A stretch of 64,000 bases of DNA from Actinomycetota bacterium (lineage in GTDB: Bacteria; Actinomycetota; Acidimicrobiia; Acidimicrobiales; Ilumatobacteraceae): NCBI GenBank assembly GCA_963169665.1, contig CAUJET010000142.1, positions 1 through 64,000 of the forward strand, written 5' to 3'. The translations under genes were made by a program, and so were the position numbers. Shown here one piece after another: positions 1 to 64,000 of this stretch. The notes beneath the pieces are model-generated. The model made no database searches, had not been told where the DNA came from, and saw only the letters and a program-made list of their open reading frames with translations. Within the stretch, counting starts at the first letter, position 1. Every line of letters begins with the position of its first letter.

Positions 1-1542
1 CCGGTTCTCGCGCTCGTCGGGGTCGAGGTCGATGTCGTACAGGTGGTGCTGACCGCCGATGGTTCGGTTCACCCAGAACGGCAGTGCGTCGCCCGGCTGG
101 AACGGTTGGCGGATCACGGGGATCGAACTGCCCGGCATCCGGTCGAGGAACGCCCGGTCGTCGGGCTTCGGCAGCTCCGAGATGCCCTTGACGTGCACCG
201 GCATCGTGCTCCACCGGTTGCTCCACATGCTGAGCGGCAGGTTGTCGGACTCCGGCGCCCGCGCGTACATCCGGTGCCCGTCGGTGACCTGCACCCAGTT
301 GCCGAACACGCCGCCGATCGCCCAGCCGCGCACCGAGGTGGCAGCGCCGGTCAACAGCGGCACGAGGGAACGGCCGTGGGTACGGTGCGCCGGCGAGATC
401 CCGAACGCGTCGGCCAGCGTGGCGTAGAGGTCCACGTTGGTGGTGAGCGCATCGCACACGCCACCGCCGGTGACACCCGGCCAGTGGATCATCAACGGTG
501 TGTGCCCGAGTGGCTGGAACTGGGGCACCTGCGGCTTGCCCCACAGGTCGACCCGCTCGCCCGAGCCGTCGGCGCGCTCCTCACCGAGGTAGTGGCCGTG
601 GTCGGTGCACACGATCACGGCCGTGTCCTGCCACGCCCCCGAGGCGTCGAGCTGGTCGAGGAGCTTGCCGAACCAGTGGTCGATCATCGACAGCTTGGCG
701 CCGTAGTTGCCGCGCAGGTGGCGCGCCTCGGCCCCGCTGAGGTGACCGCCCGAGCGGCCGCCGACCACGTAGGGCGGCCAGATCAGCCGTTCGCCCTCCC
801 ACGGTTCGTCCTCGTAGCGGCCGGTCCACTCCGGTGGCGTGTCGAACGGTTCGTGCGGATCGAACTCGTCGACGAACAGCAACCACCGCTGGTCGCCCGC
901 CTGTGCCGCGGCGTCGGCCAGCCACGAGGTCGCCGCCGACATCGTGCGCGGGCCAGGGAAGTCGAGCTCGGTGCGGAAGTGGGTGCGGGTCCGGTCGTAG
1001 GCGCGCTCGATCTTCGGCGCGTTCGCGCCGTAGCGGCGCTCCAGCCACCACCCACCGTCCTTGGCCGGCGGTGCCGGCACCCCGATCCAGCTCGGGTCGA
1101 GCCACGTCTTCCACGGATCGCCCTCGTGGCCGCGCACGTAGTCCCAGGTGCCGAAGTCGGTGTGGTAGTTCTCGCCGCCCGTCTCGAACAGGTGCGGGTG
1201 ATCGGTCACGAGCATCGTCGCCACACCGGCGTGGCGCAGGTCGGCCGTGATCGGCTGCTCCCACAGTTCGATCGACCCCCACGGCCGCCACAGGAAGTCG
1301 AGCGCGCCGCACAGGATGTCGTGACGGGCCGGCATGCAGGGCAGCGACCCCGTGACGTGGCGGAGGAATCGTGTGGATCGCGCGGCGAACCGGTCGAGGT
1401 GCGGCGTGGCGAACTCCGTGCCCCCGTAGCTGCCGAGCATGTGCCGGTTCAACGAGTCGAGCAGCACGACCACGACGTTCTTCGGCCCGTTGCCGGGCAC
1501 GCTCGTCGGGGCACCACTGACGGGAGGTGTGGCCGCGTCCAT
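1..1542 (-). CDS. Type I (formylglycine) sulfatase, 3' end outside window
   Basis: Sulfatase-family hydrolase, expected to cleave sulfate esters. The reading frame is open from an ATG at 1542 to the window edge (514 codons), so the C-terminus is missing; the ORF track does not list it because no stop lies in the window. An in-frame TGA sits just upstream of the ATG, which fixes the start region. The nucleophile motif CMPAR (Cys69) fits C-x-P-x-R, so Cys69 is probably converted to formylglycine. LLDSLNRHMLGSYG near residue 27 is the metal-binding start of the fold, with Ser where many sulfatases have a second Asp. Further along are a DPHEPF segment and a TDHGHYLGE metal motif. There is no signal peptide, so it looks cytoplasmic. 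Substrate unknown. Divergent from the globin gene, 63 bp away. Confidence 0.88.
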   Translation of the reverse strand, partial: MDAATPPVSGAPTSVPGNGPKNVVVVLLDSLNRHMLGSYGGTEFATPHLDRFAARSTRFLRHVTGSLPCMPARHDILCGALDFLWRPWGSIELWEQPITADLRHAGVATMLVTDHPHLFETGGENYHTDFGTWDYVRGHEGDPWKTWLDPSWIGVPAPPAKDGGWWLERRYGANAPKIERAYDRTRTHFRTELDFPGPRTMSAATSWLADAAAQAGDQRWLLFVDEFDPHEPFDTPPEWTGRYEDEPWEGERLIWPPYVVGGRSGGHLSGAEARHLRGNYGAKLSMIDHWFGKLLDQLDASGAWQDTAVIVCTDHGHYLGEERADGSGERVDLWGKPQVPQFQPLGHTPLMIHWPGVTGGGVCDALTTNVDLYATLADAFGISPAHRTHGRSLVPLLTGAATSVRGWAIGGVFGNWVQVTDGHRMYARAPESDNLPLSMWSNRWSTMPVHVKGISELPKPDDRAFLDRMPGSSIPVIRQPFQPGDALPFWVNRTIGGQHHLYDIDLDPDERENR

Positions 1543-1605
1543 GTCGAGAGGTTGTCACATGCGAGGAACGGGCGCGGGACCCGGAGCGGCCGGACGGTCA
1601 GGCCC

Positions 1606-2076
1606 ATGACGACGACCGCGACGGTGCTCAGCCCTGCGACCCGAGATGTCGTGTGCGGGTCGTTCCCGATGGTGGAACGGATCGCGCCGCGGGCGGGCAC
1701 GATGTTCTACGGACGCCTGTTCGCGACGGCGCCCGAGGTGCTCCCCCAGTTCCGCCGCGACCTCTCGCAGCCGAACTTCCAGCCGGCCGCCGAGCACCGC
1801 TTCATGCAACTCGCCCTGTTCATCCGGTCGACGGCGGAGCACGCCGGCCTCTCCACCTCCGCCGGCCACGACGACACGGTGGCGCGCCTCGCCCAACGGC
1901 ACGTCGGCTACACCACCCGTGTCCCGCACTACGCCCCGCTCGGGCGGGCGTTCCTGTGGACCCTCGAGCAGTGCCTCGGGGCAGCGTTCACCCCGACGAT
2001 GCGTCAGGCGTGGTCCGACACCTACGAGGTGCTCGTGACGTCGATGGTCGCTCCGCTGCCGCCCTCGTCCCGCTGA
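1606..2076 (+). CDS. Single-domain globin of the flavohemoglobin/Vgb type
   Basis: A 156-residue heme globin. It aligns by eye with the globin domain of flavohemoglobins: B10 Tyr35 in MFYGRLF, CD1 Phe49 in LPQF, and proximal His99 in QRHVGY, followed by the typical H-Y-x-x-L-G-x-x-F and AWSDTYEVL segments. No FAD or NAD-binding reductase domain follows, so this is a single-domain hemoglobin that would need a separate reductase. Likely roles in this family are O2 handling or NO detoxification. The ORF track begins this frame at 43, but that upstream part is antisense to the sulfatase; the ATG at 1606 starts the homologous region. The preceding 63 bp is the only space for a promoter shared with the divergent sulfatase. 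Confidence 0.85.
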   Translation: MTTTATVLSPATRDVVCGSFPMVERIAPRAGTMFYGRLFATAPEVLPQFRRDLSQPNFQPAAEHRFMQLALFIRSTAEHAGLSTSAGHDDTVARLAQRHVGYTTRVPHYAPLGRAFLWTLEQCLGAAFTPTMRQAWSDTYEVLVTSMVAPLPPSSR

Positions 2077-2097
2077 ACAGGAACGCGCGCCGGCGGG

Positions 2098-2841
2098 TCA
2101 GCCGAGGGCGCTGACGATCGCGCTGATCGCTGCGCCCGTGAGCAGCACGAGCACGAGCCACCGGAATCGTTCGCCGTGGACGTGGCGTCGCAGCGGGAAC
2201 CCGACGAGCTGACCGACGATCAACGCAGGCAACGCGACCGACGCGGCGACCACGCCCTCCACCGTCACCTTCCCGGCGACGAGGAAGAGGGTGAGGCCCA
2301 CGAGGTTGCTCCAGGCGAACACCTGCGAGATGGTGGCCCGGAACGCCGGCGGCTCGAGCTGCCGGGCCTGCAGCACGAACACGAGCGGCGGACCGTTCGT
2401 CGAGAGCGATGTGTTGAGCACACCACTGAGGAATCCCGCACCGAGGTCGAGTCCGGGGCCGACGTGGTGGAGGTTGATGCGACGGGCGAGCAGCACGACC
2501 GAGGCGAGCACGGCGATGCCGAGCAGGAGCCGCAGCGTGTGGTCGTCGACCGCGACGAACACCCAGAGCCCGAGGGGCATCCCGACGTAGGCGGCACCCG
2601 CCATCCGCAGCACGAGGGGTCGGACCGCGTCGGCACGCTGGTGCCACGCCTGCCACGACGACAGTCCCACGCCGAGCAGCGTGCTCACGACCACCGCCTC
2701 GCGGGTGGAGATCACGAGCGTCATCAACGGCACGGTCATCAGACCGAAGCCGAATCCCGACAGCACCTGCACGACGGCGGCACAGAACACGATGAGGGCG
2801 ACGATGCCCAGATCGGCACCCGACAGCTCGAGCGCGATCAC
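2098..2841 (-). CDS. TauE/SafE-family membrane permease
   Basis: A 247-residue integral membrane protein with about eight hydrophobic helices and the family's internal two-fold pattern, with a GFGFGLMTVPLM segment near the N-terminus and a matching GAGFLSGVLNTSLSTNGPP segment in the second half. TauE/SafE proteins export or import small anions such as sulfite or sulfoacetate; the substrate here cannot be told from sequence. GTG start at 2841. It is the last gene of an apparent operon DUF72 - aminotransferase - permease on the minus strand, 39 bp after the aminotransferase stop. A link to sulfonate metabolism is possible but only by family name. Confidence 0.85.
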   Translation of the reverse strand: MIALELSGADLGIVALIVFCAAVVQVLSGFGFGLMTVPLMTLVISTREAVVVSTLLGVGLSSWQAWHQRADAVRPLVLRMAGAAYVGMPLGLWVFVAVDDHTLRLLLGIAVLASVVLLARRINLHHVGPGLDLGAGFLSGVLNTSLSTNGPPLVFVLQARQLEPPAFRATISQVFAWSNLVGLTLFLVAGKVTVEGVVAASVALPALIVGQLVGFPLRRHVHGERFRWLVLVLLTGAAISAIVSALG

Positions 2842-2880
2842 GACAAGCCGATCGATCGCCGACCGCTCACGGACGACCGC

Positions 2881-4260
2881 TCACGGGCGCACGAGCGCGT
2901 CGACGGCGGCAGCGAACACGTCGGTGTGGCGATCGACGTCGGACCGCTGGTGCGACGGCGAGAACAGCGCCATGTTGTGGAACGGGGTGAGCAGGATCCC
3001 CCGGTTCATCGCCCACAGGTGCATGAACCGGTCGAGTTCGGCGTCGGTGCCGGCGGCGGCCATCGCACCGTTGCGCGGCGGCGGGCAGAACCAGTACTCC
3101 GCGCGGGCGCCGAGCTGCTGCACGTGCCACGGCAGGCCGGCAGCGGTGTACGCGGCCTCGACGCCGTCGGCCCACGCGGTGGCGAGCGGCACCATGTGCT
3201 CGAAATCGGCCTCGCGCAGCGCCGACGACAACGTCGCCCGCACCGCGGCGAGGGCCAGGGCGTTGCCCGTGAGCGTGCCGCCGACGCCTGAGGTGTCGAT
3301 GCTGTCCTCCTTCACCGGCTGCGCGAGCCGGGCGGCGACCTCCTCGGTCATGCCGTACGCGGCGACGGGCATGCCGCCACCGATCGTCTTGCCGATGACG
3401 AAGAAGTCGGGATCGAGGCCCCACGCCCGGGTCGCGCCGCCAGGGCCGACGCAGATGGTGTGGGTCTCGTCGATGATGAGCAGCGTGCCGTACCGGCGCG
3501 TGAGCTCGCGGACGCCTTCCAGGTAGCCGGGATCGGGCAGCACGATGCCGATGTTGGTGAGCGCCGGCTCCATGAGCACGCAGGCGACGTCGCCGTCGCG
3601 AAGCGCTGCCTCCATCGCGTCGAGGTCGTTGAACTGCACGACCTTGGTGGTGACCGACGGATCCACCGCCGGGCCGAGCGAACCGGGTCGGGCGATCACG
3701 CGACCGTCCGCGTCGAGCACGGCGAAAGCCTCGTCGACGGTGCCGTGGTAGCACCAGTCCATCACGAGTACCTTCTGCCGCCCGGTGAGGTGACGGCAGA
3801 ACCGGAGCACGAACCGGTTGGCGTCGGTGGCGGTCATCGCGATCTGCCACGTCGGCAGCCCGAAGCGGCGGGCGAGCTCGCCGGCCACCCACGGCGCATC
3901 ATCGTTGGGGAGCATCGTGGTGATACCCCTCCGGGCCTGGGCGGCGAGGGCGTCGGCGACCTGCGGGAGCGCGTGGCCGGCCATCGCCCCGGTGTCGCCG
4001 AGGCAGAAGTCGACGTACTCGATCCCGTCGGCGTCGACGAACGACGCACCGTGTGCCTCGGTGAAGAACAGCGGGAACGAGCCCGGCAGGCGGGTCATCC
4101 ACGGCATCGGCACACCACCGAGCAGGTGTTCCGCCGCCTCGATCCCCTTCGCCGCCGACCGCGGATGCAGGTCGATGAAACGCTGTTGCTCCTCGGCCAG
4201 CAGGGTGGCGAGTCGCGCTCGGTCGATGGTTCGATCGGTCACGGCTGAGGATGTTCGCAC
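2881..4260 (-). CDS. Class III PLP-dependent aminotransferase (HemL-like fold)
   Basis: A 459-residue fold-type I aminotransferase. The PLP lysine is Lys291 in FFVIGKTIGGGMP, the cofactor Asp lies in LLIIDETHT, and the N-terminal segment around YVDFCLGDTGAMAGH is typical of class III enzymes. It resembles glutamate-1-semialdehyde aminomutase-like transaminases, but the chromosomal setting gives no tetrapyrrole genes, so a catabolic or unspecified transaminase is more likely than HemL. GTG start taken at 4260; a second GTG at 4242 is also possible. It lies 15 bp after the DUF72 gene and 39 bp before the TauE-like gene, suggesting one transcript. The amino donor and acceptor are unknown. Confidence 0.82.
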   Translation of the reverse strand: MRTSSAVTDRTIDRARLATLLAEEQQRFIDLHPRSAAKGIEAAEHLLGGVPMPWMTRLPGSFPLFFTEAHGASFVDADGIEYVDFCLGDTGAMAGHALPQVADALAAQARRGITTMLPNDDAPWVAGELARRFGLPTWQIAMTATDANRFVLRFCRHLTGRQKVLVMDWCYHGTVDEAFAVLDADGRVIARPGSLGPAVDPSVTTKVVQFNDLDAMEAALRDGDVACVLMEPALTNIGIVLPDPGYLEGVRELTRRYGTLLIIDETHTICVGPGGATRAWGLDPDFFVIGKTIGGGMPVAAYGMTEEVAARLAQPVKEDSIDTSGVGGTLTGNALALAAVRATLSSALREADFEHMVPLATAWADGVEAAYTAAGLPWHVQQLGARAEYWFCPPPRNGAMAAAGTDAELDRFMHLWAMNRGILLTPFHNMALFSPSHQRSDVDRHTDVFAAAVDALVRP

Positions 4261-4275
4261 ATCGACCCCGTCGGG

Positions 4276-5139
4276 TCAGAACAACGAGCCCTGCTCCGCC
4301 ACCTCGATCGGGAGTGGTTCGGGCAGCGCCTCCAGACCCGGTACCTGCAGGCCGACCTCGGCGTGGAAGGCGCGGGCGAGGCCGGGGCTGTCGGCGTTGT
4401 CGGGCGTGTGCACGAAGAACGTGGGAGCACGCCCCTCGCCGAGCCAGTCGGCGACGATCGGCTGCCACTCGACCAGCCCTGCCGCGGTGACGTCGGGGTC
4501 GTCGGAGCCGATGAAGCGCACGACCGGGCGATCGGTGAGCGCGTCGGTGAGCGCCGGGATCCGCGGCTTGCGACTCCAGGCGTCGCGGCCGGCATCGCTG
4601 AGAGGCGGTTGCCGGAACAGTGCACGGCTGTCGAGCAGCACCCGCTCGACCTCGTTGCGGGCCAGCATCCGGTCGAGCGCGAGTCGTCCGCCGCCGTCGA
4701 AGAAGCCCGGGTGGCGCACTTCGACCGACCAGTGGATACCGGCGGGGAGGCGGCGCACCTGCGACTCGAGCACGCTCAGGTCGACGGGGGCGAACGATGC
4801 GGGGAGCTGCAAGGTCATGCCGCCGACGAGGTCGCCGAGCGGCTCCATCAGCGACACGAACTGGGCGATGTCGGCATCCGCGTCGCGCAGGCGGAGTTCG
4901 TGGGTGATGTGGCGGGGCACCTTGAACACGAACCGGAACCCGGCCTCGGCCAGCGTCGCCCACTTCGCCACCGTCGCCGGCGCGGGCGAGGCGTAGAACG
5001 TGGTGTTGCCCTCGACCGCGTTCACGAACCGGCTGTACGCGCGCAGTTCACGGCCCGACGACGTGTCGCTCGGCAGGAAACGGCCGATCCACGGCCGGTG
5101 CGCCCACATGGGACAGCCGACGTGGAGAACGGGACGCAC
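4276..5139 (-). CDS. DUF72 family protein
   Basis: A 287-residue DUF72 (YecE-like) protein with a TIM-barrel-like fold; biochemical function is not established for the family. The N-terminus shows the family hallmark VGCPMWAHRPWIGRFLP, followed by YSRFVNAVEGNTTFYA and FKVPRHITH. The ORF track extends this frame to 5787, but the family signature begins at the GTG at 5139. That GTG has no clear SD; a TACCCT hexamer lies 8 bp upstream, which fits a leaderless or short-leader transcript. First gene of a three-gene minus-strand operon and divergent from the regulator at 5212, so the palindrome at 5176-5195 lies between the two and could affect both. Confidence 0.85.
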   Translation of the reverse strand: MRPVLHVGCPMWAHRPWIGRFLPSDTSSGRELRAYSRFVNAVEGNTTFYASPAPATVAKWATLAEAGFRFVFKVPRHITHELRLRDADADIAQFVSLMEPLGDLVGGMTLQLPASFAPVDLSVLESQVRRLPAGIHWSVEVRHPGFFDGGGRLALDRMLARNEVERVLLDSRALFRQPPLSDAGRDAWSRKPRIPALTDALTDRPVVRFIGSDDPDVTAAGLVEWQPIVADWLGEGRAPTFFVHTPDNADSPGLARAFHAEVGLQVPGLEALPEPLPIEVAEQGSLF

Positions 5140-5175
5140 GTCGCCCGAGGGTAGTTCCGACGGACGATCGATCTC

Positions 5176-5195
5176 TTGACAAACAAGTTTGTCAA
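5176..5195. promoter_or_regulatory. Perfect 9-bp inverted repeat, likely operator over a -35 box
   Basis: TTGACAAAC-AA-GTTTGTCAA is a perfect 9-bp inverted repeat with a 2-bp spacer. Its first six bases equal the -35 consensus TTGACA, and a GAGGAT hexamer 18 bp further on ends exactly six bases before the GTG at 5212. Binding of a dimer here would block that promoter, so autoregulation by the winged-helix protein encoded next is the simplest reading. Confidence 0.75.
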
Positions 5196-5211
5196 AAGAG
5201 AGGATGGCGTC

Positions 5212-5859
5212 GTGCCGGAACTCGAACTGCTCGACCTGGAGGTGATCGACGAGCCTGCTGCCGCCCGCGCTGCGCTCGATCCGGTCCGTTCTCGGATCCT
5301 CTCGATGCTGGCCTCCCCCGGTTCGGCCACCACGCTGGCGGCCTCGCTGCCGCTCACCCGGCAACAGGTGAACTACCACCTGCGGGTGCTCGAGGAGCAC
5401 GGGCTCGTCCGCCTCGTGGAAGAACGGCAACGCCGCGGCCTGGTGGAGCGCGTGATGGTGGCCACGGCGCGCAGCTACGCCCTCTCCCCCGTCGCCCTCG
5501 GCGACAGCGGCGCCGATCCCGACCGGATGGACCGCCTGTCGACGCGATACCTGGTGGCGGTGGCGGCACGCATGCTCCGCGAGGTCGGCGATCTCGCACG
5601 CCGGGCCGACCGGGCCGGGCAGTCGCTGCCGACGCTGACGATCGACACCGAGATCCGATTCGCGACGTCCGCCGATCGGGCTGCGTTCACCGCCGAGCTG
5701 GCCGAGACCGTGCAGCGACTCGCCGGCCGCTATCACGACGAGACCGCACCTCGCGGGCGGCGGCACCGCCTCGTCGTCGCCGCGCACCCCTCACCGGCCG
5801 CTCACCATTCGACACCCGACCACCACCCCACGTCCCCGACCACGGAGGAACCGACATGA
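5212..5859 (+). CDS. ArsR-type winged-helix transcriptional regulator
   Basis: A 215-residue DNA-binding protein. Residues about 25-85 form a winged helix-turn-helix (PVRSRILSMLA ... LPLTRQQVNYHLRVLEEHGLV) followed by a long helical C-terminal region of unknown ligand specificity. The track starts this frame at TTG 5176, but that codon is inside the operator palindrome; GTG 5212, preceded by AGAGAGGA, is the better start. The stop overlaps the ATG of the next gene by 4 bp (ATGA), so the two are translationally coupled. Regulator plus SRPBCC protein is a common actinobacterial pair in which the partner may sense or process a hydrophobic ligand. Confidence 0.82.
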   Translation: MPELELLDLEVIDEPAAARAALDPVRSRILSMLASPGSATTLAASLPLTRQQVNYHLRVLEEHGLVRLVEERQRRGLVERVMVATARSYALSPVALGDSGADPDRMDRLSTRYLVAVAARMLREVGDLARRADRAGQSLPTLTIDTEIRFATSADRAAFTAELAETVQRLAGRYHDETAPRGRRHRLVVAAHPSPAAHHSTPDHHPTSPTTEEPT

Positions 5860-6641
5860 CCGACGAACGTCCCGACCGAGCGATCGAACTCGAGGTCACC
5901 GTCGAGGGCACGCCCGAGGAGGTCTGGCGGGCCATCGCCACCGGCCCCGGCATCTCGGCGTGGTACGTCCCCCACGAGGTCGACGAGCGCGAGGGCGGTG
6001 CGACCGTGTCGTCGTTCGGACCCGGCCCGGAGATGCAGATCGCAGGGAGGGTCGCTGCCTGGGAGCCACCGAACCGGGTGCTGTTCACCGGACAGGAGGC
6101 CGACGCGACGCTCGCGTTCGAGTGGCTGGTGGAGGCCCGTGATGGCGGGTCCTGCGTCGTCCGTCTCGTCAACACCGGCTTCGGCACCGGCGACGAGTGG
6201 GACGCCCAGTTCGACGGCATGAGCGAGGGGTGGCAGCTGTTCCTGTTCAACCTCCAACTGCATCTCACCCACTTCCGCGGCCGCGAGGCGCGCTCGCTGC
6301 TGCCGATGGCGATGTGGGAGGGCAACCAGCAGCAGTCGTGGGCGCGGTTGCTCGCCGAACTCGGTCTGCCGACCTCACCGCAGGTGGGCGATCACGTCGT
6401 GGCGAGTTCGCCGGGCGCACCACCGCTCGCCGGCACCGTCGTGCAGGCGTCGTCGTGGCGACTGGCGCTGCTGCTCGACGAGCCGGCACCCGGCACCGCC
6501 TTCCTCGCGGTCGAGGGGACCGGCGAGCAGGTGGGCGTGTCGATCTGGTCCTACGTGTACGGCGACGACCGCGACGCGATCGCGGAGCGAGACGAACCGC
6601 GCTGGCGCGACTGGCTCGCGGCCCGCACGGCCGCTGGCTGA
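5856..6641 (+). CDS. SRPBCC/AHSA1-like domain protein
   Basis: A 261-residue protein whose first ~150 residues match the START-like SRPBCC fold of AHSA1-type proteins: EVTVEGTPEEVWRAIATGPGISAWYVP at the start, a NRVLFTGQE strand and a C-terminal helix region GMSEGWQLFLFNLQLHLTHF. The final ~100 residues are extra and not assigned. SRPBCC domains bind hydrophobic ligands in a deep cavity; no catalytic residues can be named. It overlaps the upstream regulator by 4 bp and is almost certainly co-expressed under the 5176-5195 operator. Confidence 0.8.
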   Translation: MTDERPDRAIELEVTVEGTPEEVWRAIATGPGISAWYVPHEVDEREGGATVSSFGPGPEMQIAGRVAAWEPPNRVLFTGQEADATLAFEWLVEARDGGSCVVRLVNTGFGTGDEWDAQFDGMSEGWQLFLFNLQLHLTHFRGREARSLLPMAMWEGNQQQSWARLLAELGLPTSPQVGDHVVASSPGAPPLAGTVVQASSWRLALLLDEPAPGTAFLAVEGTGEQVGVSIWSYVYGDDRDAIAERDEPRWRDWLAARTAAG

Positions 6642-6673
6642 CGTCACTCCGAACCGTGGTGGGGCACCATCGA

Positions 6674-6679
6674 TACGCT
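6674..6679 (+). promoter_or_regulatory. -10 hexamer TACGCT, 6 bp before GTG (leaderless)
   Basis: TACGCT followed by exactly six bases (GCCCAC) and the GTG at 6686. No SD is present, so the transcript probably begins at the start codon. Confidence 0.55.
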
Positions 6680-6685
6680 GCCCAC

Positions 6686-7648
6686 GTGGACAGCCAGCGA
6701 GTGGAGATCCCCGTCGTCGACATCGGCAGCGACGACGCACCGGCGGCCATCGATCGCGCCTGCCGCACCACCGGCTTCTTCGCCCTCACGGGCCACGGCA
6801 TCCCCAGCGCGATGCGCACCGACCTGCTCGACGCGGCGCGCCGGTTCTTCGCCCTGCCGACCGAGCGCAAGGAGGCGGTCGGCCTGGCCCACGGCGGCAC
6901 GGCGTGGCGCGGCTGGTTCCCGCTCGGCGACGAGCTCACCTCGGGCGTGCCCGATCTGAAGGAGGGCTTCTACGTCGGCCGCGACCTGCCACCCGATCCG
7001 TTGCCCCTCCACGGCCCGAACATCTGGCCGGACGACGTCCCGGCGCTGCGCGCCGCGGTCGACGCGTGGATGGCGGCGATGGAGGAGCTCGGGCAACGAG
7101 CGCTCGCGGCGATGGCGGTCGGTCTGGGTCTCGAGGCCGACTGGTTCCGTGCGGGTATCACCGACGATCCCACCGTGCTGTTCCGCATCTTCCGCTATCC
7201 GCCCCATCCGGCCGGAGCCGCCGATCGATGGGGCGTCGGCGAACACACCGACTACGGCCTGCTCACCCTGCTCGCACACGACGGCACGCCCGGGCTCGAG
7301 GTGAACGTGCGCGGCACCTGGGTGTCGGTCGAACCCGACCCCGAACTGATCATCTGCAATCTCGGCGACATGCTCGACCGGCTCACGCTCGGCCGCTACC
7401 GGAGCACGGCCCATCGGGTGCGCAACGTGGCCGGGCACGACCGCATCTCACTCCCGTTCTTCCTCGACCCGGGATGGCACACGCACGTCGAACCGCTGCC
7501 GCTCGACGACGGGTGGACCGCACCGTTGGAGCGGTCCGAGCGGTGGGACCGGGCGGACCTGACGAGCATCGAGGGTCCGTACGGCGACTGGCTCACCGCA
7601 AAGGTGCGCAAGGTGTTCCCGCAGCTCGCCGACGCCGTCCTCGACTGA
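6686..7648 (+). CDS. 2-oxoglutarate/Fe(II)-dependent oxygenase, isopenicillin-N-synthase-like
   Basis: A 320-residue enzyme of the 2OG-Fe(II) superfamily. An N-terminal DIOX-N-like segment (VEIPVVDIGS ... TGFFALTGHGIP) precedes the jelly-roll core. The iron triad is visible as His187 and Asp189 in GEHTDYGLLTLL and His243 in STAHRV, and the 2-oxoglutarate-binding Arg and Ser lie in HDRISLPFF. Expected chemistry is hydroxylation, desaturation or ring formation using O2 and, usually, 2-oxoglutarate; the substrate is unknown. The track joins it to an upstream shadow frame from 6197; GTG 6686 is the homologous start and sits six bases after a TACGCT hexamer. It follows the SRPBCC gene on the same strand but seems to have its own promoter. 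Confidence 0.88.
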   Translation: MDSQRVEIPVVDIGSDDAPAAIDRACRTTGFFALTGHGIPSAMRTDLLDAARRFFALPTERKEAVGLAHGGTAWRGWFPLGDELTSGVPDLKEGFYVGRDLPPDPLPLHGPNIWPDDVPALRAAVDAWMAAMEELGQRALAAMAVGLGLEADWFRAGITDDPTVLFRIFRYPPHPAGAADRWGVGEHTDYGLLTLLAHDGTPGLEVNVRGTWVSVEPDPELIICNLGDMLDRLTLGRYRSTAHRVRNVAGHDRISLPFFLDPGWHTHVEPLPLDDGWTAPLERSERWDRADLTSIEGPYGDWLTAKVRKVFPQLADAVLD

Positions 7649-7664
7649 GCCGGCTCCGATCGCG

Positions 7665-7687
7665 CGCCGGGCCGAACGGCCCTGGCG
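7665..7687 (+). terminator. GC-rich hairpin after the oxygenase gene
   Basis: GGGCC-GAAC-GGCCC with flanking CGCC/GGCG pairs and one bulge, 17 bp after the oxygenase stop. There is no T-tract, so it is only a candidate terminator. Confidence 0.35.
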
Positions 7688-7744
7688 GGTCGACCCCGGC
7701 GAGCGCAGCGTGAGGTGAGCGAACTCGGATCGGAGGTCGTCGTG

Positions 7745-8806
7745 ATGCTGCACGTGCAGTCCCATCGACACCCGTGGTCGACCACCGCCGCGATGCGCCT
7801 CGCGCTCGCGCTGACGGGCCTGACCCTCGCCGGCTGCGCGACGCCTCGCGAGACCACTGCATCGGCGACGACCGTTCACACCGCCAGTGCGCCGACCGCC
7901 GTCGTACCCGATCCTCCGGCTGCGGGGTCGGCGGCAGCGGAGGTGGAGCGTGCCGCGACCGAGCCCGACGAGCGCCACGGCGTGGTCGACGGACGGGCGT
8001 GGACGCTCGTCACGACGTTGCGAGGAGCCTCGCTGTGCCTGCGTCTGGGATGGGACGACGTCACCGATCAGTGGGAGGTCTGCTACTCGACGGACTACGC
8101 CGATCTGCCGATGGCGTGGACGAACCCCACCCCTCCCCCGGGCGATCACCGGGAGACGATGTTCGTGGTCGGCCTCGCCCCTCGGGAAACGGCGCACCTC
8201 CGCGTGGTCCGTGGCGACACCGTGGTCGGCGAGGCCGATGCGTTCGAGGGCGGGATGCTCGTGCCCGACCGGGCGGGCTTCGCCATTCCGGTGGTGGTCG
8301 AGAGCCGCGATGCGTTGTTCTCCCCCGTCACGCTGCCCGGCGACGACCTGCGCGCGGGTGTCCTCCTGCCGCTCGAAGTGGTGGCGACGGACGCATCGGG
8401 CGACGAACTCGTCCGGGCCGGCGCCACGACGGGCAGCGGGACCGCGCTCGTCTGTCTCGACAACGGTGCGGCGATCCTGGAGTGGAGCGGCGCGTGCCTG
8501 AGCCCCGAGTACCCGTGGCCGTCGGTCGCGTACGACAGCGGGCATCTCCTCGTGCCCGCGTCGACCGAGGCGGTCGCGATCGAACTGGTCCGTGACGGCA
8601 CCGTCGTGGCGTCGCACGCGACCGTGGTCGTGTCCCTGCCGCCTGGCGAGACGTGGCCGAGCCTGTCCGTCGCCGGGTTCGTCGTGTCGTTCACCACCGA
8701 CTGGTACCCGTACGAGGTCCGCTCGCTCGACGGCGCAGGACGCGTGCTCGAGACGATCTCGTTGTTCGATGGCGACGGCGAAGGAGAGATCCCGCCGTCG
8801 CTGTGA
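7745..8806 (+). CDS. Putative secreted lipoprotein of unknown function
   Basis: A 353-residue protein with a lipoprotein signal: hydrophobic MRLALALTGLT followed by lipobox LAGC with Cys31 as the lipidation site, so it should be anchored on the outer face of the membrane. After a Thr/Ala/Pro-rich linker the body looks beta-rich, with no domain I recognise. GGAGG at 7732-7736 lies 8 bp before the ATG at 7745, which chooses this start over the GTG at 7715 given by the track; the adjacent GTG at 7742 is also possible. It ends 21 bp from the convergent GNAT gene. Confidence 0.72.
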   Translation: MLHVQSHRHPWSTTAAMRLALALTGLTLAGCATPRETTASATTVHTASAPTAVVPDPPAAGSAAAEVERAATEPDERHGVVDGRAWTLVTTLRGASLCLRLGWDDVTDQWEVCYSTDYADLPMAWTNPTPPPGDHRETMFVVGLAPRETAHLRVVRGDTVVGEADAFEGGMLVPDRAGFAIPVVVESRDALFSPVTLPGDDLRAGVLLPLEVVATDASGDELVRAGATTGSGTALVCLDNGAAILEWSGACLSPEYPWPSVAYDSGHLLVPASTEAVAIELVRDGTVVASHATVVVSLPPGETWPSLSVAGFVVSFTTDWYPYEVRSLDGAGRVLETISLFDGDGEGEIPPSL

Positions 8807-8827
8807 CGCCCCGTCGACGACGACCGG

Positions 8828-9550
8828 TCAGTCGCGGGCGAGCAGGTAGCGGCGACCGTCGCGGTCGACGTCGACCAGCTGCCAGCCCGAGCGCATCCGT
8901 TCGTCGAGCTCTGCCCGCACCGTGAGGCGGGCGTGGAGCGCTGCGTCGTTCGACTCGGCGATGTCGTCGGGCGTCGCCGGCGGGACGTCGACCGCGAGTT
9001 CCGCGTCCGGCGTGGCGGCCCCGTCGCGCAGATCCCACGACACCATCACGCGATCCGACGGCAACGATCCGTTGATCCCACCGAGGTGGCCGTAGTAGTC
9101 GACGTGATAGGCGACGCCTCGACAGCCGAGCACGTGCAGGTTGAGGTGCGCGTTGCCGAGCTGCAACGGGTCGTACGTCCATCGCATGTGCGTGATGTCG
9201 CGCTCGAGGCACCACTGCCGCTGTCGCTGCTTGAGTGCCACACCCAACCGATTGCGGCGCCACCGCGGGTCGACCGCCATGTAGTGCGAGTGCAGCACGT
9301 GCGGTTCTCGAGTGGGGAAGCCGTAGACGGCACCGACGATCTCACCGTCGTCGAACGCACCGATCGCCACACCGCCTTCACCGACCGTCGCGACGAGCAT
9401 GTTCACCGACACGCAGTCGCCGCCACCACCCCAGATCCGCGCCTCGAACGGGGGGAGGTGGGCGAGCTGCTGCGCGGTCGTCAGGTCGACGAACTCGAGC
9501 CGAGCGAGCGGGTCGGACGGGGCCGCCGCATCGGAGGTGTCGCCGCTCAC
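8828..9550 (-). CDS. GNAT-family acetyltransferase (COG3375-like)
   Basis: A 240-residue GNAT protein. The acetyl-CoA pyrophosphate-binding segment is VDPRWRRNRLGVALKQRQR, and the distinctive ITHMRWTYDPLQLGNAHLN region with a following YYGHLGGINGSLPSDR is that of the COG3375 group, often found beside MenC-like enolase-superfamily enzymes. That is the case here: its ATG overlaps the stop of the upstream enolase-superfamily gene by 4 bp. The pair may act on an N-acylated or succinylated amino acid, with acyl transfer and epimerisation coupled. That functional link is inferred from context. Confidence 0.82.
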   Translation of the reverse strand: MSGDTSDAAAPSDPLARLEFVDLTTAQQLAHLPPFEARIWGGGGDCVSVNMLVATVGEGGVAIGAFDDGEIVGAVYGFPTREPHVLHSHYMAVDPRWRRNRLGVALKQRQRQWCLERDITHMRWTYDPLQLGNAHLNLHVLGCRGVAYHVDYYGHLGGINGSLPSDRVMVSWDLRDGAATPDAELAVDVPPATPDDIAESNDAALHARLTVRAELDERMRSGWQLVDVDRDGRRYLLARD

Positions 9551-10650
9551 GGACGCAGGACCTCGACGCTCCGGGTGACCTCCTCGAGGTACGGGCGGTC
9601 GAGCGTGACGCCGATGCCGGGTCCCTCGGGCACCGGCATGATGCCGTTGGTCGCCTCGAGCTGCTGCTCGGTGATGTCACGGGCGTAGGTGCGGCTCGCC
9701 GAGGCCGTGTCGCCGGGGTACACGAAGCCGGGCATGGTGGCGAGGTGGATGTTGTGGGCGCGGCCGATGCCGGTCTCCAACATGCCGCCGCACCACATCG
9801 GCACGCCGCGCGACGTGCAGATCTCGTGCACGCGCTGCACCGCGGTGATGCCGCCGAACCGACCGACTTTCACGTTGACGACCTTGCAGGCCTGCAGGTC
9901 CAGCGCAGCGGTGACCCGAGCGGGCGAGGTGAGCGTCTCGTCGAGGCAGATCGGTGTCTGCAGGTGCGGGGCGAGCTTGGCGTGATCGGTGAGGTCGTCC
10001 CAGTGCAGGGGTTGCTCGATGTAGTGCAGGTGGAACGCGTCGAAGCTGCGCAGCAGGTCGACGTCGGCGAGCGTGTACGCCGAGTTCGCATCGACGGTGA
10101 GCTCGATGTCGGGGAACCGTTCGCGCACCGCCGTCAGCATGTCGACATCCCACCCGGGCTCGATCTTGAGCTTCACTCGTCGATAGCCCTCGGCCACGTG
10201 CTTCTCGACGGATGCGACGGTCTCGGGCACCGGGTTCATGCCGAGGCTCGCTCCGACGGGGATCTCCGTGCGGTCACCGCCGAGCAGGCTGCGCATCGAC
10301 ACACCCTGTTGACGCGCGTAGCAGTCCCACACGGCGAGTTCGATCGCGGTCTTGGCCATCGGGTTGCCGCGCCACTTCGCCCACCGGTCGAGCAGTTCGT
10401 TCGGGTGCTCGCAACCGTGGGCGAACAGATCGGGTGCGAGCGCGTCGCGCATCAGGCCGGTCGCACCGGCGATGGTCTCCTCGCGGTAGTGCGGCAGCGG
10501 GTCCATCACACCCTCGCCGTATCCCTCCACGCCCTCGCTTCGCACGGTGACGATCACCGCGGTCTTGGCCGCCTCGGCGGCGAAGGACGTCTTGAAGACG
10601 CTGCGGTAGGGCAGATGAACGATGCGGAGCTCGATCTCGTCGATGCGCAC
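9547..10650 (-). CDS. Enolase-superfamily enzyme: o-succinylbenzoate synthase / N-succinylamino acid racemase-like
   Basis: A 367-residue enolase-superfamily protein of the MenC type 2/NSAR group. Catalytic features are visible: Lys160-x-Lys162 in RRVKLKIEPG, metal ligands in VDANSAY, YIEQPL and CLDETL, and the second catalytic Lys in VNVKVGRFGG. Members carry out o-succinylbenzoate synthesis for menaquinone, N-succinylamino acid racemisation, or both. No other men genes are in the window, and the coupled GNAT gene favours an amino-acid racemase role. AGGAG lies six bases before the GTG at 10650, fixing the start. First gene of a two-gene operon. Confidence 0.85.
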   Translation of the reverse strand: MRIDEIELRIVHLPYRSVFKTSFAAEAAKTAVIVTVRSEGVEGYGEGVMDPLPHYREETIAGATGLMRDALAPDLFAHGCEHPNELLDRWAKWRGNPMAKTAIELAVWDCYARQQGVSMRSLLGGDRTEIPVGASLGMNPVPETVASVEKHVAEGYRRVKLKIEPGWDVDMLTAVRERFPDIELTVDANSAYTLADVDLLRSFDAFHLHYIEQPLHWDDLTDHAKLAPHLQTPICLDETLTSPARVTAALDLQACKVVNVKVGRFGGITAVQRVHEICTSRGVPMWCGGMLETGIGRAHNIHLATMPGFVYPGDTASASRTYARDITEQQLEATNGIMPVPEGPGIGVTLDRPYLEEVTRSVEVLRP

Positions 10651-10771
10651 GTGGGTCTCCTGAGCGGTGACGGGCGGTCACCTGGATGTGGTCGGGATGC
10701 TGCTGGTGATCAGGGCCATCGATCGGCGTGCGGTCGACGTCCGGGACGTCAACAGGATGCCACCGGCCAGG

Positions 10772-12610
10772 TCACCAGGTGTCGATGTTCGGCCGCTTCT
10801 TGCCACGATGCGCCCGGGGCTGGGGGGCGGTGGCGAGCAGCGTTGCGATCCAGCGGCGCGAGTCGGCCGGGTCGATGACGTCGTCGATCTCGAAGTGGGA
10901 CGCGGCGTTGAGCGCCTTGCCGTGCTCGTACATGCGGTCGACCATCGTCTGGAACGTCGCTTCGCGCTCCACCGGATCGGCGATCGCCTCGAGTTCGTTG
11001 CGGTAGCCGAGCCGCACAGCGCCTTCGAGGCCCATGCCACCGAACTCGCCGGTCGGCCAGGCCACGCACGCGAGCGGTGCCTTGGTGCTGCCGCCCATCA
11101 TCGCCTGGGCACCGAGGCCGTAGCTCTTGCGCAGCACGATCGTCACCATCGGCACGCTGATGTTCGCGCCGGTGACGAAGAGTCGGGTGCAGTGCCGCAC
11201 GAGCGCGGTCTGCTCGACCTCGGGCCCGACCATCATCCCCGGCGTGTCGACGAGGGTGACGACGGGGAGGCCGAACGCGTCGCACAGTTGCAGGAATCGT
11301 GCCGCCTTGTCGGCGCCGTCGCTGTCGATCGCACCGGCGAGATGGTTGGGGTTGTTGGCGAGCACGCCCATCGGGCGGCCCTCCACCCGCACGAGCGCGG
11401 TGACCATGCCGAGCCCGAAGTCGCGTCGCAGCTCGAGCACGGACCCCTCGTCGAACATCGCGTCGATCACCGCACGGACGTCGTAGCTGCGCTTGCGATC
11501 CTCGGGGATCGCATGGCGCAGCAGCCGCTGATCGGGCGCGGTCCAGGTGGGCAGGGTGCCCTGGAAGTACGACAGGTACTGCTTGGCCGCTGCCACCGCT
11601 GCCGCCTCGTCGGCGACCGCGATGTCGACCACGCCGTTGGCCCGCTGCACGTCCATCGGGCCGATCTCGGTGGGCTGGAACACACCGAGACCACCGCCTT
11701 CGATCATCGCCGGGCCGCCCATGCCGATGTTCGAGTCGGCCGTCGCGATCACGACGTCGCAGCATCCGAGGATCGCTGCGTTGCCGGCGAAGCAATAGCC
11801 GGCGTTGATGCCCACCAGCGGCACCAGCCCGCTGAGCTGCGCGAAGTACAGGAAGGCGAGGCAGTCGAGGCCGCTGACGCCGGTCTGGTCGGTGTCGCCG
11901 GGCCGTCCGCCACCGCCCTCGGTGAAGAACACGACCGGCAGCTGCAGCTGCTCGGCCACCTCGAAGAGGCGGTCCTTCTTGCGGTGGTTCTGCGTGCCCT
12001 GCGTGCCGGCGAGGACGGTGTAGTCGTACGAAACCGCCACCACCTGCGCGGTCGCCTGTGGGAACACGTCGCCGTTCACCGTGCCGACGCCGCCGATCAT
12101 GCCGTCGGCGGGTGTGCGCGCGATCAGGTCGTCGAGCGCGCGACGGCGCCGCTGGGCAGCGATCACGACGGGCCCGTACTCGACGAACGAGCCGTCGTCG
12201 ACGAGATCGGCCACGTTCTCGCGTGCCGTACGGCGGCTCACCTTGCGCCGGCGCGCCACCGCGTCGGGTCGCGCTGCGTCGAGACCGACCTCGTGCCGGG
12301 CGAGTGTCTCGGCGAGGTCTGGCCGGACGTGATCGGGATCCTCGGCCACCTCGGCGACCACTTCTGCGACGCTGACGTCACCGGGGGCGATCGACGCGAC
12401 GGCCTCCCCCGCCATCACCGTCTGGCCGACTGCGACGAGGATGCGTTCGATCGTGCCGCTCTCGTGCGCCTCGATCGCGTGGTGCATCTTCATCGACTCG
12501 ATGAGCATCACCTGCTGGCCGGCGCGCACCGCCTGCCCGGGGGTGACGTCGACGGTGACGATGGTGCCCTGCATCGGGGCGGCGAGATCCTGGGCGGCTG
12601 CGGTGGTCAC
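10772..12610 (-). CDS. Biotinyl domain fused to acyl-CoA carboxylase carboxyltransferase
   Basis: A 612-residue fusion. Residues about 10-80 are a biotinyl/lipoyl domain with the biotin-accepting Lys41 in ESMKMHH. From about residue 110 to the end is a complete carboxyltransferase of the AccD/PccB type, both halves included, with the oxyanion-hole region around GVSGLDCLAFLYF and GGSTKAPLACVAWPTGEFGGMG. It should move CO2 from carboxybiotin to an acyl-CoA. The biotin carboxylase that must charge it is not in this window, so it works with a distant subunit. The track extends the frame to 13597, but that is antisense to the polymerase gene; GTG 12610 with TACGGT 8 bp upstream is preferred. Confidence 0.85.
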   Translation of the reverse strand: MTTAAAQDLAAPMQGTIVTVDVTPGQAVRAGQQVMLIESMKMHHAIEAHESGTIERILVAVGQTVMAGEAVASIAPGDVSVAEVVAEVAEDPDHVRPDLAETLARHEVGLDAARPDAVARRRKVSRRTARENVADLVDDGSFVEYGPVVIAAQRRRRALDDLIARTPADGMIGGVGTVNGDVFPQATAQVVAVSYDYTVLAGTQGTQNHRKKDRLFEVAEQLQLPVVFFTEGGGGRPGDTDQTGVSGLDCLAFLYFAQLSGLVPLVGINAGYCFAGNAAILGCCDVVIATADSNIGMGGPAMIEGGGLGVFQPTEIGPMDVQRANGVVDIAVADEAAAVAAAKQYLSYFQGTLPTWTAPDQRLLRHAIPEDRKRSYDVRAVIDAMFDEGSVLELRRDFGLGMVTALVRVEGRPMGVLANNPNHLAGAIDSDGADKAARFLQLCDAFGLPVVTLVDTPGMMVGPEVEQTALVRHCTRLFVTGANISVPMVTIVLRKSYGLGAQAMMGGSTKAPLACVAWPTGEFGGMGLEGAVRLGYRNELEAIADPVEREATFQTMVDRMYEHGKALNAASHFEIDDVIDPADSRRWIATLLATAPQPRAHRGKKRPNIDTW

Positions 12611-12691
12611 GAGCGCCGACCGTAGTTGCTGACCTCGCCGTCGTCGGGGCCGTGGCGCGAGGGCCTCGCAGCCGATCGCAGAGGTGTGGGG

Positions 12692-12697
12692 TACCGT
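12692..12697 (+). promoter_or_regulatory. -10 hexamer TACCGT, 6 bp before GTG (leaderless)
   Basis: TACCGT followed by GCGCTC and GTG at 12704; no SD. It lies in the 93-bp gap between the divergent carboxyltransferase and LigD-polymerase genes. Confidence 0.55.
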
Positions 12698-12703
12698 GCG
12701 CTC

Positions 12704-13753
12704 GTGGCCGATCGAGCGAACGCGGGTGCGCCCGTCGTCGTCGAGGTGGCTGGTCGTGAGCTCACGATCAGCAGTCCCGACAAGGTGTTCTTCCCCGCCG
12801 CGTTCGACGGGCGCGGGGCCTCCAAGCTCGACCTCGTGCAGTTCTACGTGTCGATCGAGGACACGGTCATGCGGGCGATGCGCAATCGTCCCGTGCTGCT
12901 GCAACGGTTCCCCAACGGTTCGACGGGCAGTTCGTTCTTCCAGAAGCGCATGCCCGACAACGCGCCCGACTGGCTGTCCACCACCATCGTCAGCACGCCG
13001 AACGGCACCACGTCGAACGCGCTCGTGATCGACGATCTCGCCCATCTGGTCTGGGCCGTCAACCTCGGCTGCCTCGGCTTCCACTCGTGGCCGAACCGCG
13101 CCGACGATCCGACGCACTGCGACGAGCTGCGCATCGATCTCGATCCCGGGCCCGGCACCACGTTCGCGATGGCACAGGAGACCGCGCACGAGACGAAGCG
13201 GCTGTTCGACGAACTGGCGATCCGCAGCTACATCAAGACCACGGGCAACCGCGGCCTGCACGTGTACGTCCGCCTCGCGCCGCAGTGGGACAGCATCGCC
13301 GTGCGCTCCGCCGCAGTGGCGGTCGCTCGCGAGCTGGAGCGGCGCCGGCCAGAGCTCGTGACCGCGTCGTGGTGGAAGGAGGAGCGCGGCGAGCGGATCT
13401 TCGTCGACTTCAACCAGAACGCGCCGCACAAGACCGTGTTCGCGCCCTGGTCGGTGCGGGCCCGGGATCACGCACCGGTGTCCACCGGAGTCATGTGGGA
13501 CGAGCTCGACACGATCCGTCCCGACCGGCTGACGATCGCCGAGTTGCCGGAACGGATCCGCACGATGGGCGATCCGTGGGCCGACATGGACGACCACCCG
13601 CAGTCGTTGGAGCCGCTGCTCGACCTGGTGCGTCGCGATCAGGCGAACGGGTTGCTCGATGCGCCGTGGCCGCCCGTGTATCCGAAGATGGACGGCGAGC
13701 CGCCGCGGGTCGCGCCGAGCCGAGCCAAGAAGCCGAAGCCGACCGCCGACTGA
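12704..13753 (+). CDS. Stand-alone LigD-type polymerase/primase domain protein
   Basis: A 349-residue protein matching the archaeo-eukaryotic-primase-like polymerase (PolDom) of bacterial LigD. Motifs in order: LLQRFPNG and SSFFQKRMP for template/5'-phosphate contact, metal-binding ELRIDLDPG, KTTGNRGLHVYV, and the third acidic motif IFVDFNQNAPHKT. These enzymes add ribonucleotides or deoxynucleotides during end joining. No ligase or 3'-phosphoesterase domain is attached and no Ku gene is nearby, so this is a split or accessory PolDom. GTG start at 12704. Convergent with the CAP lipoprotein gene. Confidence 0.87.
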   Translation: MADRANAGAPVVVEVAGRELTISSPDKVFFPAAFDGRGASKLDLVQFYVSIEDTVMRAMRNRPVLLQRFPNGSTGSSFFQKRMPDNAPDWLSTTIVSTPNGTTSNALVIDDLAHLVWAVNLGCLGFHSWPNRADDPTHCDELRIDLDPGPGTTFAMAQETAHETKRLFDELAIRSYIKTTGNRGLHVYVRLAPQWDSIAVRSAAVAVARELERRRPELVTASWWKEERGERIFVDFNQNAPHKTVFAPWSVRARDHAPVSTGVMWDELDTIRPDRLTIAELPERIRTMGDPWADMDDHPQSLEPLLDLVRRDQANGLLDAPWPPVYPKMDGEPPRVAPSRAKKPKPTAD

Positions 13754-13801
13754 CGTAGGTCGGTTGGTCGCGATCGAGCGGTGTCGCCCTCGATCCAGCG
13801 T

Positions 13802-13818
13802 CGCCCTCGATCAGGGCG
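13802..13818. terminator. Hairpin between convergent genes
   Basis: CGCCCT-CGATC-AGGGCG, a 6-bp stem between the convergent LigD-polymerase and CAP genes. It overlaps the second copy of a short direct repeat, GTCGCCCTCGATC. No T-run follows on either strand. Confidence 0.45.
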
Positions 13819-13831
13819 TGTCAGCGGCTGA

Positions 13832-14329
13832 TCAACGGCTGACGAAGACCTGGACGACGTAGGTGACACCGTTGCGCACCGTGACGCCGATGCCCACCTG
13901 GTTGAACGCAGGGTTCACCATGTTGGCGTAGTGACCGGGCGAGGCCTCGAGCGCACGCTGGGCGTCGTCGACCGAACCGGCCAACGCGACGTTCTCGCCG
14001 ATCGACGACCAGCCCTCGGTGACACCGGAGGCAAGGTTCGACGAGTGGAAGATCGTGCCCCTGCTCGCCATGCGGTCGGCCTGGGCCTTCGCCTTGGCGT
14101 CGAGCTCGGGAGTGCGGGTGAGCTCGGGCAGACCGACGGACGCCCGGACCTCGTTGAGATCGGTGAGGTTGCCGCCCTCGGGGGCGGGCATGCAGGCCGT
14201 GAGACCGAAGCCCACGAACGCCATCAACAACAGCACGAGGGCCGGCATCCGACGTGGGCCGGAGCCGGTCGCGGTGTGCTGGCGCGTCGCTGACCGCGAC
14301 AAGGTGGACGTGATCATCACTTCACTCAT
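13832..14329 (-). CDS. CAP (SCP/PR-1-like) domain lipoprotein
   Basis: A 165-residue secreted lipoprotein. A hydrophobic stretch ends in the lipobox LTAC (Cys46), followed by a compact CAP domain: LNEVRASVGLPEL, a HSSNL segment, SSIGENVALAG, SPGHYANMVNP and a final VGIGVTVRNGVTYVVQVFV strand. Bacterial CAP proteins are extracellular and their biochemical role is mostly unknown. GGAGG 9 bp before the ATG at 14329 supports that start rather than the longer frame to 14458. The 284 bp upstream to the divergent kinase gene contains both promoters and no other gene that I can see. Confidence 0.83.
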   Translation of the reverse strand: MSEVMITSTLSRSATRQHTATGSGPRRMPALVLLLMAFVGFGLTACMPAPEGGNLTDLNEVRASVGLPELTRTPELDAKAKAQADRMASRGTIFHSSNLASGVTEGWSSIGENVALAGSVDDAQRALEASPGHYANMVNPAFNQVGIGVTVRNGVTYVVQVFVSR

Positions 14330-14613
14330 CGGCCCGAACCTCCAAGAGCTTTTCCCGCGGCGGCAGTTTGTCACACAACCGCAACAGTTGCAATGTGTAC
14401 GACATGAACTGTTCGGGTTCCCCCCGAATGCGCCGGGAGGCGCGTCGGATTGCGGCATCGTGCGTCGCGGGCGTTCCGGTCCAGTTCAGATGAGGTTCCC
14501 GAGCGCCGATTCGATGACGGCGGGTCCGGGCACCCAGCGACGCCCGAGACCAGGCATTGTGGCGGGCGTCACGATGGAGATGACGGACACGTGTCGATCT
14601 ACCATCCGCCGTC

Positions 14614-15714
14614 ATGACCACGATTCCCGTTGCAGCGAGCGCCATGTCGGCCGAGTGGCTCACGGAGGTGCTCCGCAGCGGCGGCCACCTCGAGGCCGAC
14701 GTCGAGGTCACCTCGCTCGAGCTCGAGCCGATCGGTGAGGTCGTCGGCGTCTTCGGCACCGTGCACCGCGTCACCCCCGTCTATTCCGCGCCCACGAGCG
14801 CGCCGGCGACGATGGTCGCCAAGTTCCCCACCGAGGCCGTCGAGAACAAGACGGTGGGCATGGCCCTCGACATCTACGCCCGCGAGATCCACGCGCTGCG
14901 CCACGTGGCCGCGGCGACGCCCGACCTCGCCCACGCCCGCGTCGTGCACGCCGACATGGATCCGTCCGCAGGGGCGTTCGCGCTGCTCATCGAGGAGGTC
15001 ACCGGGAAGTCCGTCGGCGACCAGCTCGCCGGTCTCTCACGCACCCAGGTGGAAGCCGTGATGGAGATGCTCGCCGTCCTCCACGCCCACTGGTGGGACC
15101 ACCCCGAGCTCGGCGCCAGCGACTGGCTCCCCCGCGCCGACCATCCGGTGCAGCTCGCCGTGGTGCCCGGGATCATGAGCTCGGCGATGCCCGTCGTGGC
15201 CGAGAAGTACGGCGATCGCATCGGGCCGGCCGCCGCCGCGATGGGACAGCGGGTGGCCGAGCAGTACGCGTCGTTGATGGGCCGCATCTCGGCCAGGGCC
15301 CGCACGTTCACCCACACCGACATGCGCGCGGTGAACCTGTTCTTCGACGACAGCGGCCGCGACCTCACCCTCATCGACTGGCAGCTGTGCACCTACTCCG
15401 TGCCGATGCAGGACGCCGTGTACCTCTACGGCTCGTCGGTCACGGTCGAGGACTTCGCCGAGTGGGGCGTCGACACGATGCGTCACTACCACCGCCACCT
15501 CAACGAGCGCCTCGCGGCGAAGGGCGCGTCGTACGAGTGGGACGACCTGTGGCTCGACGCCCAGCTCGTGTCGCTGTGGGCGCTCGTGTCGCCGGCGTCG
15601 ACCGTGGCGACGTTCGAGATGGGCAACGAGCTCGGGGCGAAGATGAGCGACGCCTGGGTGGAACGGGGCTTCAACCTGCCCCTGGCGCTCGGCGCCGACG
15701 CCCTCCTCGATTGA
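14614..15714 (+). CDS. Aminoglycoside-phosphotransferase/choline-kinase-like small-molecule kinase
   Basis: A 366-residue protein kinase-like fold enzyme of the APH/ecdysteroid-kinase-like group. The N-lobe includes VAKFPTEA (ATP lysine), the catalytic loop is FTHTDMRAVNLFF with His234 and Asp236, and LTLIDWQLC supplies the second metal-binding Asp. Such enzymes phosphorylate hydroxyl groups of small molecules; substrate unknown. ATG start at 14614, with TACCAT 8 bp before it and no SD. Next gene begins 58 bp downstream on the same strand but is a separate sigma-factor unit. Confidence 0.78.
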   Translation: MTTIPVAASAMSAEWLTEVLRSGGHLEADVEVTSLELEPIGEVVGVFGTVHRVTPVYSAPTSAPATMVAKFPTEAVENKTVGMALDIYAREIHALRHVAAATPDLAHARVVHADMDPSAGAFALLIEEVTGKSVGDQLAGLSRTQVEAVMEMLAVLHAHWWDHPELGASDWLPRADHPVQLAVVPGIMSSAMPVVAEKYGDRIGPAAAAMGQRVAEQYASLMGRISARARTFTHTDMRAVNLFFDDSGRDLTLIDWQLCTYSVPMQDAVYLYGSSVTVEDFAEWGVDTMRHYHRHLNERLAAKGASYEWDDLWLDAQLVSLWALVSPASTVATFEMGNELGAKMSDAWVERGFNLPLALGADALLD

Positions 15715-15772
15715 CAGGCGCGCTTCTCGCCAGGGAGGTAAACCCGATCGGCGTCGCCGGCGTGTACACCTT

Positions 15773-16270
15773 GTGACGATGACGCAGCGACAGGCCGATG
15801 CGGGCTTCGAGGAGTTCTTCCGTTCGGAGTACGCCAAGCTCGTGGCGATCGCCCGCGGGCTCATCGGCAACCACGAGCTGGCTGCCGACCTCGCGCAGGA
15901 GACGCTGATGCGCTGCCACCGCGACTGGCCACGGGTGGCGAGCCTCGACGTACCGGGTGCCTGGGCGCGTCGGGTGCTCGTGAACCTGGTGATCGACAGC
16001 CAGCGCGCGGCCGCACGTGATCGCCGAGCACCGGCATGGCTGCACCGCGTCGATGCGGTGACGCCGGGCGATCCCGCCGTCGACGGCTGGTGGAGCGCGG
16101 TGAGAGCGCTGCCCGACCGACAGCGGGCGGTCGTCGTCCTGCACTACCTGGAGGACCGATCCGTCGACGACATCGCCGCCGTGCTCGGCATCGCCTCAGG
16201 CACCGTCAAAGCAACGCTCTCCAAGGCCAGGGCCACCCTCGCCCGCACGATCCCACAGGAGGCATCGTGA
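15773..16270 (+). CDS. ECF sigma factor (SigE-like), pair 1
   Basis: A 165-residue ECF sigma factor. Region 2 spans about residues 10-75 with the core-binding helix ADLAQETLMRCHRDWPRV, and region 4 covers about 105-160 with PDRQRAVVVLHYLEDRSVDDIAAVLGIASGTVKATLSKARATL, a complete helix-turn-helix. GTG at 15773; ATG 15779 is two codons later. No SD is visible and TACACC is close, so a leaderless start is possible. Its last codons overlap the GTG of the membrane partner (GTGA), so the two proteins are made together, as is usual for sigma and anti-sigma pairs. Confidence 0.88.
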   Translation: MTMTQRQADAGFEEFFRSEYAKLVAIARGLIGNHELAADLAQETLMRCHRDWPRVASLDVPGAWARRVLVNLVIDSQRAAARDRRAPAWLHRVDAVTPGDPAVDGWWSAVRALPDRQRAVVVLHYLEDRSVDDIAAVLGIASGTVKATLSKARATLARTIPQEAS

Positions 16271-17523
16271 ACGCCCACGACCGCACCGACCCTCGCGACG
16301 AACTCGGACGGCGCGCCGCCGCAGCGTTGCGCATCGACGTCGACCGCCGTGTCGACGTCGATGGCGCCCTCGCCCGCGTCCTCGCCGACGACGGCGCACG
16401 CCTGATCTCGACGATGTCGGCCACTGCCGGGCGTGGCTCACGGTCGGACCGTCGCGCGTGGATCGGCGCCGCCGCGGCCTTGCTGGTGCTCGCCGCAGGC
16501 TCGTTGGCGTTCGCACTCTCCCGTGACGACCGGGCACGGGTCGCGCCCGCGGACACCACACCGGTGACCGACGGCACCCCGATCACCACGGGGACCACCG
16601 AGCCCTCGGCACCGGGTACGTCCGAGCCGGCGACCACGCCGTCGACGGTCACCGAGACCTCACCCGGCCCGACGGCCACCCAGTTCATCCCGCCGGCCGA
16701 CGACGCACTCGCGGGGCTCGCGGCGCCCGCACCGCTCGACCCTGAGGAGGTTCCGGCCTTCCTCCCGCCCGCTGCGGTCGCCGATCCGTCACAGGTGCGC
16801 CTCACCCAGTACGCCATGCCGGCCGACACCGTCTCCGAACTCGTCCAGACCTGGGCGACCGGGGCCGGGCAGGTCATCCAGGTGTCGACGCTGCTCGCCG
16901 GAGGCGAACCTCCGGTGTCCGCCCCGACGGACGTGGCACCCATCGACGTCCGGCCATGGGACGATGCCGTCGTCGTCACGACGATGGCCGACGGCTACGC
17001 CCAGGTGCGGCTCGCCGACCCGTCGGGCACGGTCACGCTGTGGGGCTTCGGCTACACCTCCGACGAGCTCGTCTCGGTCTTCACCCGCATGTCGCTGACG
17101 CCAGACGGATGGCGTCTGCCCGACGGGGCCGCTACCGGTCTCGTGGAGCTGCACTCCGGATGGCACCGTGCGGAGTTCGCGACGAGGGTCGTGCAATGGG
17201 ACACGGGTTCGGTGCAGGGCGAACTGATCGTCTCGGTCGGATCGCCCGGCTCCATCCAGACCGGCTTCTTCGGCGGGGCCCCTGCGACGCTCGACGAGGT
17301 GAACGGCGCACCGGCGCTCGTCTCCGAACTCGGACCGGACGTGAGTGCGATCAGCTGGTCGCCGGCTCCGGACGTGGTCGTCGTGCTCGGGTTCAGCGGA
17401 TCGGTCGACGAGACGTTGGCGCTGGCCCGCTCGCTCGAACCGGTGGACGTGGCGACGTGGGATGCCGCAGGTGTGCGCGACACCGCCCCCGCCGACGGCT
17501 GCGACAGCTACTTCTTCTGCTGA
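16267..17523 (+). CDS. Single-pass membrane protein, putative anti-sigma/sensor, pair 1
   Basis: A 418-residue protein: ~60 cytoplasmic residues, one membrane helix (about 65-84), a Thr/Pro/Ser-rich linker of ~60 residues and a large exported domain. It lacks the zinc anti-sigma motif HxxxCxxC. The cytoplasmic part holds RIDVDRRVDVDGALARVLAD, which resembles a DVD-x-x-L-A-x-V motif in the pair-2 partner and may contact the sigma factor. The exported region is beta-rich, unassigned, and ends in a Cys-containing tail CDSYFFC. Role as a sigma regulator is inferred from the GTGA overlap and topology. Confidence 0.72.
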   Translation: MNAHDRTDPRDELGRRAAAALRIDVDRRVDVDGALARVLADDGARLISTMSATAGRGSRSDRRAWIGAAAALLVLAAGSLAFALSRDDRARVAPADTTPVTDGTPITTGTTEPSAPGTSEPATTPSTVTETSPGPTATQFIPPADDALAGLAAPAPLDPEEVPAFLPPAAVADPSQVRLTQYAMPADTVSELVQTWATGAGQVIQVSTLLAGGEPPVSAPTDVAPIDVRPWDDAVVVTTMADGYAQVRLADPSGTVTLWGFGYTSDELVSVFTRMSLTPDGWRLPDGAATGLVELHSGWHRAEFATRVVQWDTGSVQGELIVSVGSPGSIQTGFFGGAPATLDEVNGAPALVSELGPDVSAISWSPAPDVVVVLGFSGSVDETLALARSLEPVDVATWDAAGVRDTAPADGCDSYFFC

Positions 17524-17550
17524 CCGCTGCCGGCCGCCGATGACGGACGA

Positions 17551-18408
17551 TCAGCCGTTGTAGGCGGCGACCAGCGGGGCGTACTTGTCCAACGTCGCGA
17601 GCGCGTGGTCGCGATCGAGCGGGGGCAGGCCGAGTGCGACCCATGAGGCACCGAGCGCCTGCAGCTCGTCGAGGTTCTCCTGATCGGGTCGGGCGCCGAA
17701 CACGCCGAGCTGGATGGTCGACGGATCGCGGCCCGCGTCCTCGGCGGCGCGCTGGATGGTGGCCCAGCCCTCGCCGATGTCGAAGCGACCCTGGATCGGC
17801 ATCCACGCATCGCCGTACTCGACGATGTGCTTCACGTGCAGGTCGGTGATCGAGCACCCGAGCACGATCGGCGGGTGCGGCTGCTGCACCGGCTTCGGCC
17901 ACGCCCACGACGCCTCGAAGTTCACGTACTCGCCGTGGAACTCCGCTTCGTCCTTGGTCCACAGCTCCTTGCAGGCGAGGATCTTCTCGCGCACGACCTT
18001 GCGGCGGCGCTTGATGTCGGTGCCGTGGCTCTCCATCTCCTCGTGGTTCCAGCCGAAGCCGATGCCGAACAGGAATCGCCCGTTCGACAGCTGGTCGAGC
18101 GTCGCGACCTCCTTCGCGAGCCAGAGCGGATCGCGCTGGGCGACGAGCGTGATGCCGGTGCCGAGCTTGAGATCGGTGGTGACAGCGGCCGCCGCGGCGA
18201 GCGCGAGGAACTGGTCGTGCGTGCGCCAGTACTCCTCGGGCAGCGGTGGCGCCCCCTCACGGCCACCCCACGGCGTGCGCCGCGAGACAGGGATGTGCGA
18301 GTGCTCGGGGAACCACAGCGAGTCGAAGCCACGGGCCTCGCACTCCTTGGCCAGCTCGATCGGCTGGATGCCCTTGTCGGTGGGGAAGATCAGTGCTCCG
18401 AGACGCAT
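17551..18408 (-). CDS. LLM-class F420-dependent oxidoreductase
   Basis: A 285-residue luciferase-like monooxygenase-fold enzyme. It starts MRLGALIFPTDKGIQPIELAKECEARGFDSLWFPEH and has the family segments LKLGTGITLVAQRDPLWLAKEVATLDQLSNGRFLFGIGFGW. This subgroup in actinomycetes usually binds coenzyme F420 rather than FMN; neither can be proved from sequence. Substrate unknown. ATG at 18408 is chosen because the family begins there and TACGGT lies six bases upstream; the track extends the frame to 18516 through the promoter. The upstream 142 bp carries a 50-bp element shared with prfC. Confidence 0.87.
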   Translation of the reverse strand: MRLGALIFPTDKGIQPIELAKECEARGFDSLWFPEHSHIPVSRRTPWGGREGAPPLPEEYWRTHDQFLALAAAAAVTTDLKLGTGITLVAQRDPLWLAKEVATLDQLSNGRFLFGIGFGWNHEEMESHGTDIKRRRKVVREKILACKELWTKDEAEFHGEYVNFEASWAWPKPVQQPHPPIVLGCSITDLHVKHIVEYGDAWMPIQGRFDIGEGWATIQRAAEDAGRDPSTIQLGVFGARPDQENLDELQALGASWVALGLPPLDRDHALATLDKYAPLVAAYNG

Positions 18409-18414
18409 CCCGTG

Positions 18415-18420
18415 ACCGTA
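18415..18420 (-). promoter_or_regulatory. -10 hexamer TACGGT, 6 bp before ATG (leaderless)
   Basis: On the minus strand TACGGT-CACGGG-ATG. There is no SD. The shared element at 18423-18472 ends two bases upstream of this hexamer. Confidence 0.55.
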
Positions 18421-18422
18421 CC

Positions 18423-18472
18423 CCAGCGCGATTGTGCGCGATCGCGTCACAGCCACGCGTTGGTGCACAAAC
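18423..18472 (-). repeat. 50-bp upstream element, copy A (shared with prfC promoter)
   Basis: Matches 20740-20789 at 41 of 50 positions by hand alignment, 28 of the first 31. The shared core reads TGTGCACNAACGCGTGG followed by NTGTGACGCGA. It lies directly upstream of the LLM oxidoreductase promoter. Confidence 0.65.
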
Positions 18473-18550
18473 GCGACACGAGCCCCGACCGCGCTCGCGT
18501 GTGATGGCCCCGGCACGCATACGGTGCCCCAGCGATCGCACGCGCCGGCA

Positions 18551-20173
18551 TCAGACGCACAGCTCTCGACCGTCGAGCTCGGTGACGCCGCGTACGCAGA
18601 TCGTCTGCTCGGTCACCGCCACCACCCGCCACGCCTCACCGTCGAACTCCAGGTCGGCGACCCAACGAAACCCGCCGCCGGAGTCGTCGCAGCCGATCCG
18701 TAGCTCGAACGTCGCGACGGCTCGACCCGTGCCGTCCTGCTCGTACGACGCCTGCGGATCGGACACGGCCGGATCGACACAGTCGTCGCGGAACTCGGCG
18801 CCGAGCGCCGAGCCGATGAGACCCACGACTCCGTCTACGAACGGTTCGGGAGTGGCGTTGGCGAAGATCGCGGCCGCCCGACCACTGACGGGAACCGCCG
18901 CGGTGTACGCAAACGCCCTCGGAAGGTCGTACTGGACGAGGTCCCACGACGACCGGTCGACCGCCACCTCGAGCTGGAGGAACCCGGCGTCGTCCACCCA
19001 CGCTGCGCCGAACACGGAGCCGGCCGACGGCACCTCCATCCGGGCGACGCGACCATCCGGGTACAGGCGATCGACGAACTCCCGTCCGGTCTCGAAGACA
19101 TGGATGAGCGCCGTCGAATCGGGGAGCCCTGGCAGCGGGCCGAACGGCACGATGGATTGACCTGCCGGATAGACGAACGTGGTGGTGACGTCGTCGTCGA
19201 CCAGCTGGACCCCGTTCCGGTCGAGCATCACGCGCACGATCGGCCGAGGCCGCAGCGTCGCCGACAGGCCGTCCACCGGTGCGCCGTCGAGGACGACCGC
19301 ACCTGGCAAGAGCTGCGGCGGTGCCCCGAAGACGCCGGATGCCGGGTACGTCGCCACCGGCTCCGCGAGGTCGGCCGAGTCGAACACCCACAGCTGACCG
19401 GCCGTGGTGCCGCCGGCACCGAGCGGCCCGTACATGGTCACATAGACGGTGCCGGCCTCGTCGACCACGGGCTGACTGCTCGCAGTCACTCGATCGGGCC
19501 ACGGGACGTCCGTGGTGCGAGTTGTCGACGGTTCGCCGGGCACCGTCGACGGCACCGACTCGAACACGACCCATCGACCGTTCGCAGGGTCAGCGACGAC
19601 CACGCGGCCGTCGGGTAGACGGACGGGGGCCCAGGGCCGGGCCGGATCACACTCCTGGCAGTCCTCGATCGTGAGCTCCCCGGCGCCACTGCCGTATCCA
19701 GCAGTGGCGACCACCGACCGCACGGGCGCGACCGCCTGCGCGACCTCGATCACATTCACCGTCGTTCGGGGCTCGAGAACGGGCTCCGTCGAGCTCGTCG
19801 AGTCGGTGGCAGCTCCGGCGTCGACGGTGGTCGAAGGTGCCGGGCTCGTGGTGCCCTCCGGCACTGCCTCGACCGTCGTGGCAGGAGACGGTCCGCCCAT
19901 ATCGGTGGGCCGATCGGAGACGCCGCTCGTGGTCGAGTCGCGAGTGACCAACAGCGCGACACCAGCGAGACCGACCGCCACCAAGGCGGCGGCAGCGAGC
20001 ATCCACGTTCGGCGCGCAACCTGCGGCGCCTCGGCATGCAGTGCCGACCGTGCGCGGTTCTCGTCGAGCCCGGACCTCACCGCGGCGAGTCCGGCATCGA
20101 CGTCGAAGCCGTCGGTCATCGCACCCCGCAGCCGGTCGGCGGCGAGGCGCCCTCGTTCGTCGATCGCGTTCAT
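18551..20173 (-). CDS. Single-pass membrane protein, putative anti-sigma/sensor, pair 2
   Basis: A 540-residue protein with a ~55-residue cytoplasmic N-terminus, one membrane helix (about 57-77), a Thr/Ser/Pro-rich linker and a ~400-residue exported domain with propeller-like strands, for example RLPDGRVVVADPANGRWVVF and YPDGRVARMEVPSAG. Four cysteines near the C-terminus could form disulfides. No HxxxCxxC zinc motif. The cytoplasmic part contains GFDVDAGLAAVRSGL, like the pair-1 partner. Its ATG overlaps the upstream sigma gene's stop by 4 bp. Probable membrane regulator of that sigma factor, reading an extracellular signal; inferred from context. Confidence 0.72.
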   Translation of the reverse strand: MNAIDERGRLAADRLRGAMTDGFDVDAGLAAVRSGLDENRARSALHAEAPQVARRTWMLAAAALVAVGLAGVALLVTRDSTTSGVSDRPTDMGGPSPATTVEAVPEGTTSPAPSTTVDAGAATDSTSSTEPVLEPRTTVNVIEVAQAVAPVRSVVATAGYGSGAGELTIEDCQECDPARPWAPVRLPDGRVVVADPANGRWVVFESVPSTVPGEPSTTRTTDVPWPDRVTASSQPVVDEAGTVYVTMYGPLGAGGTTAGQLWVFDSADLAEPVATYPASGVFGAPPQLLPGAVVLDGAPVDGLSATLRPRPIVRVMLDRNGVQLVDDDVTTTFVYPAGQSIVPFGPLPGLPDSTALIHVFETGREFVDRLYPDGRVARMEVPSAGSVFGAAWVDDAGFLQLEVAVDRSSWDLVQYDLPRAFAYTAAVPVSGRAAAIFANATPEPFVDGVVGLIGSALGAEFRDDCVDPAVSDPQASYEQDGTGRAVATFELRIGCDDSGGGFRWVADLEFDGEAWRVVAVTEQTICVRGVTELDGRELCV

Positions 20174-20694
20174 GACGTGGCCTCCCCGTCGACGGGCTCG
20201 TCTGCACCGAGTGCCTGAGCGAGGTTCTTTCGCGCCTGGAACAGCGCCTTCTTCACCGTGCCGGCCGAGACCCCGAGCACTCCTGCGATGTGGTCGACCG
20301 AGAGATCGTCGACGTAGAACAGTGCCGCGGCGTTTCGCTGCAGCTCGGGCAGCGCTCGCAGCGCCCGCCAGAAGCCGTCGTCCACCGGATCCGCCGACTC
20401 GCCCACCTCGCTGGCCGCGAGCCGGTCCATCGCCCGTAGCTCGCGCACCCGGCGACGGTGGACGTCGGCCGCGAGGTTGATCACCACCCGGCGCACCCAG
20501 GCGCCCGGCCGCTCGAGCGACCCGACCTTCGTCCAGTCGCGGTAGGCGCGCAGCATCGCCTCATGGGCCAGGTCGGCACCGAGTTCGCGACTGCCGGTCA
20601 ATCCGGCCGCGAGGGTGCGGATCGAGCCGATCTCCCGCCGGTAGAGCTCGTCGAACCCCGTGCCGGACACCAGCCGGACGGGGCGCTGTTGCAT
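20170..20694 (-). CDS. ECF sigma factor (SigE-like), pair 2
   Basis: A 174-residue ECF sigma factor. Region 2: FDELYRREIGSIRTLAAGLTG and ADLAHEAMLRAYRDWTKV; region 4: LPELQRNAAALFYVDDLSVDHIAGVLGVSAGTVKKALFQARKNL. ATG at 20694 is favoured; in-frame upstream codons reach 20712. It overlaps the membrane-partner gene by 4 bp. Divergent from prfC, and the intervening 122 bp contains copy B of the shared 50-bp element, which might affect both directions. Confidence 0.87.
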   Translation of the reverse strand: MQQRPVRLVSGTGFDELYRREIGSIRTLAAGLTGSRELGADLAHEAMLRAYRDWTKVGSLERPGAWVRRVVINLAADVHRRRVRELRAMDRLAASEVGESADPVDDGFWRALRALPELQRNAAALFYVDDLSVDHIAGVLGVSAGTVKKALFQARKNLAQALGADEPVDGEATS

Positions 20695-20739
20695 GATCAC
20701 ATTCGAACACACGACGCCGGCACCGATCCGGTTGCCTGC

Positions 20740-20789
20740 GTGTGTGCACGAACGCGTGGATGTGACGCGAAAGTGAACAAACGCGGTGG
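20740..20789 (+). repeat. 50-bp upstream element, copy B (prfC promoter region)
   Basis: Partner of 18423-18472, oriented toward prfC. It ends 13 bp before a TAGCCT hexamer at 20803-20808, whereas copy A ends 2 bp before its hexamer, an offset of 11 bp or about one helical turn. Confidence 0.65.
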
Positions 20790-20816
20790 TTGGGGGTGGC
20801 CGTAGCCTGGTGCGTC

Positions 20817-22400
20817 GTGAAGTCCGCCGATCTCCTCGCCGAAGCCGCGCGCCGCCGCACCTTCGCGATCATCAGCCACCCCGACGCGGGCAAGACGACC
20901 CTCACCGAGAAGTTCCTGCTCAACGCGGGCGCCGTGGTGACCGCCGGGTCGGTCAAGGCCAAGGCGGGCGGCCGGTCGGCCACCAGCGACTGGATGGAAC
21001 TCGAACAGACCCGAGGCATCTCGATCACCTCGGCTGCGATGCAGTTCGAGTACCGGGGCCACATGTTCAACCTGCTCGACACCCCGGGCCACAAGGACTT
21101 CAGCGAGGACACCTACCGCGTGCTGGCCGCGGTCGACGCCGTCGTGATGGTGCTCGACGCCGCCAAGGGCATCGAGCCGCAGACCCTGAAGCTGTTCGAG
21201 GTGTGCCGCAGCCGCAACCTCCCCGTGCTCACCTTCCTGAACAAGTTCGACCGCCCGAGCCGCGATCCGCTCGAGCTGCTCGACGAGATCGAGACACAGA
21301 TCCGCCTCCGCCCCACCCCGGCGACGTGGCCCGTGGGCGACGGCGAAGACTTCCTCGGCGTGATCGACCGTCGCCGCAACGTGTTCAGCCGGTTCACCCG
21401 CACCGCGCGCGGCGCGACCATGGCGCCCGAGGAGCTGATGACCTTCGACCAGGCCGCAGCCATCGGTGGCAGCGCCTGGAAGCGGGCGATGGACGGCTGC
21501 GACCTCCTGGAGGCCGTCGGCGCCGACGTCGACCTCGAGTCGTTCCTCGCCGGCAGCAGCACGCCGGTGTACGCCGGTTCTGCGCTCACCGACTTCGGCG
21601 TGAAACACCTGCTCGATGCGGTCGTCGAGCTCGTCCCTCCCCCGCCGCCGCGACCCGACCGTGACGGCGTCGGCCGCCCCGTCGACGCCGGCACCAGCGC
21701 CTTCGTGTTCAAGGTGCAGGCCAACATGGACAAGTCGCACCGCGACCGGCTCGCGTTCGCCCGCATCTGCAGTGGCCACTTCGAGCGAGGCATGACACTC
21801 ACGATCGCCCGCACCGGCCGGCCGTTCGCCACCAAGTACGCCTCCACCGTGTTCGGCGCCGAGCGCTCCACGGTCGAGGAGGCCTTCCCCGGTGACGTCG
21901 TCGGGTTCGTGAACGCCACTGATCTCCGCATCGGCGACACCCTCTACGAGGGCGATCCGGTCACCTTCCCCGGTCTGCCGTCGTTCGCCCCCGAACTCTT
22001 CACCGGAGCCCGACCACTCGACACGGGCAGGTCGAAGCAGTTCCGCCGCGGCCTCGAGGTGCTCGAGGAAGAAGGTGTGGTGCAGGTGCTCCGCGACCCC
22101 GACATGGGCGACTCGTCGCTGGTGCTCGCCGCCGTGGGGCAACTCCAGTTCGAGGTCTTCGCTCACCGGCTCGAGGCCGAGTTCAACGCGCCGGTCGAAC
22201 TCACGGGTTCGCCGTACCAGGCGATCCGGGCCACCGATGCGGCCAGCGCCGAGCGGCTGAAGACGATCGGCGGCATCCGTATCCTCCGCCGCGGCGACGG
22301 CGCCACCGTTGCGTTGTTCGAGAACAAGTACCGCCTGCAGCGCCTCCTCGCCGACGAGCCCGAGCTCACCCTCACGCCGCTCAACGCCGAGTTCAGCTGA
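20817..22400 (+). CDS. prfC: Peptide chain release factor 3 (RF3)
   Basis: A 527-residue translational GTPase, matching the usual RF3 length. G1 is SHPDAGKTTL, the switch I/G2 region RGISITSAAMQF, G3 DTPGHKDF, and G4 NKFDRP. Domain 2 follows near residue 290 (FVFKVQANMDKSHRDRLAFARI) and the C-terminal EF-G-III-like domain ends the protein. RF3 recycles RF1 and RF2 from the ribosome after termination. GTG 20817 begins the conserved N-terminus (VKSADLLAEAARRRTFAIISH); the track adds nine upstream codons. No SD; TAGCCT is 8 bp upstream. Monocistronic. Confidence 0.95.
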   Translation: MKSADLLAEAARRRTFAIISHPDAGKTTLTEKFLLNAGAVVTAGSVKAKAGGRSATSDWMELEQTRGISITSAAMQFEYRGHMFNLLDTPGHKDFSEDTYRVLAAVDAVVMVLDAAKGIEPQTLKLFEVCRSRNLPVLTFLNKFDRPSRDPLELLDEIETQIRLRPTPATWPVGDGEDFLGVIDRRRNVFSRFTRTARGATMAPEELMTFDQAAAIGGSAWKRAMDGCDLLEAVGADVDLESFLAGSSTPVYAGSALTDFGVKHLLDAVVELVPPPPPRPDRDGVGRPVDAGTSAFVFKVQANMDKSHRDRLAFARICSGHFERGMTLTIARTGRPFATKYASTVFGAERSTVEEAFPGDVVGFVNATDLRIGDTLYEGDPVTFPGLPSFAPELFTGARPLDTGRSKQFRRGLEVLEEEGVVQVLRDPDMGDSSLVLAAVGQLQFEVFAHRLEAEFNAPVELTGSPYQAIRATDAASAERLKTIGGIRILRRGDGATVALFENKYRLQRLLADEPELTLTPLNAEFS

Positions 22401-22434
22401 TCGGTCGCCAGGAACGCCCAGCTCAGAGCCAACC

Positions 22435-22457
22435 CTCGACCTCGACTCGAGGTCGAG
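22435..22457. terminator. Perfect 11-bp inverted repeat after prfC
   Basis: CTCGACCTCGA-C-TCGAGGTCGAG, a perfect inverted repeat 34 bp after the prfC stop. It can fold as an 8-bp stem with a 7-base loop. It lacks a T-tract, so it may be a Rho-assisted terminator or a protein-binding palindrome. Confidence 0.5.
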
Positions 22458-22518
22458 ACGTGGCAGCGTTGCGGCGGCACGTGGCCGATTCGGCCTCGAC
22501 GCCCTCATCGGTCTCGCT

Positions 22519-22551
22519 CGACGGCCGACCGACGGCCGACCGACGGCCGAC
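22519..22551. repeat. Three exact tandem copies of an 11-bp unit
   Basis: CGACGGCCGAC three times head to tail, about 90 bp upstream of the GGDEF-EAL gene. Each unit contains the palindrome CGGCCG. One helical turn per unit would place any bound proteins on the same face. Confidence 0.7.
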
Positions 22552-22642
22552 TGCGAGGAGCGGTCTCCTTGCCGAGATCTTGCGTCGCGCGACCACCGTG
22601 CGGGTTCAAGCTGACGGATCGGAGAGCCGATGACACCTCTCG

Positions 22643-25639
22643 GTGAAGCAGCGGGCAGTGGTGTGGGTGGTGGTGGCGGCTGCGGTCGCGGCCAGTGCCA
22701 CGTATGCATGGCGCACGAAGGTGCCCTTCGAGCAGGCCCAGCGATGGCTCGTGCTGCCAGCGTTGGCGGCCACGGTGGCCGCCCTGTGGGGTTCCCGCCT
22801 GCGCGGCGACGGCGACCGGGTGGCGTGGTTGGCCATCGCCGGCTCGTGTGCGATGACCACGGCCTCGTACGTGCTGACCTTCGCCGACGCGACCTTCGAC
22901 GCTGTCACCCTCGACGGGCTCGCCGGCCTGCTCCGTGCCCCGGATCGGACCCTGATCGCCCTCGGGCTGATCTCGATGATCGCCGAGCGCTCCCCCATCC
23001 GCGAGCGCTACTTGGCGATCGAGGCCACCATCGTTTCACTCACCGCCACCTTGGTGATGTGGGTGTTCCTGATCGAACCGGCGCTCGGACGCTCCACGCT
23101 CACCGACGCCGACCGCATGCTGTCGCTGGCACTTCCCGCCTCCGACCTGGTGCTCGTCGCCCTCGCCGCCCGCCTGTCGCTCGGCTACCAGGCACGCAAC
23201 CGCTCGTTCTCGATCCTGCTCGTCGGCCTCGTGGCCCGACTGCTCGCCAACATCCTCAGCTACTGGTCGTACATGGCCGACGGGGTGAAGGGCGGGCCGA
23301 CGATCCACGCGCTCACCGCGATCTCGCTGTTGCTGTTCGCCGTGGCTGCGCTCGATCGCACCGGGGCCCAGCGGCCGGTGGTCGCCCAGCACTCGGTGCA
23401 ACTCGATCGCCTGCGGCTCACCACCATCGCCCTGTGCGCCCTCACGCCGCAGGCCGTGCTCATCTCGCTCATCGTCTCCGACGACGCACCTCGGTCCACC
23501 GTGCTGTTCGCCGGTGTCGTCACTGCTCTGGTGACGATGCTCGCTCTCACGCGTCTCTGGGGCCTCGCGCTCAGCGTGCGCGACCTCACCGAGCGGCGCG
23601 GTAGAGACCGCCTGGCCTCGTTGGTCGAGCGGTCGTCGGACATCGTCGTGCTCGTCGACGCCAACCACCGCATCTCGTACACGAGCGGCGCCGTCGCGAC
23701 GGTGCTCGGGGTCGACTCGCAGGACTGGGTCGGCAGACGGCTCCACGACCTCGAGCTGACACCGCTGGTGGACACGTGGCCGGAGGTCGCCGACCGGATC
23801 CTCACCCAGTTGCCCGACGGCACGCTGACGGTGGAGGCGACCGCCCACCATTCGAGCGGGACGCCCCGCCTGCTCGAGATGACGGCAGTGAACCTCGTGC
23901 AGAACGTCGCCGTCGCCGGTGTGGTGATCACGATGCGCGACGTGACCGCGACCCATTCGCTGCAGCGCCAGCTCAGCTTCCGGGCCGACCACGACGAGCT
24001 CACCGGCCTCGCCAACCGGGCCCAGTTCCTGTCCCGGCTCACCCGCGAACTCGCCGGCCATCAGCGACCGGTCGTGATGTTCATGGACCTCGACGACTTC
24101 AAGGTCATCAACGACACCATGGGCCACGAGGCGGGCGACGTGCTGCTGCGCACGATCGCCGAGCGCCTCGCCCGGCGCATCCCCGCCACCTCCGGCCTCG
24201 TCGCCCGCCTCGGCGGCGACGAGTTCGCTGCGCTGCTGCCCGTCGCCACGACGGCCCAGGCGGCCGCACTCGCCGCCGGCTTCCTGGCCGACCTCCGCGA
24301 GCCCGTGGTGCTCAGCCAGTTCCACACCGTCGCCGCCTCGTGCAGCGTGGGCATCGCCCAGCCCGAGGAGGGCGAGAACGCCTCGGCGGTGCTGCGCAAC
24401 GCCGACTTCGCGATGTACCGGGCCAAGCGGCGTGGGAAGAGCTTCATCGAGGTCTTCGACGCCGAGCTGGAACACGAGATCGCCCGCACCGAGGAGTACC
24501 GACGAGACCTCGTGTCGGCGCTCGGCCGCGACCAGTTCGCCCTCGTGTACCAGCCGATCGTGCGCGTGCGCGACGGACGGCTCGTGGGCGCGGAGGCCCT
24601 GATCCGCTGGAACCACCACGTCTACGGTGCCGTCGCGCCGGGCGACTTCGTCGAGATCGCCGAGCAGACCGGCGTCATCATCCCGATCGGATGGTGGTCG
24701 ATTCGGCAGGCGTGCCTCACCGCCGCCGGCTGGCTCGACGACTCCCTCTTCGTCACCGTCAACGTGTCGGGCAGCGCGCTGCGCGGCGCGTCGATCGTCG
24801 ACCACGTGCGTCAAGCGCTGGAGGAGAGTGGCCTGGCGCCGCACCGCCTGGTGCTCGAGATCACCGAGTCGATGCTGATCGACGATCCCGACGGCGTAGC
24901 CGAGGAACTGGTGGGGGTTCGGGCCATGGGCGTGCGTGTCGCGCTCGACGACTTCGGCACCGGATACAGCTCGCTCGCCTACGTGCAGCGGCTGCCGCTC
25001 GACATCATCAAGATCGACCGCGAGTTCGTCCAGTCGCTCGGCCGTCAGGCCGACGACGCGCTCACCCGCACCATCGTGACGATGGCCCACAACCTCGGCC
25101 TGGAGACCATCGGTGAGGGCGTGGAGGAAGAGTCGCAGGTGATCGGTCTCGCAGAGATGGGCTGCGACTACACCCAGGGTTTCCTGTTCTCCGAACCGCT
25201 GACCGCGTCGTCGATGGCGGCGATGCTCGAGGACCTGGCCGAGCGCGACCATGTCCGCCGACCGGTCGACGTGGTGATCGCCGTCGATGTCGCCCCGGCG
25301 CCCATCGAGATCGCCGCGCCCACCACCACTGCCTTCGCGGCACCGCCGTCGGGCAGCCCGGTCGTCGCGGCCCCACTGGCCACGTCGCGCCGCGCCGTGC
25401 GGTCGATCGCGGCACCAGCACCAGCACCGGCGCCAGCGCCGGCGCCGGTGGCATCGACCGCGTTCGCCGCTCCGGCGCAGCCCGCATCGCTCGCGCCGGC
25501 AGCACCTGGCTCAGCGCCGTCAGCGCCGTTGCCGCAGGCGCGGCGCCGCACCGGCCACGACGAGCAGCTCGCTCGTCTGCTCCGGCCGCTCATCTCGACC
25601 GGCAGCAGCGACGACACCGACGCCCGTCACGACGCCTGA
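22643..25639 (+). CDS. Membrane PAS-GGDEF-EAL bifunctional c-di-GMP protein
   Basis: A 998-residue protein. About eight N-terminal membrane helices (to residue ~310) act as a sensor of MASE-like type, then a PAS domain (~325-430), GGDEF (motif at ~524) and EAL (motif at ~651). GGDEF is intact, and the EAL residues needed for catalysis are visible: EALIRW, LEITES, ALDDFGTGYSS, KIDREF and EGVEE, so both synthesis and hydrolysis of c-di-GMP are possible. No RxxD inhibitory site precedes GGDEF. An unusual ~125-residue Ala/Pro-rich tail follows EAL and ends in a basic, helical segment. GTG start at 22643 has no close SD. Convergent with the pair-3 membrane protein. Confidence 0.87.
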   Translation: MKQRAVVWVVVAAAVAASATYAWRTKVPFEQAQRWLVLPALAATVAALWGSRLRGDGDRVAWLAIAGSCAMTTASYVLTFADATFDAVTLDGLAGLLRAPDRTLIALGLISMIAERSPIRERYLAIEATIVSLTATLVMWVFLIEPALGRSTLTDADRMLSLALPASDLVLVALAARLSLGYQARNRSFSILLVGLVARLLANILSYWSYMADGVKGGPTIHALTAISLLLFAVAALDRTGAQRPVVAQHSVQLDRLRLTTIALCALTPQAVLISLIVSDDAPRSTVLFAGVVTALVTMLALTRLWGLALSVRDLTERRGRDRLASLVERSSDIVVLVDANHRISYTSGAVATVLGVDSQDWVGRRLHDLELTPLVDTWPEVADRILTQLPDGTLTVEATAHHSSGTPRLLEMTAVNLVQNVAVAGVVITMRDVTATHSLQRQLSFRADHDELTGLANRAQFLSRLTRELAGHQRPVVMFMDLDDFKVINDTMGHEAGDVLLRTIAERLARRIPATSGLVARLGGDEFAALLPVATTAQAAALAAGFLADLREPVVLSQFHTVAASCSVGIAQPEEGENASAVLRNADFAMYRAKRRGKSFIEVFDAELEHEIARTEEYRRDLVSALGRDQFALVYQPIVRVRDGRLVGAEALIRWNHHVYGAVAPGDFVEIAEQTGVIIPIGWWSIRQACLTAAGWLDDSLFVTVNVSGSALRGASIVDHVRQALEESGLAPHRLVLEITESMLIDDPDGVAEELVGVRAMGVRVALDDFGTGYSSLAYVQRLPLDIIKIDREFVQSLGRQADDALTRTIVTMAHNLGLETIGEGVEEESQVIGLAEMGCDYTQGFLFSEPLTASSMAAMLEDLAERDHVRRPVDVVIAVDVAPAPIEIAAPTTTAFAAPPSGSPVVAAPLATSRRAVRSIAAPAPAPAPAPAPVASTAFAAPAQPASLAPAAPGSAPSAPLPQARRRTGHDEQLARLLRPLISTGSSDDTDARHDA
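25412..25447 (+). repeat. Six tandem GCNCCN units encoding an Ala-Pro run
   Basis: Six consecutive GC(A/G)CC(A/G) hexamers encode (Ala-Pro)6 in the C-terminal tail of the GGDEF-EAL protein. Slippage here would change tail length by whole Ala-Pro units without shifting the frame. Confidence 0.7.
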
Positions 25640-25666
25640 GGAGAACGGCCGGCGGCGACCGGCGGT

Positions 25667-25699
25667 CGAGCCGCGATGCGCCCGTCACGCGGCGGCTCG
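25667..25699. terminator. Hairpin between convergent genes
   Basis: CGAGCCGC and GCGGCTCG flank a 17-base loop in the 75-bp gap between the GGDEF-EAL gene and the pair-3 membrane protein. Possible bidirectional terminator; no T-tract. Confidence 0.4.
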
Positions 25700-25714
25700 G
25701 AGATCAGCTCGTCG

Positions 25715-27763
25715 TCATGGGGCGACGGTCGACGCCGGCACCTCGACGTCGTCGACGGCCTGCTCGTCGGTCATCGGGGTCTGCTCGAACTCGGTGAAGG
25801 AGGAGTCGGAGAACACCTGACCGGTGGCGCACGCTCGCACGGCCGCGAGGTCGAGCTCGGCCTCGATGTCGGTCACGGTGCTGCCGTCGCTGACGACCAG
25901 CAGTCCGCACTCGGCTGACAACGAGGAGACGTCGGCGCCGATCAGCATCGACCGCAGCGACTGCCGATCAGCGCCCAGCACGTACCACGCGACCGGGCTG
26001 TCGAGCAGCGAGCCGCTCGACCGCACCGAGGCCAGCAGATCGGTGACCACGGAGGCGACCGTGCCGACTGGCGACACGTACCAGCGACCGTCGACCTCGA
26101 CCACCTCGATCGTCGGCAGCGACGTGAGACCCGATGTACTGAACAGGCTGAGCACGCTCAGGCCGCTCGTGACGGGAGCGCACGACCGCCACGACCCGTC
26201 GGCCAGGCGTTCGTAGCCGATGGCCTCGCCGTACGAGGACACCGAACCGACGGCCTCGCCGCTCGAGTCGACCACGACGTCGGTGCCGACCGACGTGTCA
26301 CCCTCGGTCGGTGCGGGAGGATCCGTGGCGGACGTCCCGGTGTCGACGGCGTCACCGGCGACCTCGGTGGCGACGGTGACACCGCCACCCCCGGACGCGA
26401 CGACCTCGACCGGGCCGAAGATCGTGACGGCGCCCTCGCCGCTCCAGGTGGTGCAGCCGCTGCTGCGGACGATCTGCAGCGCATCGGGACCGTCGGAGAC
26501 CGGGGCCTCCGGCAGCGGGATGATGGTGCCGTCGGCATCCTCGGACGTCGAGTTGAAGTTGCCGTCCGGGTAGACGAAGTCCGTGGTGAACGACAGGTCG
26601 GCCGCCGTGGCAGGCAAGGCGACCCCGGCATCGAGCACCGCCATGCCCATACCGTCGTACGAGTACACGATCGTGGGGACCGTCGGGTCGTAGTAGCCGT
26701 AGGAGGCCGGTTCGGGGACCGTGCCACTGATGACGAAGTCCTCGGCGACGATCGACCGGCGATCGCCCACGCCCTCCACCGAATACGCGGCGCTCGTCAG
26801 CTCGAGCGAGTAGCCGTCGCTGCGCCAGCCGGCGACGTCGTCGCCCGCAGCGTCGATGAGCAGCGGCGCATAGCGCAGCACGGCGTCGCCCTCACCCGGC
26901 GCCGCCGAGGAGAGGACGCCGGCGACGTCGAGCGACACCAGGTTCGAGTAGAACTCGTCGGCCGCCGCCTCGGGGCTGTCGGCGCCCACAGCGGTCAACG
27001 GCGCCGCCGGCAGCTCGAGGCCGGATGCCTGACGGGCGTATTCGGCCACGGTGTAGCTCACACTCACGTACCAGCGGCCGTCACGCTCGACGGTGGCGAG
27101 CTGGAGGGGGTCGTCGAGTTCGGCGAACGAGGCGTCGGCCGTGGTGACGGCCAGCTCGCTCGCCAGGGCCTCCCGGAGGTCGGCACCCAGCGGGAACGCC
27201 GCGGGGTCGAACGTCCACGACGCCGAGCCACCGGCGAAGGTGACGACGGCGAGACCGTCGTCCAACGACTCGGTGACGAGGTCGAGATCCGCGAACGCCA
27301 CATCGAGTCCTTCGAGGCCGTCGAGGCTGAAGCCCTCGCTGACCAGGTCGGCCTCCACGGCATCGGCACGTCCACGTTCGGTGGCCTGGCGGGCGGCCGG
27401 CACCTCGGCCGGGTCGAGTGCGTCGATCATGCCCAGGATGTCCTCGTCGGCCGTGGCGGCGACGAAGTCGCGCACCGCGTCCTCGGGCGAGGCCGCACCG
27501 GCGGTGCCGGCACCGCTGAGCGCGACCGTGGTGAAGCCGATGGCCCCGGCGAGCGCGGCGATGGTGGCGCCGATGCCGGCGGTGCGGCGGTGGCGGCCCT
27601 CACGGCGGGCACGGGGGCGCGCATGGTGCTCGACGCGGATCTCGTCGAGGCTGCGCACCGTGGTGGGCGCGTGGTCGGCGAGCTGGTGGAGGCGCTGTCG
27701 CAGCAGCAGCTCGAAGCCGTCGTCGGGCTGAGGCGACCGAGGATCGTGGGTGGGGTCAGTCAT
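25715..27763 (-). CDS. Single-pass membrane protein, putative anti-sigma/sensor, pair 3
   Basis: A 682-residue protein with a ~60-residue basic cytoplasmic segment, one membrane helix (about 62-83) and a very acidic exported region of ~590 residues. The exported part contains two similar segments around DGRWYVSVSYTVA and DGRWYVSPVGTVA, suggesting duplicated domains of the kind that average ~150-200 residues. A Gly/Val/Thr-rich linker with a DPPAPTEGDTS stretch separates them. No zinc anti-sigma motif. Its start overlaps the sigma gene stop by 8 bp. Likely the membrane partner of that sigma factor; ligand unknown. Confidence 0.7.
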   Translation of the reverse strand: MTDPTHDPRSPQPDDGFELLLRQRLHQLADHAPTTVRSLDEIRVEHHARPRARREGRHRRTAGIGATIAALAGAIGFTTVALSGAGTAGAASPEDAVRDFVAATADEDILGMIDALDPAEVPAARQATERGRADAVEADLVSEGFSLDGLEGLDVAFADLDLVTESLDDGLAVVTFAGGSASWTFDPAAFPLGADLREALASELAVTTADASFAELDDPLQLATVERDGRWYVSVSYTVAEYARQASGLELPAAPLTAVGADSPEAAADEFYSNLVSLDVAGVLSSAAPGEGDAVLRYAPLLIDAAGDDVAGWRSDGYSLELTSAAYSVEGVGDRRSIVAEDFVISGTVPEPASYGYYDPTVPTIVYSYDGMGMAVLDAGVALPATAADLSFTTDFVYPDGNFNSTSEDADGTIIPLPEAPVSDGPDALQIVRSSGCTTWSGEGAVTIFGPVEVVASGGGGVTVATEVAGDAVDTGTSATDPPAPTEGDTSVGTDVVVDSSGEAVGSVSSYGEAIGYERLADGSWRSCAPVTSGLSVLSLFSTSGLTSLPTIEVVEVDGRWYVSPVGTVASVVTDLLASVRSSGSLLDSPVAWYVLGADRQSLRSMLIGADVSSLSAECGLLVVSDGSTVTDIEAELDLAAVRACATGQVFSDSSFTEFEQTPMTDEQAVDDVEVPASTVAP

Positions 27764-28265
27764 GTGTCGTCACCTTCCTACCGGGTTCGGATGACGGAGC
27801 GGAACGTTCGGGATCGGCGATGCGCGTGCGCAGGTCGGCGAGCCCGCGATGGACGAGGGTGCGTACCGTGGTGGGGCGGCAGTCGAGGATGCCGGCGATC
27901 TCGGCCTCGGGCAGGTCGCACAAGTAGCGCAAGACGATCGCCGTGCGCTGTCGTACCGGGAGTTCGGCCAGTGCGTCGCGCAGCTCGGTCAGGCCGGTGT
28001 CGAGCACGATCTCGCTCGGCCGATCGGGTCGGGGGGCGCGCTTCAAACGTCGATGGATGGACCGGCACTGGTTGACGACGGCCACGCGCAGGTAGGCGGC
28101 GGGGTTGTCGAGTTCGGCGATGCGTGGTCCGACGCGGCAGAAGACGTCGTGGACGACGTCCTCGGCCGCAGCTCCCGAGCCGGTGAGCACGTAGGCGACG
28201 CGCAGGAGGTCGCGGTACGCCGTGGCGTACACACCTTCGGCGCCGGCCCAACTCACCCGTTCCAC
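27756..28265 (-). CDS. ECF sigma factor, pair 3
   Basis: A 169-residue ECF sigma factor with region 2 (YRDLLRVAYVLTGSGAAAEDVVHDVFCRV) and region 4 (LPVRQRTAIVLRYLCDLPEAEIAGILDCRPTTVRTLVHRGLADL). A GGGAGG sequence sits 8 bases upstream of a GTG three codons into the frame; the GTG at 28265 or the one nine bases later are both reasonable, and the track's 28340 start lacks a spaced SD. It overlaps its membrane partner by 8 bp. Of the four sigma factors in the window it is the least like the others in region 2. Confidence 0.82.
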   Translation of the reverse strand: MERVSWAGAEGVYATAYRDLLRVAYVLTGSGAAAEDVVHDVFCRVGPRIAELDNPAAYLRVAVVNQCRSIHRRLKRAPRPDRPSEIVLDTGLTELRDALAELPVRQRTAIVLRYLCDLPEAEIAGILDCRPTTVRTLVHRGLADLRTRIADPERSAPSSEPGRKVTTHD

Positions 28266-28400
28266 CGACGTCACCTCCCTCGAGTCGTTCACGTTCGCGA
28301 TCCCGGCCATGGAGCCGGATCCGGCCATGGCGATGTTCATACCTCTCTCACGCCCGACGGGCGCGAACCGTTGCGCGACCGTCCGGATTTCCTCGCGACG

Positions 28401-28429
28401 GGCCTGCGGGGCTGCGGGCCCCGCAGGCC
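28401..28429 (-). terminator. Strong 11-bp stem hairpin after the SGNH gene
   Basis: GGCCTGCGGGG-CTGCGGG-CCCCGCAGGCC, a perfect 11-bp stem with a 7-base loop, 15 bp downstream of the minus-strand SGNH gene stop. It lacks a U-run, which is common for actinobacterial terminators. Confidence 0.65.
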
Positions 28430-28443
28430 GACCGATCGACGAT

Positions 28444-30168
28444 TCAGGATCGTGTGTCGAACAGGCGCGTCGGCGTCAGGCCGTCGAAGGCACCCCGCAT
28501 CCACCCGAAGACGTCGACGACGACGTCGGTGGGCGCCGAGCTGAACACGCACACCGTGCCGGCGTCGCCGGGGGCGACGATCACGAGGTTCGCCCGGTTC
28601 ACGCCCGGGCGGACGTTGAGGTTCGACACCGTCGGCCGAGCGGTCCCGCACGGGAAGACCGTGAGGAACCCGGTGCCGCCCGGGTCGGCCGACGTCAGGT
28701 TCAGCACCACCCCGGAGGCATCCGCCGGCACCCCGGCCGTCCCCGCGACACGCACCGCCACCGTGCTCCCGCCAGTCAGGCGCTCGTTCCCCGGGCTGCG
28801 CGTGTCGAGCACCCGTGTGGCATCGATGACGTCCATGTCGGCCGACGACGTGAACGAGCCGCTGAGATCGACGAGGAGGTGCGTGTCCACGTTCGACACC
28901 ACGCACACGTGGCCGTCGGCGTCGGGTCGGGTGATCACGAGGTTCGGTGCCGTCGCCCCTGCGCCGACGTTCACGTTCGACGTGGTGCCGAGTGGCCGGT
29001 CGCACGGCCCGACGCTCACGAAGCCAGCTGCTGCAGCATCGGTCGCGGTGACCGACAGAGCGACCGACCGAGCGCCGACCGGGACGCCGGCAGCCGACCC
29101 GACGTCGACCACCAACGGCGTACCGGCTCGCTGACGGACAGCTCCCGCAGGCTCTCGGGTGTCGGCGAGACGAACCGGGGTGACCGGGACGAAGCCCCTC
29201 CCCGCCGGGAACGAGCCGGTCACGTCGACGACGACGTTGGTGCGTTCACTGTTGGCGACACAGACGCTCCCGTCGTCGCCCACGGGCACGATCGCCGCTG
29301 CGGCGACCACCTGGTCACGCACGAAGTTCGCGTTGCTCGCCACCGGCTGGCTGACGCCGCACCCGAACGCGGTGAGGAAGCCGGCGGCCCGCGGGTTCGC
29401 GACGGTGAGGTTGACGGCCACCGCGGCAGCGTCGGCGGGGATGCCGTTCACCCCGCGCACCGGCACGCGGCTGGTCGCGCTGCGGGCCGGCAGGTTCGCG
29501 GTCGCGAGCACGGTGTCGCGCACCAGCTCGCTGTACACGCGTGCGCCGACGGAGTTCAGGTGGATCGCGTCGTAGGTGATGTCGGATCGATCGGCGGCGG
29601 CGGTCCACGGCACCAGGATCAGATCGGGGTGGCGTTGGAGCGCGGCCTCGAGACGGCGGTTCACCTCGGGGAAGTACCAGAAGTAGGGCTGTACCTGTCG
29701 CCACGCCGACGGCGTGACGAACTCGGGCTTCACCTCGCGCAGCGTCACCCAGTAGATCCGCTTCACGCCCGCCTCGCGGAGCGCTCCGATGATCGAATCG
29801 ACCGAGCGGTCGAACCGCGGGGCATCCCAGTACGGGTAGTTGTGGCCGCCCGCCACGACTGCGATGTCGCCGAACACCGACGGGTCGGTCGCCATACGGG
29901 CGCGGACGTGCTTGGACTCCAACTGCTCGACGAACAGTGCGGGTGTGCCGTCGACGGTGACCTGCCAATCGGGTCCGAACGCGACCGGCATCGCCGACTT
30001 CGCGCCGAGACCGACCGATTCGGTGACCATGTAGACCCGTCGTTCGGGCGGCACGGCCTCGGTTCGTGCCGGCGCCGAGTCGGCGCCGACGACCATCGGA
30101 TGCGGGATCGCGAGCAGCGATGCGGCGGCGGCGACCGCGACGCCGAGGGCGAAGCGGGCCCGCGTCAC
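28444..30168 (-). CDS. Secreted SGNH-hydrolase-like protein with three xxDTR repeats (downstream copy)
   Basis: A 574-residue exported protein with an N-terminal signal (ALGVAVAAAASLLAI). Residues ~45-235 form an SGNH-like domain: the nucleophile block is MVTESVGLGAK, with Thr-Glu in place of Gly-Asp but Ser51 kept; an Asn-containing AGGHNYPYW block and a catalytic DAIHLNSVGA block follow. Three ~110-residue beta-rich repeats complete the protein, each with paired cysteines (GFLTAFGCG ... GSVCVANS) and a closing LADTR/VLDTR/LFDTR. Probably a surface carbohydrate esterase or binding protein. Its GTG overlaps the upstream SGNH gene stop by 4 bp, so the two are co-translated. Confidence 0.8.
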   Translation of the reverse strand: MTRARFALGVAVAAAASLLAIPHPMVVGADSAPARTEAVPPERRVYMVTESVGLGAKSAMPVAFGPDWQVTVDGTPALFVEQLESKHVRARMATDPSVFGDIAVVAGGHNYPYWDAPRFDRSVDSIIGALREAGVKRIYWVTLREVKPEFVTPSAWRQVQPYFWYFPEVNRRLEAALQRHPDLILVPWTAAADRSDITYDAIHLNSVGARVYSELVRDTVLATANLPARSATSRVPVRGVNGIPADAAAVAVNLTVANPRAAGFLTAFGCGVSQPVASNANFVRDQVVAAAAIVPVGDDGSVCVANSERTNVVVDVTGSFPAGRGFVPVTPVRLADTREPAGAVRQRAGTPLVVDVGSAAGVPVGARSVALSVTATDAAAAGFVSVGPCDRPLGTTSNVNVGAGATAPNLVITRPDADGHVCVVSNVDTHLLVDLSGSFTSSADMDVIDATRVLDTRSPGNERLTGGSTVAVRVAGTAGVPADASGVVLNLTSADPGGTGFLTVFPCGTARPTVSNLNVRPGVNRANLVIVAPGDAGTVCVFSSAPTDVVVDVFGWMRGAFDGLTPTRLFDTRS

Positions 30169-31976
30169 GGCGCCCACCAACCGGTCGTGTCGAAGACCAC
30201 CTGTGTCGGCGCCGACGAACGCACGCAGAGCCGTCCCCCCGACGCCAGGCCCACCGTGATCGAGTTGGCGAGCACACCCTCCCGCGGCGCGTTCACGTTG
30301 GACGTCGGTGGCACCTCGCCGCATCCGAACGCCGTCAGGAACCCGGCGCCGGCGGGCGACACCATCGTCAGCGTCCCCGTGACCGCAGCGGCCGTGGGCG
30401 GCGCCACCCGGACGTCGGTGGTCTGCCCGCCGCCGTGCACCGGCGTCCATCCACCCGTGCCATCGCGAGTGTCGTAGGTGCGTGTGGGAACGGCCGGCGT
30501 GAACGCGAGCGCCGCAGTCGGCGAGAACAGGCCGGTGAGGTCGACCACGAGGTCGACATCTGCCTGCACGTTCGAGAACAGGCACACATCGCCACCGTCA
30601 CCGAGCGGCACGTAGGCAGCGCCGGCGACCGTTTCGCCGGGGCCGAAGTTGAGGTTCGACACCAATGGCACGCTGCCCCCGCACGGGTATGCCGTCACGA
30701 ACCCTCCCCTGGTCGCGCCCGTGGCGGTGAGGTTCAACGACGCGGCGGTCGCATCCGTGGTCGCACCGAGCGGTACGTCGAGGCGCAACACCGTCGGCCG
30801 GCCCGAGTCACGGGTGTCGGCCAGTCGATCGGGCGGCAGCGGCGTGAGACGCGACGCATCCGCCACGAACGCGCCCTGCAGGTCGACCACGACGTCGGCG
30901 GCCGCAGACGTGAACACGCAGAGCGTGCCGTCGGCGCTGAGCGGCAGCACCGCCAGCGCCCCTCGATTGGTGCGCGCCACATAGTTCGCACTCGACACGC
31001 TCGGCACCGTCGCAGCGCACGGATGACCGGTGAGGAAGCCCGCAGCGGCGGGATCGACGCCGGTGAGGTTCACCGCCACTGCGGTGGCACCAGCCGGCAC
31101 ACGGGTCGACAGGTCGATCACCACCTGTCCTCCGGCAGGCAGCCGCCCGCCGTCCACCTCGCGGGTGTCGAGCACACGCACGGGCTGGAGAGGCTCGTAC
31201 TCCCGTGCCGCTCCGCTGGCGACGGGAAGCACCGCATCGGTGCCGGTGCGCTCCCCCACGGCCATCTGAGCCGTGATGTCCTGCGCCATCAGCGCCGAGC
31301 GCCGCCGGTAGCTCGGTGCGTCGGGCAGGTGGATCGCGTCCCACGACAGCGGTACCGCGTTCGCCGCCTGCGCCGCCGGCCAGTCCCACACCTTCAGGTT
31401 CGGGCGTTCCGACGCGACGAGGTCGAGCGCACCGTTGTAGGCGTCGGCCTCTGCCTGCAGCGTGTAGAGGCGGGTGATCTTGCTCCACCACACGGTGGTG
31501 TCGGGGCCGGCTGCGTCGAGCACGTAGCGGATCGTGTCGGCGTTGCAGGTGAGGCTCGCCTTGCAGAAGCCGACGTCGTTGTTGCCGAGGTTCACGACCA
31601 GGTTCGGGGCGTCCCAACCCTCGGCCCGCCACCAGGTGAGCCAATTCGCCACCGAGAAGCGGCTCCCGCCCGGTTGGAAGTTGCCGGCGGTGTACCCGAG
31701 TCCGGCCCGGAACCGGATCGGCCCCCATCCCTGCGCTGCGAGCTGGGTGGGCAGCGACGGCTCGATCGCCGCGCCGACGAGCACGGAGTCGCCGATCACG
31801 GAGATCGCGCCGAGCGGTCCCGGCGTGTCGATCTGGAACGCGGCCTCACCCCCGGCGGCGTTCGCGGCGGGCGTCGCGCTCGTCGGCACCACGACGAGGG
31901 CTGCGGCCACGACCACGGCCAGCAGCAGCACACGAGCACACGCGAAAAGCTGCACGGACGGGCGTCGAAGGATCAC
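30165..31976 (-). CDS. Secreted SGNH hydrolase with three xxDTR repeats (upstream copy)
   Basis: A 603-residue exported protein. A basic N-terminus and long hydrophobic signal (ARVLLLAVVVAAALVVV) precede an SGNH domain with all blocks: SVIGDSVLVGAA (Ser64), a Gly block, NLGNNDVG and LSWDAIHLPD. Three repeats follow, matching those of the downstream gene: each has GFLTxxxC, a second Cys in GxLCVFTS and a vvvDlxGxF strand. Members are expected to deacylate or bind surface glycans. GTG at 31976 with TATCTT six bases upstream; the track continues the frame to 33998 antisense to the acyltransferase. Divergent from that acyltransferase by 51 bp. Confidence 0.85.
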   Translation of the reverse strand: MILRRPSVQLFACARVLLLAVVVAAALVVVPTSATPAANAAGGEAAFQIDTPGPLGAISVIGDSVLVGAAIEPSLPTQLAAQGWGPIRFRAGLGYTAGNFQPGGSRFSVANWLTWWRAEGWDAPNLVVNLGNNDVGFCKASLTCNADTIRYVLDAAGPDTTVWWSKITRLYTLQAEADAYNGALDLVASERPNLKVWDWPAAQAANAVPLSWDAIHLPDAPSYRRRSALMAQDITAQMAVGERTGTDAVLPVASGAAREYEPLQPVRVLDTREVDGGRLPAGGQVVIDLSTRVPAGATAVAVNLTGVDPAAAGFLTGHPCAATVPSVSSANYVARTNRGALAVLPLSADGTLCVFTSAAADVVVDLQGAFVADASRLTPLPPDRLADTRDSGRPTVLRLDVPLGATTDATAASLNLTATGATRGGFVTAYPCGGSVPLVSNLNFGPGETVAGAAYVPLGDGGDVCLFSNVQADVDLVVDLTGLFSPTAALAFTPAVPTRTYDTRDGTGGWTPVHGGGQTTDVRVAPPTAAAVTGTLTMVSPAGAGFLTAFGCGEVPPTSNVNAPREGVLANSITVGLASGGRLCVRSSAPTQVVFDTTGWWAP

Positions 31977-31982
31977 AGGGCG

Positions 31983-31988
31983 AAGATA
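31983..31988 (-). promoter_or_regulatory. -10 hexamer TATCTT, 6 bp before GTG (leaderless)
   Basis: Minus strand TATCTT-CGCCCT-GTG. On the plus strand a TAGGAT hexamer lies 9 bases before the acyltransferase ATG, so two compact divergent promoters share this 51-bp gap. Confidence 0.55.
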
Positions 31989-32027
31989 GCCGGGGCGAGG
32001 GAGGCCGATCCGTAGGATGGCGACGGC

Positions 32028-34076
32028 ATGAACCGCCCCCGGATGGTCCACCAACCCGCGCTCGACGGCATCCGTGCCGTGTCGGTGCTCGCGGTCCTGC
32101 TGTTCCACGGCGAGATCGCCGGCTTCGACGGCGGCTACGTGGGCGTGTCGGTCTTCTTCACCCTGTCGGGGTTCCTCATCACGAGCCTGCTGATCGCGGA
32201 GCACGCCGCCACCGACGGTATCGACGGCATCGACGTGTCCGGCTTCTACGTGCGCCGGGCGAAGCGGCTGCTGCCGGCGAGCCTGCTGTGCATCGCGGCG
32301 ATCGCGGTGTTGTCGGCCACCACCGATCTGTTCGCCGGTGTCGCGAGCCTGCAGCGCGACCTGCTCGGCGGCCTGTTCCAGGTGGCGAACTGGGTGTTCC
32401 TCGCGGGCGACGGTTCGTACCAGCAGCTGTTCGCCGACGCAGCCGGCCAGGCGTCCCCGCTCGAGCACTACTGGTCGCTCGCGATCGAGGAGCAGTTCTA
32501 CTGGGTGTGGCCGCTCGCCTTCGTCGGCATCGCTCGCGTGGGCCGCACCCACCGTGGCCGCACGATCGTGGTTGCGGTGATCACCGCGCTGTTCGCCGCG
32601 CTCGCTCCGGTGATCGCCGCAGTGTGGGGCCCCGACGCGGCCTACTGGTCGACACCCGCCCGGGCGGCCGAGATCCTCGTCGGTGCGCTCGCCGCCTTCC
32701 TCGTGGCGGGTCGCACGCTGTCGCCGCGTTGGCACCTCGCAGCGGCTGCTGCACTCGTGACGCTGTGCGCGACGTTCGTGCTGTTCCCCTCCGTCGGCGG
32801 TCCGGCCTACCGCGGTGCCCTGCCCCTCGTCGGAGCGGTCAGCGCCCTGCTGATCGTGGGGCTTCAGGTACCGGGCCCGGTGCGCAGCCTGTTGTCGCTG
32901 TCGCTGTTCGCCTGGCTCGGCCGCATCAGCTACGGCGTCTACCTCTACCACTGGCCGGTGTTCGTGGTGCTCGACTCGCGCCGCGTCGATCTCGACACCG
33001 TGCCGCTGTTCCTCCTCCGAATGGCGGTCACCCTGGTGCTCGCCCAGGCGAGCTTCTCGCTGTTCGAGCGCCCCGTGCGCAACGGCTTCGTCCGCCGCCC
33101 ACGCGAGATCGGTCTGATCGCACTCGGTACCACCGCGGCCGTGGCCGTGACGGCCGTGCTCGTCGTGCCGGCCGGCACCGGCGACTACTGGGGCGGTGAC
33201 GACACCGCCGCCGCAGCGGCGATCGACCCGGTCGGCGAGGGCACCCTCGCCCCGCTCGCCGTCGCGACCACGGCACCCGGGTTCGCAGCTGAAACGACGA
33301 CGCCGCCGCCGACCGCGCCCGCCGCCGACGCAGCGCCGGCGAGCACGACTGCCTCCACCTCCACCACGACCACGCTCGCGCCGATCCCACCGCTGGCCCG
33401 GCCGATGCGCGTGGTGGTCGCGGGCGATTCCACCGCCGAGGCGACCGGTTTCGGGCTGGCCCAGTGGGCGGTGGAACGACCCGACCTCGCGCAGGTGTCG
33501 ATCCTGGCCGAGGAGGGCTGCGGGTTCGTCCGCGGCGGCGAGTTCCTCGTGCAGGAGTGGACCGAGACCGACCCTCGCTGCGAACGGTGGGCCGAGACCG
33601 GCCTCGCCGAGCAGGTCGGCGAGCTCACCCCCGACGTCGTGATGCTGCTCACCACGTCGTGGGACGTGCTCGATCGTCGGTGGTCGCCGGACGAACAACT
33701 CTCCCCCGTCGACCCGGCCTACGCGCAGCGCATCCACGACGACTTCACGATCCTCACTCAGCGCCTCCTCGACGCCGGGGCGGCACACGTGGTGTGGGTG
33801 CGCGAGCCGATCCCGAACGTGTTCTGGTGGAGCTCGGGTCAGACGCAGGAAGACCCGGCGCGGCACGAGATCCTGTACGCCGCGATGGACGACATCGCCG
33901 ACGCGTACCCCGGCAGGGTCACCGTGGTCGACCTTCCGGCGTGGCTCGACGAACAGCAGCTCTCCACCGATCAGGAGGCGCGCCCCGATGGGGTCCACTG
34001 GTCGCCCGAGGCGTCGGCGCGCATCGCCCGCGACTTCCTCGGCGAACGGCTGCTACGCGCCGCACTCGGCATCTGA
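32028..34076 (+). CDS. Membrane O-acyltransferase (AT3) with C-terminal SGNH domain, OatA-like
   Basis: A 682-residue protein. Residues 1 to ~375 are an acyltransferase-3 domain with about ten membrane helices; the family R-x10-H region is RAVSVLAVLLFHG (His27), followed by GGYVGVSVFFTLSGFLITSLL and EHYWSLAIEEQFYWVWP. A membrane helix (GLIALGTTAAVAVTAVLV) and a Thr/Pro/Ala-rich linker lead to an SGNH domain (~460-682) with GDSTAEATG (Ser468) and DGVHWSPEAS. This is the layout of OatA-type enzymes that move an acyl group across the membrane and attach it to an extracellular polymer such as peptidoglycan or a glycan. ATG at 32028. Confidence 0.9.
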   Translation: MNRPRMVHQPALDGIRAVSVLAVLLFHGEIAGFDGGYVGVSVFFTLSGFLITSLLIAEHAATDGIDGIDVSGFYVRRAKRLLPASLLCIAAIAVLSATTDLFAGVASLQRDLLGGLFQVANWVFLAGDGSYQQLFADAAGQASPLEHYWSLAIEEQFYWVWPLAFVGIARVGRTHRGRTIVVAVITALFAALAPVIAAVWGPDAAYWSTPARAAEILVGALAAFLVAGRTLSPRWHLAAAAALVTLCATFVLFPSVGGPAYRGALPLVGAVSALLIVGLQVPGPVRSLLSLSLFAWLGRISYGVYLYHWPVFVVLDSRRVDLDTVPLFLLRMAVTLVLAQASFSLFERPVRNGFVRRPREIGLIALGTTAAVAVTAVLVVPAGTGDYWGGDDTAAAAAIDPVGEGTLAPLAVATTAPGFAAETTTPPPTAPAADAAPASTTASTSTTTTLAPIPPLARPMRVVVAGDSTAEATGFGLAQWAVERPDLAQVSILAEEGCGFVRGGEFLVQEWTETDPRCERWAETGLAEQVGELTPDVVMLLTTSWDVLDRRWSPDEQLSPVDPAYAQRIHDDFTILTQRLLDAGAAHVVWVREPIPNVFWWSSGQTQEDPARHEILYAAMDDIADAYPGRVTVVDLPAWLDEQQLSTDQEARPDGVHWSPEASARIARDFLGERLLRAALGI

Positions 34077-34129
34077 CCGCTCCTCCACCGGGTGCCCGAT
34101 GGCACGGCGACCACAGCCGGGGCCACACC

Positions 34130-34135
34130 TATGAT
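34130..34135 (+). promoter_or_regulatory. Candidate -10 box TATGAT upstream of the DUF4097-like operon
   Basis: TATGAT is five of six to the consensus and lies 89 bp before the ATG at 34225, in an otherwise gene-free 148-bp gap. No convincing -35 is visible. Confidence 0.3.
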
Positions 34136-34224
34136 CCGTCCGGAGCGGCCGATGGGGTGGTCGCCGGAGCCGGGCTCGGCGACGAGCCCGCGAGCTGACA
34201 CGTGTGCCAGCACAGGAGGGTCCG

Positions 34225-34899
34225 ATGCAGGTGGGAACCAGCGCAGTGGTGCGGGTGTCGGGACGCTCGACGCGGGTCGAGCTGCGGGGCAGCCCGGGCG
34301 ACGAACTGACCATCGAGGGCGGCGCGGCAGTCGTCCGCGACGACGGCAGCATCGATATCACCCCGAGTCGGAGCACCGTGCGGATCGTGTGCCCCGAGCA
34401 CACGCACGTCGTACTGAGCACGGCGTCGGGCGACGTCTCGGTGCGGGGCCACGTCGCTGATGTGAAGGTCATCACCGGCAGCGGGTCGGTCGACATCGAA
34501 CGGGCCGTCGACGCCGACGTGCGCACCGCTTCCGGCCGCGTGGCGATCGGAGCGTGCGTGCACACGTGCCGAGTGGTCACCAAGAGTGGACGCGTGTCGG
34601 TGGGCACCGCGCACGACGTGGGCGTGTCCACCGCGTCCGCCCGGGTCGAGGTCGGCCATGCCACGCTGGCCGCGGTCCAGACCGTGAGCGGGTCCGTCAC
34701 GGTGGGCTGCGACGCCTTCGCCCGCGTCACCGCTCGATCGATGAGCGGCAAGGTCGAGATCACGCTGCCCGAGGGCTCGCCGGCCACGATGCGCCTCAGT
34801 TCGCGCAGCGGGTCCATCCGCCGTGACGTGCCCGACGGCGAAGGTGCCACGCTCGAGGTGCAGACCACCTCGGGCGCGATCCGGGTTGCGTCGCGGTGA
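34225..34899 (+). CDS. DUF4097-like repetitive beta-helix protein
   Basis: A 224-residue protein made of short repeating beta units such as STASGDVSVRG, TGSGSVDIERA, TASGRVAIG, TKSGRVSVG and TMSGKVEITLPEG, the pattern of DUF4097/adhesin-like right-handed beta-helices. No signal peptide or membrane helix is seen, so it may be cytoplasmic. AGGAGGG six bases before the ATG at 34225 fixes the start; the track begins 21 bp earlier at a GTG. Its stop overlaps the cyclase GTG by 4 bp, tying it to nucleotide signalling. Molecular role unknown. Confidence 0.78.
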   Translation: MQVGTSAVVRVSGRSTRVELRGSPGDELTIEGGAAVVRDDGSIDITPSRSTVRIVCPEHTHVVLSTASGDVSVRGHVADVKVITGSGSVDIERAVDADVRTASGRVAIGACVHTCRVVTKSGRVSVGTAHDVGVSTASARVEVGHATLAAVQTVSGSVTVGCDAFARVTARSMSGKVEITLPEGSPATMRLSSRSGSIRRDVPDGEGATLEVQTTSGAIRVASR

Positions 34900-35489
34900 C
34901 CTCGCCGGGCGCCGACCCGGCCGGAGCGATCGTCTTCACCGACATCGTCGGGTTCACCGAACTGACCGACCTCCATGGCGACGACGTCGCGCTCGCGGTG
35001 GTCGACCGTCAGCTCGCGCTCGTCCGCCGGGTGCTCCCGGAAGGTGCCCGCATCGTGAAGGAGCTCGGCGACGGCGTCCTGCTGTGGTTCGACGATCCCG
35101 TCGCTGCGGTCGACGCCGCACTCGAACTGCTCGCACGATTCGGGCGCGAGTCGGTCGACGGGATGCCGCTGTGGATCCGGATCGGTATGCACTGGGGCGC
35201 ACCACGCCGTCGCGGCGACGACATCATCGGCCGCGACGTGAACCTCGCGTCGAGGGTCGCCGGTGTCGCCGGCGCCGGTGAGGCGATCTGCACCGAACAG
35301 CTCATCTCTGCGGTCGGCGGCGCCGACGCGCTGCCCCATGTGAGGTTCGAGTCGCTCGGTTCGGTGTTCGTGAAGGGATTCGCCGATGCGGTGCCCGTGG
35401 CATCGGTACTCCCGGCCGGTCCGCTGCCCACCACCCCGTCGGCCGACCGGAACACGGAACAGGAGGCGCCGTGCGCATCCGCGGAGTGA
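34896..35489 (+). CDS. Minimal soluble class III nucleotide cyclase
   Basis: A 197-residue class III adenylate/guanylate cyclase catalytic domain with almost nothing else. Both metal-binding aspartates are present (Asp16 in VFTDIVGFTEL and Asp59 in KELGDGVLLWF), Lys55 sits in the purine-binding KELGDG position, and the transition-state pair is Asn116 and Arg120 in RDVNLASRV. It should be catalytically competent as a homodimer making cAMP or cGMP. There is no membrane segment, HAMP or receptor domain. GTG start overlaps the DUF4097-like gene (GTGA); its 3' end overlaps the GH84 gene by 19 bp, so all three form one operon. Confidence 0.87.
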   Translation: MTSPGADPAGAIVFTDIVGFTELTDLHGDDVALAVVDRQLALVRRVLPEGARIVKELGDGVLLWFDDPVAAVDAALELLARFGRESVDGMPLWIRIGMHWGAPRRRGDDIIGRDVNLASRVAGVAGAGEAICTEQLISAVGGADALPHVRFESLGSVFVKGFADAVPVASVLPAGPLPTTPSADRNTEQEAPCASAE

Positions 35490-36700
35490 TCGAGGGCTTC
35501 TACGGGCCGCCGTGGTCCCACGCCGAACGCCTCACTTGGTTCGACCGGCTCGCCGAGGCCGGCGCGACCCATTACGTGTGGGCTGCCAAGGCCGAGCCCC
35601 GACATCGGGACGACTGGCGTGCGCCGTTCACGGCCCGTGAGCTCACCGAGTTCGCCGAGCTCGCAGCACGCGCCCATGGCGTGACGCTTGCGATCGGGCT
35701 CACCCCCGGACCGGACGCCCGCACGCACGAGGTGATCGACAAGCTGCGCCCAGCGGTCGACGCAGGCGCTGCCGTCGTGGTGCTCAGCTGCGACGATCTC
35801 CCGGCGCTCGACTCGGGCGGTGCTCACCGCGACCTCTCCCATGCGTTGTTGCACTCGCTCGGAGTACCCGTGTGGGTCGTGCCCACGCACTACTGCGGCG
35901 TCGACGACTCGCCGTACCTGCGCAGCCTGTGCGACGGCTTGGCCGACGAGGTCGAGGTGATGTGGACCGGCCTGGACGTCGTCAACGATCGGATCGACGC
36001 TGTCGACGCCCGGCGGCGTGCCGAGATGACCGGCCGACCGCCGCTCGTGTGGGACAACACTCCCGTCAACGACGGGCTGATGCGCGAGGCACTCCACCTC
36101 GGACCGCTCGGCGGGCGCGACCCGGCGCTGCGCGAGGCGTGCAGCGGCATCCTCTGGAACCCGATGGAGTTCGCGACGGCGTCGATCGCGACGTGGACGA
36201 GTGCGGCGGCGTGGCTACGCGGCGACGACCACGTCGCCGTCTGGGAGACCGAGGTGCGCGCACGCGGGTGGTACCAGCTGGCCCTCGCCACCGCGTTCCG
36301 CGGCGACGCGCACTGGATCGACCACGAGCCCGACGCGACCTGGTGGGCCGACGTCGCTGCATCGCTGCCCGAGTCGGCCGCCGAGGTCGGCCTCGACGAC
36401 GGCGTGCAACCATGGATCGACGCTGCCCGCGAGGGTGCGGCGATCGCACTCGACGCACTGGCCGTGATCGACAGGATCGCCACCCGGGGCACGGGGACCG
36501 GCACGACGATGCGCCAGTTCGGGCTCGCATCGCGCTGGCGCGCGTGGCGCCGGCGAGACGTCCTCACTTTCGGGGGCGGACCTCGCGTGCGACCGGTGCT
36601 CGGCCAGGACCACCGCGGCGAGTTCGTCGGCCGCGCCACCGCGTTCGAATTCGACGAGTCGCTGGTCGATGCGCTCGTCAGGCGGGCGCTGCACTCCTGA
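35471..36700 (+). CDS. GH84-type beta-N-acetylglucosaminidase
   Basis: A 409-residue glycoside hydrolase of the GH84 (O-GlcNAcase/hyaluronidase-like) group. It opens with the family signature GVIEGFYGPPWS, followed by the catalytic acid pair Asp108-Asp109 in VVLSCDDLP, and the substrate-binding VMWTG and VWDNTPVND segments. Bacterial members cleave N-acetylglucosamine from glycans by a substrate-assisted mechanism. There is no signal peptide, unusual for enzymes acting on outside polymers, so a cytoplasmic substrate is likely. GTG start at 35471 lies inside the cyclase gene. Its 3' end overlaps the convergent pirin gene by 23 bp. Confidence 0.87.
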   Translation: MRIRGVIEGFYGPPWSHAERLTWFDRLAEAGATHYVWAAKAEPRHRDDWRAPFTARELTEFAELAARAHGVTLAIGLTPGPDARTHEVIDKLRPAVDAGAAVVVLSCDDLPALDSGGAHRDLSHALLHSLGVPVWVVPTHYCGVDDSPYLRSLCDGLADEVEVMWTGLDVVNDRIDAVDARRRAEMTGRPPLVWDNTPVNDGLMREALHLGPLGGRDPALREACSGILWNPMEFATASIATWTSAAAWLRGDDHVAVWETEVRARGWYQLALATAFRGDAHWIDHEPDATWWADVAASLPESAAEVGLDDGVQPWIDAAREGAAIALDALAVIDRIATRGTGTGTTMRQFGLASRWRAWRRRDVLTFGGGPRVRPVLGQDHRGEFVGRATAFEFDESLVDALVRRALHS

Positions 36701-37784
36701 CGTCGCCGCTCGGTGTGCCGGTCGGACGCTCGACGGTGCCGTCGGGACGACGTGCGAACCGCTGCGGGTCGCTGCCGTGCACCGGTTCGTCCGACGTCCA
36801 CGGCCAACCGCCGAACTGGGTGGCCCGGTAGTCGGCGAAGGCCTGTTCGATGCCGGCCCGGTCGTTCATCACGAACGGCCCGTACTGGGCGACCGGTTCG
36901 GCGATGGGCCGGCCCTGCAGCACCAGCACTTCGGCGCCGAGGTCGCTGTGAACGACGACGTGACGGTCGCACTCGAGCACCGCGCCGTTGCCGACCGCGA
37001 TCTCGTCGCCGTCGAAACTCGCGCCGGCGCCGTCGCCGTTGCCGTCGAACACGTAGGCGACGCGCACGGTCTCGTCGCCGAGCGCGGCCGGCATCGTCCA
37101 CGAGGCACCGGGATCGAGCCGCAGGTGCCAGATCGCGACGTCGGTGTCGGGCCGCGCCGCCCACGACGACGGGGGGGGCGCCGGCGGTACGTGACCGGCG
37201 AGGGTGCCGGCCACCACGGTGATCTCGACGGCTCGGCCCTGCTCGTCACGCAGCTCGATTCCCGGGATGTCGTCGGCCCACAGCATCGAGAAGTGCGGCT
37301 CCGCGAACTTGTCGGCGGCCGGCAGGTTCATCCAGATCTGGAACAACTCGAGGGTGTTCGGACCATCGGGGTCGAGCAGCGGGAAGGTTTCGCTGTGCAC
37401 GATGCCCTTGCCGGCCGTGAGCCACTGCACGTCGCCGCGGCCGTAGCGCGCACCGGCGCCCAGCGAGTCGCTGTGGTCGACGAGGCCGCGGCGCACGAAC
37501 GTGACCGTCTCGAAGCCGCGGTGCGGGTGTTGCGGGAAGCCTGGCACGCGATCGCCGTGGTACATCCGCCAGCCGTCCTTGCCGGCGAAGTCCTGGCCCA
37601 GGTCGCGTCCGTCGAGTGACGCGGCCGGGCCGTGCACGGCGTTCCCCGCCGGGTAGTGGTCGAGGTGGTGCACGCAGAACAGGAAGGGGTCGACGGTGGG
37701 CCACTGGAACCCGATCGGGAACCGCTGGACGACCGGTGAACCGGCGGAACCCACGATCTCATTGCTTGCGTTCGCAACGTTCAT
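36678..37784 (-). CDS. Pirin-family protein
   Basis: A 368-residue bicupin of the pirin family. The N-terminal metal-binding cupin contains FPQHPHRGFETVTFVRRG and the usual GDVQWLTAGKGIVHSE motif; the second cupin (~residues 220-310) is less conserved. Pirins bind iron and have been linked to quercetinase activity or to regulation of metabolism; the activity here is unknown. ATG at 37784 with TACTCT six bases upstream. Gene ends overlap the GH84 gene by 23 bp tail to tail. Confidence 0.87.
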   Translation of the reverse strand: MNVANASNEIVGSAGSPVVQRFPIGFQWPTVDPFLFCVHHLDHYPAGNAVHGPAASLDGRDLGQDFAGKDGWRMYHGDRVPGFPQHPHRGFETVTFVRRGLVDHSDSLGAGARYGRGDVQWLTAGKGIVHSETFPLLDPDGPNTLELFQIWMNLPAADKFAEPHFSMLWADDIPGIELRDEQGRAVEITVVAGTLAGHVPPAPPPSSWAARPDTDVAIWHLRLDPGASWTMPAALGDETVRVAYVFDGNGDGAGASFDGDEIAVGNGAVLECDRHVVVHSDLGAEVLVLQGRPIAEPVAQYGPFVMNDRAGIEQAFADYRATQFGGWPWTSDEPVHGSDPQRFARRPDGTVERPTGTPSGDVRSAAPA

Positions 37785-37790
37785 GGGACC

Positions 37791-37796
37791 AGAGTA
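37791..37796 (-). promoter_or_regulatory. -10 hexamer TACTCT, 6 bp before ATG (leaderless)
   Basis: Minus strand TACTCT-GGTCCC-ATG. The gap to the upstream oxidoreductase stop is only 21 bp, so the promoter sits between closely packed genes. Confidence 0.5.
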
Positions 37797-37805
37797 CCGG
37801 CCCGT

Positions 37806-39422
37806 TCAGCCGCCTGCTGCCGCGCCGGCCGCCGGGCCGGATCGGGCCAGGTCGCTCACGATCTGCTGCGAGGCGAGCCGCCCCGGACCACCCGTCACGC
37901 AGCCGCCCGGATGGGTGCCCGACCCGCACTGGTAGTAGCCGTGGATCGGGGTGCGGTACTGGTTCCAGCCGGGTGCCGGCCGGAAGAAGTACAGCTGCGG
38001 CGACATCAGCTCGCCGGCGAAGATGTTGCCCTCCGACAGGCCGACGGTGCGCTCGATGTCGAGCGGGGTGACCACCTCGCGGCGCAGCACCAGCTTCGAG
38101 AACCCGGGGAACAGCTCCTCGAGCCGACGCTGCACGGTGTCGCCGAGGTTGTCGCGCTCGGTGTCCCAGTCGCCGCCCTTCAGCTTGTAGGGCGTGTAGT
38201 GCGTGAAGCAGGACATGACGTGCTTGCCGGCCGGCGCCATGTCGGGGTCGATCGTCGACTGGATGCAGCAGTCGAGGTACGGCTTCGACGAGTACCAGCC
38301 GTACTTCGCCTCGTCGAAGGCGCGCTCGAGATAGTCCATCGACGGTGCGATGTTGGTGAACCCGCGGAACTGGGTGCCGTCGAGACCGGGGAACTCCGGG
38401 AGCCCGTCGAGCGCGAAATTCACCTTCGACGACGTGCCCTGGAACTTGTACCGCTGGATGTTCTCGACGAGGTCCTCGGGCAGTTCGCGTGGCTCGACGA
38501 GCTCGAGGAACGTGCGCCGCGGATCGAGCGCGCTCACGACGACCGGTGCGTGCAGCTCGGTGCCGTCGGCGAGGACGACGCCGGTGGTGCGACCGTTCGT
38601 GGTGAGCACCTGCGACACGGCGGCCTCGAGCTTGATCTCGGCACCGTAGGCCTGCGCTGCCCGGGCGAGCACTTGTGTGAGGCCACCGTTGCCGCCCTTG
38701 TGGAAGCCCCAGTTGCCGAACACGCCGTCCTGCTCGCCCATGTTGTGGAACAGCAGCACGACACCCGAGCCCTGCGACCGCGGTCCCACCTTCGTGCCGA
38801 TGATGCCCGACGAGGACAGCAGCCCCTTCAGCAGTTCGCCCTCGAAATAGTCGTCGAGGAAATCGGCCGCGCTCCCGGTGAGGAGCCGCACGATGTTGTG
38901 CAGCACCCGCTGGGGCAGGCCCTTGAGGTGCTTGGCGAGATCGGCGAGCGCGAGCGCGTCCTCGGCCTGCCCGCTGAACAGGTTGGGCGGCACGCTGTCG
39001 AACAGCGGCTTCAGGGCCTGCACGATCTGCGCCATGTCGTGGCCGTACTGGTCGTAGGCGTCGGCGTCACGGCGCGAGTGCCGTGAGATCTCCTGGATCG
39101 TGAGGTTGCGGTCCTTGCTGAGCGTGATGTGGCCGCCGTCGTCCGCCGGGGCGAAGCTGTGTGGCATCAGCAGCGGGAAGTAGCCGTGCTTGACGAGGTC
39201 GAGCTCGTGGATGATGTCGGGCCGCAGCAGGCTCACCGCGTACGAGAACGTCGTGAAGTGGAAGCCGGGCATCAGCTCTTCGGTGATGGCCGCGCCGCCC
39301 ACCAGGTGACGACGCTCGAGGATCAGGGTCCGCAGGCCCGACTTCGCGAGATAGGCGCCGTTCACCAACCCGTTGTGGCCACCGCCGATCACGATGGCGT
39401 CGTAGGTGCGCGAGGCGGTCAT
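37806..39422 (-). CDS. Phytoene-desaturase-like FAD-dependent oxidoreductase
   Basis: A 538-residue flavoprotein. The dinucleotide-binding motif is AIVIGGGHNGLVNGAYLAKSG, followed by GGAAITEELMPGF, and the C-terminal FAD motif is HGYYQCGSGTHPGGCVTGGPG. It belongs to the CrtI/retinol-saturase-like group that includes many uncharacterised NAD(P)/FAD oxidoreductases. No carotenoid synthesis genes are nearby; its partner is instead a GcvT-like protein whose stop overlaps its ATG (ATGA at 39419-39422). A C1-linked oxidation is therefore as plausible as carotenoid desaturation. The track extends the frame upstream to 40085 as a shadow. Confidence 0.83.
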   Translation of the reverse strand: MTASRTYDAIVIGGGHNGLVNGAYLAKSGLRTLILERRHLVGGAAITEELMPGFHFTTFSYAVSLLRPDIIHELDLVKHGYFPLLMPHSFAPADDGGHITLSKDRNLTIQEISRHSRRDADAYDQYGHDMAQIVQALKPLFDSVPPNLFSGQAEDALALADLAKHLKGLPQRVLHNIVRLLTGSAADFLDDYFEGELLKGLLSSSGIIGTKVGPRSQGSGVVLLFHNMGEQDGVFGNWGFHKGGNGGLTQVLARAAQAYGAEIKLEAAVSQVLTTNGRTTGVVLADGTELHAPVVVSALDPRRTFLELVEPRELPEDLVENIQRYKFQGTSSKVNFALDGLPEFPGLDGTQFRGFTNIAPSMDYLERAFDEAKYGWYSSKPYLDCCIQSTIDPDMAPAGKHVMSCFTHYTPYKLKGGDWDTERDNLGDTVQRRLEELFPGFSKLVLRREVVTPLDIERTVGLSEGNIFAGELMSPQLYFFRPAPGWNQYRTPIHGYYQCGSGTHPGGCVTGGPGRLASQQIVSDLARSGPAAGAAAGG

Positions 39423-40669
39423 GCGGATGCTCCTGCTGAGGTGATGGCCGAGGCGATGGCGGGCGTGGCCGATGCGGTCTTGCGGGCGGGGTTGAACAGC
39501 GGTGGCCGGGCCACCTCGCACGCGACCGTCTGGTAGCGGTGGTTGATCGTGACCTCGAGGTGCACCCGCGAGCCCGGCCTCGCGAGGTGCGGGCGCACCC
39601 GGGCCATCGCGATGTGTCGCTGCAGCGCGGGCGAGTACATGAAGCTCGTGGTGTAGCCGACGCGCTCCATGTCGTCGTCGTACAGCATCATCTCCCACAC
39701 GATCGGATGCTCGTCCTTGGGCGGGATGATGCCCTCGGCGCGGTACCGGCGGTCCCAGTCCTGCCAGTCGACCTTGAGGCCGACCATGCGCCAGCGCGAC
39801 GTGCCGTCGGCCAGCTCGCGCCGGATGGCGTCGCGGCCGATGAAGGCGCGGTCGGTGGTCGCGACGTCTTTCAGCATCCAGCCGAAGCCGAGCTCGATCG
39901 GCGTGGTGCGCTCCTCGTCGGTGTAGGCGAAGCGGCTGGAGTGGAAGTCGACGTCGATCAGGACGAGACCCGCCTCGATGCGCAGCATCAGCAGCGCCGA
40001 CATGCCGACGGGGATGACCCCCTGCCCGGCGGATGCGTCGACGATCGCATCGAAGACGGCGTTCGCGTCGTCGGCCTCCACCCACACCTCGTAGCCGAGG
40101 TCGCCCGTGTAACCGGTGCGGGACACGTTGACCGCGGCGCCGCCGATCTTGGCCGGACCGTGGTGGAAGAACCCGAGCCCACCGACCGAGTCGTCGAGGC
40201 CGGCGAGGATGCCTCGCGACCGCGGCCCCTGCAGCGCGAGCGAGCCGTACTGGGCCGACACGTCCTCGATGAGGACCCGCTGACGTCCGATGCGGTCGGA
40301 GAACCAGGCGAGGTTCGGTTCGGCCGACGTGAGGAGGAAGTGGTCGTTGCTGAACCGGAACACCACGCCGTCTTCGACGATGTGGCCGCTATCGTCGCAC
40401 CACAGGGTGTACTGGGCCTGGCCGTCGCGGCAGGCCCGGATGTCGCGGGTGAGCACACCGGCGAGGAAGGCCTCGGCGTCGTGGCCGGTGATGCGGTACT
40501 TGTACAGCGGCGAGGTGTCGATGATGCCGGCGGCGTTGCGCACGGCGAAGTACTCGAACTTGTCGTCCATCTGGTACTTCACCGCAGCCAAGTGGCCCGA
40601 CCAGTGCTGCCAGAGCCCGGTGCGGTTGAGCGGGGCCAGCCGCTCGTGGAAGGGCGTCGTCCGGATCAT
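39419..40669 (-). CDS. GcvT-like aminomethyltransferase/folate-dependent demethylase
   Basis: A 416-residue protein of the GcvT superfamily: a T-protein N-terminal domain (RNAAGIIDTSPLYKYRITGHDAEAFLAGVLTRDI), LQGPRSRGIL, the SRTGYTGDLGYEVW segment near the folate site and a C-terminal barrel domain. The family includes glycine-cleavage T-protein, dimethylsulfoniopropionate demethylase and other tetrahydrofolate-dependent methyl acceptors. No gcvH or gcvP is nearby, so canonical glycine cleavage is unlikely. ATG at 40669, with TACGGT six bases upstream; the track extends to 42217 antisense to the protease. It is co-translated with the following FAD enzyme. Confidence 0.83.
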   Translation of the reverse strand: MIRTTPFHERLAPLNRTGLWQHWSGHLAAVKYQMDDKFEYFAVRNAAGIIDTSPLYKYRITGHDAEAFLAGVLTRDIRACRDGQAQYTLWCDDSGHIVEDGVVFRFSNDHFLLTSAEPNLAWFSDRIGRQRVLIEDVSAQYGSLALQGPRSRGILAGLDDSVGGLGFFHHGPAKIGGAAVNVSRTGYTGDLGYEVWVEADDANAVFDAIVDASAGQGVIPVGMSALLMLRIEAGLVLIDVDFHSSRFAYTDEERTTPIELGFGWMLKDVATTDRAFIGRDAIRRELADGTSRWRMVGLKVDWQDWDRRYRAEGIIPPKDEHPIVWEMMLYDDDMERVGYTTSFMYSPALQRHIAMARVRPHLARPGSRVHLEVTINHRYQTVACEVARPPLFNPARKTASATPAIASAITSAGASA

Positions 40670-41101
40670 CGCCGCACCGTAGCCCTTGTTGGACGCTTGC
40701 GCAATGAATCCGTCCGGGTGAGACGCAGGACCGGCGAGTCGGCGACCACCGACGGCGCGCGGACGTCCCCGACCGGGGGTGCCCGCCGGTGCGGATCGGG
40801 GGAACCCGTCTTGATCCGACGTTGACGTTCGAGACACCCGACGCGACGCCGTCCATCCCCGACATACACGCTGAGCTGGGTCGATGCTCCGCGCGCGACC
40901 ACCGAGCGTGGTGACGATCCGACCACACAGCGCGGCATTCCGGGGGATGAAGCTTGTCCCTCCCTGAACTGGTGTTTCGTCAGCGGAACTGCCTGAATGT
41001 CCGTGCCCGGCGAGCCCATCGCCGGCCGACCGGTCCCCCGGCACCCACCCGCACGCATCCCACCGGCCGTCCGCGATGGGCGGCACCGAAGGAGTTCCAC
41101 G
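40670..41101. other. 432-bp divergent intergenic region
   Basis: Between the GcvT-like gene and the protease gene. It holds the TACGGT hexamer of the minus gene at its left edge and AAGGAG (41089-41094) 7 bp before the protease ATG at its right edge. The middle is GC-rich with no gene or riboswitch that I can recognise; the small ORFs listed there look like shadows. Confidence 0.5.
40676..40681 (-). promoter_or_regulatory. -10 hexamer TACGGT, 6 bp before ATG (leaderless)
   Basis: Minus strand TACGGT-GCGGCG-ATG for the GcvT-like gene, with no SD. Confidence 0.55.
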
Positions 41102-43021
41102 ATGTCGACGACCATGAGACGGGTGAGACGGACGAGCCGGTCGCCCCGACGCTCCACGGTCGTCACGTTGTCGTTGGCCGCGCTGGTGTCGTCGATCGCC
41201 ACCCCAGTGGGTGTGGGCGCCGACGGTGGTTCCAGCGGTAGCACCGCCCCTGCGCCCTCCGCTGCCGCTGCCCCGATCGACGTCGTCGTCCGCGCCACCA
41301 CGGGCCGCGTCGACGAGGCCCGGAGCGTGTTCGTCGCCGCCGGCGGCACGGTCGGCACCCCCCTGTCGATCATCGACGGCTTCGCCGGCTCGATCGAACC
41401 AGCCGCACTCGATCGGCTCGCGGCATCCTCCGCGATCGTGTCGGTCACGCCCGATCAGGCGCTCGAGCCGATGTCGAACGACCAGTCCCCCGGCGACGCC
41501 CGGCGCGACACCGGATCGCTGTCGGCCATCACCCGCATCACCGGGGCCCAGCGGCTGTGGGACGCGGGCTTCGTCGGTCAGGGCATCGACGTCGCGGTGA
41601 TCGACACGGGCATCACACGGGTGCCCGGTCTCGACGCGCCCGGCAAGGTGCTCGACGGCCCCGACCTCTCGTTCGACTCGCTCGACGTCGGCCTGGTCTC
41701 GCGGGACGCGTTCGGCCACGGCACCCACATGGCCGGGATCATCGCCGGCTCCGACGTCGCCCCCGGCACGAGCGGCCGGCGCTGCCGCACCTGCACCGGA
41801 CGCAGCGCCTACACCGACACCACCAGGTTCGTCGGGGTGGCACCCGAGGCGCGGGTGATCAACGTGAAGGTCGGCGCGTACGACGGCGCCGCCGACGTCT
41901 CTCAGGTGATCGCCGCGATCGACTGGGTCGTGCAGCACCGCGCCGATCCGGGCGTGAACATCCGCGTCCTCAACCTCAGCTTCGGCACCGACTCGACGCA
42001 GGATCCCGCGGTCGATCCCCTGGTGTTCGCCGCCGAGCAGGCCTGGCGGGCGGGCATCGTCGTGGTGGCGTCGGCGGGCAACGAAGGACTCGCCGGCGGT
42101 GCCGGTTCGGCGTTGGCGACGCCTGCCGCGTCGCCGGCGATCATCGCTGTGGGCGCGAGCGATCCTCGCGGCACGATCACCACCTCCGACGACGTGATCC
42201 CCGACTTCGCGCAACACGGCAGCGCGACCCGCGGCGTCGACGTGGTGGCTCCGGGGGTGTCGGTCATCGGCCTCCGCGTGCCGGGCGGCTTCATCGACAC
42301 CAACGTCAGCACCGGCCGCGTGGGCGAGCGGTTCCAGCGGGCGACCGGCACGAGCCAGGCGACGGCCGTGGTCTCCGGCCTCGTCGCCCTGTTGCTCTCG
42401 CGCACGCCGAACGCGTCACCCGACATGATCAAGGCGTACCTCACCGGGAACGCCAAGCCGCTCGACGCCGACGTGTCCGATCGGCGGAACGAGCGGGCGA
42501 CGTCCCGGACGTCGGCCGAGCGCGACACGACCGAGCGCTGGTACGCCGGCGCCGGGTCGGCCTTCGTCGGCGGCAGCCGTCGCATGCCGGCCGCCACCGC
42601 TCCGGCGCCACCGGGCACCGGCCTCGGCAGCCTCGAGGCATCACGTGGCAGCTACCACGTCACCAACGGCGAGACGGAGTTGCGTGGCGAGATCGACATC
42701 TTCGGCGCCGCGTGGGATCCGACCACGTGGACGGCGGCGTCGAGCGCGCAGGTCGCGTGGACCGGCGGCATCTGGAACGGCAACCGCTGGACCGGCGATG
42801 GGTGGGGCGAGTCCGGTTGGGTGAACGTCGCCTGGACGGGTGACGAGACCACCGCCGACGACTGGTCAGGCGTGCGCTGGAAGGGTGTTCGCTGGAAGGG
42901 CGTCATCTGGGACGGGGTGCGTTGGAAGGGCGCCGACTGGACGTCGGGGCAGTGGACCGCGGGCGGCTGGAGCGGCGTCCGGTGGAGGGGCGTCATGTGG
43001 TCCGACGCCGCCTGGTCCTGA
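41102..43021 (+). CDS. Secreted subtilisin-like (S8) protease with periodic Trp tail
   Basis: A 639-residue exported serine protease. A basic N-terminus and signal (TVVTLSLAALVSSIATPVGVGA) is followed by an inhibitor-I9-like propeptide (~45-125) and the S8 domain with the full triad: Asp168 in AVIDTG, His206 in GHGTHMAG and Ser418 in GTSQAT, which replaces the common GTSMA. After ~residue 480 comes a low-complexity, Arg-rich linker and then, from 538 to 638, a tail in which Trp recurs every five residues. AAGGAG 7 bp before ATG 41102 fixes the start. The protease probably acts at or outside the envelope; the tail may anchor it. Confidence 0.9.
   Translation: MSTTMRRVRRTSRSPRRSTVVTLSLAALVSSIATPVGVGADGGSSGSTAPAPSAAAAPIDVVVRATTGRVDEARSVFVAAGGTVGTPLSIIDGFAGSIEPAALDRLAASSAIVSVTPDQALEPMSNDQSPGDARRDTGSLSAITRITGAQRLWDAGFVGQGIDVAVIDTGITRVPGLDAPGKVLDGPDLSFDSLDVGLVSRDAFGHGTHMAGIIAGSDVAPGTSGRRCRTCTGRSAYTDTTRFVGVAPEARVINVKVGAYDGAADVSQVIAAIDWVVQHRADPGVNIRVLNLSFGTDSTQDPAVDPLVFAAEQAWRAGIVVVASAGNEGLAGGAGSALATPAASPAIIAVGASDPRGTITTSDDVIPDFAQHGSATRGVDVVAPGVSVIGLRVPGGFIDTNVSTGRVGERFQRATGTSQATAVVSGLVALLLSRTPNASPDMIKAYLTGNAKPLDADVSDRRNERATSRTSAERDTTERWYAGAGSAFVGGSRRMPAATAPAPPGTGLGSLEASRGSYHVTNGETELRGEIDIFGAAWDPTTWTAASSAQVAWTGGIWNGNRWTGDGWGESGWVNVAWTGDETTADDWSGVRWKGVRWKGVIWDGVRWKGADWTSGQWTAGGWSGVRWRGVMWSDAAWS
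42713..43015 (+). repeat. W-x4 pentapeptide repeat region (19 Trp on a 5-residue lattice)
   Basis: Codons 538-638 of the protease. Trp sits at 19 of the 21 positions spaced exactly five residues apart; the other two lattice positions hold Ser and Thr. The most regular part repeats W-x-G-V-R/I. Confidence 0.85.
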
Positions 43022-43032
43022 TCGGCGGTCCG

Positions 43033-45651
43033 GTGGCGTCGGGACCCGAGTCGGCGGTCACGGCGGCAGCCGATGGCCCGGGCCTCGAACCCGTGGCACG
43101 AGGACTTGCCGGCCGCCACACGCTCGCACTGGCCGTCGCACTCGTCGCTGCGTCTGCCGTGGTGCTGGCCGCGAGCGGCGTGCTGCACGCGCCGGCTCAC
43201 GAGGTGTCGCTGTCGTGGTGGGTGCTCGGCCTCGTCGCCGCGCTGGCGCTGGTGACGGAGTTCGACGTGGAGTTCCGCCGCGAGGCGGTGACGTTCACCT
43301 TCAGCGAGGTGCTCCTCGTGATCGGGCTGTTCCTGGCTTCGCCATGGTCGCTGGTGATCGGCCGTCTGGTCGGCGAAGGTCTCGTGCTCGTCGCGAAGGA
43401 ACGACAACCGGTTCGCAAGACCGTGCTGAACCTGGCGAGCTCGCTCGCCGAACTGACGACGTTGTTCGTCGTGTACGACCTCCTCGGCGGCGGCACCGAC
43501 GTGACCGTGCCGACGTACTGGCTGATGGCGCTGCTCGCGGTCGCGTGCGCCGACCTCGTCGGGTATGCGGTGATCCACCGTGCGTTGCGCTGGCACGGCG
43601 CGCCCATCACGTTCCGGTCGCTGCTGCGCATCGCAGTGATCACCGTGCCGGTGAACACGAGCTTCGCGCTCGTGATCGGGATCCTGCTCGTCGACCGCCC
43701 CGTTGGCGCCCTCCTGCTGCTCGGCGTCGGCGGGTTCCTGGTGCTGTCGTACCGGTCGTACACGTCGTTGCGCCAACGCTTCGAGAGCCTCTCGCTCCTG
43801 TACGACTTCACGCGGCTGGTGAGCGGTGCGCAGCGTCCCGATGCGGTCCTCGAGGCGATGCTCGCCCAGGCGAAGGACCTGCTTCGTGCCGAGCGTGCGG
43901 AGATCTGGCTCCAGGACGAGACGCTGTTGCGCCTGAGCGTCGACGACCACGGCCGATCAGCGGGCGAAGTGCCGACGCTGCGGCCCGGCACGGTCGCGAC
44001 CTGGTTCCGAGCACACCAGGGCGCGACGATCATCGGCGCCGGCCCCGGGCGTTCCCCCGGTGGCGGACGCGCCGGAGACCGCGCAGGGCGGACGCTGCTC
44101 GAGGCGCTCGACGCCTCGGACTGCATCGTCGCACCGATCACCGAGTCGGGCGAGGTGGTGGGCCTCGTCGCGGTGGTGAACCGACTGGGCGGCTCGAACG
44201 AGTTCAACGACTCGGATCGCACCATGTTCGCCACCCTCGCCAACCACGCGAGCGTCGCACTGGAGAACGGCCGTCTCATCGACCGTCTGCACGAAGAGGC
44301 ACGACTGCGCGAGCACGAGGCGCTCCACGACGCGCTCACCGGCCTGCCGAACCGGGTGCTGCTCGGCGATCGGCTGCGCGACGAGCTCGTCGGCGTGGTC
44401 GAGCACGGGCACACGCTCGCGGTGGGCCTCATGGACCTCGACGGGTTCAAGGAGGTCAACGACACGTTGGGCCACCAGGCAGGCGACATCGTGCTCGGCG
44501 AGGTGGCCCGCCGGCTCGCCTACGCTGCGGAGACGGCTGCGCTCGTGGCCCGTCTCGGTGGCGACGAATTCGCGATCCTGATCGATCGCACCAGCGACCG
44601 GATGGAGCTGGAGTCGTTGGCGCGACGCATCCGTGAGGAGCTCGCCCGCCCGTTCACCATCGATGGCGTCCGCATCAACATCAGCGCCAGCATCGGCTTC
44701 GCGATCGCTCCCGACGACGCGACCGATGCACCCACCCTGCTCCAGCGAGCGGACGTCGCGATGTACAGCGCGAAAGCCGGTCACGGCAACGGCGTCGCGT
44801 TCTACGAGGCGATCCGCGACGAGAACTCACCCCGACGCCTGGCGCTCGCGACCGACCTCCGCGCTGCGATCACCGACGGTCAGCTCAGCCTCGTCTTCCA
44901 GCCCAAGGCGCGCCTCGTCGACGACGAGGTGATCGGCTTCGAGGCACTCGTCCGCTGGCGGCACCCCGACCTCGGCCAGGTGTTCCCCGACGAGTTCATC
45001 CCGATCGCCGAACGCACGGGCACCATCGGCGACCTGACCGTGTGGGTGCTGCGGTCATCGGTCGCGCAGTTGGCGGAGTGGTCGGCCCGCGGGCATCGCT
45101 GGTCCATCGCGGTCAACGTCGCGATGCGCAACCTGCTCGACGACGACTTCTCGACCATCGTCGACGAGCTGCTCGCCCGCCACGGCTGCGACCCGTCGTC
45201 GTTGATCCTGGAGATCACCGAGACCAGCGTCATGACCGACACCGCCCGCACCCTCGACGTGATGCGACGGCTGTCGGAACTCGGTGTGCGGCTGTCGATC
45301 GACGACTTCGGCACCGGCTACTCCTCGCTGTCGTACCTGCAGCAACTGCCGGTCGAGGAACTCAAGATCGACAAGTGTTTCGTCCGCGACATGGTGACCG
45401 ACGCCGGCGCGGAGGCCATCGTGCGGTCGGTGCTCGATCTGGCGAACAACCTCGATCTGCGGGTCGTGGCTGAGGGCGTCGAGGACCGTCCCACGTGGGA
45501 GCGCCTGCGCCAGCTCGGCTGCCAGATCGCACAGGGGTACTTCATGTCGCGGCCGATGCCGCCGGACGACATCGAGCACTGGTACGCCTCGATGCGCAAG
45601 GAGTGGCCGCTGCAGGTCGCCGGCCAGCACCTCACGTCCCTCGGCACCTGA
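43033..45651 (+). CDS. Membrane GAF-GGDEF-EAL bifunctional c-di-GMP protein
   Basis: An 872-residue protein with about seven N-terminal membrane helices (to ~245), a GAF domain (~255-410), GGDEF (motif at ~509) and EAL (motif at ~637). EAL residues are intact: FEALVRW, LEITETSV, SIDDFGTGYSS, KIDKCF, EGVED. No RxxD I-site precedes GGDEF. It differs from the protein at 22643 in sensing module (GAF instead of PAS) and has no Ala/Pro tail. The start is uncertain: GTG 43033, 12 bp after the protease stop, is taken, but the frame runs back into the protease gene to 42922. Confidence 0.85.
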   Translation: MASGPESAVTAAADGPGLEPVARGLAGRHTLALAVALVAASAVVLAASGVLHAPAHEVSLSWWVLGLVAALALVTEFDVEFRREAVTFTFSEVLLVIGLFLASPWSLVIGRLVGEGLVLVAKERQPVRKTVLNLASSLAELTTLFVVYDLLGGGTDVTVPTYWLMALLAVACADLVGYAVIHRALRWHGAPITFRSLLRIAVITVPVNTSFALVIGILLVDRPVGALLLLGVGGFLVLSYRSYTSLRQRFESLSLLYDFTRLVSGAQRPDAVLEAMLAQAKDLLRAERAEIWLQDETLLRLSVDDHGRSAGEVPTLRPGTVATWFRAHQGATIIGAGPGRSPGGGRAGDRAGRTLLEALDASDCIVAPITESGEVVGLVAVVNRLGGSNEFNDSDRTMFATLANHASVALENGRLIDRLHEEARLREHEALHDALTGLPNRVLLGDRLRDELVGVVEHGHTLAVGLMDLDGFKEVNDTLGHQAGDIVLGEVARRLAYAAETAALVARLGGDEFAILIDRTSDRMELESLARRIREELARPFTIDGVRINISASIGFAIAPDDATDAPTLLQRADVAMYSAKAGHGNGVAFYEAIRDENSPRRLALATDLRAAITDGQLSLVFQPKARLVDDEVIGFEALVRWRHPDLGQVFPDEFIPIAERTGTIGDLTVWVLRSSVAQLAEWSARGHRWSIAVNVAMRNLLDDDFSTIVDELLARHGCDPSSLILEITETSVMTDTARTLDVMRRLSELGVRLSIDDFGTGYSSLSYLQQLPVEELKIDKCFVRDMVTDAGAEAIVRSVLDLANNLDLRVVAEGVEDRPTWERLRQLGCQIAQGYFMSRPMPPDDIEHWYASMRKEWPLQVAGQHLTSLGT

Positions 45652-45667
45652 TCGGCACCTCGGCCGG

Positions 45668-45697
45668 ACGGGCACCCTCGCCACGGGCACCCTCGCC
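45668..45697. repeat. Two exact tandem copies of a 15-bp unit
   Basis: ACGGGCACCCTCGCC twice head to tail in the 76-bp gap between the GAF-GGDEF-EAL gene and the TetR gene. A TAACCT hexamer follows, 8 bases before the TetR GTG. Confidence 0.65.
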
Positions 45698-45727
45698 AGC
45701 ACGGATGGCGACGTAACCTGCTGGGCC

Positions 45728-46363
45728 GTGGCCCGCATGTCCCCCACCGCCCGGCGTGAGGCGATCGTCGATGCCGCCCTGCGGGTGGCGATCCGCAAGG
45801 GCTTCGGCTCCACCACGGTACGCGACGTCGCCGCGGAGCTCGGCTGCTCGAGCGGTCTCATCCACCACTACTTCGCCTCGATGGACGAGGTGTTCGCTGC
45901 AGCCTTCGAGGTGGCGGCCGGGCGCGATCTCGAGGTCACCACCGCAGCGGTTGCTGCCGAGCCGTCGCCGAAGGGTCAGTTGATGGCGTTCTTCGCGAGC
46001 TACGCCCGCACCGATCAGGACTGGTCGTCGCAGCTGTGGCTCGACGCCTGGGCGGAGGCGGCCCGACAGCCCGCTCTCGGCGCCACGTCACGCCGGCTCA
46101 ACGTCGCCTGGCAACGCCTGCTCGCGCAGATCGTGGAACACGGCGTTGCCGCCGGCGAGTTCCACTGCGACGACCCCGACGGTGCCGCGTGGCGCATCGT
46201 GTCGATGATCGACGGCCTCGCGATCCAGAACGTGGCCCATGGCCCGATGCTGCCCGAGCACGCCATTCTCGACTGGACCCTCACCACCACCGAGCACGAG
46301 CTCGACCTGCCCCACGGCGCACTCCCCCGCCCCACCGACGTCACCTCTCCGGAGCCTGCATGA
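45728..46363 (+). CDS. TetR-family regulator (BetI-like)
   Basis: A 211-residue TetR regulator. The N-terminal HTH is complete (RREAIVDAALRVAIRKGFGSTTVRDVAAELGCSSGLIHHYFASMDEVF), and the C-terminal part has the BetI-type WLDAWAEAARQPALG and GEFHCDDPDGAAWRIVSMIDGL segments. BetI-like proteins often control choline, betaine or methylated-amine genes, which fits the next gene. GTG at 45728, with TAACCT 8 bases before it. The stop overlaps the ATG of the flavoenzyme gene by 4 bp, so regulator and enzyme are co-expressed. Confidence 0.87.
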   Translation: MARMSPTARREAIVDAALRVAIRKGFGSTTVRDVAAELGCSSGLIHHYFASMDEVFAAAFEVAAGRDLEVTTAAVAAEPSPKGQLMAFFASYARTDQDWSSQLWLDAWAEAARQPALGATSRRLNVAWQRLLAQIVEHGVAAGEFHCDDPDGAAWRIVSMIDGLAIQNVAHGPMLPEHAILDWTLTTTEHELDLPHGALPRPTDVTSPEPA

Positions 46364-48819
46364 GCACCACCGTCCCCCTGCCCGACCGAGCGCGCGTGGT
46401 GGTGATCGGCGGCGGCATCATCGGCACGTCGGTCGCCTATCACCTGGCGCACGCAGGCTGGCGCGACGTGGTGCTGCTCGAACGAGATCAGCTCACGTCG
46501 GGCACCACGTGGCACGCGGCCGGCCTGATGGTCACGTTCGGCTCCCTCAGTGAGACGTCGACGTCGATGCGCCAGTACACCCGCGACCTCTACACGAACC
46601 TCGAGGCCGAGACCGGTCTCGCGACCGGGTTCAAGCCCGTGGGCTTCATCGAACTGGCATGCGACCCCGACCGCCTGGAGGAGTACCGCCGCGTGTCGGC
46701 GTTCAACCGCCAGTGCGGCGTCGACGTGCACGAGATCTCCGCCCGCGAGGTCGCCGACATGTTCCCGATCGCCCGCACCGACGACGTGCTCGCCGGGTTC
46801 TACGTCCCGGGCGACGGTCGCGTGAACCCGGTCGACGCGACCATGTCGCTCGCCAAGGGCGCCCGCATGCAGGGCGCCACGATCGTGCAGGGCGTCAGCG
46901 CCATCGACGTGCTGAGCGAGGGCGGACGCGTCACCGGGGTCGTCACCGACCAGGGCACGATCGAGTGCGAGTACGTCGTCAACTGCACCGGCATGTGGGC
47001 CCGCCAACTGGGCGAGCGCCACGGCGTGAACGTGCCCCTGCAGGCGGCCGAGCACTACTACCTGATCACCGAACAGATCGAGGGCATGGACGGGTCGTGG
47101 CCCGTCATCGAGGATCCGGCCAACTACGGCTACTACCGCGAAGAGGTCGGCGGTCTGATGATCGGCCTGTTCGAACCGGTGTGCGCGCCGTGGAAGGTCG
47201 ACGGCATCCCCGGCGATTCGTCGTTCACCTCGCTCCAGCCCGACTGGGACCGGATGGGCCCCTACCTCGAACGGGCGATGAGCCGCGTGCCGATCAGCAG
47301 CGAGATCGGCATCCACACCTTCTTCTGCGGACCCGAGAGCTTCACGCCCGACCTCGCCCCCGTGGTGGGCGAGGCACCCGAGCTGCGCAACTACTTCGTG
47401 TGCGCCGGGCTCAACTCGATCGGCATCCTCACCGGCGGCGGTCTCGGCCGTGTGGTCGCCAACTGGGTGATGACCGGCCAGCCCGACGTCGACGTCACCG
47501 GCTTCCACATCGATCGCCTGCAGCGCTACCAGTCGAACCCCGAATACCGCCGCACGCGCACCGTCGAGTCGCTCGGCATGGTCTACGCGTGTCACTACCC
47601 GAACCGATCGATGCAGACCGCCCGTGGCGCGAAGCGCTCGCCACTGCACGACCGCCTGGCTGCCGAGGGCGCGTTCTTCAAGGACGTCAGCGGGTGGGAG
47701 GGCGCCGACTGGTACGCCGGCTCCGGCAAGACCGCCGACCCCGGTGCGCTCACCTGGCGCCGCCCGGCCTTCTGGTCGCAGTGGGAGGCCGAGCACCGCG
47801 CCTGCCGCGAGGGCGTGATCGTGATGGACATGTCGTTCATGTCGAAGTTCCGCGTGCAGGGCCGCGATGCCGGCACGGTGCTCGACCGGCTGTCGGCCAA
47901 CGCGGTCAACACCGAGCCGGGTCTCATCACCTATACCCAGTGGCTCAACGAGGCGGGGACGCTCGAGGCCGACCTCACCGTCACCAAGCTCGGTGACGAC
48001 GAGTTCTTCGTGGTCGCTACCGACACGGCACACCGCCACGTCGAGACCCGACTGCGCCGCCACGCCGAACCGCACCACGCGTTCGTCACCGACGTCACGT
48101 CCGGCTTCGCCCAGATCAACGTGCAGGGGCCGCGCTCGCGCGACCTGCTGCAGACCCTCACCACGGCCGACCTGTCGAACGTGGCGTTCCCGTTCCGCAC
48201 CGCCCGCGAGATCGACCTCGGCTTCGCACGCGTGCTGTGCGTGCGCATCACCTATCTCGGCGAGCTCGGTTACGAGCTGTACGTGCCGACCGAGCAGGCG
48301 GTGCACGTGTACGAACGTCTCACCGCGGCGGGCCCTGCATTCGGGCTCCGCCACGCCGGCTTGAAGGCGCTCGCCAGCCTCCGCATGGAGAAGGGCTACC
48401 GCGACTACGGCCACGACATCGACAACACCGACGGCGTGCTCGAAGCAGGTCTCGGCTTCGCCGTCGCGCTCGACAAGCCGGGCGGCTTCGTCGGTCGCGA
48501 CGCCGTCGCCGCGCGAAAGGCGGCCGGGCCACTCACCCGCCGGATCGTGCAGGTGCAGCTGACCGACCCCGAGCCGCTGATGTTCCACGCAGAGGTCGTG
48601 CACCGCGACGGCGTGCCGGTGGGGTACATCCGTGCGGCGAGCTACGGTCACACGCTCGGCGGTGCGGTCGGCCTGGCGATGATCGAGGCCGGCGAGCCGG
48701 TCACGAAGGCGTACCTGGCCGACGCGACCTGGACCGTCGACGTCGCCGGCACGCACCATCCGGCCATCGCGTCGATGTCGCCGCTCTACGACCCGACGAA
48801 CGCCCGCATCAGGTCGTGA
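46360..48819 (+). CDS. FAD oxidoreductase-GcvT fusion, dimethylglycine/sarcosine dehydrogenase-like
   Basis: An 819-residue enzyme. Residues 1 to ~390 are a DAO-type FAD domain (VVVIGGGIIGTSVAYHLAHAG) with TTWHAAGL, in which His52 matches the residue that carries covalent flavin in dimethylglycine dehydrogenase. An FAO-type middle region and a GcvT-like tetrahydrofolate domain with C-terminal barrel (~440-815) follow. Expected reaction is oxidative N-demethylation of a methylated glycine-like compound, passing the C1 unit to folate. The exact substrate cannot be told. Co-translated with the BetI-like regulator; 3' end overlaps the convergent GNAT gene by 11 bp. Confidence 0.88.
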   Translation: MSTTVPLPDRARVVVIGGGIIGTSVAYHLAHAGWRDVVLLERDQLTSGTTWHAAGLMVTFGSLSETSTSMRQYTRDLYTNLEAETGLATGFKPVGFIELACDPDRLEEYRRVSAFNRQCGVDVHEISAREVADMFPIARTDDVLAGFYVPGDGRVNPVDATMSLAKGARMQGATIVQGVSAIDVLSEGGRVTGVVTDQGTIECEYVVNCTGMWARQLGERHGVNVPLQAAEHYYLITEQIEGMDGSWPVIEDPANYGYYREEVGGLMIGLFEPVCAPWKVDGIPGDSSFTSLQPDWDRMGPYLERAMSRVPISSEIGIHTFFCGPESFTPDLAPVVGEAPELRNYFVCAGLNSIGILTGGGLGRVVANWVMTGQPDVDVTGFHIDRLQRYQSNPEYRRTRTVESLGMVYACHYPNRSMQTARGAKRSPLHDRLAAEGAFFKDVSGWEGADWYAGSGKTADPGALTWRRPAFWSQWEAEHRACREGVIVMDMSFMSKFRVQGRDAGTVLDRLSANAVNTEPGLITYTQWLNEAGTLEADLTVTKLGDDEFFVVATDTAHRHVETRLRRHAEPHHAFVTDVTSGFAQINVQGPRSRDLLQTLTTADLSNVAFPFRTAREIDLGFARVLCVRITYLGELGYELYVPTEQAVHVYERLTAAGPAFGLRHAGLKALASLRMEKGYRDYGHDIDNTDGVLEAGLGFAVALDKPGGFVGRDAVAARKAAGPLTRRIVQVQLTDPEPLMFHAEVVHRDGVPVGYIRAASYGHTLGGAVGLAMIEAGEPVTKAYLADATWTVDVAGTHHPAIASMSPLYDPTNARIRS

Positions 48820-49243
48820 AACTCCACGTGAGCACCACCGCCTCCTCGGGCGGCTTCGCCCCGGCCGCCCGATAGGTGGCGAGCGCGGCCTCGTTGTCGC
48901 CCTCGGTCGGCACCCACATCCCGTAGCAGCCCGCGGTGCGGGCGATGTGCAACAGCTCGCCCACGAGTGCGCTGGCGATCCCCCGCCGTCGGTACGGCTC
49001 GTCGACCCCGAGCTCGTACACGAACATCTCCACGCCCTTGTCGGGATGCACGGTCTCGACCCCGCTGATGAACCCCACCGGCGTCTCGCCCAGGTAGGCG
49101 ATCAGCAGGTGATGCCCCTGACGGGTGAGGAACTGGGTGGTCCAGTCCCGCCGCGGCGTGGCGTCGAACAACACCGCCGCGTCGAGCACCGACTGCTCGT
49201 CGCCCGCGCCCATCCGCCTGATCTCGAACTCACCCTCTCCCAT
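48809..49243 (-). CDS. GNAT-family acetyltransferase, AAC(3)-I-like
   Basis: A 144-residue GNAT protein. EMFVYELGVDEPYRRRGIASALVGELLHIA carries the acetyl-CoA-binding R-R-x-G-I-A motif and resembles the aminoglycoside 3-N-acetyltransferase group, as does the later YGMWVPTEGDNEAALATYRAAGA. An antibiotic substrate should not be assumed; many chromosomal relatives act on other amines. ATG at 49243 with TACGAT six bases upstream and no SD. Ends 11 bp inside the convergent flavoenzyme gene. Confidence 0.82.
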   Translation of the reverse strand: MGEGEFEIRRMGAGDEQSVLDAAVLFDATPRRDWTTQFLTRQGHHLLIAYLGETPVGFISGVETVHPDKGVEMFVYELGVDEPYRRRGIASALVGELLHIARTAGCYGMWVPTEGDNEAALATYRAAGAKPPEEAVVLTWSFTT

Positions 49244-49249
49244 GAGGTG

Positions 49250-49255
49250 ATCGTA
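49250..49255 (-). promoter_or_regulatory. -10 hexamer TACGAT, 6 bp before ATG (leaderless)
   Basis: Minus strand TACGAT-CACCTC-ATG for the GNAT gene, in the short gap to the divergent sigma gene. Confidence 0.55.
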
Positions 49256-49293
49256 AACACTCCTGGAACCCGGGTGGGGGTGGTGTGCGTGTG

Positions 49294-49851
49294 ATGCTCG
49301 TGGAGATGGACGTGGCGGCCGGGGAGGCCGACGAGGAGCAGCAGCCGCTCGATGTCGACGAGTTCTGTCGTCGCGCCCATCCCCGCCTCGTCCGCACGCT
49401 CACCGCAGCGACCGGTGACGTGTCGCTCGCCGACGAGATCACCCAGGAGGCGCTCGCTCGGGCGTGGGAGCGGTGGGACCGGGTGTGTCGCCTCGACCAG
49501 CCGGAGGCGTGGTGCTACCGGGTCGCGATGAACCTGGCCCGGTCGCAGTTCCGGCGCCGGGCCGCAGCGAGACGGGCGCACGACCGCATGCCTGCCGCGT
49601 CGACGGCCGTCGACGGGGCGGCGTCGACCGACGACGAACTGATGACCGCGCTGCGGCGGCTGCCCGAGCTGCAGCGGTCGGTGCTGGCGCTGCGCTTCCT
49701 CGCCGATCTGTCGGTGGAGTCGACCGCCGACGTGCTGCGCATGCCGATCGGCACCGTGAAGTCCACCACCAGCCGTGCCCTGGCCGAGCTGCGCCTGATC
49801 CTCGACCCCCGCCCCGATCCACGCCCCACGACGGAGGCCCACGATGCATGA
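49294..49851 (+). CDS. ECF sigma factor, pair 4
   Basis: A 185-residue ECF sigma factor. Region 2 is DEFCRRAHPRLVRTLTAATGDVSLADEITQEALARAWERWDRV and region 4 is LPELQRSVLALRFLADLSVESTADVLRMPIGTVKSTTSRALAELRL. ATG at 49294 is chosen after a G-rich stretch; GTG 49285 and ATG 49306 are alternatives. It overlaps the membrane partner by 8 bp, as in pair 3. Its region-2 layout (WDRV-x-x-L-x-x-P-x-AW) matches pairs 1 and 2. Confidence 0.86.
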   Translation: MLVEMDVAAGEADEEQQPLDVDEFCRRAHPRLVRTLTAATGDVSLADEITQEALARAWERWDRVCRLDQPEAWCYRVAMNLARSQFRRRAAARRAHDRMPAASTAVDGAASTDDELMTALRRLPELQRSVLALRFLADLSVESTADVLRMPIGTVKSTTSRALAELRLILDPRPDPRPTTEAHDA

Positions 49852-51547
49852 TCTGGAAGACCGCCTGCGGTCGCTCGACCTCCCCGCTCCCCCGCTCGCG
49901 CCGCGTGCGATCGCCGCACGGGTCGAACGACGCCGGCACCGACGACGGATCCTCACGACCGGCGCTGCCGCCGTTCTCGTGCTCGCGACCGTCGGCTCGC
50001 TCGCCGTGATGGCCACCGGCGACGACGACGCCACCATCGCCCCTGCGAGCGCCCCGTCCGAGCCGTCTCCGGTGTCGTCGGCGAACACGATCCCGACACC
50101 CTCGGCCGAAACGACCGCAGCCGAGACGACTCCGGACACGACGATGGTGGATCTCAGCGGCGAAGACGGCGGCCTCTACATCGACCCGGCGGTGGCAACC
50201 GAGCTCGGGCTGGTACCCGACCACGCGGGAGACCCCGTCCCACTCGACGAGCCCGACGCGTCCGAGCAAGCACCGTTCACCCCGGACGACATCTCGTCCG
50301 ACATGCAGCGAGCCGTGTTGGCCCGATACGACGGCACGCGATCGCTCGTCATCGACTCGATCACCGTCAACGTCCTCCCGTCGGCGTCCGGTCTCTCCGA
50401 GATGGAGGGCGAGATCGTCACGCTCCCGAACGGGTTCGAGGCTCGACGCCAGGACGCCTGGATCAGCTGGAGCGACGGCATCCACGACATCTCCGTCCAG
50501 CACATCACGTCGTCCCCACCATCGCCCGACGCGAGCCCGACAGTCGACTTGCTCGCGATTGCCCGCAGCGTGACCGTCGATGCCGACGGGGCCATCGAGC
50601 TCACCACCGTTCCGGATGGCTTCGAACGACTGCCTTCCGAGATCGCCGCCGATGGGACCTCCGGCTCGTACAGGTCGATCGACTATCGCTCCAACAGCTC
50701 GCTCGCATCCGACCGTCCCGAGCTCTCGATCGATGTTGCCACAGGCGCCCATACCGCCGAGCACCTCCTCGTGGAGCGCTCGATGATCGGACCCGCTCGC
50801 GCCGTCGAGCACCGAGGTCAGCGGATCATCGTGAGCCACGACGGGCTCATGTCGCCTCGACCGTACGTGGAACTCATCTGGGACGACCCGTCCGGCATCC
50901 AGGTGTGGGTGACCTACTCCCCCATGGAGCTCGATGCGACCGAGCAGGACCGCGAGGTCTTCGCGTTCCGGGTCGTCGACGCGCTGCGCCGTGCCGATGC
51001 TGCGAACTGGCGGGAGCTGCAGCGGACGGCCGACGAGGCACACCGAGCACTCGTCGACGTCGCATGGATCGACGAACTGCTCGGCGCCAGAGGCTTCGAA
51101 CGAGTTGGATCCATCGCTCCCGATTGGGAGGTGCTCTGGGATCGCGACGGGCTCTTCATCGTTTCTGCTCGCAGTGATGACGGGACGGCAGCCGATTGCC
51201 TCATCGTCCTGCGCACCGATGTCCGGTGTGTCACCGCAACGGACCCGCTCCGCGGTCGGTTCGCGACGGCCCGCGTCGAGCGGACCGTCGGCGGTCGACT
51301 GATCCTGTTGACGACGCCCGACATCTCCGGTGTCTCGCTCCAGCGGTTCGACGGCGGATGGGGCCGGAGCACGATCGATCTGTCGGCTGCAGACGACCCG
51401 CGAGAGCTGCGCGCCGTCTTGATCGAGCAGCCCTCGGTGCCGGCGTGTCTCATCCTGTCGGCAGACGACCACGTGGTCGTCACCCGGTACTCGCTCGTCG
51501 ACGGCGCCCTCGTCGACCCATCCGAGTCGTGCATGGCGCAGACGTAG
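49844..51547 (+). CDS. Single-pass membrane protein, putative anti-sigma/sensor, pair 4
   Basis: A 567-residue protein with a short, very basic cytoplasmic segment (RVERRRHRRR), one membrane helix (about 37-57), a Ser/Thr/Pro/Ala-rich linker and an exported region of ~480 residues with no recognised domain. A few paired cysteines occur near the C-terminus (CLIVLRTDVRC, CLILSAD). No HxxxCxxC motif, and its cytoplasmic part is much shorter than in pairs 1-3, so the way it contacts the sigma factor may differ. ATG 49844 overlaps the sigma gene by 8 bp. Confidence 0.7.
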   Translation: MHDLEDRLRSLDLPAPPLAPRAIAARVERRRHRRRILTTGAAAVLVLATVGSLAVMATGDDDATIAPASAPSEPSPVSSANTIPTPSAETTAAETTPDTTMVDLSGEDGGLYIDPAVATELGLVPDHAGDPVPLDEPDASEQAPFTPDDISSDMQRAVLARYDGTRSLVIDSITVNVLPSASGLSEMEGEIVTLPNGFEARRQDAWISWSDGIHDISVQHITSSPPSPDASPTVDLLAIARSVTVDADGAIELTTVPDGFERLPSEIAADGTSGSYRSIDYRSNSSLASDRPELSIDVATGAHTAEHLLVERSMIGPARAVEHRGQRIIVSHDGLMSPRPYVELIWDDPSGIQVWVTYSPMELDATEQDREVFAFRVVDALRRADAANWRELQRTADEAHRALVDVAWIDELLGARGFERVGSIAPDWEVLWDRDGLFIVSARSDDGTAADCLIVLRTDVRCVTATDPLRGRFATARVERTVGGRLILLTTPDISGVSLQRFDGGWGRSTIDLSAADDPRELRAVLIEQPSVPACLILSADDHVVVTRYSLVDGALVDPSESCMAQT

Positions 51548-51614
51548 ACCTAGGTTCGCTCTCACGTCACACGCATCCACGGTCCCGGGGTTCACCCAGC
51601 GCCAGCTCGTCACC

Positions 51615-53096
51615 GTGCTGGCCGCGCTGATCATGGCGGTGTTCCTCGCGTCGCTCGACACGACGATCATCTCGACTGCGCTGCCCACCATCGCCGGCCA
51701 GTTCAACGCGTTCGAGAGCTTCGCCTGGGTCGGCACCGCGTACATCGTCACGTCGACGATCGCGACGCCGCTGCTCGGCAAGCTCAGCGACATCTACGGC
51801 CGGCGGCTGATCTTCCAGTTCGCGATGGCGGTCTTCCTCGTCGGTTCGGTGCTGTGCGGCCTCGCCCAGTCGATGGGGCAGCTCATCGGCTTCCGAGCGC
51901 TCCAGGGCCTCGGTGGCGGCGCCATCCAGGCGCTCGCGTTCTCGATCCTCGGCGACATCCTCCCGCCACGTGAACGCGGCCGCTACATCGGCTACTTCAC
52001 GATCGCGTTCGCCGGCTCGGCGATCATGGGACCGCTCATCGGCGGCTTCATCATCGAGCACTGGAGCTGGCCCTGGATCTTCTACATCAACGTGCCGTTC
52101 TGCATCCTCGTGTCGGCGGTCTGCCAGCGGGCCCTGCGACTGCCGTTCAAGCGGCGTGAGGCCAAGCTCGACTATCTGGGCGCAGCGCTGCTGTCGGGCG
52201 GCCTCGCATGTCTCATGATCGGGCTCGAGGAGGGCCGCAAGGGCTGGACCGACACGAACACGCTCGTGCTGTTCGGCGTGGCGGTCGTGCTGCTGTTGGG
52301 CTTCGTCGCCCAGGAGCGCCGGGCGAGTGAGCCGATGATCCCGCTACGTCTGTTCGCGAACCCGGTGGTCAGGGTCTGCGCGTTGCTCGGCATGTTCGCC
52401 GGTGCGATCGCGTTCGGCGGCAACCAGTTCCTGCCGCTCTACTTCCAGGACTCGCTGTTCGTGTCGCCCACCGAGTCGGGCCTGCGGATGCTGCCGATGA
52501 TGGCCGGCGTCACGCTCACCACCTTCGGCGTCGGTCGGCTGATCGCCCACACGGGCGGCTACAAGCGCTGGCCGGTGATCGGCACGTGGCTCGCCGTCGT
52601 CGGCCTGCTCGGCGTGGCCCAGATCGACGGCACGACGAAGTACCTCTGGCTGGTGATCCCCATGTTCCTCATGGGCATGGGGTCGGGGTCGGTGTTCACC
52701 AGCACCTCGATCGCCACGCAGAACGCGGTCGAGTTCCGCGACCTCGGTGTGGCCACCGCGACGGTGATGTTCTTCCGATCGCTCGGCGGCTCGTTCGGCC
52801 TCGCGATCTTCGGCACGGTGTTGAACACCACGGTGCGCACCGAGATCCCCCGACGCACGGGCGTCGCAGCCGACGAGGCCGCCGGCCTCATCCGCTCGCC
52901 CGAGCAGATCCAGGCGCTGCCCCCTGAGACCCGCCAGGCGGTGATCGACACGATCGCCCTCGGCGTCAGCCGCATCTACTGGATCTGTGCCGGCCTGATG
53001 GTCTGCGGCGCGATCTGTGCGCTCGTGCTGCCCGAGCGCCCCCTGCGCACACGCGCCGGTCTGTCGGACGCGATGGAGAGCGCCGCCGCCGGCTGA
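51615..53096 (+). CDS. MFS exporter, DHA2/EmrB-QacA type (14 helices)
   Basis: A 493-residue major facilitator of the drug:H+ antiporter-2 type. Signature motifs: FLASLDTTIISTALPTIAGQF in helix 1, GKLSDIYGRRLIFQ (motif A), and PPRERGRYIGYFTIAFAGSAIMGPLIGGFI (motif C). About 14 helices. Substrates could be drugs, dyes or endogenous metabolites. The only start codon in the frame is GTG 51615, right at the beginning of helix 1; the in-frame codons just upstream read FTQRQLVTV, which looks like a normal N-terminus for this family, so the true start may be a rarer codon upstream. Same strand as, and 67 bp after, the pair-4 membrane gene. Confidence 0.87.
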   Translation: MLAALIMAVFLASLDTTIISTALPTIAGQFNAFESFAWVGTAYIVTSTIATPLLGKLSDIYGRRLIFQFAMAVFLVGSVLCGLAQSMGQLIGFRALQGLGGGAIQALAFSILGDILPPRERGRYIGYFTIAFAGSAIMGPLIGGFIIEHWSWPWIFYINVPFCILVSAVCQRALRLPFKRREAKLDYLGAALLSGGLACLMIGLEEGRKGWTDTNTLVLFGVAVVLLLGFVAQERRASEPMIPLRLFANPVVRVCALLGMFAGAIAFGGNQFLPLYFQDSLFVSPTESGLRMLPMMAGVTLTTFGVGRLIAHTGGYKRWPVIGTWLAVVGLLGVAQIDGTTKYLWLVIPMFLMGMGSGSVFTSTSIATQNAVEFRDLGVATATVMFFRSLGGSFGLAIFGTVLNTTVRTEIPRRTGVAADEAAGLIRSPEQIQALPPETRQAVIDTIALGVSRIYWICAGLMVCGAICALVLPERPLRTRAGLSDAMESAAAG

Positions 53097-53100
53097 GCAC

Positions 53101-55023
53101 TCAGCTCGTCGCGGCCCAGCCCGACACCGAGACGATGTCGAACACGACCAGGGCGGCGAACTCGGCGGTGCGGTACTGCACGTAGCGGTCCCGCAGCGCC
53201 TGCGTGAGCGCCGTCCGGAGCGAGATGTCGACGTCCGCGTCGTCGACTCGCGCGAGGTCGGCCCGAACCCACCAGAGCTGGCGCCAGTCGTGGCGGTCCC
53301 AGTGGTCGGCCAGCAACGTGGCCCGAGGGTCGGCATCGAGGTTGTCGACGCGGCGCAGCGCCGTCGACGATTTCGGCTTCACCCGGTCGACGGGCACCAC
53401 GACGTGGTCGCCCACGAGCGCGAAGCACACCGGCACCGCGTGCACACCGCGATCCGGATCGAGCGTCGACAGCACGGCGTGATCGGCGACGGTGAGCCGT
53501 GCTCGAGCGTCCTCGATCGTCATCGGCATCCCCGCATCCTCGCCGCCCTCGTCGCCCGGTGTCGAGATCGGGCTGACGGCGACCGATGCGTTCCGTCGTG
53601 TCGGGCGGGCCGGGCGGGCGATGTGCAGGTCGAGCCGCTCACCATCGGTCGGTACCACGGCGTTCCAGCCGAGTTCGTCCATGATCCGCGTCCTGAGCGC
53701 GAGCGAGGCTCGCTCCTCGCCGTGCACCACGAACACGCCGCTCGGCTCGCGTGTCGCCGTGCCCAGCCAGTCGATCAGCTCGCTACCGTCGGCGTGCACC
53801 GAGAAGCCGCTGAGGTCGCACACCTCGGCGCGCACGGGCACGTAACGGCCGTGGATCTTCACCGAGTCCGCGCCGTCCATCAGGCTGCGGCCTCGCGTGC
53901 CCGCTGCCTGGAAACCGACCAGCGCGACCGAGTTGGCAGGGTCGGGCAGGAACTTCTCGAGGTGGTGTACGACCCGGCCGCCCGAGGCCATGCCGCTGCC
54001 GGCGATGATGATGGCCGGGCCGCTCATGCGGCTCACCGCCTTCGACCCCTCGGCGTCGAGCACCTCGTCGAGGTCGGGCAACTCGAACAGCGTGCCGTCA
54101 CCGTGCAGGTCGTCGCGGACGTCGACCGCGTGGCCGTCGATCGCATCGCGGTACACGCTGAGCGCGGCCAGCGCCATCGGGCTGTCGACGAAGATCGGCA
54201 CCGCCGGCAGGCGGCCCTGCTCCGACAGTTGGTGCAGGTGGTACAGCAGCACCTCGGTCCTGTCGACCGCGAAGGCGGGGATGATCACCTTGCCGCCTCG
54301 GCCGACGGTGCGATCGATCAGCTCGGCGAGTCGGTCGACGGTGTCGTCGGAGGCGTGCTCACGATCGCCGTAGGTCGACTCGATCACGATCCAGTCGGTG
54401 TCGCCGATCGGTGCCGGCGGTCGCAGCAACGGGTGTTCCTGGCGCCCGAGGTCACCGCTGAAGGTGACGGTCACCTCCTCGCCGGGCACGTTCCCGAGCG
54501 TCATGCGCACGCTCGACGAACCGAGGATGTGGCCGGCCACCTCGTAACGCGCCCGCACGCCGGGCACGATCTCGAGGTCCTCGTCGAAGTGCACCGGCCG
54601 CAAGCGGTCGAGCGCGGTCCAGGCGTCGTCCTCGGTGTACAGCGCCAGCGCCGGACGGTGCCGCGAGTACCCGGCCCGGTTCGCGAACCTGGCCTCCTCC
54701 TCCTGCAGCCGGCCGCTGTCGGGGAGCACCACCGACATGAGCTTGCCGGTGTCGTAGGTGACGAACACCGGCCCGCGGAAGCCGGCGTTCACCAGGCGGG
54801 GCAGGTAGCCGCAGTGGTCGAGATGGGCGTGGGTGATCACGATCGCGTCGATCGTGCGAGGCGAGACGGCAAAGGGATCCCAGTTCCGCTCGCGGAGGTC
54901 CTTCAGTCCCTGGAACAGCCCGGCGTCGACGAGCACCCGCCGGTCGCCGACCTCCACCAGGAACCGGCTGCCGGTGACGGTACGGACGCCGCCGAGGGTG
55001 GTGAGGACTGCTGGCTCGCGCAT
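53101..55023 (-). CDS. Beta-CASP metallo-beta-lactamase ribonuclease fused to a PPOX (Rv0121-like) domain
   Basis: A 640-residue single reading frame. Residues 1 to ~460 are an MBL/beta-CASP nuclease like the bacterial RNA-specificity exonucleases: zinc motif THAHLDHCG (His65, His67, Asp69, His70), VAGHILGSSS, TFSGDLGR, ESTYGDREH, a beta-CASP insert with GSGMASGGR, FSVHADGSEL and VHGE. After a ~40-residue linker, residues ~501-640 are a split-barrel flavin/F420-binding domain of the Rv0121 type, seen in DHAVLSTLDPDRGVHAVPVCF, DRVKPKSSTALRRVDNL and LWWVRADLARV. No stop separates them, though Met499/Met501 could be an internal start. AGGAAGAGG precedes ATG 55023. Expected to process RNA; the role of the added domain is unknown. 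Confidence 0.87.
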   Translation of the reverse strand: MREPAVLTTLGGVRTVTGSRFLVEVGDRRVLVDAGLFQGLKDLRERNWDPFAVSPRTIDAIVITHAHLDHCGYLPRLVNAGFRGPVFVTYDTGKLMSVVLPDSGRLQEEEARFANRAGYSRHRPALALYTEDDAWTALDRLRPVHFDEDLEIVPGVRARYEVAGHILGSSSVRMTLGNVPGEEVTVTFSGDLGRQEHPLLRPPAPIGDTDWIVIESTYGDREHASDDTVDRLAELIDRTVGRGGKVIIPAFAVDRTEVLLYHLHQLSEQGRLPAVPIFVDSPMALAALSVYRDAIDGHAVDVRDDLHGDGTLFELPDLDEVLDAEGSKAVSRMSGPAIIIAGSGMASGGRVVHHLEKFLPDPANSVALVGFQAAGTRGRSLMDGADSVKIHGRYVPVRAEVCDLSGFSVHADGSELIDWLGTATREPSGVFVVHGEERASLALRTRIMDELGWNAVVPTDGERLDLHIARPARPTRRNASVAVSPISTPGDEGGEDAGMPMTIEDARARLTVADHAVLSTLDPDRGVHAVPVCFALVGDHVVVPVDRVKPKSSTALRRVDNLDADPRATLLADHWDRHDWRQLWWVRADLARVDDADVDISLRTALTQALRDRYVQYRTAEFAALVVFDIVSVSGWAATS

Positions 55024-55037
55024 GTCGACCTCTTCCT

Positions 55038-55061
55038 GTCGCTCCGTCGTGTCGGAGCGAC
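55038..55061 (-). promoter_or_regulatory. Perfect 9-bp hairpin just upstream of the nuclease SD
   Basis: GTCGCTCCG-TCGTGT-CGGAGCGAC, a perfect 9-bp stem with a 6-base loop that ends 14 bases before the nuclease ATG, next to its SD. It could be a 5'-leader control element or the terminator of the MaoC-like gene 125 bp upstream. Confidence 0.55.
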
Positions 55062-55185
55062 CACCGGGCGACCGGGGCGCTCCCGGAGGTCACGCCCCGG
55101 CCTCGCCATCATCGTCCGCCCGGACGCCGACGGCGACCAGGGCCGGTGGTCCCCCGGCGCTGACCGGCGGACCGCCCCGACGAAG

Positions 55186-55911
55186 TCACGGCAAGGCGAC
55201 GATGGCCTCGTGCTCGAGGGTGGCGACGACGACGCCGTCCACCTCGATCGCCACATCGAGCACTGCACGCTCGCCGTGGGAGTCGAATCGCTCGACGACC
55301 ACCGACCGGACGGTCGCGAGCGCACCGGCGTGGGCGAGTCCGTGATGGCGCACGATGCTGCGCGTGTGGATCCAGCTCCCCCGGGCGACCTCGGTGTGCA
55401 CGACGTGATTGGCGAGCGCGGGCCAGACGGCGGGGTGCACCACGCCGAGGTCGGCGCACAGCCGGAGCGGGTCGCCCGCCCGGGTCCCGTAGTCGCTCCC
55501 CCATTCACCGACCAGCGGGATCTCCTTCACCGGGAGCGGCTCACCGCTCCGCATCGGCGCGGCCGACGCAGCACGACGGACCGCGCGGAACGCGGCGCGC
55601 GGCTGGTCGGGTTCGTCGGTGATCGCGGCCACGAGTACGCCGTCTCCGTCGATCGTCGGCGTGCAGCGCACCACGTCGCCGTCGAACACCGGTCGCCGGA
55701 ACCGCACCTCGCCTCCGCCTGATGCGATCCATGCCTCACCCCACGCCACCATCGGCGGGTGCGCGAGATAGGCGTAGGTGGTGACGCCCGCGACGAGCGC
55801 ACGCGGAAACCCCGCCGCCTGTGCGCCGGCATCGGTGTGGATGGGATTGCGGGCGTGCTCGGGCAGGTTCTGGGCCACGACGGCCCATGACTCGACGGCG
55901 TCGTGGTGCAT
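55186..55911 (-). CDS. MaoC-like hotdog-fold protein
   Basis: A 241-residue double-hotdog protein. The hydratase-type segment ARNPIHTDAGAQAAGFPRALVAGVTTYAYLAHP contains the N/D...H pair typical of MaoC (R)-hydratases, and EVRFRRPVFDGDVVR follows; the second half is a degenerate hotdog ending in VLDVAIEVDGVVVATLEHEAIV. Possible roles are hydration of an enoyl thioester or a related acyl-binding step. ATG at 55911 with TACACT seven bases upstream. Divergent from the LLM oxidoreductase gene across a 25-bp palindrome, so the two are probably controlled together. Confidence 0.78.
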   Translation of the reverse strand: MHHDAVESWAVVAQNLPEHARNPIHTDAGAQAAGFPRALVAGVTTYAYLAHPPMVAWGEAWIASGGGEVRFRRPVFDGDVVRCTPTIDGDGVLVAAITDEPDQPRAAFRAVRRAASAAPMRSGEPLPVKEIPLVGEWGSDYGTRAGDPLRLCADLGVVHPAVWPALANHVVHTEVARGSWIHTRSIVRHHGLAHAGALATVRSVVVERFDSHGERAVLDVAIEVDGVVVATLEHEAIVALP

Positions 55912-55918
55912 GGACGGA

Positions 55919-55924
55919 AGTGTA
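55919..55924 (-). promoter_or_regulatory. -10 hexamer TACACT of the MaoC-like gene
   Basis: Minus strand TACACT, seven bases before ATG 55911. At 17-bp spacing the -35 position is TCAATA inside the left palindrome arm. Confidence 0.5.
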
Positions 55925-55937
55925 AACACACCGTGAA

Positions 55938-55962
55938 CCGATATTGATCGTGTCAATATCGG
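55938..55962. promoter_or_regulatory. Perfect 10-bp inverted repeat between divergent promoters
   Basis: CCGATATTGA-TCGTG-TCAATATCGG: perfect 10-bp arms, 5-bp spacer. Each arm covers the -35 position of one of the two divergent promoters, so one dimeric repressor could silence both. The XRE-cupin regulator encoded downstream of the LLM gene is the obvious candidate. Confidence 0.8.
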
Positions 55963-55976
55963 CGGCGAGATCGTGG

Positions 55977-55982
55977 TACGGT
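55977..55982 (+). promoter_or_regulatory. -10 hexamer TACGGT of the LLM gene
   Basis: TACGGT with TCAATA 18 bp upstream in the right palindrome arm. A ~38-base leader and an SD precede the ATG, so this gene is not leaderless. Confidence 0.45.
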
Positions 55983-56026
55983 CGCGCTCAGCAGGCAGCA
56001 CCCCAACAGCACCTCGGAGGGTCGAC

Positions 56027-57193
56027 ATGGGCATCAAGGTCGGAGCGTTCTTCTTCGGTGGCGTCGAGATGTCGGATGCGGGCGCCGGTGCGCCGAACCC
56101 GATGGATCGCCGCTACGACAACCAGACGTGCTGGGACGCGACGATGAAGTACATCGACGCCGGCATCGCCGCCGACCGCCTCGGCTTCGACAGCTTCTGG
56201 ACCACCGAGCACCACTTCCAGTACGAGGGGTACGAGGTCATCCCCAACGGCCTGCTGATCTCCACCTGGATCGCCGCCAAGACCCAGAACGTCCGCCTCG
56301 GCGCGATGTTCAACGTCGTCCCCCAGTGGCATCCGCTGCGCCTCGCTGAGGACTTCGCCACGCTCCACAACCTGTCGGGCGGCCGCGGCATCCTCGGCGT
56401 CGGCCGCGGCACCGTGCCCCGCGAGATCCTCCACCTCAACAACGACCACATCTCGATCGGCTCGCACGACAATCCCGATCAGGTGAGCGACGACGCCCGC
56501 AACCGCGAGTGGTTCGAGGAGGCGATGGAGGTCGTGCGCACCTCCCTCACGCAGGAGAGCTTCTCCTTCACCGGCAAGTACTTCCAGTTGCCCGTGCCCG
56601 GCATCCCCGACCGCGGCAAGACCGTGACCGAGCTCACCCTCGTCCCACGCCCCATCCATCCGTTCGAGACCTGGCAGGCCGCCACCAGCCCGCCCACGGT
56701 GGAGTACTGCCCGGTGGTCGACCACGGTGCAGTGTTCTGGAACCAGCACCCCACGTTCATCAAGCGCATGTGGGATCGCTACGGCGAACTGCACGAGCAG
56801 ACCCACGGCTCGAACCTCGCCCGCGGCGACAAGCGGATGCTCGTGGTGAGCACCCGCATCGAGGACACCCACGACGAGGCGATGCGCACGGCGCGCAACG
56901 GCCACGACGAGTTCTGGAAGTTCCTCGGCCCCTACGGCTGGAGCCGTGGCTACATGGGCCCCGACGGCAAGCCGGTCGGCCCGGGCCTCATCCCCACGCT
57001 CGAGGAATCGATGGAGCAGAAGACCATCCTCGTCGGCACCGCCGAGGAGGTGGCCGCCGACATCCAGATGTACCGCGACCTGCTCGGCTGCGACTACATC
57101 ACCATCTTCCCGCACCTCGTGGGCGATCCGTACTCGAAGGCGGTCGAGCAGATGGAGCGGTTCATGACCGAGGTGCTCCCGCTGGTGTCGTGA
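56027..57193 (+). CDS. LLM-class flavin-dependent oxidoreductase (luciferase-like)
   Basis: A 388-residue bacterial luciferase-fold monooxygenase. It starts MGIKVGAFFFGGVEM and has the family pieces FDSFWTTEHHF, VRLGAMFNVVPQWHPLRLAEDFATLHNLSGGRGILGVGRGT and VGTAEEVAADIQMYRDLLGCDYITIFPHL. Length and motifs suggest an FMN-dependent two-component monooxygenase or oxidoreductase; substrate unknown. GGAGG seven bases before ATG 56027 fixes the start. The XRE-cupin regulator follows 10 bp downstream on the same strand, and the MaoC-like gene is divergent. Confidence 0.87.
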   Translation: MGIKVGAFFFGGVEMSDAGAGAPNPMDRRYDNQTCWDATMKYIDAGIAADRLGFDSFWTTEHHFQYEGYEVIPNGLLISTWIAAKTQNVRLGAMFNVVPQWHPLRLAEDFATLHNLSGGRGILGVGRGTVPREILHLNNDHISIGSHDNPDQVSDDARNREWFEEAMEVVRTSLTQESFSFTGKYFQLPVPGIPDRGKTVTELTLVPRPIHPFETWQAATSPPTVEYCPVVDHGAVFWNQHPTFIKRMWDRYGELHEQTHGSNLARGDKRMLVVSTRIEDTHDEAMRTARNGHDEFWKFLGPYGWSRGYMGPDGKPVGPGLIPTLEESMEQKTILVGTAEEVAADIQMYRDLLGCDYITIFPHLVGDPYSKAVEQMERFMTEVLPLVS

Positions 57194-57203
57194 GCGGTCG
57201 ATC

Positions 57204-57776
57204 GTGACCGTCGCTCCAGCGAGCACCACCTCCACGGGCGACGCTCGTCAGTTGGGTGCGGCGATCCGACGTCGCCGCCTCGACGCCGGTCTCACCCTCG
57301 TCCAACTCGCGGCGAAGGCGGAGCTGTCGCAACCGTTCCTGTCGCAGGTGGAGAACGACCGAGCCCAGCCGTCGATGGAGTCGCTGTTGCGCATCGCCCG
57401 AGCGCTCGACACCACACCGCAGTTGCTGTTCGATCCACCGGCGGATCACGACGCGCCGCTCACCGTCGTACGTGCCGGTGACGACGCTGGTGTCCCCGCC
57501 TATCGGCCCCTGGTCGCCGGCGACGCGCCGTTCCACGTCGTCGAATTCACCGATCTCCCGCGCGAGTTCGTCGACGCCTGGACCCACGAGGGGTTCGAGG
57601 CCGCGTACGTGGTGAGCGGCGAGGTGGAGATCGACGTGAACGGCACGATCACCCGGCTCGCCGCAGGCGACTCGGTGAGCTACGACGCGCGCCTGCCCCA
57701 TCGCCACCGAACGGTGAGCCGTCGTCCGGCCCGCCTGCTGCTGATCGAGACCAGCACGCGACACCCGCACCTGTAG
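57204..57776 (+). CDS. XRE-family regulator with C-terminal cupin domain
   Basis: A 190-residue regulator. Residues ~18-72 are an XRE helix-turn-helix (LGAAIRRRRLDAGLTLVQLAAKAELSQPFLSQVENDRAQPSMESLLRIARAL) and ~115-185 a cupin (FEAAYVVSGEVEIDVNGTITRLAAGDSVSYDARLPHRHR) that would bind a small ligand or metal. Such proteins commonly control neighbouring catabolic genes. GTG at 57204. Placed 10 bp after the LLM gene, it is the best candidate for the factor that binds the palindrome at 55938-55962. Confidence 0.88.
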   Translation: MTVAPASTTSTGDARQLGAAIRRRRLDAGLTLVQLAAKAELSQPFLSQVENDRAQPSMESLLRIARALDTTPQLLFDPPADHDAPLTVVRAGDDAGVPAYRPLVAGDAPFHVVEFTDLPREFVDAWTHEGFEAAYVVSGEVEIDVNGTITRLAAGDSVSYDARLPHRHRTVSRRPARLLLIETSTRHPHL

Positions 57777-57800
57777 CCGGCCGCGACCGACATCGACGGG

Positions 57801-58700
57801 TCAGCCCGCGGCGCGCTTGCGCGGGTCGTGCGGGAACGCCCGCGCCGCGATCACCTTCGCCGACACCACATCGGCGCGCTCCACCACGTCGTCGAGGCGA
57901 TCGCCGAGTGCCGTCACGAGCGAGTCCTGCGACCGGTCGGTCGCGACCTCGATCTCGTCACGCACCCGCCGTCCCTCGATGGTGAGCGCGCCGTCGTCGA
58001 GCCAGCCGCGCTCGTGCATCTGCGCGGTCGCCCGATCGACGGCGCCGGGTAGGCAACCGCGCGTCGCGCTGTACTCGCCCGGTGCGTAGCCGAGCCACAT
58101 CTCCGTGAGCACGTTGATCGTCACCATGTCGAGCCCGGTCGCGACGCACGCACCGAGGTGCCCGTCGCCGCGGTGCTCGCGCACCAACTCAGCGGCGCGC
58201 CACAACCGACCGTGCGGCGTCGACGGCATCGGCAGCTCGCGCAAGCCGCTGAACAACGGCCGACCGAGGCCGTCGATGGTTCCGATCGCCGCCAGGATCG
58301 GTGCCGAGATCGCCTCGGCGGTCTCGGCGGTGACGAGCTGTTCGAGGCTCTCGGTCGCTCCCTGTTCACGCGCGGCGAGCACGTCGTCGCGACTGCACTG
58401 CGACGCGCCGTGCAGGTACACCCGACCGAGCAACGCCGGCTCGAACACGCCGAACGTCGCCACCACGGCCGCAGCACTCGGCTGACCGAGGGCCGCGGCA
58501 CGACCCCACACGTAGCCATCGAAGAATCCGAGCCCGAGCGCTTGCACCCGCTCGGCCGCCTGGCGGGACCACCAGCCCTGGGTGGCGATCGGTTCCACTG
58601 CGTCGCGCAGGCGGCGTGCCGGCGACGTGGGCAGCGTGGGCGCTGGGATCGGCATGGCCGGCGGCTCGATGAACGCGGCAACGATGTCGTCGTAACTCAT
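57801..58700 (-). CDS. SCO6745-family protein
   Basis: A 299-residue mostly helical protein of the actinobacterial SCO6745 family, recognised from RRLRDAVEPIATQGWWSRQAAERVQALGLGFFDGYVWGRAAALG near the N-terminus and the HGRLWRAAELVREHRGDGHLGAC region. The C-terminal third contains a winged-helix-like segment (WLDDGALTIEGRRVRDEIEVATDR). No enzymatic function is known to me. ATG 58700 follows GGAAGGA closely. Convergent with the XRE-cupin gene and divergent from the KAS III gene 93 bp away. Confidence 0.72.
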   Translation of the reverse strand: MSYDDIVAAFIEPPAMPIPAPTLPTSPARRLRDAVEPIATQGWWSRQAAERVQALGLGFFDGYVWGRAAALGQPSAAAVVATFGVFEPALLGRVYLHGASQCSRDDVLAAREQGATESLEQLVTAETAEAISAPILAAIGTIDGLGRPLFSGLRELPMPSTPHGRLWRAAELVREHRGDGHLGACVATGLDMVTINVLTEMWLGYAPGEYSATRGCLPGAVDRATAQMHERGWLDDGALTIEGRRVRDEIEVATDRSQDSLVTALGDRLDDVVERADVVSAKVIAARAFPHDPRKRAAG

Positions 58701-58793
58701 GCGCCGATCCTTCCAGGCGCGGCCGCGCCTCGGCGGCACGATGGCACGACCACGTGAGCCGCAGGACACCGCATCGGCAATACTCGTCCCCGC

Positions 58794-59942
58794 ATGATCG
58801 CTCGCCCCACCGCCCCCGACATCGTCATCACCGGCACCGGGTTGGCGCATCCGCCGCACACGGTGTCCAACGCCGAACTCGTGGTGTCGCTCACCGAGGC
58901 GGTCACGATCTGGAACGAGGCCAACGCCGACGCGATCGAGCGCGGCGACCTGACGGCCCGGGCGGTGCCCGACGAGGAGTTCATCCTGAAGGCCTCGGGC
59001 ATCCGGTCGCGCTACGTGATGGAGAAGGAGGGCGTACTCGATCCGAGCCGCATGCGCCCCCTGCTCGAGCAGCGTTCGGAGGAGCAGCTCGGCATCCAGG
59101 CCGAGATGGCGGTCCCGGCCGTGATGGATGCGCTCGCCAAAGCGGGCAGGGTGCCCGCCGACGTCGACGCGATCATCGTCGGCTGCTCCAACCTGCAGCG
59201 CGCCTACCCGGCCGTGTCGATCGAACTCCAGGATGCGATCGGCGCCGGCGGCTGGGCGTACGACATGAACGTGGCGTGCAGTTCGGCGACGTTCTCGATG
59301 CAGGCGGCTGCCGATGCGCTGCGCAGCGGCACGGCGAACTGCGTGGTCGTCGTGAATCCCGAGATCACCTCGGGCCACAACAACTTCGAGCTGCGCGACT
59401 TCCACTTCATCTTCGGCGACGCATGCACCGCCGTGGTGATGGAACGCGCCGACGACGCCGTCGTCGACGACACCTGGGAGGTGCTCGGCACCAAGCTCGC
59501 CACGCAGTTCTCGAACAACATCCGCAACGACTTCGGCTTCCTGAACTCGAGCGAGGCCCGACCCGGCGTCGACCGCGACCCGCACGAGCTGATCTTCCGC
59601 CAGCGCGGTCAGCAGGTGTTCAAGGAGGTGTGCCCGATGGTGTCGGCACACATCAAGGACCACCTCGCCGCACTCGACCTCGACGCACAGCAGGTGCGCC
59701 GGTTCTGGCTGCACCAGGCGAACCTGAAGATGAACCAGCTGATCGCGAAGGGCGTGCTCGGCCGGGTGCCCGACGAGAACGAGGCGCCGGTGGTGCTCGA
59801 CGAGTTCGCCAACACCAGCTCGGCCGGATCGGTGATCGCGTTCCACCGTCACCGCGACGATCTCGCCGCCGGCGACCTCGGTGTGATCTGCAGCTTCGGC
59901 GCCGGCTACAGCGTCGGCAGCATCATCGTCCGCAAGCGCTGA
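58794..59942 (+). CDS. Beta-ketoacyl-ACP synthase III (FabH-like)
   Basis: A 382-residue thiolase-fold condensing enzyme with an intact KAS III triad: Cys162 in MNVACSSATFS, His307 in LHQANLKMN and Asn340 in EFANTSSAGS. It is about 50 residues longer than housekeeping FabH, with extra N-terminal sequence around ANADAIERGDL, and it stands alone without other fatty-acid genes. It may serve a specialised lipid, quorum-signal or secondary-metabolite pathway. ATG at 58794; AATACT lies 9 bases upstream and no SD is seen. Convergent with the hemoglobin-Rieske operon. Confidence 0.9.
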   Translation: MIARPTAPDIVITGTGLAHPPHTVSNAELVVSLTEAVTIWNEANADAIERGDLTARAVPDEEFILKASGIRSRYVMEKEGVLDPSRMRPLLEQRSEEQLGIQAEMAVPAVMDALAKAGRVPADVDAIIVGCSNLQRAYPAVSIELQDAIGAGGWAYDMNVACSSATFSMQAAADALRSGTANCVVVVNPEITSGHNNFELRDFHFIFGDACTAVVMERADDAVVDDTWEVLGTKLATQFSNNIRNDFGFLNSSEARPGVDRDPHELIFRQRGQQVFKEVCPMVSAHIKDHLAALDLDAQQVRRFWLHQANLKMNQLIAKGVLGRVPDENEAPVVLDEFANTSSAGSVIAFHRHRDDLAAGDLGVICSFGAGYSVGSIIVRKR

Positions 59943-59973
59943 CCCTCGCAGCGACGAGCAGCGACGCAACCGC

Positions 59974-60411
59974 TCAGTCGGCGTTGCGCATCATCTCCGC
60001 CATGCGCTCGAGCGCCGGCATCAGCACCTCGCGGTAGCGGAGCTGCACCCCCGATTCGTCCATCGCCTGCGTCATGCAGTCGACCCACATGTCGCGCGCG
60101 GCGGCACCGATCGTGAACGGTTGGTGTGCGTGACTGATGCACGGCGACCCGTGACGTTCCACGAACAGCGGCGGCCCACCGAGCCACCCCGAGAGGTACT
60201 CGAAGAGGCTGACCCGCATCGGCCCGAGATCTGGCTGGTGCATACGTCGCAGCGGCCCGTAGGCGGGGTCGCTGTCCATCACGTCGTAGAACGTGTCGAC
60301 GAGCCGGCGGATGCCGGCCTCGCCGCCGAGCAGTTCGTAGATGGTGTGGTCGGCCAGTTCGGCCGCGACCTGGGCGCGCCGCGCCCCGATCGCCGTGTCG
60401 TCGATGCTCAC
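59974..60411 (-). CDS. Group II truncated hemoglobin (trHbO-like)
   Basis: A 145-residue 2-on-2 globin. Landmarks: YELLGGEAGIRRLVDTFYDVM with B10-region Tyr42, RMHQPDLGPMRVSLFEYLSGWLGGPPLF, the proximal His96 in SHAHQPFTIG and G8 Trp109 in RDMWVDCM, all characteristic of group II. Likely functions are O2 delivery or NO/peroxide chemistry. GGAGG 11 bases before ATG 60411 and a 24-bp gap after the Rieske gene place it second in that operon, suggesting it supports the oxygenase, for example by handling O2. This link is contextual. Confidence 0.88.
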   Translation of the reverse strand: MSIDDTAIGARRAQVAAELADHTIYELLGGEAGIRRLVDTFYDVMDSDPAYGPLRRMHQPDLGPMRVSLFEYLSGWLGGPPLFVERHGSPCISHAHQPFTIGAAARDMWVDCMTQAMDESGVQLRYREVLMPALERMAEMMRNAD

Positions 60412-60435
60412 GGTCCCCTCCGGGGGGTGACGGGC

Positions 60436-61611
60436 TCAGCTCTGGATGAGCTGTGCCATCTGCTCGTGGTAGTGCGCGATCTTGCACTCGCGCTCGTTCA
60501 GGATGTGCTCGGTGTACGCGCTCGACCGCTTGGTGCGCTTCAGCTGCTCGTAGATGCCGATGTCCTCACCGACGACGACCTTGAGGCCCTCCCAGTGCTT
60601 CAGCATGCGCTGGTAGTACTTCTCGTACTCCGGGTCGTTGCGATCGCCCGGGTAGATGAGCTGCCAGGTGAGGAACTTGGTGCGGTCGACGTCGATCGGG
60701 ATCGGGTTGAACACCTGGATGTGCTCGGGGTTGCAGTTGAACACCGTGTTCGGGAACACCACGTAGTGGCAGATCGCGTACTTGTGGTGGTCCGGGTCCT
60801 GGGCGAGCTGGTCGCGGTACTCGGAGCGAGGGACGAAGCACATGTAGTTGGTGGGCTGCGGACCCTGCTCGGTGTGGAGTTCACGGTCGAGGATGTGGAA
60901 CGACGTGTCGCGGGCCGACTTCACGAACTCCGGCGAGACATGGTGCAACTCGATCGTGTGGTAGATCTCGTTGAACCCGTCGACGATGGCCTTGTAGCTC
61001 ACGGGCACGTCCCACTCGAGCACCTCGTGCAGGACCATGTCCTCCATCTTGAACTGCCCGAGGTCCGCCGTGATCTCGGTGCCGATCCAGTCGAGCAGCG
61101 GGATGCACTTGCCGGGGCCGGCCATGTTGATCCACACGAAGCCGCCCCATTCGTCGGCGGCCACCGCTGGTGCGCGCACGTCGCGGAGGTGCTCCTCGTT
61201 GAAGTCCTGCCGCTCCGGCAGACCGACGAGCTTGCCGGTCGTGTCGTACACCCACCCGTGGTACGGGCAGGTGAACCGGCGGGCACCGCAGCCGCTCCAC
61301 TCGGGCACGAACGACGGGCCGCGGTGCATGCACACGTTGTGGAACGCGGCCACGGAGCCGTCGGGCTGGCGGGTCATGACCACGGTCTCGCCGTGGCCCT
61401 CGAAGCTGTGCCAGTCGCCGGGGTTCTTCAGCTGCTCCGACCGGGCGGCGATGATCCAACTCTTGGTGAGCACCTTCTCCCGCTCGAGCTCGAACTGGAC
61501 CGGGTCGGTGTAGCAGTTGCGGCTCATCTTGGACGGGCCGTAGTCGGGGACGTTCTTGATCCCGGGACCCAGACGAACCGGAACGTCTCCGCGTGATGCG
61601 ACGTGAACCAT
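60436..61611 (-). CDS. Rieske non-heme iron oxygenase, alpha-subunit-like
   Basis: A 391-residue ring-hydroxylating-type oxygenase. The Rieske cluster is bound by Cys94-x-His96 in NVCMHRG and Cys115-x2-His118 in TCPYHGW. The mononuclear iron site is in DGFNEIYHTIELHH with His218 and His223, the bridging Asp211 is in place, and an ED near residue 353 can supply the third ligand. Reactions in this family include aromatic dihydroxylation, O- or N-demethylation. No ferredoxin, reductase or beta-subunit gene is adjacent, so electron donors are encoded elsewhere. AGGGGGT precedes ATG 61611. Divergent TetR gene probably controls it. Confidence 0.9.
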   Translation of the reverse strand: MVHVASRGDVPVRLGPGIKNVPDYGPSKMSRNCYTDPVQFELEREKVLTKSWIIAARSEQLKNPGDWHSFEGHGETVVMTRQPDGSVAAFHNVCMHRGPSFVPEWSGCGARRFTCPYHGWVYDTTGKLVGLPERQDFNEEHLRDVRAPAVAADEWGGFVWINMAGPGKCIPLLDWIGTEITADLGQFKMEDMVLHEVLEWDVPVSYKAIVDGFNEIYHTIELHHVSPEFVKSARDTSFHILDRELHTEQGPQPTNYMCFVPRSEYRDQLAQDPDHHKYAICHYVVFPNTVFNCNPEHIQVFNPIPIDVDRTKFLTWQLIYPGDRNDPEYEKYYQRMLKHWEGLKVVVGEDIGIYEQLKRTKRSSAYTEHILNERECKIAHYHEQMAQLIQS

Positions 61612-61701
61612 TGGCAGTACCCCCTAGCCAGAAACGGACGTGTCCGACCTGCGGCGCCACCGGCAGGACCGGATGGGTGTGGCGATACGAGTCGAAGTAG
61701 A

Positions 61702-61723
61702 ACGAATGTTATACAACGTTCGT
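61702..61723. promoter_or_regulatory. Near-perfect 9-bp inverted repeat, likely TetR operator
   Basis: ACGAATGTT-ATAC-AACGTTCGT: 8 of 9 arm positions pair. It lies 18 bp before the TetR ATG, next to TAGGAT (61726-61731), and between the divergent Rieske and TetR genes, the usual place for a TetR operator. Confidence 0.75.
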
Positions 61724-61740
61724 ACTAGGATCAAGGACGT

Positions 61741-62304
61741 ATGCCGAAGTTCGTGGACGTCGAGGAACGCCGTGTCGAGCTCACCGACGCCGCCGCCCGC
61801 CTGATCGCCCGCGCCGGCATCGGGGCCGCGACGATGCGCGAGGTCGCCGCCGAGGCCGGTCTCAGCACGGGCAGCCTCACCCATTACTTCGCCGACAAGC
61901 GCGAGCTCCTGCTGTGCACGTTCCAGGCCTCCCTGTCGGGCCGCCGTTCACAGCGCAGCACGCGAGGACAGGACGCCGCGTCGCAGCTGCGCGCCACGCT
62001 CGAGGGTGCGCTGCCGGTCGACGACGATCGACGTCGGCACTGGATGGTCACGGTCGCGTTCTGCGCCCAGGCTGCGGGTGACGACGAGCTCGCCGATGCG
62101 CAACGCGACGCGTACCGCGAGTTCCGCGGGCACGTCGCCCGGCAGGTCGAACGAGCGGGCATCGCCGACGGCGACCGCGCGGTCGTCGTCGCCGAGCGCT
62201 TCATCGCCGCCGTCGACGGCGTGGCGATCCAGGCACTGTTCGACCCCGAGTCGTGGCCCGCCGAGCGCCAGCTCGCGGCGCTCGACGACCTCCTGCGCGC
62301 CTGA
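61741..62304 (+). CDS. TetR-family regulator
   Basis: A 187-residue TetR regulator: HTH in RRVELTDAAARLIARAGIGAATMREVAAEAGLSTGSLTHYFADKRELL, then a helical ligand-binding domain with VAFCAQAAGDDELADAQRDAYREFRGHVARQVERAG. ATG at 61741 with AAGGA very close and TAGGAT 9 bases upstream, so the leader is very short or absent. Divergent from the Rieske-hemoglobin operon across the 61702-61723 inverted repeat, so it most likely represses that operon and itself, and responds to the oxygenase substrate. Confidence 0.88.
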   Translation: MPKFVDVEERRVELTDAAARLIARAGIGAATMREVAAEAGLSTGSLTHYFADKRELLLCTFQASLSGRRSQRSTRGQDAASQLRATLEGALPVDDDRRRHWMVTVAFCAQAAGDDELADAQRDAYREFRGHVARQVERAGIADGDRAVVVAERFIAAVDGVAIQALFDPESWPAERQLAALDDLLRA

Positions 62305-62332
62305 CGGCCGGCGCCCGCAACGCGTCTCGGCC

Positions 62333-62944
62333 TCAGGTTCCGCCCCACGAGACGATCGTCGACCACAGCTGGTCGACGCGAGTGACGAGCTGGTCGAGGT
62401 CGCCAACGTTGGCGATCACGGCATCGGCCACCTCGCGGCGTTGCTCGTCGGTCGCCTGCGACGAGATGCGGGCACGCACGTCGGCCTCGGCCATGCCGCG
62501 TTGCACCGCTCGTTCGACTCGCAGCTCCTCGGGGGCCTCCACCACGATCACCCGCGTGTACGAGTGCGCCGGGTCGCTGCGGCCGAGGTTGCTCTCCACG
62601 AGGATCGCCATGTCGAGTACCACGATCGAGTCGTCGGGGAGTTCGTCGAGCCGATCGGCCATCTCGGCGTTGATGGCCGGGTGGCTGATGGCGGTGAGCC
62701 GGGCGAGTGCATCTGGCCGCCCGAAAGCAGCCCGTGCGAGCGCAGCTCGGTCGATGTGGCCGTCGGCGTCGGCGATGCCGTCGCCGAACTCGGCGATCAC
62801 TGCCGCCTCCGCTCGCCCGCCGGGAGCGATCACCACACGCCCGAGCGCGTCGACGTCGATGACGGCGGCGCCGCGGTCGCCGAGCATCGCGGCGACGGTC
62901 GACTTCCCCGATCCGATCCCGCCGGTGAGTCCGATGATGAGCAT
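62333..62944 (-). CDS. coaE: Dephospho-CoA kinase
   Basis: A 203-residue P-loop kinase that phosphorylates dephospho-CoA in the last step of coenzyme A synthesis. The Walker A motif is IGLTGGIGSGKST, followed by VIDVDALGRVV, HIDRAALARAAFG, LTAISHPAIN and VLDMAILVESNLG, and R-R-E in the C-terminal lid (SSQATDEQRREVADAVIANVGD). Usual length for CoaE. ATG 62944 with TACGCT six bases upstream. The track continues this frame to 63844 antisense to the LacI gene. Confidence 0.94.
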   Translation of the reverse strand: MLIIGLTGGIGSGKSTVAAMLGDRGAAVIDVDALGRVVIAPGGRAEAAVIAEFGDGIADADGHIDRAALARAAFGRPDALARLTAISHPAINAEMADRLDELPDDSIVVLDMAILVESNLGRSDPAHSYTRVIVVEAPEELRVERAVQRGMAEADVRARISSQATDEQRREVADAVIANVGDLDQLVTRVDQLWSTIVSWGGT

Positions 62945-62950
62945 CGCGGC

Positions 62951-62956
62951 AGCGTA
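62951..62956 (-). promoter_or_regulatory. -10 hexamer TACGCT, 6 bp before ATG (leaderless)
   Basis: Minus strand TACGCT-GCCGCG-ATG for coaE, identical in hexamer and spacing to the oxygenase promoter at 6674. Confidence 0.55.
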
Positions 62957-63010
62957 GGCAACTCGGCGCACCGGTGGGCATGTCGCCCGGGCACCGGCAA
63001 GAATCGGGCG

Positions 63011-64000
63011 GTGTCGAGAGTGACGTTGCAGACCGTCGCCGATCATGTGGGCGTCAGCCGCATGACGGTGTCGAACGCGTTCTCGCGGCCCGACCAGCTG
63101 TCGGCCGACCTGCGCCGGCGGATCCTCGAAGCGGCCGACGAGCTCGGCTACGCCGGCCCCGACCCTGCTGCCCGTGCGCTCGCCCGTGGCACCACCGGCG
63201 CCGTCGGGGTACTGCTCACCGACAACCTGCAGGACGCGTTCACCGACGAGGTGGCCGCCTTGTTCTTCGGTGCCGTCGCCCGCGAGTTGGAGTCGAGCGG
63301 GCTGGCGCTCACGCTGCTGTCGTCGTCCGGTGACACCGGCGGCTCGGGGCACATCCCGGCCCGCGACATCCCGCTGGACGGCGCGCTCGTGTACTCCTGC
63401 GACACCACCTCCGACGCGGTCGAGTGGCTGCGCCGACGCAAGCTCCCGCTGGTGTTCGTCGACCAGACGCCGGTTCCTGGCGTGTCGAGCATCAACATCG
63501 ACGACCGTGGCGGCGCCCGGGAAGCGGCGAGCCACCTGGTCGGGCTCGGCCACCGCCGCATCGGCATCGTCACGTCCGCATACTCGGGGCGGGCCGGTCT
63601 CACCGACGACCCGCTCGCGAGCCCTGCGCACGTGAGCCGCGAACGAATGCACGGGTGGCTCGAGGCGCTCACCGAGCACGGCATCACACCGCAGGTCGCT
63701 CAGCAGCCACGCTCGGGCGAGGACACCGGCCGAGCCGGCGCGGAACTCCTGCTCGACCTGCGCGAGCCGCCGACCGCGATCCTCTGCTTCTCCGACGCGA
63801 TGGCGTACGGCGCGGTCCAGGTCGCACAGGAGCGCGGCCTCCACGTACCCGGCGACCTGTCGGTGGTGGGCTTCGACGACAACCCGCTCGCGGCGAGGAT
63901 GCGCCCGGCCCTCACCACGGTGCGCCAGGACGTCACCGCCAAGGGCAACGCCGCGGTGACCGAGCTGCGACAGTCGCTGGAGCGTTCGCGTACGGGTACG
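63011..64000 (+). CDS. LacI-family regulator, 3' end outside window
   Basis: Open from GTG 63011 to the window edge (330 codons, no stop), so the C-terminus is missing and the track omits it. The N-terminal LacI HTH is VTLQTVADHVGVSRMTVSNAFSRPDQLSADLRRRILEAADELGYAGPDPAARAL, with the hinge helix AARAL; a periplasmic-binding-like effector domain follows (GAVGVLLTDNLQDAFTDEVAALFFGAVARELES ... SINIDDRGGAREAASHLVGLGHRRIGIVT ... VVGFDDNPLAARMRPALTTV). Likely controls sugar or other catabolic genes beyond the window. No SD; AAGAAT six bases upstream. Confidence 0.88.
   Translation, partial: MSRVTLQTVADHVGVSRMTVSNAFSRPDQLSADLRRRILEAADELGYAGPDPAARALARGTTGAVGVLLTDNLQDAFTDEVAALFFGAVARELESSGLALTLLSSSGDTGGSGHIPARDIPLDGALVYSCDTTSDAVEWLRRRKLPLVFVDQTPVPGVSSINIDDRGGAREAASHLVGLGHRRIGIVTSAYSGRAGLTDDPLASPAHVSRERMHGWLEALTEHGITPQVAQQPRSGEDTGRAGAELLLDLREPPTAILCFSDAMAYGAVQVAQERGLHVPGDLSVVGFDDNPLAARMRPALTTVRQDVTAKGNAAVTELRQSLERSRTGT

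Follow-up and report, generated by a model that had tools for sequence, protein, structure and literature searches.

The question raised by this locus is whether one reading frame in the window (the whole 64,000-nucleotide stretch of DNA that was analysed) encodes a genuine fusion of a ribonuclease with a redox-cofactor-type domain and, if so, what the second domain might contribute to the first. The minus strand carries a single open reading frame of 640 codons, running from ATG to TGA with zero internal stops, and its predicted product comprises a complete TTHA0252/CPSF73-type beta-CASP ribonuclease and, beyond a linker of 30 residues, an equally complete FDOR-B2/Rv0121-like split barrel (PPOX) domain (Table 1). 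The first-pass annotation had described an intact nuclease and split barrel in one stop-free frame, with the nuclease ending at about residue 460 and the second domain spanning about residues 501-640; the frame itself and the Pfam, NCBIfam and PDB matches confirmed this description, with the nuclease body ending near residue 466 and the PPOX domain beginning at Met499 or Met501, and added the minus-strand assignment. The accompanying statement that no such fusion was known also held for the open-access literature, in which no paper on beta-CASP and PPOX domains together and no description combining F420, a split barrel and a domain fusion were found. The architecture is rated here as new and lineage-restricted, and both component domains as known.

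Table 1. Features of the fusion gene, in window coordinates.
Feature	Position	Strand	Basis
Whole fusion ORF	53101..55023	-	640 aa + TGA; stop-free full-length homologues in G001 and G004
Shine-Dalgarno-like AGGAAGAGG ahead of nuclease start ATG	55029..55037	-	duplex energy -7.0 kcal/mol
Predicted beta-CASP metallo-beta-lactamase ribonuclease, residues 1-466, TTHA0252/CPSF73 type	53626..55023	-	Pfam, NCBIfam and PDB matches; 139/140 conserved columns
Zinc motif 2 HAHLDH, residues 65-70	54814..54831	-	conserved in relatives and the three fusions
Beta-CASP domain, residues 259-381	53881..54249	-	PF10996, E 1.9e-30
RMMBL (RNA-specificity) domain, residues 395-458	53650..53841	-	PF07521, E 1.7e-19
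Linker, residues ~467-498	53530..53625	-	begins where stand-alone relatives stop; dN/dS about 1
Shine-Dalgarno-like GAGG upstream of ATG499	53538..53541	-	-7.9 kcal/mol; 10% of internal ATG controls reach -8
Internal ATG499 and ATG501	53521..53529	-	match start codons of stand-alone PPOX genes
Predicted FDOR-B2/Rv0121-like split-barrel (PPOX) domain, residues 501-640	53104..53523	-	TIGR03668 and PDB matches, conserved columns

The nuclease half is predicted to be a member of the beta-CASP metallo-beta-lactamase ribonucleases of the TTHA0252/CPSF73 type. A Lactamase_B match (Pfam) covers residues 21-81 (E 4e-11), and the Beta-Casp and RMMBL profiles pass their curated cut-offs (106 bits against 27.7 and 70 bits against 21.6, respectively). 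The closest solved relative is TTHA0252 of Thermus thermophilus (PDB 2dkf; residues 9-444, E 6e-83), and the aCPSF1 profile TIGR03675 aligns with an E-value of 1e-78, reaching position 629 of its 631. Comparison of 43 stand-alone relatives gave 140 columns conserved in at least 90% of them, and all three fusions identified below keep 139 of these columns unchanged, including H65, H67, D69 and H70; the further active-site-type residues D33, H165, D191, E215, H354 and H410 are likewise conserved in relatives and fusions. We take D33, HxHxDH at 65-70, H165 and D191 to be the metallo-beta-lactamase motifs, and E215, H354 and H410 to be the beta-CASP motif residues.

Several observations were made on the wider nuclease family. 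One nuclease-only homologue (genome G222, locus L040) has a longer C-terminal tail, with 51 residues after HGE, and the same genome holds a second copy (G222:C136) at 46% identity. Proteobacterial plasmids (matches H4 and H6-H9, e.g., NZ_CP032407.1) carry nucleases that are 44-50% identical, and these matches touch an adjoining gene annotated as a thymidine phosphorylase family protein, hinting that this nuclease group is tied to nucleotide salvage. The nuclease had no close relative among the viral contigs searched.

The second domain is predicted to belong to the FDOR-B split-barrel superfamily. TIGR03668 (Rv0121_F420, NCBIfam) matches residues 505-636 (E 1e-24) with 87 bits, under the curated cut-off of 119 bits; stand-alone PPOX relatives also fall under it, with none of eight tested genomes over, so the domain represents a neighbouring subfamily rather than the equivalog. 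The structures of MSMEG_6526 (PDB 5jv4/4zky) align with residues 505-638 (134 residues) with E-values of about 5e-16 to 1e-15. Of 24 family-conserved PPOX columns, 22 are kept in the fusions, including K549, K551, D579, W580, W584, W585 and R587, and no fusion genome has a strong TIGR03668-type match besides the fused domain (E ~1e-25; next best ~1e-5). The F420 biosynthesis gene CofD exceeds its cut-off in each of the five congeners, which makes F420 production probable. The split barrel has very probably kept its ability to bind a deazaflavin (F420) or a flavin. Split-barrel oxidoreductases are typically homodimers. An AlphaFold monomer model built from four sequences had a mean pLDDT of 51, which is of low confidence and carries no interface information.

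The complete fusion was detected in three of 222 genomes of the family, all within one genus: the analysed genome (G000), G001 and G004. The G001 copy (JAPLAA010000125.1, a Lac Pavin MAG) is 94% identical, the G004 copy (WLDE01000052.1, isolate UFOp-RE-15aug16-175, also a MAG) is 77% identical, and neither has a stop at the junction. The carriers are a small group of freshwater-lake actinobacteria comprising three species. The architecture was thus recovered in other genomes and the junction proved open in three species, two points that the first-pass annotation had proposed checking; it had also named adjacent separate genes with an intervening stop as the sign of an artefact, and none were found; in other family members, where both domains occur, they are unlinked, on different contigs. 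An assembly or sequencing error that erased a stop between two neighbouring genes is accordingly very improbable. Such an error could be suspected because both public records of the fusion come from metagenome assemblies and because the nucleases of the congeners G002 and G003 terminate at a TGA near residue 470, just past the conserved C-terminal motif and near the junction. However, three independently assembled genomes share the open frame, two of them traced to different public isolates, and no close PPOX homologue follows the stop in G002 or G003 or was found elsewhere in these assemblies, that of G003 being only 83% complete. Assembly error was rejected on the in-frame fusion and shared neighbourhood in G001 and G004.

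Wider searches confined the fusion to this lineage. No further case was found in samples of 397, 395 and 397 genomes from the order, class and phylum, respectively, which overlap and together cover about 1,200 different actinobacterial genomes. Exact octapeptide patterns, which detect close relatives only, were run against 84,980 species genomes and hit just G001, G004 and a single nuclease-only contig. Among 72,556 plasmids, 262 records matched, none covering 80% of the query and none with both domains. Additionally, no PPOX remnant was recognisable behind the nuclease stop at eleven nuclease-only loci (two of them being the same contig). The three fusions group together in the nuclease tree (46 rows; support 100/100) and in the PPOX tree (31 rows; support 97/90); their nuclease halves fall alongside the nucleases of G002 and genus g11. 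The simplest reading of these trees is a single fusion event in the ancestor of G000, G001 and G004. The genus is compositionally heterogeneous, as GC3 is near 0.73 in G002 (L069, G002:C76) versus about 0.9 in G001 and G004.

The three fusions also share an ordered neighbourhood (MFS / fusion / MaoC / LLM / XRE), with a convergent MFS gene on one side and genes for MaoC, an LLM-type oxidoreductase and an XRE regulator across the fusion. Between MaoC and the fusion, genes labelled from sequence as PAS-domain, chemotaxis-receptor-like lie in G001 (L076:3280-4942) and G004 (L077:3769-7108), whereas the corresponding gap in the window is only about 160 bp (55024-55185); this spot has therefore gained or lost genes. 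Elsewhere in the window (49285-51547), an ECF-type sigma factor-like gene is overlapped by the next gene, which encodes a large, 567-residue protein with no family assigned; judging by sequence alone, the two are possibly an anti-sigma or sensor pair.

Evolutionary rates distinguish the two domains from the segment that joins them. Between G000 and G001, the nuclease (dN 0.023, dS 0.324, dN/dS about 0.07) and the PPOX domain (dN 0.020, dS 0.201, dN/dS 0.10) both have low ratios, indicating that both are constrained by purifying selection. The aligned linker (dN 0.200, dS 0.183, dN/dS about 1) evolves almost neutrally, and yet the frame is open in all three fusion genomes with no frame-breaking change. 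This openness is by itself weak evidence because the DNA is G+C-rich, and in G000 neither of the two remaining forward frames has a stop across the linker region either. Nearly all stand-alone nucleases stop 32-51 residues past their final HGE/HGD motif, two shorter distances reflecting a later HGE within the tail; the fusions add 30 residues (G000 and G001) or 41 residues (G004) beyond the usual stop, up to the PPOX methionine.

A near-neutral linker of varying length is what would be expected if loss of a stop had merely joined two unrelated enzymes that kept their old jobs, the flexible linker preventing interference. This fusion of convenience is quite possible and ranks second, close behind the reading preferred below. 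Its other support comes from the second start site and from the relatives of the PPOX domain. In the alignment, Met499 falls where stand-alone PPOX genes have their native start. The Shine-Dalgarno duplex energy upstream of it is -7.9 for both G000 and G001 and -11.4 for G004; the nuclease's own start has -7.0, and 170 internal ATG controls average -4.4 (s.d. 3.0). Retention of the ancestral PPOX start with a moderate Shine-Dalgarno site inside the gene makes a free PPOX product possible, as had been proposed from Met499 and Met501, and internal initiation at ATG499 is plausible; on the convenience reading, the retained start probably also yields free PPOX. As a conserved element, the internal site is only suggestive: the identical stretch that surrounds ATG499, at 45 nt, ranks only fifth by length within the gene, and a Fisher test of nucleotide conservation upstream of this ATG gave no significant result (p = 0.39). 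In relatives, stand-alone PPOX genes adjoin catabolic-looking genes, not the nuclease. What counts against mere convenience is the junction, open in three species at 77-94% identity, although this is less telling in GC-rich DNA.

The neighbours of these free relatives (L074, L079, L080, L081 and L082) were often AMP-dependent ligase-, LLM-type F420 oxidoreductase- and short-chain dehydrogenase-like genes, the labels being read off sequence starts, suggesting a catabolic role rather than one in RNA metabolism.

The retained cofactor-domain residues and the presence of CofD in the genome would also be consistent with a switch, in which the F420/F420H2- or flavin-bound split barrel turns the RNase on or off and so couples RNA decay to metabolism, an idea put forward in the first-pass annotation. 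Metabolic enzymes such as enolase and phosphofructokinase do join bacterial RNA decay, as in the degradosome-like network of B. subtilis (PMC8152036). However, no feature of the sequence supports an allosteric link, the FDOR-B proteins are known as reductases, and no sensor function for them was found in the literature searched. The long, almost neutral linker argues against tight allosteric coupling, and a dimerising, tethering or merely bifunctional fusion fits at least as well. Redox or cofactor switching is consequently considered unlikely, and the narrower proposal of a split barrel that controls the ribonuclease by sensing the F420/F420H2 ratio, or the state of the flavin, is a little less likely again.

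The reading that we tentatively place first is that the split barrel binds a cofactor and acts, at the C-terminus of the RNase, as a module for dimerisation, by analogy with related nucleases. Loss of the last 12-13 residues of aCPSF1 disrupts its dimerisation as well as its RNA binding and nuclease activity (PMC8716108), and the dimer of MTH1203 is its more active form (PMC3095777). Since the nuclease aligns to position 629 of 631 in the aCPSF1 profile, the PPOX domain is attached directly behind the dimerisation segment, and the placement there of a fold that is typically homodimeric is the reason for preferring dimerisation or stabilisation of the RNase. In this scheme, the nuclease stop would have been lost or bypassed ahead of a PPOX gene, once, in the ancestor of the subclade, placing a normally homodimeric split barrel directly behind the nuclease C-terminus. 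By keeping two copies of the nuclease joined, the barrel would increase or stabilise RNase activity; the F420 or flavin cofactor would be mainly structural, possibly a modulating ligand, and a shorter free PPOX might also be made from the internal ATG. Two points count against a dimerising module: the TTHA0252-like bacterial nucleases may need no dimerisation, and the nearly neutral linker enforces no fixed geometry.

The role of bacterial CPSF73-like RNases is poorly defined, and we know of no other beta-CASP nuclease with a redox-cofactor domain. If the split barrel alters RNase activity, the fusion would tie RNA decay to the metabolism of F420 or flavin in a simple way; if it acts as a sensor, a single protein would connect deazaflavin redox state with RNA turnover. 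Without regulation too, the locus offers a natural test of whether C-terminal dimerisation controls bacterial CPSF73-like RNases, and it provides a clue to the function of FDOR-B2 proteins.

Compared with known systems, each half of the fusion has well-defined homologues. TTHA0252, which degrades RNA as a 5'-3' exonuclease and probably as an endonuclease and alters global mRNA levels (PMC4229858), is homologous to the nuclease half but is a 431-residue nuclease without a C-terminal split barrel. MSMEG_6526/Rv0121 (FDOR-B2, TIGR03668) is homologous to the second domain; MSMEG_6526 is listed as an FDOR-B2 protein with weak F420H2-dependent reductase activity, and the F420 literature gives its physiological substrate as unknown (PMC5449967, PMC8498797). 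The literature portrays FDORs as small proteins of a single chain (PMC8498797), whereas the PPOX domain of the fusion is joined to a nuclease. The bacterial RNA degradosome is a functional parallel only, in that an RNase is physically associated with a metabolic-type enzyme; its complexes are non-covalent, whereas the fusion is covalent, involves a different nuclease family and is known here from sequence. The archaeal KH-MBL-beta-CASP nuclease aCPSF1/FttA shares a homologous catalytic core and provides the precedent for an additional domain on that core combined with dimer-dependent activity; in aCPSF1, however, the additions are RNA-binding KH domains at the N-terminus, whereas that of the fusion is C-terminal and has a redox-cofactor fold.
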